The notes under the pieces: generated by a model
The model's input: only the letters and a program-made list of their open reading frames with translations
Databases searched by the model: none
Told to the model about the DNA's origin: nothing
Origin: an uncultured Bacilli bacterium
Lineage (GTDB): Bacteria; Bacillota_I; Bacilli_A; RF39; UBA660
Length of the DNA stretch: 32,651 nt
Assembly: GCA_947631035.1 (NCBI GenBank)
Contig: CANRJW010000013.1
Location: forward strand, 1-32,651
Reading direction: 5' to 3'
Shown: piece after piece, positions 1-32,651 of the stretch
Layout: every line of letters begins with the position of its first letter
Position numbering within the stretch: the first letter of the stretch is position 1
Program-made: the position numbers and the translations under genes

Positions 1-275
1 TGTTTTTGATATGCTTGATTCATTTCCACAATAATTTGCATGTGGTCAGTAATCTTGATGGTCATATCGGTGGATTGATTCTTTTGTATTTCTTGTCTTT
101 TGGCAATTTCTTCACCACTTATATAAGTGGCATGATACAAAAGATTTCTATCGATACCTGTGATTTCACTAATCAAACCTGCCACCATATTTCTACTTTG
201 TGGTTTAGTCATGAAAGCTTTGAACATCCAATCATTTTTCAAGTTGATTGTTTTTGGTTCTTCTTGAGTAAACAT
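1..275 (-). CDS. Rpn-like PD-(D/E)XK nuclease/transposase-family protein, N-terminal part
   Basis: The minus-strand frame opens with ATG at 275 behind a strong GGAGGTG ribosome binding site at about 281-287. It runs off the window after 91 codons, so only the N-terminus is visible. It begins MFTQEEPKTINLKNDWMFKA, and further in has a DMTIKI...QIIVEMNQ stretch. The LKNDWMFK opening and the D...(I/V)EMN pattern resemble the Rpn / 'PD-(D/E)XK nuclease family transposase' proteins common in gut Firmicutes, where the D and E/xN residues form the nuclease core. Family assignment is by motif only, and the C-terminal half is unseen. Characterised members promote RecA-independent recombination; the native role is unclear. 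Confidence 0.6.
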   Translation of the reverse strand, partial: MFTQEEPKTINLKNDWMFKAFMTKPQSRNMVAGLISEITGIDRNLLYHATYISGEEIAKRQEIQKNQSTDMTIKITDHMQIIVEMNQAYQK

Positions 276-625
276 TTTTCACCTCCATTCTTATAAAAAG
301 AAGTATCTAAAAAATACTTCCTCTACTTATATATATACAAGGCAAATTTGTGATTTCCTTTTTTTCATGCAAATTTTTTAAAAAAAGTGCAAAAAAGTAG
401 ACACTTTTTTACACTTTTTCTAATTTTCTTATTGTCAATTTTAATTTAACCTTTTTTATTGTTTTGGCAATCTCCTTTAGAGAAAGTTTTGGCATCTTTT
501 GTCGATTCTATTGAAATTGATTATCTTTTCTTTATAATAACTCACCGTTACCGAATCTTTGGCATATAAAAAAAATTTCTTACTATTCAATCAAAATTTT
601 CTATTGCAAAATTCGGTAACAAGCA
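276..625. other. Intergenic stretch with no gene seen
   Basis: This very AT-rich spacer lies between the 3' end of prmC and the start of the Rpn-like gene. No convincing ORF is seen on either strand. It holds two small structures. A 7-bp hairpin (300-320) lies in the leader of the Rpn-like gene. A 10-bp inverted repeat (GTTACCGAAT at 547-556, ATTCGGTAAC at 611-620) lies close to the end of prmC with a 54-base spacer. Neither is a strong classical terminator. Confidence 0.6.
300..320 (-). promoter_or_regulatory. Leader hairpin before the Rpn-like gene, possible attenuator
   Basis: In the minus-strand transcript GAAGTAT (320-314) pairs with ATACTTC (306-300) around a 7-base loop. The stem is followed by CTTTTTATA and then, about 25 bases on, the start codon. 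A stem plus a U-run ahead of a gene looks like a weak intrinsic terminator or attenuator. The stem has few G-C pairs, so its strength is doubtful. Confidence 0.3.
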
Positions 626-1354
626 TTATTGTTTCCTTTCAATCAATAGGTAACGATCACAACTATTTAGATCTTGCTCTATTGTAATTTTGGCATTTGG
701 AAATTTTTCCTGTGCCATTTTTTTTACCCTTTCTCCCTCTTTTTCTCCTATTTCAAAAGCAATAAGTTTCGGTTTATTTTGAATCGTTTCTAAAATTTTG
801 CGATAAAAAATAGTTCCATCTTCTTCGGCAAAGAGAGCAATTTGAGGTTCATAACTTGTAGAGTTATCCACAGTCTCATGAAATGCTATATAAGGTGGGT
901 TACTAATTATGATGTCATAATCTTCTTCTAGAGGTTCGGTTAAGATATCCATTTGTTTCCATTGGAGTGAAACTTCATTTAATTTAGCATTTTCTTTGGC
1001 TACTTCTAAAGCACTTTCGGAAATATCAACACCTGTACAAATAAAATTGGTATTCTTAGCCATTGCGATGGCAATACAACCACTTCCGGTACAAATATCT
1101 ATTAATTTTAAAGGTTCGTTTTGATAGTTTTTTACTTTTTTTAAGACTTTTTCTACTAAATATTCGGTTTCAAAGCGAGGGATTAAAACATTTTCATTCA
1201 CTTTTATTTGGACATTAAAAAAAGGGACATCACCGATAAGATATTGTATGGGATATCCATTTTCTACCTTTTTTATTTGTTCTTCATAAGTTGTCGGAAA
1301 TTTTTCCTTTAAAATGCGCCTATCTAAATCTGTTAAAGTCCTTTTTTTAAACAT
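626..1354 (-). CDS. prmC: Peptide chain release factor N5-glutamine methyltransferase PrmC (HemK)
   Basis: PrmC methylates the Gln of the GGQ motif in release factors using S-adenosylmethionine. The 242-residue protein has the SAM-binding loop DICTGSGCIAIA, and the diagnostic NPPY motif that binds the substrate glutamine (ISNPPYIAF). The N-terminal helical domain is shorter than in the E. coli enzyme (about 277 residues). Its ATG overlaps the stop of prfA by one base (TAATG), so it is translationally coupled to the gene for its substrate. It is the last gene of the operon that starts at 4940. Confidence 0.93.
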   Translation of the reverse strand: MFKKRTLTDLDRRILKEKFPTTYEEQIKKVENGYPIQYLIGDVPFFNVQIKVNENVLIPRFETEYLVEKVLKKVKNYQNEPLKLIDICTGSGCIAIAMAKNTNFICTGVDISESALEVAKENAKLNEVSLQWKQMDILTEPLEEDYDIIISNPPYIAFHETVDNSTSYEPQIALFAEEDGTIFYRKILETIQNKPKLIAFEIGEKEGERVKKMAQEKFPNAKITIEQDLNSCDRYLLIERKQ

Positions 1355-2409
1355 TATTCTACCTCTAATTTTCTTTTTTGATCTTCTGTGATTAACGCCG
1401 TAATAATTGGGTCTAGATTACCATCCATGACACGATCAAGTTCCATAATGGAAAAATTAATACGATGGTCTGTGACTCTATTTTGTGGATAATTATAGGT
1501 TCTTATCTTTTCAGAACGATCTCCTGTACCAACTTTACTTTTACGTTCTTCAGTTAATTCACTATTTTTTTGTTGTTCTAAGTTATCATAGATTTTGGAT
1601 TTTAATATTTTCATGGCTTGTTCTTTATTTTTCATTTGGCTTCGTTCGTTTTGACAAGTAACAACCGTATTGGTTGGTAAATGGGTAATACGAACAGCAG
1701 AGTTTGAGGTATTGACAGATTGTCCTCCTGCTCCACTTGAATGATATACATCAATTTTTAAATCACTTTCTTTAATTTCAAAGTCGATATCTTCTACTTC
1801 AGGCATGACAACGACCGTTGCTGTAGAAGTATGCACTCTTCCTTGACTTTCCGTTTCAGGAACTCTTTGGACACGATGCGCTCCACTTTCGTATTTTAAT
1901 TTTGAATAAACATTATCACCTTTAATCATGCATTCGACTTGAGCAAAACCACCACTAGATCCTGGTACTTCATTAATGATTTCCATCTTCCAATTGTTTT
2001 TTTCAGCATAGTAGGTATACATGCGGAATAAATCTCCAGCAAAAATATTGGCCTCATCTCCACCAGCAGCGCCACGAATCTCCATAATAACGTTTTTGCC
2101 ATCGTTTTCATCTTTCGGAATCAACAATATTTCTAATTCTTTCGTAATACGTTCTAATCGATTGTTTTGTTCTTCTAATTCCATTTCGGCCATTTCTCTT
2201 AATTCAGCATCATTCATTAAACTTTTGGCTTCTTTTATTTTTTCATTGGCATCTTTATATTCATTGTACTTATCCACAATTTCTTCTAAATCACTTTGTT
2301 CTTTAGATAGAGTATTTACTTTTTTAAAATCTCCAATTACCTCAGGTTTCATTAATTCTTCCCTAATTTCATGAAATCTTTTTAATATAGCTTCTAATCT
2401 TTCTTCCAT
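1354..2409 (-). CDS. prfA: Peptide chain release factor 1
   Basis: RF1 recognises UAA and UAG in the ribosomal A site and triggers peptide release. The protein is 351 residues, usual for the family. It carries the catalytic GGQ (residues 228-230, within SSGAGGQSVN). The RF1-type codon-recognition tripeptide appears as P-E-T in RVQRVPETESQGR, where E. coli has P-A-T; RF2 would have S-P-F. The ATG follows a GAGGAGAATAGT ribosome binding site. It sits between rpoE (46 bases upstream) and prmC (1-base overlap), a common Firmicutes arrangement. Confidence 0.96.
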   Translation of the reverse strand: MEERLEAILKRFHEIREELMKPEVIGDFKKVNTLSKEQSDLEEIVDKYNEYKDANEKIKEAKSLMNDAELREMAEMELEEQNNRLERITKELEILLIPKDENDGKNVIMEIRGAAGGDEANIFAGDLFRMYTYYAEKNNWKMEIINEVPGSSGGFAQVECMIKGDNVYSKLKYESGAHRVQRVPETESQGRVHTSTATVVVMPEVEDIDFEIKESDLKIDVYHSSGAGGQSVNTSNSAVRITHLPTNTVVTCQNERSQMKNKEQAMKILKSKIYDNLEQQKNSELTEERKSKVGTGDRSEKIRTYNYPQNRVTDHRINFSIMELDRVMDGNLDPIITALITEDQKRKLEVE

Positions 2410-2455
2410 ACTATTCTCCTCTTTCTTATTTATTTTTTAAAAAAGAAAAGAAGCG

Positions 2456-2896
2456 CTACAACATGGCATCGTCGCTTTCTTCGTCTTCATTAATAACAAC
2501 TAAATCTTTTAAATCATCGTCGGTATCCTCTTCTTCATCGTCATAGAAGATTTCGTCTTCTTCCTCTTCTTCTAGTTCGTCTTCTAAATCTTCTTCAATA
2601 TCTTCAGAAGCATCTTCCTCTTCGTCGTCTAAAATCATTTCTTTTTGGGCATGTCTTTCTTTTAAATCCCAACTACCATCATCAAGCATAATAAATCTTT
2701 TATCTAGTGTTAACATTTCAAAGAAATCACCAATTTTATCTTCAATTGCAGTTTCGTTTAAACCAGTTAGTTTTCCTATTTCACTAAATAAATCAATGAT
2801 TTTCATTTTTTTCTTTTTTTCCGTTAGTATTATATAGGCAATATCATCATAAGACATATTTTCTAATTCTTCTTTTGTATAATCTTTTAGTTTCAT
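2456..2896 (-). CDS. rpoE: DNA-directed RNA polymerase delta subunit
   Basis: Delta is a Gram-positive RNA polymerase accessory subunit that increases transcriptional specificity and recycling. The 146-residue protein has a folded N-terminal HARE-HTH domain (residues about 1-80, beginning MKLKDYTKEELENMSYDDIA). It ends in a disordered tail made almost wholly of Asp and Glu from about residue 88. That two-part structure is diagnostic for delta. It lies 11 bases downstream of argS in the same operon. In Bacillus, rpoE is also near argS and the DUF1934 gene. Confidence 0.92.
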   Translation of the reverse strand: MKLKDYTKEELENMSYDDIAYIILTEKKKKMKIIDLFSEIGKLTGLNETAIEDKIGDFFEMLTLDKRFIMLDDGSWDLKERHAQKEMILDDEEEDASEDIEEDLEDELEEEEEDEIFYDDEEEDTDDDLKDLVVINEDEESDDAML

Positions 2897-2907
2897 ACTG
2901 TTTCCTC

Positions 2908-4593
2908 CTACATTTTTGATGGAGCATCCATTCCTAGTATACCTAATAAATCATAAATAATTTTAGTAGTTAAATCTAGAAGTGTTACCCAATCTCTTTT
3001 CTTTTCACAGTCTTCTAAATTATTAATATGATTATTTTCATAAAATGCATTCACAAAAACACAAATTTCATATAAATAATTGGCGACCACCGAAGGCATT
3101 CTCGTTTTAAAGGCATATTGTAAGACATCGTTTAGTTCGAGAAGTTTAAGCCTTATGTTTCGGTCGTGAACATTATATATTGTTTTTGATAACTTGTCTA
3201 TATAATTTTCATTATTTTTTACAATTTTTTTTGTTCTCAAATAGGAATAGAGTACATAAGGTCCTGTTTTACCGGTTGTTTTCGAGAATTTGGCAATATC
3301 AAAGTTGTAGTCTTTTTCACGATTGTTTTGTAAATCAGCAAATTTAATAATGGCATTGATAATCTTTTTTAAGTCTTCTTCCGTATACTCCACATTATGT
3401 TCTTCGTTAGCCAAGAAAATTTGCTTGGTTTCTAAAAAGAGATCGTCGAGTTTTGGGGTATTGCCTGCTCTAGTTTTAAAGGGTTTCCCATCACTACCAT
3501 TAATGGTTCCAAAACCTAAAAATTCATAATCAATATGTTTTAGAGAGTTCGTTTTTTTAGCAGCACGAAAGACTTGGATAAAATGTAAGCCTTGACGACT
3601 ATCCGCAACATATAAGATTTTGCTTGGGTGATAATCTTTTTCTCTTTGATAGATGGTTGCTAAATCGGTGGTTCCATAAAGATACGCACCATTACTTTTT
3701 TGATAAATACAAGGAGGTATTTCTTGTTTATCACTTTCTTCAGCTATTTCGATGACTCTTGCACCTTCACTGGTTTTTAAAAGATTTAAACTTTCTAATT
3801 CTTCGGTGAGTTTTGGAATATAAGGATAAGCATCGCTTTCGCCAAGCCATAAATCAAATGTAACATCTAAATAATCATAGATTCTTTTAATATCTTCTCT
3901 AGAAATTTCTAATATCTTGTGAAAATAGGCTTGATAAGTAGGATTTCCTTCTTGCATCTCTTTGGTAATGGTTTCACAAATGGTTTTAATTTCGGCATTT
4001 TCTTTGCATAAAGCACTGATTCTTGGATAGATTTCTGCTAATATTTCTAATGTGACATCCTCTGGTGTTTTGCTTTCTTGTTGCAAACCATAAATAACCT
4101 CCCCAATTTGAAGTCCATAGTCTCCTAAATGAACATCCGAAACAACATCTTGATTCATATATAGTAATAATCTTTTAATGGCTTCTCCCACGATAGCAGG
4201 TCTTAAATGACCAACATGCAAAGGTTTTGCTACATTTGCTCCACCATAATCAATCACTATCGTTTCTTTTTTAGGCATCGAAACATTAAACTTTTCTTTC
4301 GTTTGCATTTCATTTAAAAGTTCATTCATATAGGTATCACTTAAAGTAAAGTTTAAAAAACCGGGTTTTACACATTCAATTTTTGAAAATTTCTTTTGGC
4401 AACTTTCTTTTTTTTCTAAAGCCTCTTGTAATTTTAAACCAATGTTGTAGGGATTTTCATGGATTTCTTTAGCCAAATCAAAAGTCCCGTTGTATTGATA
4501 ATCACATAAATCTGGACGATTGCTGGTTAAAACTTCCGCCTCTTTCTCTAATCCATAGACCTCTTTAATTGCTTCTTTTAACTCTTCATTCAT
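2908..4593 (-). CDS. argS: Arginyl-tRNA synthetase
   Basis: Class I synthetase charging tRNA-Arg. The 561-residue protein shows an N-terminal Add-1 type domain, the class I HIGH signature as HVGH (VAKPLHVGHLRPAIVGEA), a KMSK-like site degenerated to KPFKTR as is usual in ArgRS, and a C-terminal DALR helical domain ending MDAPSKM. I chose the ATG at 4593. The frame is open to a GTG at 4605, but that codon overlaps the AAAGGTG ribosome binding site. The 4593 start gives an ATGA overlap with the DUF1934 gene, implying translational coupling. No T-box leader is visible. Confidence 0.95.
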   Translation of the reverse strand: MNEELKEAIKEVYGLEKEAEVLTSNRPDLCDYQYNGTFDLAKEIHENPYNIGLKLQEALEKKESCQKKFSKIECVKPGFLNFTLSDTYMNELLNEMQTKEKFNVSMPKKETIVIDYGGANVAKPLHVGHLRPAIVGEAIKRLLLYMNQDVVSDVHLGDYGLQIGEVIYGLQQESKTPEDVTLEILAEIYPRISALCKENAEIKTICETITKEMQEGNPTYQAYFHKILEISREDIKRIYDYLDVTFDLWLGESDAYPYIPKLTEELESLNLLKTSEGARVIEIAEESDKQEIPPCIYQKSNGAYLYGTTDLATIYQREKDYHPSKILYVADSRQGLHFIQVFRAAKKTNSLKHIDYEFLGFGTINGSDGKPFKTRAGNTPKLDDLFLETKQIFLANEEHNVEYTEEDLKKIINAIIKFADLQNNREKDYNFDIAKFSKTTGKTGPYVLYSYLRTKKIVKNNENYIDKLSKTIYNVHDRNIRLKLLELNDVLQYAFKTRMPSVVANYLYEICVFVNAFYENNHINNLEDCEKKRDWVTLLDLTTKIIYDLLGILGMDAPSKM

Positions 4594-4940
4594 GCCGTAA
4601 CACACCTTTCTATTACAATTTTATTTCTTGCTTCATCGGTTTCGATAAAGTATTCTAAAATGATTTTTTCATGTTCATAAGTTAAGGAACACTCTTCGAC
4701 AAGAACTTCACATTCCATCTCTTCTTTTTTTAATTCTATTTTACAATATTTATTCTTGATATCAAGTAAAAAGATATACTCTTCATTTTCTCGAGTAAAA
4801 AGTTCTTGTTCTAAATCTAGAATCGTTTCGTAATCTAATAAATCAAATTTTAAAAGTGAAGCGGTCTTACTTTTATTTTCACAGGTTGTAGAAAAGACTT
4901 TTTCACCACTTTTATAAAAGGTACATAAAAATTTTGGCAT
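4590..4940 (-). CDS. DUF1934 (YwiB-like) beta-barrel protein
   Basis: A 116-residue soluble protein rich in predicted beta strands, with no membrane segment. Size, content and position directly before argS match the DUF1934 family (B. subtilis YwiB), small calycin-like barrels of unknown function. It is the first gene of the DUF1934-argS-rpoE-prfA-prmC operon. The start is set by AGGTG eight bases before the ATG. An earlier ATG in another frame (ATGCCAAAATG) is rejected because it does not continue. Confidence 0.8.
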   Translation of the reverse strand: MPKFLCTFYKSGEKVFSTTCENKSKTASLLKFDLLDYETILDLEQELFTRENEEYIFLLDIKNKYCKIELKKEEMECEVLVEECSLTYEHEKIILEYFIETDEARNKIVIERCVTA

Positions 4941-4969
4941 TTTGGCATCACCTAATATTTTCTTGTTCT

Positions 4970-4997
4970 ATTATATCGATTTGGGCAAAAATTGCAA
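4970..4997 (-). promoter_or_regulatory. Sigma-A promoter of the DUF1934-argS operon
   Basis: On the minus strand TTGCAA (4997-4992) and TATAAT (4975-4970) are separated by 16 bases, about 30 bases upstream of the first start codon. It is divergent from the PBP promoter. Confidence 0.75.
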
Positions 4998-5032
4998 GTT
5001 ATCAACCACTTTTTGACTCATTTTATTTAAAA

Positions 5033-5061
5033 TTGGTCGATAACTTAAGAAAACTTATATT
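5033..5061 (+). promoter_or_regulatory. Sigma-A promoter of the penicillin-binding protein gene
   Basis: TTGGTC at 5033-5038 and TATATT at 5056-5061 are 17 bases apart and lie 39 bases before the ATG at 5101. The -35 box is weaker than consensus. Confidence 0.6.
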
Positions 5062-5100
5062 TTTTACAAAAATTTCCATACTAATTTTAGGTGAAAGTGC

Positions 5101-7035
5101 ATGCGTAAAATAAGATTTTTAATCAAAATGGGAATATTTTTCTTTTGTGCTTTTTTAATTGTTATGACAGGACTCTATACGTATGCCTATTTTAGTCCGA
5201 AACTAGAACTCACAAGTATTGGCCAAATGTATATTTATGATAAAAATAATACTTTGGTTTATCAAGGAAGTGGAGCGAGTGAATGGGTCAATTTACAGGA
5301 TATTTCTTCTTATTTAAAGGATGCTGTGATTAGTGTCGAGGATAAGAATTTTTATAAGCATCAAGGGTTTGATTACCTGCGTATTTTAAAAGCTGGGATT
5401 ACAAATATCAAAAACAAAGGAATTGTTCAAGGAGCAAGTACGATTAGTCAACAATATATCAAAAATATGTATTTGGATTTTGACCAAACTTGGAAACGAA
5501 AAATCGAAGAAGCCTTTTTAACGTTAGAATTAGAAGTACATTATGATAAAGATGCTATTTTAGAGGGGTATTTGAATACCATAAATTTTGGAGCTGGGAA
5601 CTACGGAATTGAAAATGCCAGTAAATATTATTTTAATAAAAATGCCAGCGACCTTAGTTTAGAGGAAGCCATCATGCTTGCGGGAATTCCTAAAAATCCT
5701 AGTAAATATAATCCAGTCAACCATTACGACGATTGTATTGATAGGGCTAAAATTGTTGCCAAAGCCATGCTAAATAATAAAATAATTGACGAAGAAACTT
5801 ATAATCAACTTTTCCAAGAAAAAATTGAAATTTATGGTAAAAGGGAAGCCAATAACTTGCAAATGCTTATGTATTATCAAGATGCAGTGTTAAAGGAATT
5901 AAAGACACTAAAAGGAATTCCCACTTCTTTACTAGAATCGGGAAGTTTAAAAATTTATACCGCTTTGGATATGAGTGCGCAAGAAAAATTAGAAACAGAA
6001 ATTCTCGAAAAAGTTCTTGATGAAAATTTACAAGTGGCTAGTGTTTTGATTGAGCCAGAAACCGGGGCTGTACGAGCTTTAACGGGTGGAATGGATTATG
6101 CCGAAAGTCAATTTAATCGAGCCATTCAAGCCAAAAGACAAGTGGGTTCGACTATGAAACCATTTTTATACTACGCTGCTTTAGAAAACGGAATGACTTC
6201 TTCTTCTACTTTTGTTAGTGAACCTACGAATTTTGTTTTTTCGAGTGATAAGGTTTATAGTCCTTCTAATTACAATGATATTTATGCCAACCAAAATATT
6301 ACCATGGCAGCAGCACTTGCGTATTCGGATAATATTTATGCAGTCAAAACGCATCTCTTTTTAGGGGAAGAAACTCTGGTAAAAACAGCAGAAAAGGCGG
6401 GAATTACTGAGGAGTTAATTGCGAATCCTTCTCTTGCTTTAGGAACGAGTGAACTATCGATGCTCAATTTTGCTCATGGCTATACTACTTTAGCTAGTGG
6501 TGGCTATTTAACGGATAATTATTTTATTGAAAAGGTAGAAGATTTGAAGGGAAATATCCTTTATGAACATAAAAATCAAAAGAAAATGGTTTTAAATTCT
6601 AATTATGTTTATATTTTAAATGAAATGTTATCGAATACGAGTAATAGCAAATTTCAAAGTTATACTTCTCCAACGGCTTTATCGATTGCTAATAAAATGA
6701 GTCGCAAGTATGCTTTAAAAACCGGAACAACCAAAACCGATTATTGGACTATTGGTTATAATAAGGATGCTTTATTAATGATTTGGCTCGGGTTTGACGA
6801 TGCTCGCGATATTACGGACAAAGCAAGTACGTGGGCTAAAAATATATGGGTCAATACGATGGAAAATTATTTACAAGACAAACCGAGTAATTGGTATGAA
6901 ACTCCACCAAATATCATAGGTGTTTTAGAAGACCCTGTGACAGGAAATCCCGTAACCAATGGTAAAGCAAGTGTTTTTTATTATGTCAAAGGTAGTGAAG
7001 GAAATCGATTGTCCACCGATTTACAAGAGGAATAA
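5101..7035 (+). CDS. Class A penicillin-binding protein (bifunctional transglycosylase/transpeptidase, PBP1a family)
   Basis: This enzyme polymerises lipid II and crosslinks peptidoglycan on the outer face of the membrane. The 644-residue protein has one N-terminal membrane anchor (about residues 8-31). A GT51 transglycosylase domain follows, with the catalytic Glu at E80 in SVEDKNFYKHQG. The transpeptidase domain carries all three penicillin-binding motifs: S350-T-M-K353, S409-D-N411 and K540-T-G. A short C-terminal extension (PPNIIGVLEDPVTGNPV) resembles part of a PASTA or fibronectin-like tail. It has its own promoter and a bidirectional terminator immediately downstream. Confidence 0.95.
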   Translation: MRKIRFLIKMGIFFFCAFLIVMTGLYTYAYFSPKLELTSIGQMYIYDKNNTLVYQGSGASEWVNLQDISSYLKDAVISVEDKNFYKHQGFDYLRILKAGITNIKNKGIVQGASTISQQYIKNMYLDFDQTWKRKIEEAFLTLELEVHYDKDAILEGYLNTINFGAGNYGIENASKYYFNKNASDLSLEEAIMLAGIPKNPSKYNPVNHYDDCIDRAKIVAKAMLNNKIIDEETYNQLFQEKIEIYGKREANNLQMLMYYQDAVLKELKTLKGIPTSLLESGSLKIYTALDMSAQEKLETEILEKVLDENLQVASVLIEPETGAVRALTGGMDYAESQFNRAIQAKRQVGSTMKPFLYYAALENGMTSSSTFVSEPTNFVFSSDKVYSPSNYNDIYANQNITMAAALAYSDNIYAVKTHLFLGEETLVKTAEKAGITEELIANPSLALGTSELSMLNFAHGYTTLASGGYLTDNYFIEKVEDLKGNILYEHKNQKKMVLNSNYVYILNEMLSNTSNSKFQSYTSPTALSIANKMSRKYALKTGTTKTDYWTIGYNKDALLMIWLGFDDARDITDKASTWAKNIWVNTMENYLQDKPSNWYETPPNIIGVLEDPVTGNPVTNGKASVFYYVKGSEGNRLSTDLQEE

Positions 7036-7050
7036 TTTAGGCATGAAAAA

Positions 7051-7073
7051 ACCATCAATTTTTTGTTGATGGT
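7051..7073. terminator. Bidirectional terminator between the convergent PBP and transporter genes
   Basis: ACCATCAA (7051-7058) pairs with TTGATGGT (7066-7073). The stem is followed by CTTTTT on the plus strand, and by a T-run from the preceding A tract on the minus strand, so it can serve both genes. Confidence 0.85.
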
Positions 7074-7083
7074 CTTTTTATTC

Positions 7084-8511
7084 TTAAGCATATGTTAATA
7101 ATACAAAGATTATAACTAAGAATACAAGCATAATTAGAGCAAATTTCCAAATATGTTTCATCCATGTTTTATAAGGAATATCTAAATAACTTAAACCTAA
7201 TACTAAGAATATACTTGTTGGTGCTATAAATTGAATTAAACCATTCATAGTTGAATAAATTAGAACACCAACATTAAAGAATTCTCCATAGGTTGTTGTT
7301 AAGATGTCTCCAAGTACATATCCTGCATAACCAAAATCAATATGGAAGAATGCTGATACACTTGCAGAAATCGTCGCTAAGAATGGATTAAATCCTTCTG
7401 CAAAGCTAGTAATCCAGTTACAAATTGTTGCTGTAAATGGACACCAATAGACAAAAACAAATACAGAATAAACCATGATTAGAAGAACTACTGGTTTTAT
7501 AATTTTCTTAATTCCTTCTAAAGCACTGTCAACGATTTCGTCAAAATTTACACGATAAATAATAACAGAAAGTAATAAGACTAAAGACATTACGATGGTA
7601 ATCGTATATAAATCCCAAGTACCTAAAGCTTTGGCATTTGCTCCTAGAATATAAGAAACAACATTAAATTCTCCTATTTTAAGTTCTGTTAACCAAGTAT
7701 GAAATTTTGTAAATACATCAACATTAAAGTTTTCACTCCAATTTACATACCCTAATATCATAAAGATAAAGACAATACTTAAAAGGACAATCATTGGCCA
7801 AATTCTTACTTTTTTGCTTTTTCCTTCTTCTACTACATAAATATCTTCTACTTTTTCGTCCTTTTTACTTACTTTATTCATATGTTGTAAAGTAAAGAAT
7901 GTATAAAGTACATAAGTAAGGGCAAGTATACCGAAGCGAATTGCAACTTCTTCAGTAATTGTAATTGCTTGGTAATAATTTAAGTAATAAATAAAGGATG
8001 TAAGTCCATCTGTTCCATAGGTAGCTCCTAAAATACCCACTATCATAGAACCAAAAGAACATAAGAAGGTTGTTATTTTATCCAATTTTAATTTACTTGC
8101 TATATTAATAATAAATGGTATGAATATGATTGCCACATAAGCTTGTGATAAGATACTCGTAAGAAGGGCAACAAGTAGCGAAGATACAATAACAAATGCC
8201 TTTTCCTTTCCTTTTACTTTATCAGCAATTTTATTCACTAATGCTTTATAACCACTTACATGGCTTAAAACACCATAGAAAATTCCAATAAATAGAACAA
8301 AGATAAGTTGTTGAATAAACAAACTTCCACTATAAACACCAGAAAGTAAAATATCACTTAAGCCTTGTCTTGCTAGACCTTCACTTGTAAATGTTCCACT
8401 GGCAATTTGTCCATAAGGAATAATCCATGTCAAAACAATTGTTACTAAAACTGCTAACAATATAATTTTAAATAAATCATGTTTTTCAAACATACTTTTA
8501 ATTTTTTTCAT
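7084..8511 (-). CDS. YfcC/DcuC-like (ion transporter superfamily) membrane permease
   Basis: A 475-residue integral membrane protein with about 11-12 hydrophobic segments, starting behind AAGGAGGAG. The conserved C-terminal block around APTSIFLVLGLSYLDIPYKT, and the GSMIVGILGATYGTDG loop, resemble the YfcC / C4-dicarboxylate carrier branch of the ion transporter superfamily. Those proteins move dicarboxylates or amino-acid-like substrates using an ion gradient. The substrate cannot be read from sequence. It is monocistronic, with its own extended -10 promoter. Confidence 0.7.
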   Translation of the reverse strand: MKKIKSMFEKHDLFKIILLAVLVTIVLTWIIPYGQIASGTFTSEGLARQGLSDILLSGVYSGSLFIQQLIFVLFIGIFYGVLSHVSGYKALVNKIADKVKGKEKAFVIVSSLLVALLTSILSQAYVAIIFIPFIINIASKLKLDKITTFLCSFGSMIVGILGATYGTDGLTSFIYYLNYYQAITITEEVAIRFGILALTYVLYTFFTLQHMNKVSKKDEKVEDIYVVEEGKSKKVRIWPMIVLLSIVFIFMILGYVNWSENFNVDVFTKFHTWLTELKIGEFNVVSYILGANAKALGTWDLYTITIVMSLVLLLSVIIYRVNFDEIVDSALEGIKKIIKPVVLLIMVYSVFVFVYWCPFTATICNWITSFAEGFNPFLATISASVSAFFHIDFGYAGYVLGDILTTTYGEFFNVGVLIYSTMNGLIQFIAPTSIFLVLGLSYLDIPYKTWMKHIWKFALIMLVFLVIIFVLLTYA

Positions 8512-8531
8512 TTTTTCTCCTCCTTAAAAAA

Positions 8532-8540
8532 ATTATAGCA
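8532..8540 (-). promoter_or_regulatory. Extended -10 promoter of the YfcC-like gene
   Basis: The minus strand reads TGCTATAAT (8540-8532), a TG-n-TATAAT extended -10 box, about 20 bases before the start codon. No good -35 box is seen at 16-18 bases. Confidence 0.6.
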
Positions 8541-8560
8541 CCAAAAAATGGCAAAAAAAA

Positions 8561-8579
8561 GACAAATTTATCATTTGCC
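8561..8579 (-). terminator. Terminator of lysS
   Basis: In the minus-strand transcript GGCAAAT pairs with ATTTGTC around GATAA (7 pairs, one G-U), followed by eight Ts. It lies just after the lysS stop and just before the promoter of the next gene. Confidence 0.65.
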
Positions 8580-8588
8580 CTTTATTTT

Positions 8589-10052
8589 CTAGTCTTTAGG
8601 TTTCATAAGTGGGAACAAAATACAATCTTTAATATTATCAGAGTTCGTTAAGAGTTGCATTAAACGATCAATCCCCATACCCCAACCAGAGATTGGAGGC
8701 ATTCCATATTCCATCGCTTCAATGTAATCGTAATCCATTGGCATGGCTTCTTCGTCGCCATTTGCTTTTAATTCTGCTTGGTGAAGTAATCTTTTCTCTT
8801 GTTCTTGTGGGTCTACAAGTTCAGAGTAAGCGTTAATAATTTCAGCACCATTGATAATTAATTGGAAACGGTCGGTGATTTCTTTGTTGTCGTCATTTGC
8901 ACGTGCAAGAGGAGATAAACTAATTGGGTGACTCGTCATATAAAGAGGTCCAATAACGTTTGGTCTTGCTACTTTTTTATAGAGTTGGTCCACTAAGTTT
9001 CCATACCCTAAATTTTCTAGAGGAACATCACTATCGATTTCAATGTGTTCTTCTTTAATTTTAGCTAGTAAAGTTTCTTTTGTATTATAGGTATCAATAT
9101 CGATATTTGAATATTTTAGAATTAAGTCACGGAAGGTAGAAACTTCCCAATCGCCACTTAAATCGACCATTTTATCTCCAATTTGAATTTCTAAAGTACC
9201 AAATAAATTCATAACAATCGTTTGTAACATTTCTCTTAGTAGTTTCATATTGTCTTGATAATTTAAGTAAGCACCATATCCTTCAATCATTGTAAAGTCT
9301 TGTAAGTGGGTTGCATCCATTCCTTCGTTACGGAAACAACGAGCAATTTCAAATACTTTAGTAAATCCCCCAACAACGGCTCTTTTTAAATAAGTTTCAG
9401 GAGCAATTCTTAAATATAAGTCAATATCTAAAGCATTATGATGGGTAATAAAAGGTTTTGCGGTTGCTCCACTTGCTTTGTTATTTAAAATAGGTGTTTC
9501 GATTTCAATATAGCCTAAGCTGTTTAAGTATTTACGAATTTCCCAGATAAGACGACTTCTTAGTAAGAATTTTTCTTTGGATTCATCGTTGGTAATCAAA
9601 TCGACATAACGATTACGATAAATTGTTTCTTGGTCTTCTAAGCCATGATACTTTTCTGGAAGCGGTTTTAAGGCCTTTCCTAAGAAAGTAATGGAACTGG
9701 CACGAACGGTTTTTTCTCCAGTATGGGTAGTGAAGACTTCTCCTTCAACACCAATAAAGTCCCCTAAATCAAAGTTTTCTTTAAATTCTTGGTATTTTTC
9801 TTCTCCTACCATATCGATTTTGACTGAAATTTGAATTTTTCCTTCAATATCTCCAATCGTTAAGAAAGACATTTTGCCCATCTTACGCATTAAAACAATA
9901 CGTCCAGCTACACGTACACCAGTTGTTCCGTCTTCTAAAGCACTTGCTTCTTTAATAGAATAATTTGTTTCATATCTTTCTGGATAAGGATTTTTAATAT
10001 TTTTAAGTTTTTCACGTCTTACCATTTCTTGATCCGTAAATTGTCTTTCCAT
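8589..10052 (-). CDS. lysS: Lysyl-tRNA synthetase (class II)
   Basis: Charges tRNA-Lys. The 487-residue protein has an N-terminal OB-fold anticodon-binding domain (about residues 45-135) and a class II catalytic core. Motif 2 is EIARCFRNEGMDATHLQDFT, and motif 3 is GWGMGIDRLMQLLT near the C-terminus. I chose the ATG at 10052 behind GGAAG. The frame stays open 19 codons further, but that extension crosses the promoter. It has its own near-consensus promoter and a downstream terminator. Confidence 0.96.
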   Translation of the reverse strand: MERQFTDQEMVRREKLKNIKNPYPERYETNYSIKEASALEDGTTGVRVAGRIVLMRKMGKMSFLTIGDIEGKIQISVKIDMVGEEKYQEFKENFDLGDFIGVEGEVFTTHTGEKTVRASSITFLGKALKPLPEKYHGLEDQETIYRNRYVDLITNDESKEKFLLRSRLIWEIRKYLNSLGYIEIETPILNNKASGATAKPFITHHNALDIDLYLRIAPETYLKRAVVGGFTKVFEIARCFRNEGMDATHLQDFTMIEGYGAYLNYQDNMKLLREMLQTIVMNLFGTLEIQIGDKMVDLSGDWEVSTFRDLILKYSNIDIDTYNTKETLLAKIKEEHIEIDSDVPLENLGYGNLVDQLYKKVARPNVIGPLYMTSHPISLSPLARANDDNKEITDRFQLIINGAEIINAYSELVDPQEQEKRLLHQAELKANGDEEAMPMDYDYIEAMEYGMPPISGWGMGIDRLMQLLTNSDNIKDCILFPLMKPKD

Positions 10053-10080
10053 AAGTCCACTTCCTTTTTTAACTATGTTT

Positions 10081-10109
10081 AGTATACAAAAGACCTCAGC
10101 AAAATGCAA
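10081..10109 (-). promoter_or_regulatory. Sigma-A promoter of lysS
   Basis: TTGCAT (10109-10104) and TATACT (10086-10081) on the minus strand with exactly 17 bases between them, 29 bases before the start codon. Confidence 0.8.
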
Positions 10110-10171
10110 TTATTAATTTGTTTGAATCGCTTTGTCGATGTCGGCAAAATGATATTAGTGAATCAATTTTA

Positions 10172-10199
10172 ACCATTTTGTCGGCGCCGACAAAATGGT
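10172..10199. repeat. Perfect 28-bp palindrome
   Basis: ACCATTTTGTCGGC is followed directly by its exact reverse complement GCCGACAAAATGGT. There is no loop, so as DNA it is a perfect two-fold site. On the plus strand it is followed by ATTTTTC, so it could also end transcription. Confidence 0.9.
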
Positions 10200-10242
10200 A
10201 TTTTTCTATTCTTTCACACTAATTGTTCTTAAACTTATTTCC

Positions 10243-10270
10243 ACCATTTTTCCCAAGTGGGAAAAATGGT
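10243..10270. repeat. 28-bp inverted repeat sharing its outer arms with the palindrome at 10172
   Basis: ACCATTTTTCCCA and TGGGAAAAATGGT are exact reverse complements around AG. The outer eight bases of each arm (ACCATTTT / AAAATGGT) are the same as in the palindrome at 10172-10199, while the inner bases differ. There is no T-run after it, so it is not a typical terminator. Confidence 0.85.
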
Positions 10271-10523
10271 CAACATTAAGATTTATTACTTCTTTCGCAA
10301 ACTACTTAGCATTATTTATGATATTTTAGATATTCCTTTACCACCTGCTATCGGTTTCCTAACCTCAGGAAAGTGATCATTAACATTATTACTACTAGTT
10401 TTTATTTGGCTTGTTTACCTTAACAACCCAATCTTCTTTATTTGAAATATTATTTTTGCGGGGCTATTTTGGTGAAACCACTAAATATCGATTGCTATTT
10501 TATATGTGGTGTGATAATATATA

Positions 10524-10546
10524 AATATAACTATAAGGAACATATG
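10524..10546. repeat. Left 23-bp inverted repeat of the XRE segment
   Basis: This is the exact reverse complement of 11040-11062. The core reads CTATAAGGAACATATG on the plus strand. It ends five bases before the stop codon of the XRE gene. Confidence 0.9.
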
Positions 10547-10551
10547 TGAAA

Positions 10552-10992
10552 TTATAATTTTGATTTAATGATTTTATCAACAGATTCATTGAATTGATGT
10601 ATGATTTTGCATAAGTTATTTGTAGAAATTTTAATTAAGCCCTTTTCGTATTTAGACAAACAAGCTTGAGAAACATTTATATTGTCTGCAAGTTCTTTTT
10701 GGGTAACATTATTTAACTGCCTTAGTTTTGTGATGTTTTTTCCTAAAAGTGTATAATCTATTTTAGAAATAGACTTGTAGTTTGAATTTTGTCTTATGTT
10801 TGTAAGTCCAAATACATAGTCAAAACTTATATTAAAATAATTTATAAAAAGGTTTAATTTATCTAAAGTTATAATCTTTATATTATTTTCAATATTAGCA
10901 TAATAGGGTCTACTGATTTTTAAGATTTTTGCTACACATTCTTGAGAAATATCTTTGTCTTCTCTAATCTCTTTAATTCTATTAAGGTTCAT
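10552..10992 (-). CDS. XRE-family regulator with two helix-turn-helix domains
   Basis: A 146-residue protein with two Cro/CI-type domains in tandem. The first is at about residues 4-60 (IKEIREDKDISQECVAKILK). The second is at about 82-140 (LRQLNNVTQKELADNINVSQ, then ACLSKYEKG). Two HTH domains in one chain could read an asymmetric site without dimerising. It starts behind GGTGATATT. It is divergent from the FGE-like surface protein at 11101 and lies wholly between two 23-bp inverted repeats. It probably controls that gene and itself. A second surface gene (26306-27934) also has a divergent XRE neighbour, which supports this reading. Confidence 0.8.
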   Translation of the reverse strand: MNLNRIKEIREDKDISQECVAKILKISRPYYANIENNIKIITLDKLNLFINYFNISFDYVFGLTNIRQNSNYKSISKIDYTLLGKNITKLRQLNNVTQKELADNINVSQACLSKYEKGLIKISTNNLCKIIHQFNESVDKIIKSKL

Positions 10993-11014
10993 AATATCAC
11001 CACAATTTCATTAA

Positions 11015-11026
11015 ATCATTAATGAT
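11015..11026. promoter_or_regulatory. 12-bp palindrome in the XRE/surface-gene intergenic region, possible operator
   Basis: ATCATTAATGAT is a perfect palindrome between the divergent XRE and surface-protein genes, a suitable place for autoregulation. Short AT-rich palindromes arise easily by chance in such DNA. Confidence 0.3.
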
Positions 11027-11039
11027 ATTTTTATGGTTT

Positions 11040-11062
11040 CATATGTTCCTTATAGTTATATT
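11040..11062. repeat. Right 23-bp inverted repeat, overlapping the likely promoter region of the surface gene
   Basis: CATATGTTCCTTATAGTTAT and the next three bases are repeated exactly, inverted, at 10524-10546. The outer edge is 38 bases from the start codon at 11101. Any promoter for that gene must therefore lie in or across this repeat (AT-rich TATAGT and TATATT candidates, none decisive). Confidence 0.9.
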
Positions 11063-11100
11063 ATAAAAATAAAACTAGAATAAATGAAAGGAAAATTAAA

Positions 11101-12687
11101 ATGAATTTAAGACGATTTAATAAACATAAAAAGCAAAAAGAAATTATAATTGGAAGCATAATATTATTAATAGTAATAATTGGAGGTATAAGTCTAATCG
11201 CAAGTTTTGCTATGTACGAAGAAAAAGCAACCTTTAATGTATTAAAAGGAACAATACCTGATTTTAGTACAAAAGATATAAACTTGTCTTTTACCATAGA
11301 TGGGCAAACAGAAACCAATAAACCTTTTCCAAATAAAAGTGAAGGCTATATAGTAGAAGAAGTAGACTGTGAAGATAATGTAACAGCAGATTGGAATAAT
11401 GGTAGTTGGAGTCTAGAGAATATAAAAAATGAGGGAACAGCCAAGAAAGTAAAATGTACAGTAAAATTTAAAACAATAAATACCACAAGTGGTTTAAATG
11501 GAGCAGAACCAGTCTTAGGAGAAGGAATGATACCAGTTATTATAAAAGATAATGGTAAAGTATATAAAACAACTGAAGATAGTGAAGATTGGTATGACTA
11601 TGAAGCAAAACAATGGGCGAATGCTGTAATATTAGCAGATGGTAAAAAAGTGGAAGATTATGCCAATGATTCAATAATACCCGAAAGTGATATCGAAAGT
11701 TATTTTGTATGGATACCCAAATTTAGTTATCAACTATTTGATATGGGGAAATATTTTGGTACTACACAATTGGAAACAGCCAAACAAAATAAAGCCATAA
11801 AAATAAGATTTGGAGTTATTAATACAGAAGATGGAGAAGGAGAATGCAAAACACCAATGTTAGATAATGGAGTACAAGGGGCAAGTGGAGAAAGTGGACA
11901 TTGTAAAGTAGGAGATTATATGACACACCCAGCATTCATAGCTTTCGACACAACAGGTTTATGGGTTGGCAAGTTTGAAACAAGTCAAGGTAGCAGTAAT
12001 GGAATTCAAATTAAACCAAATGTAAGTAGTTGGAGAAGTATTACAATAGGCGATTCTTTTAAAAATTCTAGAGATTATCAAAAAGAATTACAAAGTCATT
12101 TAATGAAGAATACAGAATGGGGAGCTGTTGCTTATTTAACTCAGAGTATTTATGGAAGATGTGATAAGGACACGAATACTTGTAAAGAAGTAGCAATAAA
12201 TAGCAATGGCTCTTATTATACAGGATATACAGGAAGTACAGCATATTTTAGTGGTTCAAAAGATGCAAGTACAACCGAAAACTATAGCGGAATTTATGAT
12301 ATGTCTGGTGGAGCATGGGAGCAAATGGCTAGTGTTATGTTCAGTAACAATGGAACAACAAAATTGTATAGTTCTAGCGGATTAACAGATACTGAGTTCA
12401 GCGACCCAAGATATTACGATGTATATTCTTATAGTAATGAAAAAACTAGTTGGAATAGAAGAATACTCGGCGATGCAACAGGAGAAGTTGGACCATTTGT
12501 GCTATCTGGTAGTAATTATATAAGTTCAATGTGGGGAGATTACGCTAACTTAGTTAATTTGGCATCTCCTTGGTTTTACCGTGGAGGTGGCTATGACTTT
12601 GGGGTTGGTGCTGGTTTGTTTTCTTTCGGTCTTAGTACAGGCGGTGTGTATAATGTTTACACTTTTCGCGTTGTCCTAGCACCATAA
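11101..12687 (+). CDS. Membrane-anchored surface protein with FGE-sulfatase/C-type-lectin-like domain (copy C)
   Basis: A 528-residue protein. It has a short basic cytoplasmic N-terminus (MNLRRFNKHKKQKE), one membrane segment (about 15-37), and an extracellular stalk domain beginning MYEEKATFNVLKGTIPDF. The C-terminal domain has features of the formylglycine-generating-enzyme fold: WVGKFETSQ, MKNTEWGAVAYL, MSGGAWEQM (near residue 401), RRILGDATGEVGPF and a final TFRVVLAP. FGE-like folds without catalytic cysteines are often ligand-binding C-type lectin modules. Start set by AAAGGA before ATG. The last 40 codons use CGT/CGC for Arg, while the rest uses eight AGA and one CGA. The function is probably adhesion or recognition at the cell surface, by inference. 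Confidence 0.72.
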   Translation: MNLRRFNKHKKQKEIIIGSIILLIVIIGGISLIASFAMYEEKATFNVLKGTIPDFSTKDINLSFTIDGQTETNKPFPNKSEGYIVEEVDCEDNVTADWNNGSWSLENIKNEGTAKKVKCTVKFKTINTTSGLNGAEPVLGEGMIPVIIKDNGKVYKTTEDSEDWYDYEAKQWANAVILADGKKVEDYANDSIIPESDIESYFVWIPKFSYQLFDMGKYFGTTQLETAKQNKAIKIRFGVINTEDGEGECKTPMLDNGVQGASGESGHCKVGDYMTHPAFIAFDTTGLWVGKFETSQGSSNGIQIKPNVSSWRSITIGDSFKNSRDYQKELQSHLMKNTEWGAVAYLTQSIYGRCDKDTNTCKEVAINSNGSYYTGYTGSTAYFSGSKDASTTENYSGIYDMSGGAWEQMASVMFSNNGTTKLYSSSGLTDTEFSDPRYYDVYSYSNEKTSWNRRILGDATGEVGPFVLSGSNYISSMWGDYANLVNLASPWFYRGGGYDFGVGAGLFSFGLSTGGVYNVYTFRVVLAP

Positions 12688-12696
12688 AAAATATCT

Positions 12697-12732
12697 ACTA
12701 TTTTGCTAATATCGGTAAAATAGTGTTTTTTT
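12697..12732 (+). terminator. Terminator of the surface-protein gene
   Basis: ACTATTTT (12697-12704) pairs with AAAATAGT (12717-12724), followed by G and seven Ts. Confidence 0.8.
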
Positions 12733-12747
12733 ATTTCATAAAACGAA

Positions 12748-12769
12748 AAAAGCCACCTAAGCGACTTTT
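12748..12769 (-). terminator. Terminator of typA overlapping its stop codon
   Basis: In the minus-strand RNA AAAAGTCG pairs with TGGCTTTT (two G-U pairs) around CTTAGG, followed by TTCG. The typA stop TAG sits in the loop. Confidence 0.55.
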
Positions 12770-14562
12770 CGATTACGATATCTATCTTTTGGGTCTAAAT
12801 ATTGTTTTCTTAGACGAATAGCATCTGGGGTAACTTCTACGTATTCGTCATCTTCAATAAATTCTAAGGCTTCTTCTAAAGTAAATGTTTTTGGTGTGGT
12901 TAAATTAATAGCTTCGTCTGCTCCACTACTACGTGTATTGGTTAAGTTTTTATTTTTACAAGGGTTGACATCCAAGTCATTATCACGATTATGAATACCA
13001 ACAATCATACCGATATAAACTTCTGTAGCAGGCTCGATAATTAAAGTTCCACGGTCTTGTAAATTCCATAGGGAATAACCTAGGGCTTTACCATTTTCCA
13101 TAGAAACTAAAACACCATTTTTTCTTCTAGTAATTTCTCCAACATATGGTTTATATTCGTCAAAACTACGAACCATGATTCCTTCTCCACGGGTATTCGT
13201 AATAAACGAACTTCTGTAACCAATTAATCCTCTAGTTGGAGCACTAAACTCTAAATGGGATTCGCCATTTTCACTGGATACAACAAGTAATTGACCTTTT
13301 CTTTCTTGTAAATCATTTATGACCGTTCCAGAGTATTCTTCTGGGCAATTAATTATGACACGTTCAAATGGTTCATACTTCTTGCCATCTTTCTCTTCAA
13401 ATAGCACTTGTGGTTTTGATACCGATAGTTCATACCCTTCACGACGCATGTTTTCAAGTAAAATCGATAAGTGTAATTCCCCACGACCACTTACTTTGTA
13501 GCCATCTGCGCCATTTAATTCTTCTACGACTAACCCAACATTGGTTTGTAGTTCTTTCTCTAATCTTTCTTTAATATGACGATTGGTTAAAAATTTACCA
13601 CTACGTCCTGCAAAAGGACTACTGTTTACTAAGAAGTTCATGGATAGAGTTGGTCTTTCTATTTCAATTGGAGGAAGTGGGTCAATATGGTCTTTATCAC
13701 AAATAGTATCTCCAATCGAAATATCTGGACACCCAGCGATGGTTACGATATCGCCATAATAAGCAATGTTTTTTTCGACTCTTTTAAGTCCTTCGTTTAC
13801 AAATAACTTGGTAATCTTGAATGTTTCTAACTTACCACTATTTTTGGATAAAGAAACGGTTTCTCCTACTTTAATGCAACCACGACTTACACGACCTACA
13901 CCAAGACGCCCAATATACTCATCATAGTCAAGGTTTGAAATTTGTAATTGTAAAGGGTCGTTTTCATTTCCTTCATAAGGTTTTACAACTTCTAGTATAG
14001 TATCTAGTAAAGGAGCAATCGAACCCGATTCTTCTTCTAAAGATTTTTTAGCAATACCTTCTCTTGCTACTCCATAGATAATAGGGAAATCTAGTTGTTC
14101 ATCGGTTGCATTTAACTCCATAAATAAATTAAAAGTCATATCAACAACTTCTAGGGGTCTTGCATCTTTCTTATCAATTTTGTTAATAAAAAGAATTGGT
14201 CTTAAATTTTGTTCTAAAGCCTTTTTTAATACAAATCTTGTTTGAGGCATAGGGCCTTCGGCAGAGTCAACCAAAAGAACAACGGTATCCACCGTTTTAA
14301 TAACACGTTCTACTTCACTAGAAAAATCGGCATGTCCAGGAGTATCTACAATGTTAATCTTAACATCTTTATAACGAATCGCACAGTTTTTGGAATAAAT
14401 CGTGATTCCTCTTTCTCTTTCGATTTCATTACTATCCATCACACAGTCAACCGGTGTTTCATGAGAATCAAATACGCCGTTTTGAGAAAGTAATGCATCT
14501 ACTAAAGTGCTCTTACCAGCATCAACGTGTGCAACGACAGCAATATTTATAATTTTGTCCAT
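12757..14562 (-). CDS. typA: Ribosome-associated GTPase TypA/BipA
   Basis: A translational GTPase of the EF-G/LepA group that helps ribosome assembly and stress adaptation. The 601-residue protein has the G1 loop [10 protein letters not shown]3 DTPGHADF and G4 NKID, then EF-G-like domains and the BipA-specific C-terminus (for example [17 protein letters not shown]). The ATG at 14562, behind AAGGAAG, gives the usual start [19 protein letters not shown]. The open frame upstream crosses the promoter and is not used. Confidence 0.96.
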
Positions 14563-14593
14563 AAAAAAACACTTCCTTTTAAGCACGTGTAGA

Positions 14594-14622
14594 ATTATAC
14601 AACAAAACATTGGAGTTTGCAA
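14594..14622 (-). promoter_or_regulatory. Sigma-A promoter of typA
   Basis: TTGCAA (14622-14617), 17 bases, TATAAT (14599-14594) on the minus strand, 31 bases before the start codon. Confidence 0.85.
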
Positions 14623-14754
14623 GAAAATAATTTTTCTTCATGCTTAAACTTCCAATCAAGAAAGTGTCAAATTGATTAAATTAATTAGATTTATATGCGT
14701 ATTCAATATTTTATATATATAATTTATATTTTTTATATTAATTTTAGGCATTAA

Positions 14755-14774
14755 AAAAAGACCTCAGTCTTTTT
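14755..14774 (-). terminator. Terminator of the 14775-16851 gene pair
   Basis: On the minus strand AAAAAGAC, loop TGAG, GTCTTTTT, then further Ts. It begins at the base after the stop codon of the small membrane protein gene. Confidence 0.8.
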
Positions 14775-15092
14775 CTACTTCATATTTTTAAGCCATTTTT
14801 CAAAAGTTTTAAAAAAGAAAGATAAGGCTACAACAACATAAACAAGTTCTAAAATAAGTCCCCATATCGATAGAAAAGTTAGATTGCTGTTAAAAACGGC
14901 TTCAATTAAATTATCTCCTAAATCTCTTATAAAGATAAAAGGAATTTTTAGAATACAAACAATTACAACTAAGAAAAGCAAATCCATTACAATACTCATT
15001 CTTTTCTTGCCATCACTATTTTTAAAGATGGTACTTAATTCCATTAGTTCATTATAAAATCTTTTTAAAACCGATTCTTTTTTATTTTTCAT
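14775..15092 (-). CDS. Small membrane protein of unknown function
   Basis: About 105 residues, with two hydrophobic segments (roughly residues 37-60 and 74-98) separated by a short loop, and a basic N-terminus. I do not recognise it. An ATG at 15104 is possible, but the ATG at 15092 is better spaced from GGTGA. Either way the gene overlaps the end of the upstream gene (15082), so the two are translationally coupled and probably work together. A terminator follows at once. Confidence 0.6.
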   Translation of the reverse strand: MKNKKESVLKRFYNELMELSTIFKNSDGKKRMSIVMDLLFLVVIVCILKIPFIFIRDLGDNLIEAVFNSNLTFLSIWGLILELVYVVVALSFFFKTFEKWLKNMK

Positions 15093-16851
15093 ACGCTTCA
15101 CCATCCTTATTATATATCATATCATTATAATAAGTACATTTATTTTTTTCTTTTACGGATTCTATGATGGTATAATCTTTCTTTTTTGATTTTTCAATTT
15201 CATATTTTACTACGGTTTTGGAAGTTTCACTGGTTTGAATCTTAATTCTATCCTTTAATAAGAAAATAATATCCGTATTTCGTTCCACCAATTCATAATC
15301 ATTTACTATATCCAATTGTCTCGTGATGGCAACTGGAGAATAGTAGAGTAAAACATTAGGCATAAATTTGGCAATATACGTTTCTTTTTTGTTTAAATGA
15401 ACAATATTTTTTAAATAAAGATTGATAATTTCTTTTTCACGATCTATATAGTAAGCATAAAAACTTTTATTGAGACTTTCATTCATTTTCTTTAATATAT
15501 CTATTACTTCTAATAAGGAAAGCATGAATGTTTCAAAGTTTTTCATTTTAATGATGGTAAAATATTTTACTTTAATTTTAATATTTTTATAATCATCTAA
15601 TATAGAATAAGCTTCATTAAAGTAGTGAATTTTATTGTCTAAAATGAGTTTATTAATGACTTTACTAATATCTCTTTCATTTTCTATATGGTTTTTCATT
15701 AAAATAATTAAACAATCCCTTAAAAAAGACGTGGCAATATAACAAGCGGATTTTTCTTTTTCACTCAAATCTTCAAACATCTTCTTTAAAGTGGCTAGTA
15801 AATCGTCTTTATCAAACTCTTCGTACTCATTATTTTCAATCATAGGAGGAAGTTCAATATTTAATTTTTCAAAATTAACTAAGTAATCCCCTAAAACATT
15901 TTCACTAATGCCTTCACGACTTTGGTATTTTTCTTCAATATTTTTCTTTTCTGTTTCCACATAGGTTTTAATATCTACCATTTTTTTACATTGGCTTAAA
16001 TTGTCCACAGAGGAAAGTAAGGTATAGGGGTCTTGTTTGGTTTGAAAAAGTTTTTTCTTAGCGTTTAAAGCTTCATCTAATATGGCAATTTTCTTTTGTA
16101 AATCGTCTATTTCATAAGGATAACGTTTTAGTAAATATTCATTTTGTAAAGCGGTTGTACTTGATTCTAGATTAACAAAGTAGGTATATAATAGATTAAT
16201 AAAATTCTCTATTTCTTCTATCGTTTCTAAAGAAGTCAGTTCACTGTGGAGTTTACTAAGAAGGGTATCTACTTCGTCGGTATCGCTTGATTTTATTTCA
16301 AAATGATTTGTTTCTTCTTCAATGCCTTTTTTATACAAACTTAATTTGTTTTGATATTCCCCTTTTAATTCTTGATAGATTTCTTTTAATTCTGCGACTT
16401 TTTGATAGGTATTATTTTGTATACGCAATTTTTCTTTTAAAACCAGAATTAAAATCGTAGCGGTTCTTAAAAGTTCTTGTTTTTTAATGGTATCTTTGGG
16501 GTCTTTAAAATAAGAGGCATTTTCTTGTAAGTTTTTGATTCCTTCCATTGATAAAGGATTGCCTTTATAAGTATAGGTTACTTTCGGACTAAGAGTTTCA
16601 TAATCATCAAATTCTACAAAGATAGGATATTTGTTTTTGTTATTTGAAAACCACCAATATTTATATACTTCTTCTTCTACTTCTTCTATTGTATTAAAAA
16701 AAAGAACGCGTTCTAAAGAGCCAAAATGTTTATGAGGCCATACAAAATAAATACCAATTTTTTTCTTATCTTGGTAAAGAAAAGGTGCACGATTTAAAGA
16801 GTTATAACCATACTTTTTTAGAACATTTAAAACGCTTTCTTTGTCTAACAT
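15082..16851 (-). CDS. Large helical protein of unknown function
   Basis: 589 residues, no signal peptide and no membrane segment. I do not recognise a family. The first 110 residues look like a compact domain (GIYFVWPHKHFGSLERVLFF). The rest is Lys/Glu-rich, mostly helical and partly coiled-coil-like (about 150-300). The C-terminal part has an RQLDIVNDYELVERNTDIIF patch. It overlaps the downstream small membrane protein, suggesting a cytoplasmic partner docked at the membrane. That is inference only. It starts behind GGGGATATAAAA. Confidence 0.6.
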   Translation of the reverse strand: MLDKESVLNVLKKYGYNSLNRAPFLYQDKKKIGIYFVWPHKHFGSLERVLFFNTIEEVEEEVYKYWWFSNNKNKYPIFVEFDDYETLSPKVTYTYKGNPLSMEGIKNLQENASYFKDPKDTIKKQELLRTATILILVLKEKLRIQNNTYQKVAELKEIYQELKGEYQNKLSLYKKGIEEETNHFEIKSSDTDEVDTLLSKLHSELTSLETIEEIENFINLLYTYFVNLESSTTALQNEYLLKRYPYEIDDLQKKIAILDEALNAKKKLFQTKQDPYTLLSSVDNLSQCKKMVDIKTYVETEKKNIEEKYQSREGISENVLGDYLVNFEKLNIELPPMIENNEYEEFDKDDLLATLKKMFEDLSEKEKSACYIATSFLRDCLIILMKNHIENERDISKVINKLILDNKIHYFNEAYSILDDYKNIKIKVKYFTIIKMKNFETFMLSLLEVIDILKKMNESLNKSFYAYYIDREKEIINLYLKNIVHLNKKETYIAKFMPNVLLYYSPVAITRQLDIVNDYELVERNTDIIFLLKDRIKIQTSETSKTVVKYEIEKSKKKDYTIIESVKEKNKCTYYNDMIYNKDGEAYEK

Positions 16852-16877
16852 TTTTATATCCCCTTTATTCTTTCATT

Positions 16878-16886
16878 ATTATAACA
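16878..16886 (-). promoter_or_regulatory. Extended -10 promoter of the 14775-16851 pair
   Basis: TGTTATAAT on the minus strand, a TG-n-TATAAT box 27 bases before the start codon. The -35 is unclear. Confidence 0.5.
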
Positions 16887-16907
16887 TAACGATTTCATTT
16901 TTGCTAC

Positions 16908-16936
16908 TTGATTATTTAAAAAATTAAAAGTATGAT
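16908..16936 (+). promoter_or_regulatory. Sigma-A promoter of the DUF308 gene
   Basis: TTGATT (16908-16913), 17 bases, TATGAT (16931-16936), 21 bases before the start codon. Confidence 0.75.
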
Positions 16937-16957
16937 TATAAAGAAAGGAAGTTAGAT

Positions 16958-17491
16958 ATGAAAAAAGAAAAAGCTACTTTAATTAAACCGAAAAAAGAGG
17001 GGGAGCGTAACAATTCAAAACTTTTGAGTGCTATTCTTACTCTTGTTTTGGGAATTATTTTATTCACTGATTCTAGTAAGGCTGTTATTATTGTATTTTA
17101 TTGTATTGGAGTTGTCTTTTTGCTTGTTGGGATTTTTCATTTTATTTCTTACTACAAAACCAAAAAGGAATTACATATTGAAGATAATAACAAGTTAATC
17201 TTAGCCACTAGTGCTCTTTTTATAGGAATCGTTATTTTAATCTTATCCAGTGCCATTGAAAAATTCTTACGTTTCATTTTAGGAATTATCTTGATTTTTA
17301 ATGGGCTACGCAATATTGTGGTTTCTTTACAGATTAAAAATTATGTTCCTATTCTTATTGGCATAGTCTTTGTAGGAATGGGTCTTTATACAATACTGGC
17401 AGAGAATATTGTTTTGCAAATCGTTGGAGCTTTATTTATTCTTTCTAGTATCGTTGATTTTGTAAGTATGTTTACTAGTTTAAAAAAATAA
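16958..17491 (+). CDS. DUF308 (HdeD-like) membrane protein
   Basis: A 177-residue protein with a charged N-terminal tail of about 22 residues and six hydrophobic segments. These are arranged as repeated hairpins (ILTLVLGIILF, IGVVFLLVGIFHF, LFIGIVILILSS, LGIILIFNGLRN, LIGIVFVGMGLY, IVGALFILSSIVD). The repeated G-rich two-helix pattern is that of DUF308/HdeD proteins; their function in Firmicutes is unknown. It starts behind AAAGGAAG. Its stop codon lies inside the terminator it shares with the convergent gene. Confidence 0.75.
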   Translation: MKKEKATLIKPKKEGERNNSKLLSAILTLVLGIILFTDSSKAVIIVFYCIGVVFLLVGIFHFISYYKTKKELHIEDNNKLILATSALFIGIVILILSSAIEKFLRFILGIILIFNGLRNIVVSLQIKNYVPILIGIVFVGMGLYTILAENIVLQIVGALFILSSIVDFVSMFTSLKK

Positions 17492-17508
17492 GTCATTGCG
17501 ACTTATTT
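17486..17508. terminator. Bidirectional terminator containing the stop codons of both convergent genes
   Basis: AAATAAGTC (17486-17494) pairs with GACTTATTT (17500-17508) around ATTGC, with A/T runs on both sides. The TAA of the DUF308 gene (17489-17491) and of the thioredoxin-like gene (17503-17505) both fall in the stem. Confidence 0.85.
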
Positions 17509-18204
17509 TTTAGTGGTTTCTTTTTTCGTTGTTGTTGCTTTTTTAACTGATGTTGTTTGCTTTTTTGTGGATGGTGTTTTCTTGACTGAAGAAGTGGTTT
17601 TCTTAGTTGGTGTTCCTGTTTTAAGCGTCGTCGTGGTCTTTTTTTCTGATGCAGTTGTTTTAGGTGTTGTTGTTTTTTTAGGAGTTGTTTTCTTTTTCGG
17701 AGCAACTTCTTCTATTTCTTCATCCTTTTCTTTAGCTACATTACTCAAAAAAACAATTCCCACAATAATCGCTAAGATTACCCAAAGAATACTTGTAGAA
17801 TTTTTTTTCTTGGTAATCATTAAAGGAGCAACAACATCTGGAGTTTCATTTTCATAGGCTTCTTTAATAGCTGTTTTTAATTGTTCTGGAGTTTCTTCGT
17901 TAAATCCTTCAAAGGTTTTATCCCCAATAACAATAAAAGGAACGCCTTTCATACTGATATGAAAATAATTCACAATTTTTTTAAGTAATGCATCTGTTCC
18001 ACTTTCCGATACATCTTTTGTTATTAAGTTAAAATAACTTTTATACTCTTCATCTAAACCATCGAAAAATGTAAGTGCATTTTCACAATGTGGGCAACCG
18101 ACTTTTTTAAACATATACACATTTACTTTGTCTTTAGCAAATACTCCCATTGGTAATAGAGCCAGTATCGCAAGTAGTATTAATCCTTTTTTACATTTTT
18201 TCAC
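17503..18204 (-). CDS. Membrane-anchored thioredoxin-fold protein with Lys/Thr-rich tail
   Basis: A 233-residue protein that starts at GTG behind GAGGG. It has a signal or anchor segment (about 7-23), then a thioredoxin/glutaredoxin-like domain with active-site C37-P-H-C40 (KVGCPHCENAL) and the cis-Pro loop KGVPFIVIG. A membrane segment (about 139-155) follows. The last 70 residues are almost only Lys, Thr, Pro and Ser. A topology with the redox domain outside would suggest a thiol-disulfide role for exported proteins, by inference. The tail may bind wall polymer or nucleic acid. Its low-complexity repeats could expand or shrink. Confidence 0.7.
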   Translation of the reverse strand: MKKCKKGLILLAILALLPMGVFAKDKVNVYMFKKVGCPHCENALTFFDGLDEEYKSYFNLITKDVSESGTDALLKKIVNYFHISMKGVPFIVIGDKTFEGFNEETPEQLKTAIKEAYENETPDVVAPLMITKKKNSTSILWVILAIIVGIVFLSNVAKEKDEEIEEVAPKKKTTPKKTTTPKTTASEKKTTTTLKTGTPTKKTTSSVKKTPSTKKQTTSVKKATTTKKETTKK

Positions 18205-18226
18205 TTTAATCCCTCACTTCAAATTT

Positions 18227-18232
18227 ATTATA
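18227..18232 (-). promoter_or_regulatory. Probable -10 box of the thioredoxin-like gene
   Basis: TATAAT on the minus strand, 22 bases before the GTG start, preceded by AAGTG. A weak TATTCA lies 17 bases upstream as a possible -35. Confidence 0.5.
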
Positions 18233-18306
18233 CACTTTATCTTTTTCGATGAATAGATATAAATTTTAAAAAATAATATTATTTGTTACTATTATTTTAA
18301 AAAAAC

Positions 18307-18319
18307 CATCCAAAGGATG
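18307..18319 (-). terminator. Terminator of the coat-like gene pair
   Basis: On the minus strand CATCC, loop TTT, GGATG, then G and a run of seven Ts. A short stem but a good U-tract. Confidence 0.6.
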
Positions 18320-18323
18320 ATTT

Positions 18324-18596
18324 CTATTTTTCTTTATTGCAACACTCTTGGCAAGTTTTTTCTAATTTTTCTTTTGTTTGTTTTATTTTCTTTTCTTCAA
18401 CATTACTTATTGTATAAAAATTTGCACTTTCCATTGCTTTAAAGATTTCGTTGTGTAATTTAGATGTTTCTTGTAAGGCTTTTGTAAATGCTTCAAAAAT
18501 TGGTGCATTGGATGATTCAATAAAACCATGCATGTATAAATCATTAATCACTTTACTTCCATACATTAAATTTTCCATTAAATATTTATCTTCCAT
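18324..18596 (-). CDS. CotF-like spore coat protein
   Basis: A 90-residue helical protein starting MEDKYLMENLMYGSKVINDL behind ATAGGAGGTAG. The DKYLMEN...DLYMHG.IES pattern and size match the small Coat_F family proteins of spore formers. The C-terminus is Lys/Glu-rich with three Cys. Ten bases separate it from the related small gene upstream. Its presence suggests a spore-forming lineage or a recent loss of sporulation; nothing else here tests that. Confidence 0.7.
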   Translation of the reverse strand: MEDKYLMENLMYGSKVINDLYMHGFIESSNAPIFEAFTKALQETSKLHNEIFKAMESANFYTISNVEEKKIKQTKEKLEKTCQECCNKEK

Positions 18597-18606
18597 GGGC
18601 TACCTC

Positions 18607-18780
18607 CTATAATAAATTCATAAACATTTCGAGAATACTCTCATGTTTACTTTTTATTTTTTTTACTACTTTAGATAAATTTTCATCTGTTAAGCAATCC
18701 TCGGTTTCCTTACAAGTTTTAATCATATAAAGTTCATGATTAATAGCATCTTCTACATACAATAATTCTTTTTCTGTCAT
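18607..18780 (-). CDS. Small coat-associated helical protein
   Basis: 57 residues starting MTEKELLYVEDAINHELYMI. The ATG at 18780 follows GGAGG (GGAGGTATTTATTATG). The open frame continues ten codons upstream through the ribosome binding site and is not used. The KELLYVEDAI.HE pattern resembles the small partner proteins often encoded just before CotF-like genes. Probably co-transcribed with 18324-18596. Confidence 0.6.
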   Translation of the reverse strand: MTEKELLYVEDAINHELYMIKTCKETEDCLTDENLSKVVKKIKSKHESILEMFMNLL

Positions 18781-18836
18781 AATAAATACCTCCATTATTA
18801 GTATCAACAAAAGAGGTATAAATATAACATAAATTA

Positions 18837-20133
18837 TTATTCTGCAATACTGATGCGATAAGGGGTATTTTTTGTGCCTTCACCGCTTTTATATTGGACT
18901 TCTTGTTTTAGATAAAATGTAGGACGGACATAATAATTCGAAAAACCACTCCCAGAAACATAAACTCTATTAGCCCATACTTGACCTGTAAGGCTTATAG
19001 CTCATATAAGCAATGAATTCACATAAGTATTACTTTCAGGTACAGTATCAATCGTCCATTCACCTACATCAATTGATGCAAATAGCCACCCTTGCATAAA
19101 TTGATTTCTATTATCATAAAGTGACTTATTAAAATAGGTTTCACCTAATTGAAAACCATAGTCACTTGCATACATTAATCCAATAGGTGCAACAATTTTT
19201 TTTGAAGAACCATTCCTTTCATTTAGATAAAATTGGTTAGGAGTTATAGCATTTTGGTTTGCAGTAAACACTCCTAAATTCCACAAGACATTATCAATAT
19301 ATTTTTGATAATTTGTTATAGATTCCCAGTACGTTGTATTTAAATAACTATATACATTACTTTTATCGTATTGATTGGAAGAGGCACTTCCTGACCAAGT
19401 GGATTTAGTCGTAGCATTTGCCTTAATTAATTTCACTCTGTTTTCATAGGATCCACCTACTTCACTTTGTGTTGGTATAACTCCTATGATTCGATATAAA
19501 TTGTCGTCTGGACAAGTTTCGTTTTCACTTCCAAAGCATACATAATTATCTGGATCACTTCCAATATATCGATAATCTATTTTGGCATTATCTCCTGTTT
19601 GTTCCGTTGTTTCATGTTCTACTTTTTCTAATAAATCATCATCTTCTACTTGATTTAAAATATATTCAGAAAATAACACTTTAGTTTCAAATGTTATATT
19701 ACATACTACTTTTTTATTATCATTTGCTTTCACGTTTATTAGTCCCTAATATTTGTTACTCCAATCCGCTGTTGCTCCATTTTTACATTCTACTTTTGTT
19801 CCATAATATCCTGACTCTTTTGTAGGAAAATTTTCTGTTCCTGTTACTCCATCAATTGTATAAGCAAGATTAATATCTCCACTTGCAAAATCAGGTATAG
19901 TTCCCTTTAATACATCAAAGGTTTCTTTTTCTTCATACATAGCAAAACTTGCGATTAGACTTATACCTCCAATTATTAATACAATTGCTATTATGCTTCC
20001 AATTATAATTTCTTTTTGTTTTCTATTTTTATCAAATCGCTTTAAGTCCTCTGGTTTCCTATTATTATCTAATATACCCCCCCCCCAGACGACTATTTCG
20101 CTCGGTTGGGAGGCTCTTTTTGAAACTTTTCAT
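18837..20133 (-). pseudogene. Surface-protein gene of the poly-G family, OFF and broken by two nonsense codons (copy A)
   Basis: The minus-strand ATG at 20133 (behind AGGAGG) reads MKSFKKSLPTERNSRL into a G10 tract and then stops. With 9 or 12 Gs it would enter the frame of a membrane anchor and the stalk MYEEKETFDVLKGTIPDF shared with copies C and D. That frame then meets TAG (19746-19748) and TGA (19002-19004), and finally ends at TAA (18837) after VRPTFYLKQEVQYKSGEGTK. The TAG sits where copies C and D have Trp (DWNN-xxW). The C-terminal half (YIGSDPDNYVCFGS, YRIIGVIP, then IGLMYASDYGFQLG) differs from the FGE-like copies but matches a surface-protein type common in gut Firmicutes. Confidence 0.75.
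20059..20113. repeat. 55-bp identical leader cassette with G10 tract, copy A
   Basis: Identical to 23251-23305, same orientation. It holds ten Cs on the plus strand (20077-20086), flanked by TAATATA and AGACGACTATTTCGCTCGG. It is the N-terminal coding part of pseudogene A. Confidence 0.9.
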
Positions 20134-20160
20134 TTCTCTTTCTCCTCCTATGATACTTTT

Positions 20161-20189
20161 ATTTTAACACATTTTAGCAATACGATAAA
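20161..20189 (-). promoter_or_regulatory. Possible promoter of copy A
   Basis: TGTTAAAAT (20169-20161) is an extended -10-like box. TTTATC (20189-20184) is a weak -35 at 17 bases. It lies between the whiA stop and the start codon at 20133. Confidence 0.35.
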
Positions 20190-20207
20190 GAACTATTTAA
20201 GATTTGT

Positions 20208-21137
20208 TTAAGATTTATTTTTTTCATATTGCTCTATTAATTTTTTCATTTTAATAAAATGATGATTAATACCTGACTTTCCTATCTTATAATCAGTTTC
20301 CATAGAAATAATTTCCGCCAGTTCACTATAAGAAGATTCAGGATATTTATAACGATATTCTAAAACAATCTTGGTGTGTTCATCTAATAAATCTACTAAA
20401 TCATTTTGCTTTAGAAATTCAATATCTTTCATTTGTTTCAAACCAGTAAGAGTTGTTTTTTCTTGATTGGCAATTTCACAGTTATTAAGACGATTGACCA
20501 TATTCTTATGATCTCTATAAATTCGTATATCTTCAAAGTAAAATAAAGAATTTACTGCTTGGAACATTTTTATCATATCACTAATGGTTTCTCCACTTTT
20601 AATATAAGTCATATAACGACTGCTTCTTTTTATAACTTTGGCATCTATTTTAAAAGTTTTTAACATGTTTTTGATAAAATCAGCATCTGTTTTTGTATTA
20701 AAAACAAATTCCAAATGATAACCACTTGTCGCAGGGTCACTTATGGAACCTGTTGTTAGAAAGGCTCCTTTTAAGTAGGCAATTTTTTCTTCTTCGGCTT
20801 CATAATAATCCATATTTGCTTTCAGTTTTTTACGATGTTCATAAATATTTAAAGATTCTAAGATGTCTTCTATTTTTTCTTTTATTTCTAAAATATAGAT
20901 TTGTTTAATACGAAATCTTTTTTGAATACGAATAATAATTTTAATATTAATACCAAATATTTCTTTTATATAAGAGTAGATTCTTCTTGCGATTTTAGCA
21001 TTTTCACTTGTAATGGTAATTTTATCTTTTTCTAATTTTGCATCATATCTTAAAATGGCAGAAAGTTCTGCTCTTTTTTCAATGGGATTACTATCATATT
21101 CTGTAATTTCTTCTTTTAATCGGGTTGAAAATGTCAT
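20208..21137 (-). CDS. whiA: Sporulation/cell-division regulator WhiA
   Basis: A 309-residue protein with the WhiA layout. An N-terminal region (MTFSTRLKEEITEYDSNPIE) leads into a LAGLIDADG-homing-endonuclease-like fold without nuclease activity (KGAFLTTGSISDPATSGYHL). A C-terminal helix-turn-helix follows (YPESSYSELAEIIS...KIGKSGINHHFIKM). WhiA controls sporulation in Actinobacteria and division or metabolism in Bacillus. It normally lies next to rapZ-yvcK; here it stands alone between two phase-variable surface genes, which is unusual. Start ATG at 21137 after CGGAGT. Confidence 0.93.
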   Translation of the reverse strand: MTFSTRLKEEITEYDSNPIEKRAELSAILRYDAKLEKDKITITSENAKIARRIYSYIKEIFGINIKIIIRIQKRFRIKQIYILEIKEKIEDILESLNIYEHRKKLKANMDYYEAEEEKIAYLKGAFLTTGSISDPATSGYHLEFVFNTKTDADFIKNMLKTFKIDAKVIKRSSRYMTYIKSGETISDMIKMFQAVNSLFYFEDIRIYRDHKNMVNRLNNCEIANQEKTTLTGLKQMKDIEFLKQNDLVDLLDEHTKIVLEYRYKYPESSYSELAEIISMETDYKIGKSGINHHFIKMKKLIEQYEKNKS

Positions 21138-21140
21138 AAA

Positions 21141-21180
21141 AAAGACTCCGTTTCTTGTTTTATTATAGCACGGAATCTTT
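21141..21180 (-). terminator. Hairpin before whiA, likely terminator of copy B with the whiA promoter in its loop
   Basis: In minus-strand RNA AAAGATTCCG pairs with CGGAGTCTTT (10 pairs, one G-U) and is followed by more Us up to the whiA ATG. The 20-base loop holds the whiA -10 box. Confidence 0.6.
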
Positions 21181-21190
21181 ATATTAGTAA
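21162..21190 (-). promoter_or_regulatory. Promoter of whiA
   Basis: TTACTA (21190-21185), 17 bases, TGCTATAAT extended -10 (TATAAT at 21167-21162). Transcripts started here lack the 5' arm of the hairpin and so escape it. Confidence 0.7.
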
Positions 21191-21206
21191 ATTTGGTTAT
21201 TTCTAT

Positions 21207-23325
21207 TTAATTTAAGGCTAGAACAACACGGAAACTGATAGTTCGTACGCCTCCACCTTTTTCATCAGCGAAACTAGTAACACCAGCATTGATGCCATAA
21301 TCATTCAAAGCTCCCCTTTTGAACCAAGGGTTAATAGAGATAGGAAACCAAGCCAAATCGTCGTACCAAGAACTTTCTCGATTCGTTTGTTGACCAAACT
21401 TTATCGGTATAAAAGGTCCCATTTCTCCTGTGGCATCTCCTAAGATTCGCTTGTTATATTCAGTATTCTTTGAATTTGAATACTTATCATAATATTTGGC
21501 TTCAATTTTTTCTAATGTTAATCCGCTTTCATCTCCAATATCTAAACCCCCATTTATATCTACTCCCATAACATATTCCCATGCACCTCCAGACATATCA
21601 TAGATTCCACTATAATTTCCCGTTGTACTTGCATTATTACTTTTTGGATTTGTGTAATTATAGGTTCCTTTAAATTCACCTGACCCAGTTTCATTATCAC
21701 TCTTAGGTGCTACATTCCCATAATCTTTATAACCACCAAAACCAGTATTTGGTTCTGTTGTTGATGCATAGCCCGTTACATAATTACTATTATTATTGAT
21801 TCTAACTTCTTCACAGGTTCCTTTTTCTTTATCACATCTTCCATAGATGGAGTTAGTAAGATAAGCAACTGCTCCCCACTCTGTATTCTTCATCATATGA
21901 CTTTCTAATTCTTTTTGATATGCAAGTGATGTTTGAAAAGCATTTCCTACGCTTATACCTCTCCAACTATAGACATTTGGTTTTATAATAACTTTATTTG
22001 AAGCAGTTGTATCATTTTGAGCACCACTAACTGTCCAACCTGTTGTATTCGTTAAAGAATTATCTTCATTTTGGTTATATCCAGTTTCAAATTTGCCAAC
22101 CCATAAACCTTTGCTTTCAGGAAAAGCTAAGAATGCTGGATGCGTCATCCACTTGCCTACTTCACATTGTCCATCTTGTCCTGATACCTTTGGACTTTCA
22201 CATTCACTTTCTCCATTTGTTGTTCCTGTATCTGTTGTATCAGTATTCCCAAAGATTATCTCTATTGAAGTATTTGGCCCTTTATCAGGTAGTTCACTTC
22301 CATCTTGTAATACTTCAGTATATTTCCCCATGTCAAATATCTTATATTTGTATTTCGGTATCCATACAAAATAACTCTCGATATTTGTTTCCGGTATTTC
22401 CGCTCCTACTTCTGGTTCTGCTGTTCCCTCTGTTAGTATAACAGCATTCGCCCATCTCTTCTCTTCATAATTATACCAATCATGGGCTAAATCTGCTCTA
22501 GTAATTGTTCCATTATCACTTATAATGACTGGTATTAGTTTATCGTTTGTTGTTGGTTCTTCTTCTGCTAGTGTATTGGTTGATAATAAGGCAATTTCTT
22601 CTTTATTATCTTCATTCCCTAATACCGGGTCTGCTCCATGTAATTTCGGTTCATTATAAACCGCTAATTCATTTAGACTTCCATCTACTACTATTTTACT
22701 GATAAAACTTTTATTCATTGAATCACTCGTTGCTTCTACACTTTCGTCCATCCATAGTTTTATTGTATACGTTTTTGTATCATTTCCGTTTAATGTTCCC
22801 TTTATGAGTTCTCTTGCTTCGACTGATTTATAATCTGCTCCTTCATAAGTTTTGTTTCCTTCTGGATAGTTTGATAGTAGTTCTTTTTGCCCTCCATTAA
22901 ACTCTACTGCTATATACTTACTATTTAATAATTTATCCTCTTGTCCATTCGTTTGCATCAACTTCTCTAATTTCACAGTATAATCCACTATTGTGTTACA
23001 AGTATTTGTTATTGTAAATTGATAAGGTGTTAATTCTTCTGCTTGTTTATCTGTTAAAGGATAAGCATTTTGTAACTTTATATTATCTTGTTCCTTTTCT
23101 ATTGCTACTTTAATACAACTACTTTGCACTTCATTAATCCCTTGTTGAGTTGCTGTTGATGTCCACCATGCATAACTCGTTCCTACTAATATGAATAATC
23201 CTGCTATAATTCCTACTAGCAGTATCTTTATTCGTCGTTTGGGTTCCTTTCTATTATTATCTAATATACCCCCCCCCCAGACGACTATTTCGCTCGGTTG
23301 GGAGGTTCTTTTTGAAATTATTCAT
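21207..23325 (-). CDS. Phase-variable surface protein, FGE/C-type-lectin-like, frame-disrupted by G10 tract (copy B)
   Basis: ATG at 23325, behind GGAGGAG, starts MNNFKKNLPTERNSRL and enters a G10 tract. As sequenced, it stops a few codons later. With 9 or 12 Gs it continues as GGGILDNNRKEPKRR into a membrane segment (ILLVGIIAGLFILVG) ending TSYAWWTSTA, like SipW/TasA-type exported proteins. Then about 640 uninterrupted residues follow to TAA at 21207. The body has a TasA-like beta region (ITNTCNTIVDYTVKLEKL), a linker, then the FGE-like domain (WVGKFETGYN, MKNTEWGAVAYLTNSIYG, MSGGAWEYVMG, RRILGDATGEMGPF, SFRVVLALN). The body is intact, so the gene looks switchable rather than dead. A one-base count error in the tract would change the state. 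Confidence 0.75.
23251..23305. repeat. 55-bp identical leader cassette with G10 tract, copy B
   Basis: Identical to 20059-20113, same orientation, 3.2 kb away. The ten-C run (G10 in the gene) is at 23269-23278, inside codons 16-19 of the reading frame. Confidence 0.92.
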
Positions 23326-23353
23326 TTCTCTTTCTCCTCCATATCTTAATCTA

Positions 23354-23382
23354 ATTCTACTATGAATCACCATAAATTTCAA
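23354..23382 (-). promoter_or_regulatory. Sigma-A promoter of copy B
   Basis: TTGAAA (23382-23377), 17 bases, TAGAAT (23359-23354) on the minus strand, 28 bases before the start codon. Confidence 0.7.
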
Positions 23383-23392
23383 TCATGAAAAC

Positions 23393-24796
23393 TTAATTCA
23401 CTTCGTAAAAATGTTCCCAAGGGTCTTTTCTTTTTAAACGTTTTATTGCCATATCCATAGTAATTTCATCGGGGGCTATTTTATCAAGTTCACTCCAACG
23501 GATTGGCATAGAAACTCTTAATTTTTTGCGAATACGAAGAGAATAGGGAGCAACACTTGTAGCTCCTTTGGTATTGCGAATCCAATCTATAAAAATCTTG
23601 CCTTTTCTATTTTCTTTTCTCACATTACTTGTGTATTTGTTCGGCCATTTGGCTTCCATTAAATCTGCGATATTTTTGGCAAATTCACGAAAACTTTTCC
23701 ATGTCTTTAATTTTTTGGTAGGAACAACAACATGATATCCTTTTCCACCACTTGTCTTTAAAAAAGCAGTCAGTTTTAGTTCGTCTAAAATACTTTTTAA
23801 ATCTTTTACTCCTTCTCTTACTTTTTTTAATCCTAATTTTTCATCAGGGTCTAAATCAAATACTAGGTAATCAGGAACATTTAAGGCTTCTACTCGACTT
23901 CCCCATACATGAAACTCAAAGCTATTCCTTTGTACTTCTGATAAAAGTCCGCTGGTATCTTTTAAATAATAGTAATCTTCACGATTTCCATTTTCATTTT
24001 TTAAATTTATTTTGCCAATTCCTTTATTTTCATTGTCTAAATGTTTTTTAAAAAAGATATCCCCTTTTATTCCCTCTGGAGAACGAATAACAGAAAGTAT
24101 TCTTTTTTCAATATAAGGCATCATTCTTTCAGAAATTTTTTGATAATAGGTGGCGATATTCATTTTGGTAACATGAGAATAAATTTTTTTGGTTGGATTG
24201 GTAATGTATGTTCCTTCCACAATTCCTTCTTTTTTAGAGTTTTTCTTAACTTTTATATTATGAGCAATTTCTTCCATTGTTCTTCCGGTTTTTATGCTTG
24301 TATCGTATTCTAAAATATTTTTATACATAGAAATATTGTCTTGTTCTTTTATAAGTAACCAATTATCTTCTTTAAAATGAATTAAAGTCCATTGTCCTTT
24401 TAATCTCTTACCCAATAGTTTGAATTTGATAGAACCATTTTTAAAGTCTTTATGGGGATTTCCTAATGGTTCCCAAAATCCTTCGTCCCAAACCATAACT
24501 GTTCCTCCCCCATATTCTCCCTTTGGAATAATTCCTTCAAAATGACGATAGGACAAAGGATGATCTTCAACATGAATCGCCAGGCGTTTGTCTTTTGGGT
24601 TATAAGAAGGTCCTTTTGGAACAGCAAAGCTTATCATTGTTCCATTCCATTCTAAACGTAAATCATAATGGTCTTTACGGGCCAGATGATGTTGGACCAC
24701 AAAATGAAGTTTTTTCTTGGTATTTTTTACTTTTCCAACAGGTTCTTTGGTTTTTTTAAAATTTCTTTTTTCATTATATTTTTTTAATTTATTCAT
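23393..24796 (-). CDS. LigD-like 3'-phosphoesterase plus primase-polymerase, no ligase domain
   Basis: 467 residues. Residues about 30-150 form the LigD 3'-phosphoesterase domain (FVVQHHLARKDHYDLRLEWN, IPKGEYGGGTVMVWDEG). Residues about 205-460 form the LigD-type polymerase/primase domain, with metal ligands in VFDLDPDE, the KTSGGKGYHV loop, and IFIDWIRNTKGATSVAPYSL. The ATP-dependent ligase domain of full-length LigD is absent, and no ku or ligase gene lies in the window. Such proteins process ends in non-homologous end joining or gap repair with separate partners. Start ATG at 24796 behind AGAGGT. Confidence 0.88.
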   Translation of the reverse strand: MNKLKKYNEKRNFKKTKEPVGKVKNTKKKLHFVVQHHLARKDHYDLRLEWNGTMISFAVPKGPSYNPKDKRLAIHVEDHPLSYRHFEGIIPKGEYGGGTVMVWDEGFWEPLGNPHKDFKNGSIKFKLLGKRLKGQWTLIHFKEDNWLLIKEQDNISMYKNILEYDTSIKTGRTMEEIAHNIKVKKNSKKEGIVEGTYITNPTKKIYSHVTKMNIATYYQKISERMMPYIEKRILSVIRSPEGIKGDIFFKKHLDNENKGIGKINLKNENGNREDYYYLKDTSGLLSEVQRNSFEFHVWGSRVEALNVPDYLVFDLDPDEKLGLKKVREGVKDLKSILDELKLTAFLKTSGGKGYHVVVPTKKLKTWKSFREFAKNIADLMEAKWPNKYTSNVRKENRKGKIFIDWIRNTKGATSVAPYSLRIRKKLRVSMPIRWSELDKIAPDEITMDMAIKRLKRKDPWEHFYEVN

Positions 24797-24897
24797 ACTA
24801 TTACCTCTTTGGTATTTAGTATTTCCAATGGTAGAAAACAAATACTAAGAAAAAAACTCTATCTAAGTCGATAAAGTTTTATATCTATTCCTATTTA

Positions 24898-26088
24898 TTA
24901 TAAATCTTCTAATGAATTCATTAATAAAAAATCTTTTAATTTAATATGTGTAACTGTGCTTGTTGAATAATCAACATCATCATTGGTAATAATTATTTTT
25001 TTAGAATTATTATCTAAATTTTTGAAAGGTCTAAATTCTCTTTCGTATGTTTTGTCTTCTACAATACTATAAGCTACTTGAATATAATATTGTTTTCCAT
25101 TTTTGTTAATTAAAAAATCAACTTCTAAGCCTTTATCGTTAAACACATTTACATTGTAGCCCATATAAATAAGTTCGTTATAAGCAATATTTTCTAAATT
25201 ATGTGTTAAATCATATTTGTTATCCATACATTTTAAAGAATTAAAACAAACATCTTCATCGTATATTTTATAATAATATTTTAGTTCACTTTTTTTCTTT
25301 GGAGAGTATGGGCGTATCTTTTCAATTATATAGGCTTCCTCTAAGTAACTTATATATTTTATTATTGTATTAATAGAACAATTTTCATACATATTCTTAA
25401 CATACTCTTGAATAGATTTTGCAGAAATAATACGACTATTTGACTCTGTAATAAAACGAACTAAACTTTTAAATAATTCTATTTTTTTAATATTATAGCG
25501 ACTGATTAAATCATTTAAAACTATGGCATCTTCTAAATCACTTAAATACCTGATTTGAGCATCTAAAGTATTGAATTCAAATCTTTTTGGAAAACCTCCC
25601 CATATTAAATAATCGGTAATTGAAACATCAATTTTTAGTTCTTTTGCATATTCTTGAATTTCTTTATATACTAAAGGTCTTATACGAAAAGAAACATATC
25701 TTCCACTAAGTTCTTTAGTAAATTCTTTTGAAAGCAATTTAGAATTAGAACCAGTAATAAAAATTGAATTGTTATATAATCTTAAGGTTTTAACTGCTTC
25801 GGCCCATCCATCAACCATTTGAATTTCGTCTAAAAAGATGTAACATTTTCCTTTTTTTCTATGCTCATTTATGTAATCGATTAATAAATCTCCATTATAT
25901 AGATTCGCATTGATTTTTTTATCTTCAAAATTTAAGTAAAGAATATTGTTACTTTTTGAACTTATTTCTTCTTTAATTTGATCTAAAATAACGGATTTAC
26001 CGCATCTTCTTATTCCCGTAATAATTTTAATTAAATCTGTATCATAAAATTCTCTTATTTGTTTTAAATATTTCTCTCTTTTAATCAT
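24898..26088 (-). CDS. AAA-type ATPase with DUF4143 domain
   Basis: 396 residues. The N-terminal ATPase has Walker A G25-IRRCGKS, Walker B CYIFLDEIQ and a sensor TGSNSKLL. The C-terminal DUF4143 part has a PD-(D/E)XK-like block (GLEVDFLINKNGKQYYIQVA). This is a widespread family of unknown function, often in accessory regions. Its promoter is covered by repeated TGAAAGATTTT elements, so it is likely regulated. Start ATG at 26088 with a close GGA; an AGGTGA lies slightly further upstream. Confidence 0.85.
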   Translation of the reverse strand: MIKREKYLKQIREFYDTDLIKIITGIRRCGKSVILDQIKEEISSKSNNILYLNFEDKKINANLYNGDLLIDYINEHRKKGKCYIFLDEIQMVDGWAEAVKTLRLYNNSIFITGSNSKLLSKEFTKELSGRYVSFRIRPLVYKEIQEYAKELKIDVSITDYLIWGGFPKRFEFNTLDAQIRYLSDLEDAIVLNDLISRYNIKKIELFKSLVRFITESNSRIISAKSIQEYVKNMYENCSINTIIKYISYLEEAYIIEKIRPYSPKKKSELKYYYKIYDEDVCFNSLKCMDNKYDLTHNLENIAYNELIYMGYNVNVFNDKGLEVDFLINKNGKQYYIQVAYSIVEDKTYEREFRPFKNLDNNSKKIIITNDDVDYSTSTVTHIKLKDFLLMNSLEDL

Positions 26089-26106
26089 TCCTAGTCACCT
26101 AGTTCT

Positions 26107-26135
26107 ATTTTACTGAAAGATTTTTTGCAAGTCAA
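26107..26135 (-). promoter_or_regulatory. Sigma-A promoter of the DUF4143 ATPase
   Basis: TTGACT (26135-26130), 17 bases, TAAAAT (26112-26107) on the minus strand. The first repeat arm (26114-26124) lies inside the spacer. Confidence 0.75.
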
Positions 26136-26187
26136 TAAAATCTTTCACTCAACTGAAAGATTTTACTAAATATTGAAAAATCTTTCA
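26114..26187. repeat. Two tandem 40-bp units, each an inverted repeat of TGAAAGATTTT
   Basis: TGAAAGATTTT occurs at 26114-26124 and 26154-26164. Its exact reverse complement occurs at 26137-26147 and 26177-26187. Like arms are exactly 40 bases apart. The array overlaps and extends upstream of the ATPase promoter, as expected of operator pairs. Confidence 0.88.
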
Positions 26188-26305
26188 CTTGGAAATTTAG
26201 TCAAATGAACCAAAAAAAAAACTTATAATTGTTTCTTTTCTCTTATGAATCATTGGAATTTTCAAGATGTTCATGAATTCTAACTTAAAATGAAATTTAT
26301 ATATT

Positions 26306-27934
26306 TTATCCCAAAGTAATACGAAATCCCTTATCAACTCCACCACCGCCATCAGAATGAGAAAATGCGAAAATTCCACTATAACTCCCATTATTAAAGG
26401 ATGCGTCGTCTGCTCTTCCACCGCGAAAACCGAATGGCAACCCCGAGGTAAGCCACCAAGCATAATCTCCATACATTGAACCTATTAAGCATCCACCACC
26501 ACAATGGGTTCCAGAATTACCATATACAGCAAATGGTCCTACTTCTCCTATAGCATCACCCAATATTCGACTATTCCAATTTCCTATAGAAGTTCCATAA
26601 TTCTTATATACATCATAATATTTTGAATCATTTAATGTAGATAAGTCTAATCCGCTACTCCCCCATACTGGAGTTTTACCATCAGTTCCTACTATAACAC
26701 TCGCCATTAGTTCCCATGCTCCACCACTCATATCATAAATACCACTGTAATTTCCTGTGGTACTTGCTAATTGCTCATTATCTTGTTCACCATAGGCTGT
26801 AGTATTCGTATATCCAGTTTTGTAGTTACTATAACCATTAATTGTTACTTCACTACACGTTTTATTTTTGTCACATCTTCCATAGATACTTTGCGTTAAA
26901 TAAGCCACTGCTCCCCATTCTGTATTCTTCATTAAATGACTTTGTAACTTAGACATATAGTTTTGAGAATTTTTAAATGCGTCTCCAATTGCAATATTTC
27001 TCCAGCTTGTTACATTTGGTTTGATTTGTATTCCGCCATTATTGTTTTGACTTGTTTCAAATTTTCCTACCCAAAATCCATTTCCTCCAAAGGCTAAAAA
27101 TGCAGAAGGTGTTATATAATTCCCCATTTCACAATTCCAACTTTCTCCTGATAATCCTTGTGTTTTATTTTTATTCATTGGGGTTGTACATTCGTCTTTC
27201 ACACTATCGTTTGTATTGATAAGCCCAAATTTTATTTGTATGGCTAAATTATTTTTGCTAATAATTCCTGTTTCTGAAGGATAATTCCCTGATTGGACAT
27301 CAAACAAACGATAACTATATTTCGGTATCCATACAAAATAACTTTCGATATCACTTTCTTGTATTTCTTCTCCTACTTCTGGTTCTTTCGTTCCATCAAC
27401 AAGTATGACTGCATTTGCCCACTCTTTATCTTCGTAACTATACCATTCTCCACTTTCAGGTTTTACTTTTTTTACAACTCCTTTGTCCCCTATTTTTACT
27501 GGTATCATTCCTTCTCCAAGAACTGGGTCTGCTCCATTTAAGATTGGTTCTCCTTTTATTGTTTTAAATTTTACTGTACATTTTACTTTCTTTGCTTCTC
27601 CATTATTCTTTATATTCTCTAAACTCCATGTACTATTATTCCAATTAGCTATTACATTATCTTCACATTCTACATTTTCTACTATGTAACCTTCACCTTT
27701 ATTTGGAAAGTTAGTATTCGTTTGAGTTTGTCCATCTATAGTAAAAGCTAAGGTTATGTCTTTTGTACTAAAATCTGGTACAGTTCCTTTTAATACATCA
27801 AAAGAAGCTTTTTCTTCATACATGGCAAAACTTCGGTATAGACTTATACCTCCGATTATGACTATGATTGTTATTATACTTCCAATTACAATTTCTTTTT
27901 GTTTCCTATGTTTATTAAATCGTTTTAAATTCAT
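26306..27934 (-). CDS. Membrane-anchored surface protein with FGE/C-type-lectin-like domain (copy D)
   Basis: 542 residues from the ATG at 27934 behind AGGAGATAAT; six upstream in-frame codons belong to the leader. It begins MNLKRFNKHRKQKEIVIGS, with one membrane segment (about 14-37) and the stalk MYEEKASFDVLKGTVPDF. The FGE-like domain follows (WVGKFETSQN, MKNTEWGAVAYLTQSIYG, MSGGAWELMASV, SRILGDAIGEVGPF). The Gly-rich end (GGGGVDKGFRITLG) differs strongly from copies B and C. It is controlled from a near-consensus promoter overlaid by operators and divergent from an XRE gene. Role inferred as surface adhesion or ligand recognition. Confidence 0.72.
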   Translation of the reverse strand: MNLKRFNKHRKQKEIVIGSIITIIVIIGGISLYRSFAMYEEKASFDVLKGTVPDFSTKDITLAFTIDGQTQTNTNFPNKGEGYIVENVECEDNVIANWNNSTWSLENIKNNGEAKKVKCTVKFKTIKGEPILNGADPVLGEGMIPVKIGDKGVVKKVKPESGEWYSYEDKEWANAVILVDGTKEPEVGEEIQESDIESYFVWIPKYSYRLFDVQSGNYPSETGIISKNNLAIQIKFGLINTNDSVKDECTTPMNKNKTQGLSGESWNCEMGNYITPSAFLAFGGNGFWVGKFETSQNNNGGIQIKPNVTSWRNIAIGDAFKNSQNYMSKLQSHLMKNTEWGAVAYLTQSIYGRCDKNKTCSEVTINGYSNYKTGYTNTTAYGEQDNEQLASTTGNYSGIYDMSGGAWELMASVIVGTDGKTPVWGSSGLDLSTLNDSKYYDVYKNYGTSIGNWNSRILGDAIGEVGPFAVYGNSGTHCGGGCLIGSMYGDYAWWLTSGLPFGFRGGRADDASFNNGSYSGIFAFSHSDGGGGVDKGFRITLG

Positions 27935-27951
27935 ATTATCTCCTAAAATCA

Positions 27952-28024
27952 TAGCCTTATCTAGACTATTGTTAATTCATTATAGCCTGATTAAGGCTAA
28001 AAGTCAATAGCCTAAATTAGTCTA
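27952..28024. promoter_or_regulatory. Three 17-bp operators for the adjacent XRE regulator
   Basis: TAGCCTTATCTAGACTA (27952-27968), TAGCCTGATTAAGGCTA (27983-27999) and TAGCCTAAATTAGTCTA (28008-28024) share the pseudo-palindrome TAGCCT-n5-AG-n-CTA. The middle copy overlaps the -10 and fills most of the spacer of the surface-gene promoter. The third abuts the -35. The first lies in the leader. Confidence 0.85.
27979..28007 (-). promoter_or_regulatory. Near-consensus sigma-A promoter of copy D
   Basis: TTGACT (28007-28002), 17 bases, TATAAT (27984-27979) on the minus strand. Strong unless the overlapping operator is occupied. Confidence 0.88.
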
Positions 28025-28050
28025 TGATTAAATAAAATAGGTGAAGAAAA

Positions 28051-28284
28051 ATGAGAACAAGACTGAAAGAATTAAGAGAAGATAAGGATTTACTGCAAAA
28101 AGATATCGCCAAAATACTAAATATGTCACAAAGGGGATATTCGCACTATGAAAACGATGTTAATATTCCTAATGATATTTTAATTAAACTTGCTCATTTT
28201 TATAAAACAAGTACAGATTATATTCTTTATTTAACAGATGAAAGGAAACCCTATCCGAAAAGTATTGTTAAAGAAGAAGAGTAA
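28051..28284 (+). CDS. XRE-family repressor
   Basis: 77 residues: a single Cro/CI-type HTH (MRTRLKELREDKDLLQKDIA, then KILNMSQRGYSHYENDVNIP) and a short basic tail. Start behind GGTGAAG. It is divergent from surface-protein copy D, with three matching operators between them. It should repress copy D and probably itself. There is no ligand or protease domain, so any induction signal must come from elsewhere. Confidence 0.85.
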   Translation: MRTRLKELREDKDLLQKDIAKILNMSQRGYSHYENDVNIPNDILIKLAHFYKTSTDYILYLTDERKPYPKSIVKEEE

Positions 28285-28323
28285 TTTTGCTAAAAATTAC
28301 CATGTCAAATTGCAAACATTTGT

Positions 28324-28352
28324 TTGATTTCAATTTTATTCTATATTATAAT
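28324..28352 (+). promoter_or_regulatory. Sigma-A promoter of the radical SAM operon
   Basis: TTGATT (28324-28329), 17 bases, TATAAT (28347-28352), 19 bases before the ATG at 28372. This also argues against the longer open frame from 28324. Confidence 0.8.
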
Positions 28353-28371
28353 AATTATTGGTGAAGAACAA

Positions 28372-29586
28372 ATGGATTTAAAAGAAAAATTAAAAATTCT
28401 TGCTGATAGTGCCAAATACGATGCCTCTTGCTCCTCAAGTGGTAGTACGAGAAAAAGTAACCGCGGAATGGGCGCAACAGCTTTTTCAGGAATTTGTCAC
28501 TCTTTTGCTAGTGATGGAAGATGTATTTCTTTATTAAAAATTCTTATGACCAATATTTGTATCTTCGACTGCAAATACTGTCTAAATCGAAGAAGCAATA
28601 ACATTAAAAGGGCTTTATTTACACCTGAAGAAGTTTGTGAGATTACTTTGAATTTTTATCGAAGAAATTATATCGAAGGTTTATTTTTAAGTTCAGGAAT
28701 CATTAAAAGTCCTGATTATACAATGGAACTTTTAATTAAAACGGTAACTTTACTACGAAAGAAATATCATTTTGGTGGCTATATTCATTGTAAAGCTATT
28801 CCAGGAGCTAGTGAAAAACTCTTAAAAGAACTAGGACTTTTAGTGGACCGATTAAGTGCTAATATAGAACTTCCTACAGAAAATGGTTTAAAATTACTTG
28901 CTCCCAATAAAGAAAGTAAAAAAGTGAATCAAATCATGCAATATGTGAAAACAAACCGAAATAAGAAATTTGTTCCTGCTGGTCAAAGTACTCAAATGAT
29001 TATTGGGGCTACTAAAGAAAGTGATTTAGAAATTATGAACAAAAGTGCTTTTATGTATCAAAATTATCAACTGAAACGGGTTTTTTATTCTGCTTATATT
29101 GGTGTTAATCATGATTCTTTTTTACCAACTTTAGAACAACCTCCTTTAAAACGCGAAAATCGTCTTTATCAAGCCGACTGGTTACTTCGTTATTATCATT
29201 TTAAAGTTAGTGATTTATTAAACGAAAAAAAGCCGAATTTTAATATTCTAGTAGATCCTAAGTGTGATTATGCACTCCATCATTTAGAAGAATTTCCTAA
29301 AGAAATTAATACTTGTTCTTATTATGATTTATTAAAAATACCGGGTATTGGTATTACGAGTGCCAAACGAATTCTTTCTTCTAGAAAAGTGTTTACGATT
29401 ACTTTTGATGACTTAAAAAAAATGGGGGTTGTTTTAAAAAGAGCCAAATACTTTATTACCTGTAATCATCAATATTTGCTTAACCCTACGATGTATCAAA
29501 AAAAGTTTATTGAGGCCAACTTAGTTTTAGAAGAACAAACTCCCTTAAAAAAAGAATATGAACAATTGAGGCTTTTTAATGAATAG
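28372..29586 (+). CDS. Putative DNA modification/repair radical SAM protein (TIGR03916-like)
   Basis: 404 residues from the ATG at 28372 behind GGTGAAG. The radical SAM cluster motif is C63-IFD-C67-KY-C70. It is preceded by the Ser-rich start typical of this family (YDASCSSSG). A helix-hairpin-helix DNA-binding motif lies near the C-terminus (LLKIPGIGITSAKRI). It overlaps the next gene by 8 bases. The family occurs together with the DUF4130 protein across many bacteria and is thought to act on DNA; no reaction is established to my knowledge. Confidence 0.85.
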   Translation: MDLKEKLKILADSAKYDASCSSSGSTRKSNRGMGATAFSGICHSFASDGRCISLLKILMTNICIFDCKYCLNRRSNNIKRALFTPEEVCEITLNFYRRNYIEGLFLSSGIIKSPDYTMELLIKTVTLLRKKYHFGGYIHCKAIPGASEKLLKELGLLVDRLSANIELPTENGLKLLAPNKESKKVNQIMQYVKTNRNKKFVPAGQSTQMIIGATKESDLEIMNKSAFMYQNYQLKRVFYSAYIGVNHDSFLPTLEQPPLKRENRLYQADWLLRYYHFKVSDLLNEKKPNFNILVDPKCDYALHHLEEFPKEINTCSYYDLLKIPGIGITSAKRILSSRKVFTITFDDLKKMGVVLKRAKYFITCNHQYLLNPTMYQKKFIEANLVLEEQTPLKKEYEQLRLFNE

Positions 29587-30325
29587 CGTCTATATTTATC
29601 AAGATACTTTTATTAGTCTTTTAAATCTAATTGACTACCTAATACGTCATCACATTAAACCTTTTCAAATTAAAAATACCCGTTATCAAGTTACTTTACT
29701 TGATACTGTCATCCATTTAAAAATTGAAGAAGATGAAAATATTTTATCGAAAGTGATTCATTTCGTTGGTATTAGAGCTTTACAAAATATGTATTATGTT
29801 TTTATCTCTGATGTGGATAATTTAGAACTGATTTTGTATTATTTTTATTTAAATGGTTTAAAGTATAGAGAAAATATTCTTAAATATCGTAATTTAAAAT
29901 GTGTGGATAAAGTTTTAAAAATTTCTAGTTTTGTAAGTCATGAATGTCATAAGTATAAAGGTTTTATTCGTTTTAAAGAACTAAAAAATCATCTTTTATA
30001 TGCAGAAATTGAACCGGTAAGTGATTGTTTAAGGATTCTCTCACATCATTTTCAAAAACGTTTAAAAAATGAATATTGGCTGATAAAAGATGTTAAAAGA
30101 AACATACTAAGTTTATATGATAAGAAAAAATACATTTTAGTTGATGCAAATACTTTTTCACTCGATACGATTAAGGAAAGTGAAGAAGAAAAACAAATGG
30201 CACAATTGTGGAAAACATTCTATGATACCATTGGCATTAAAGAACGCAAAAATGAACGATGTCGAAGAAATTTTATGCCGAAAAAATATTGGAAATATAT
30301 GTTGGAGGTCGAAAGCGAATTATGA
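29579..30325 (+). CDS. DUF4130 DNA-metabolism protein (TIGR03915-like)
   Basis: 248 residues, starting MNSVYIYQDTFISLLNLIDY. The C-terminal half has the family landmarks VSHECHKYKGFIRFKEL, a HHFQKRLKNEYWLIKDVKR segment, and a final PKKYWKYMLE. It is the usual partner of the radical SAM gene and is translationally coupled on both sides: ATG inside the preceding gene, and TGA overlapping the ATG of the GroEL-like gene. Function unknown; partnership with a radical SAM/HhH protein suggests nucleobase repair or modification. Confidence 0.82.
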   Translation: MNSVYIYQDTFISLLNLIDYLIRHHIKPFQIKNTRYQVTLLDTVIHLKIEEDENILSKVIHFVGIRALQNMYYVFISDVDNLELILYYFYLNGLKYRENILKYRNLKCVDKVLKISSFVSHECHKYKGFIRFKELKNHLLYAEIEPVSDCLRILSHHFQKRLKNEYWLIKDVKRNILSLYDKKKYILVDANTFSLDTIKESEEEKQMAQLWKTFYDTIGIKERKNERCRRNFMPKKYWKYMLEVESEL

Positions 30326-31845
30326 GAAAAGTTATTATGAAAGAAGAGTTATATCAAAAAATGCAAGAAGCAATTCATTTGCTTTGTGATACAGTAAAAA
30401 CGACTTTAGGTCCTAAAGGAAGAAATGTTATTATTGATCATTCTTTATTTACACCTTTTATTACCAATGATGGAGCAACTATTGCTCGAAATATTGAATC
30501 TGATGATGCTATTATCAATACGATTTTAGAAATCGCCAAGGAAGCTTCTTTAAAAACCGATGAAAATGTCGGAGATGGGACGACAACAACTCTTGTCTTA
30601 TTAGAAAGTATCTTTGATTTAAGTTGTGAATTAATCCAAAAAGGCATGAATCCTATGCTTTTAAAGAAAAACTTAGAACAAAGTTTAGGAAAAGTTTTGG
30701 AACTATTAGAAAAGGAAAAAAGAAAAACGACAGAAAAAGAATATGAAGATATTGCAAAAATTGCTGCTAATGACGAAGAAATGGGACTTTTTATTTACGA
30801 GGTTTATCAAAAAATTAAAACCAAGAATGGTATACAGATTGAAGAAGTCAATGAAAATAAATTAGAGGTAACGTATCAAAAGGGGTATTGTTTTCCTATT
30901 GAGCTTGCCAGTCCACTTTTCTTAAATGAGCAAGAAAAAAGAGTTTTTCATAAGCCAATTTTTGTTTTTATTGAAGAATTAGCGGATTGTTTAGAAAATT
31001 ATAGTCTGTATGTCAATGATGCTATGAAAAATAAAAGAGATTTGCTTTTTATAGCCAATTCTTATACGGATTCTTTTAAAGAGGAATGCCTTTATTTCAA
31101 TAAAGAAGGAACTTTAAATTGTGCTCTTTTGAAAATAAATGAATTTGGTATGAAGCAAAAAATAATTAACCAGGATATTGCTTTTCTTACAAACCGAAAG
31201 GAAAATATCGGAACTTGTGAACATTGTATTTTAACCAATGAAAACGCTTTGATTTCTTTTACGTCTTCGAAAAAGACTTTAGATTATGTTGCCACTATTC
31301 AAAAAGAATTGGAGAACATTAAAGAGGAATTTGATCAAGAATTTTATTCAAAGAGAATGGCGATGTTTTTAAATGGTTTAGCAAAAATAAAGATTGGGGC
31401 ACCAACAAAAACGGAAAGTCATGAAAAGAAAATGCGTCTTGTAGATGCTTTATGTGCTTTAGAAAGTGCTAGTCAAGGAACGATTGTTGGAGGAGGAATT
31501 ACCTTTTTAAAACTTGCTAGTGCATTGCCAATTCTACAAGAAACCGATTGCGTTTTAAAAGAAACTTTAGAAATTCCTTTTAAACAAATATTAATGAATG
31601 CAGGAATCGATGTTGAAGAGATTCAAACAAGAATTGAAAAAGAACACTATCAATTGGTTTATAATGTTTCTAATGAAAAGTTTGAAGAAATTGGAAATAC
31701 TAAAGTATTTGATTCTTATGTCGTAATGAAACAAGCGATTGTGAATGCTTGTTCCATTGCCGAAATGCTTCTTTCTACCACAAGTTTAGTTCTTAATGAA
31801 CATGAAAATAATTTTAATAAAACAAATGAGTTTACTGAGTTATAA
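30322..31845 (+). CDS. Divergent GroEL-like group I chaperonin
   Basis: 507 residues from the ATG at 30322 (ATGA overlap with the DUF4130 gene, GGAGGT upstream). The equatorial ATPase is preserved: TTLGPKGRNVII, ITNDGAT with D50, GDGTTTT with D85, and VDAL with D375 near GGGITFL. These correspond to E. coli D52, D87 and D398. The apical domain (about 175-355) is highly divergent, and the Gly-Met tail is missing. There is no groES beside it. This looks like a specialised paralogue rather than the housekeeping chaperonin, which should be elsewhere in the genome. Confidence 0.85.
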   Translation: MRKVIMKEELYQKMQEAIHLLCDTVKTTLGPKGRNVIIDHSLFTPFITNDGATIARNIESDDAIINTILEIAKEASLKTDENVGDGTTTTLVLLESIFDLSCELIQKGMNPMLLKKNLEQSLGKVLELLEKEKRKTTEKEYEDIAKIAANDEEMGLFIYEVYQKIKTKNGIQIEEVNENKLEVTYQKGYCFPIELASPLFLNEQEKRVFHKPIFVFIEELADCLENYSLYVNDAMKNKRDLLFIANSYTDSFKEECLYFNKEGTLNCALLKINEFGMKQKIINQDIAFLTNRKENIGTCEHCILTNENALISFTSSKKTLDYVATIQKELENIKEEFDQEFYSKRMAMFLNGLAKIKIGAPTKTESHEKKMRLVDALCALESASQGTIVGGGITFLKLASALPILQETDCVLKETLEIPFKQILMNAGIDVEEIQTRIEKEHYQLVYNVSNEKFEEIGNTKVFDSYVVMKQAIVNACSIAEMLLSTTSLVLNEHENNFNKTNEFTEL

Positions 31846-31882
31846 AGAATTCTGTTTACTCGTTTTTTTTAACAAAAGAAAA

Positions 31883-31900
31883 CCCAAACCGAAGTTTGAG
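31883..31900 (-). terminator. Terminator of the tRNA operon with a UUCG tetraloop
   Basis: On the minus strand CTCAAAC, loop TTCG, GTTTGGG, then TTTTCTTTTG. It lies 14 bases after the last tRNA. Confidence 0.88.
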
Positions 31901-31913
31901 TGATATTTTAAAA

Positions 31914-31989
31914 TGGTGACCCGCTTGGGATTCGAACCCAAGACCCTTTGATTAAAAGTCAAATGCTCTACCTACTGAGCTAGCGGATC
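31914..31989 (-). tRNA. tRNA-Lys (anticodon UUU)
   Basis: A full cloverleaf with acceptor GATCCGC/GCGGGTC, anticodon stem TTTGA/TCAAA, loop CTTTTAA, T-loop TTCGAAT, and encoded CCA. Last gene of the tRNA operon. Confidence 0.95.
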
Positions 31990-32001
31990 AAAAAATTAAA
32001 A

Positions 32002-32077
32002 TGGCTGCCTCGGGTGGGTTCGAACCACCGGAATGTCAGAGTCAAAGTCTGATGCCTTACCACTTGGCTACGAGGCA
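32002..32077 (-). tRNA. tRNA-Gln (anticodon UUG)
   Basis: Acceptor TGCCTCG/CGAGGCA, anticodon stem TCAGA/TCTGA with loop CTTTGAC, and encoded CCA. Confidence 0.95.
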
Positions 32078-32088
32078 ATAAACAGAAA

Positions 32089-32172
32089 TGGTGGAGGGAC
32101 ATGGATTTGAACCATGGAACCCGAAGGAACAGATTTACAGTCTGCCGCGTTTGACCACTTCGCTATCCCTCC
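32089..32172 (-). tRNA. tRNA-Tyr (anticodon GUA)
   Basis: Acceptor GGAGGGA/TCCCTCC, anticodon stem GCAGA/TCTGT with loop CTGTAAA, a long class II variable arm, and encoded CCA. Confidence 0.95.
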
Positions 32173-32177
32173 AAAAG

Positions 32178-32562
32178 TGGTGCCGACTGAGGGAATCGAA
32201 CCCCCAACCTACTGATTCATACTACTATAGTTTTCACTACCAATTGCTTGTTTGTAGTCTGGACTTTCTCTTAGTCATATCATTTCTAACTTAGACCCAT
32301 CGTATAAAGTCTCTACACTTGAGATTTACTCTCTAGCTCGGGATTGTCATATAAACTATACTTTATATAGCTCACTTAGAGTTCCCCGAATTAGCGACGT
32401 CCACCTTAAATGTTTCCAAATAAGGGTGCAAGATAGTTCAAGCAAGCTTTTATTCTTCTTCCCTATCGGAATAATACAATATCTATATTACTCTGATAGG
32501 GAAGAAGTAATAATCACTTCTATCCCACAAGTCAGTTGCGCTACCAATTACGCTAAGTCGGC
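32178..32562 (-). tRNA. tRNA-Thr (anticodon UGU) interrupted by a group I intron
   Basis: The 5' exon (32562-32527) holds acceptor GCCGACT, the D arm, and the anticodon arm to loop bases CTTGT (positions 32-36). The 3' exon (32217-32178) starts AATCAGT and gives variable loop AGGTT, T-stem GGGGG/CCCTC, AGTCGGC and CCA. Joined exons give a perfect 76-nt tRNA-Thr with stem ACTGA/TCAGT and loop CTTGTAA. The intron lies between bases 36 and 37, just after the anticodon. Confidence 0.93.
32218..32526 (-). mobile_element. Group I intron in the tRNA-Thr anticodon loop
   Basis: 309 nt. The 5' exon ends in U and the intron ends in G, both required for group I splicing. Core elements in order: a P2 hairpin (CTTCTTCCCTATC / GATAGGGAAGAAG); P3 CGTCG/CGATG; P4 CGGG/CCCG in AATTCGGGGAA and CAATCCCGAGC; P6 GAGA...TCTC; the R segment GTGTAGAGACTTTATACG and S segment AAAGTCC forming P7; and P9 TAGT-GAAA-ACTA. 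This resembles the cyanobacterial tRNA-Leu intron (IC3 type). P1 is weak: ACTT of the exon pairs with AAGT of the intron, leaving U36 opposite A. It is too short to encode an endonuclease. Confidence 0.88.
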
Positions 32563-32575
32563 AAAAAAAATAAAA

Positions 32576-32651
32576 TGGTGGGCGCTATAGGACTCGAACC
32601 TATGACCCCCTGCTTGTAAGGCAGGTGCTCTAACCAACTGAGCTAAGCGCC
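32576..32651 (-). tRNA. tRNA-Val (anticodon UAC), first base outside the window
   Basis: Anticodon stem CCTGC/GCAGG with loop CTTACAA, T-loop TTCGAGT, and encoded CCA. The 3' acceptor strand AGCGCCC needs a 5' strand GGGCGCT; only GGCGCT is inside the window, so base 1 lies beyond its end. Confidence 0.92.

Follow-up and report, generated by a model that had tools for sequence, protein, structure and literature searches.

The poly-G tract of copy B

The window, by which we mean the whole stretch of 32,651 nucleotides analysed here, is contig 13 of a 1.43-Mb draft genome with 30% GC, 82 contigs and an estimated completeness of 92.7% (G000, hereafter the host genome). It carries copies A to D of one protein family, and copies B and D lie behind the same leader, each with a run of ten guanines.

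23377-23382, minus strand: -35 box TTGAAA, 17 nt from the -10 box
23354-23359, minus strand: -10 box TAGAAT, the same hexamer as in 31 of 43 leader copies
23334-23340, minus strand: Shine-Dalgarno (SD) sequence GGAGGAG, 8 nt upstream of the ATG
23257-23325, minus strand: leader ORF as sequenced (OFF), MNNFKKNLPTERNSRLGGGYIR-stop, 22 aa; the leader is common to 48 loci
23269-23278, minus strand: G10 tract (C10 on the plus strand) by exact sequence count, the proposed switch
23257-23268, minus strand: stops of copy B in both wrong frames, within four codons past the tract, TATATTAGATAA
21207-23267, minus strand: body of copy B, 686 codons, the open frame past the tract
19749-20133, minus strand: copy D, degraded, with the same leader and its own G10 at 20077-20086; in-frame TAG after 109 codons
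19002-19733, minus strand: remnant ORF of copy D past the in-frame TAG
11101-12687, plus strand: copy A, a homologous body that lacks leader and tract and starts MNLRRFNKH
26306-27952, minus strand: copy C, a homologous body that likewise lacks leader and tract, with a MNLKRFNKH start near 27934

The frame opened by the ATG of copy B at 23325 enters the G10 tract at codon 16 (CTG) and meets a stop six codons on. A preliminary description of this DNA had claimed a run of ten Gs, a start with a strong ribosome binding site and a promoter, and a reading of 16 codons into the run followed by a stop, and each of these elements was located as listed above. Leader and body are joined only when the number of Gs, n, equals 0 modulo 3, and at the sequenced G10 copy B is OFF by one base, as had also been stated. 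The frame past the tract is indeed intact, although its length, given as about 640 codons when counted from the first GTG, is 686 codons (23267 to 21207). Thus a G run of at least eight lies inside a reading frame near its start and its length alone joins or breaks an intact ORF, which is how contingency loci are recognised. Two G10 runs are observed in the window versus none in 100 dinucleotide shuffles of it.

The leader of copy B also contains the motif CCTCCC (within 23269-23306), which does not vary among 44 copies and includes the rare leucine codon CTC (3.3% of Leu codons). In the RNA this motif is predicted to base-pair with the G-tract (z -2.9), and competition for the SD sequence is a further possibility. 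C-rich stretches are found upstream of the tract in several other leader types as well.

The body of copy B encodes a basic tail, one membrane helix (RIKILLVGIIAGLFILVGTSYAWW) and a large predicted extracellular part. From this layout the switched proteins are predicted to be type II anchored through one N-terminal helix and would be displayed on the outside. Three kinds of membrane anchor follow the tract in different copies (PEDLKRFNK..., KEPKRRIK...SYAWW and KEPRRLKK...SYAY), indicating that the leader cassette was combined with different proteins. The preliminary description had named a membrane anchor and a domain resembling formylglycine-generating enzyme (FGE). The C-terminal part shows weak FGE-sulfatase/C-type-lectin-like similarity in six of ten family members searched in Pfam, with a best E value of 0.00048, and copy C, at 17.7 bits in hmmscan, stays below the FGE-sulfatase (PF03781) gathering cut-off of 23.3. 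Searches of PDB sequences with the family proteins returned chance matches only, and an AlphaFold model of copy B, built on a 10-row alignment, was too poor to use (mean pLDDT 37).

The last ~48 aa of the family are hypervariable (e.g., 21207-21360 of the window in copy B), with a pattern PW-R-GG....G...GVF.F.........FRIVL that resembles the variable regions of diversity-generating retroelements (DGR). A role as DGR target was rejected, as the host genome has no RVT_1 and variation at third codon positions is about as high as at the other two; in the genus, RVT_1 is present in thirteen of 22 genomes and absent from nine. At least nine family members of the host genome, copies A and C among them, start directly at the body with neither leader nor tract, and copies A and C are presumably not switched.

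A leader common to 48 loci

The preliminary description dealt with a single tract, but the phenomenon is a genome-wide, multi-copy repertoire that takes in the second G10 of the window (20077-20086) and 58 further tracts. On both strands of the host genome there are 60 runs of eight or more Gs, of which 50 are G10, five G11, four G9 and one G8. That long G runs should be rare by chance was correct: for runs of at least nine, 0.1 are expected from base composition and 0.7 from an order-1 Markov model, and 59 are seen. As the peak at 10 is sharp and only two runs of exactly seven Gs exist, the distribution cannot be read as a tail of shorter runs. One common leader holds 48 of the 60 tracts, and the remaining 12 lie elsewhere.

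The leader cassette consists of a promoter, an SD sequence, about 16 codons, the G-tract and stops in both off-frames. Its ATG is located 47 nt upstream of the tract in all copies whose contig extends that far, and positions -27 to -18 (CCTCCCAACC) are identical in all 44 copies that have a full leader. A sigma-70-type promoter with a 17-nt spacer precedes 41 of the 43 copies that could be examined (median score 10 out of 12, as compared to 7 in control DNA). Tract length varies between these paralogues of one assembled genome despite their conserved flanks, with one copy at G8, four at G9, 40 at G10 and three at G11.

All 48 bodies are in one relative frame and are joined to the leader only at n = 0 modulo 3, so that four copies are ON, all at G9 (L032, L043, L066 and L075), and 44 are OFF; L066 lacks an ATG because its contig starts inside the leader. 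Both wrong frames terminate within four codons past the tract in 48 of 48 copies, versus 12.6% of in-frame body positions. As the copies share descent and undergo gene conversion, they do not amount to 48 independent tests. None of the bodies has, within its first 45 codons, an in-frame ATG, GTG or TTG with an SD-like motif; for copy B the preliminary description had called 23325 the only well-placed start.

The OFF copies are under purifying selection and are not decaying as a group. Their pairwise dN/dS over the N-terminal domain has a median of 0.53 and is mostly 0.2-0.4 in the closest pairs, and only two of them, L023 and copy D of the window, are plainly interrupted.

Among the 12 tracts outside this leader, those of two long surface proteins (L037, L050) are OFF, that of a lipoprotein (L056) is ON at G10, and two (L057, L069) are situated in promoter spacers. 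Three more lie within 8 kb of each other (G000:C6:25013-32891): an acyltransferase-like gene that is OFF at G10 and would be ON at 8 or 11 (L029), a membrane protein that is OFF through a mid-gene tract (L030), and a G11 within a promoter spacer, TTGAC-G11-ATAATGTTATAAT (L031). Together these three look like a phase-variable surface-modification cluster. Two tracts (L021, L076) adjoin phage-tail-like genes and are described at the end; L048 and L049 complete the set.

Proposed replication slippage and its alternatives

Based on the sequence data we propose translational phase variation by replication slippage, serving a large surface repertoire that would be set to OFF by default at the modal length of G10, and we put the probability of this reading at roughly 0.88. 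The preliminary description had read copy B as a slippage-driven ON/OFF switch, and every testable prediction of that reading holds over the 48 paralogous copies and several related species. Slippage during replication, presumably at a high rate in growing cells, would now and then shift a tract by one base. At G10 translation would halt within four codons past the tract and the gene would be OFF, whereas a length of n = 0 modulo 3, as seen at G9, would fuse leader and body into the full anchored protein, ~705 aa in the case of copy B. Since the copies slip independently of one another, each cell would carry a small set of the proteins, drawn at random, and a population very many combinations. 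With four of 48 copies ON in the assembled genome, independent drift would leave about four of the 48 proteins per cell; at any given time a single cell thus probably expresses a few surface proteins picked at random. The benefit may lie in varied adhesion or in evading phages, competitors or the immunity of the host.

The preliminary description had suggested looking for mixed tract lengths in individual reads or in related strains. In the assembled genomes lengths range from G8 to G11 between paralogues and include G9, G10 and G11 in other species, and they thus differ between loci rather than at one locus. A counterpoint is that 40 of the 48 copies share one length, a narrower peak than that of Campylobacter, where poly-G/C tracts peak at 9 (53%) and 10 (26%) (PMC6321876).

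This narrow peak bears on the alternative that a programmed slippage of the transcript or the ribosome operates on a tract fixed at G10, with a small fixed share of events slipping and all copies being expressed at a steady low level. A fixed length describes most copies fairly, and the bodies are under selection though nominally OFF, as such expression would have it. Yet copies with nearly the same flanks carry 8, 9 or 11 Gs, immediate termination in either wrong frame agrees with a tight OFF state, and relatives place their tracts in promoter spacers, where slippage of the transcript cannot work. Moreover, the G10 peak is also found in tracts with other frame needs (L056, L029) and in non-coding ones (L057, L069), and this suggests a mutational equilibrium, not an optimum tied to one frame; as the peak stays at G10 whatever length is ON, it looks like a mutational resting length and not a chosen frame. 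Transcriptional slippage, which the preliminary description had offered as an alternative, accounts for the 40 copies at G10 but is less likely, since copies that share their flanks differ in length, and we consider programmed slippage of either kind improbable.

Even less probable, in our estimate, is a silent archive, in which unexpressed OFF copies feed gene conversion into a few expressed ones, including copies A and C. The family is large, its bodies are mosaic, at least nine full copies have no tract, and the leader is strongly homogenised, all of which would suit an archive; classic silent cassettes, however, have neither promoter nor start, whereas the tract copies keep promoter, SD sequence, ATG and frame. 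Gene conversion could coexist with switching. A homopolymer miscount or assembly artefact, with a true length of G9 and genes that are simply intact, might be suspected in a fragmented 82-contig draft in which several contigs end inside the repeated leader. This explanation, raised earlier as a sequence error, is very unlikely. Tracts of this length class are seen at about 50 loci and again in independent genomes from other species and samples, while identical conditions gave G9 at four copies. A miscount at a single locus does not explain 48 copies of the same anatomy, and the dual off-frame stops and the independent promoter-spacer tracts would be left unexplained.

Relatives, known systems and phage-type leaders

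Runs of at least nine Gs are present in all 22 genomes of the genus that were searched, with up to 76 per genome, and in 106 of 193 sampled genomes of the family, whereas in a sample of the class the genomes from 21 other families have at most 12 such runs each. Among 145 family genomes the exact 48-copy leader was found in the host species alone, and relatives have leaders of their own: G151 carries three leader types with 12 coding tracts, all OFF at G10, G147 has a leader reading MKKEEKK..LPTSGTRL, and in G021 the tract lengths peak at G9. For coding leaders in other species, 21 of 24 cases would be ON at 9 or 12, and stops come early in both wrong frames. A genome from another genus, G133, carries about 20 copies (L184-L203) of one promoter, TTGCA..C-G9/10-TATAAT, whose spacer of 18-19 holds the tract, and is, as judged from its DNA, a putative transcriptional version of the same repertoire. 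Protein relatives of the whiA product of the window come from metagenome-assembled genomes of uncultured Bacilli and Tenericutes from the guts of rabbit, mouse and other animals.

These comparisons allow a tentative generalisation, to which we give slightly less than even odds, that poly-G slippage is the main source of surface variation in this whole family of uncultured gut Bacilli, with an ON length of G9 lying one step off a resting length of G10. If this were true, dozens of paralogous surface proteins would be OFF by default and a few would be displayed per cell without any regulator, and different genera would have reached the same outcome from unrelated parts, namely coding leaders and promoter spacers.

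No match to MutS1 was detected in the host genome, versus its presence in 183 of 193 family genomes; as the host genome is 92.7% complete, this absence may be an assembly gap. Loss of MutS1, if true, would raise slippage. Loss of mismatch repair as a general cause was rejected, as MutS1 is present in other tract-rich relatives.

The best-known large surface repertoires driven by slippage are those of pathogens (Neisseria, Haemophilus, Campylobacter and mycoplasmas). In the opa genes of Neisseria, CTCTT pentamer repeats near the start of the coding region set the frame. Eleven opa genes are present in one gonococcal strain (PMC11868660). As in the host genome, these form a multi-copy surface family in which each copy has its own frame-setting repeat and cells express random subsets; unlike here, where poly-G precedes a type II anchored protein in 48 copies, the repeat is CTCTT, the product an outer-membrane beta-barrel and the copy number ~11, and homology is not expected. 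The vlhA family of Mycoplasma gallisepticum comprises tens of surface-protein genes, each with a short repeat of which most lengths are non-productive (PMC6258824), but its GAA repeats lie upstream of the promoter, act on transcription and control unrelated proteins, whereas the poly-G studied here is inside the ORF. Campylobacter and Helicobacter strains have 5-81 phase-variable genes each, with tracts mostly inside ORFs (PMC6321876), and share with the host genome poly-G/C tracts of 9-10 in AT-rich DNA; there the tracts belong mostly to single genes for glycan, flagellar and capsule enzymes, in contrast to one leader cassette before one surface-protein family.

The nearest parallel in design comes from another Gram-positive gut commensal, Bifidobacterium breve, whose sortase-pilus loci bbr_0113 and bbr_1889 (Penno et al. 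2022, PMC9187656) also have an intragenic G10 or G11 that separates a short, translated start ORF from a long surface-protein ORF, are OFF at the annotated length and have a downstream part without an SD sequence of its own. B. breve has two such loci, both encoding pilin precursors, as compared to 48 copies of one leader before paralogous anchored proteins, and its replication slippage was measured, whereas the lengths reported here are known from one assembled genome. In culture, the bbr_1889 pilus locus was 93.4% G10 and 6.5% G9 (PMC9187656), and this share of G9 is close to the four of 48 copies at G9 in the host genome.

The principle of the poly-G contingency locus is thus already known. 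New are the lineage, the copy number of a single poly-G leader cassette, a default-OFF setting common to different species, and the finding that one bacterial family employs tracts in coding regions as well as in promoters. We found no paper that joins RF39, the presumed lineage of the host, or formylglycine-generating enzyme, with phase variation, in searches that had most subscription journals outside their reach. With 48 switch copies and ~60 tracts in 1.4 Mb, the repertoire is among the largest of its kind, and it resides in small-genome, uncultured gut Bacilli. This suggests that behind the consensus genomes of such animal-gut bacteria the surface differs from cell to cell, and that apparently frameshifted genes are live. 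As metagenome reads can span the tracts, switching and selection in the gut are measurable without culture.

Pattern scans of viral contigs returned no copies of the family-type leader or of the phage-type leaders that precede the two phage-tail-like genes. These phage-type leaders encode tiny peptides, MKNFSFYGGGG.. at L021 (G000:C2, G11 tract at 28289-28299) and MRIFNFYGGG.. at L076 (G000:C63, G10 tract ending at 4366), and are followed by a CCTCCC..GGGAGG hairpin over the SD sequence of the next gene. Phase-variable control of a prophage receptor-binding protein is a possible role for this arrangement.
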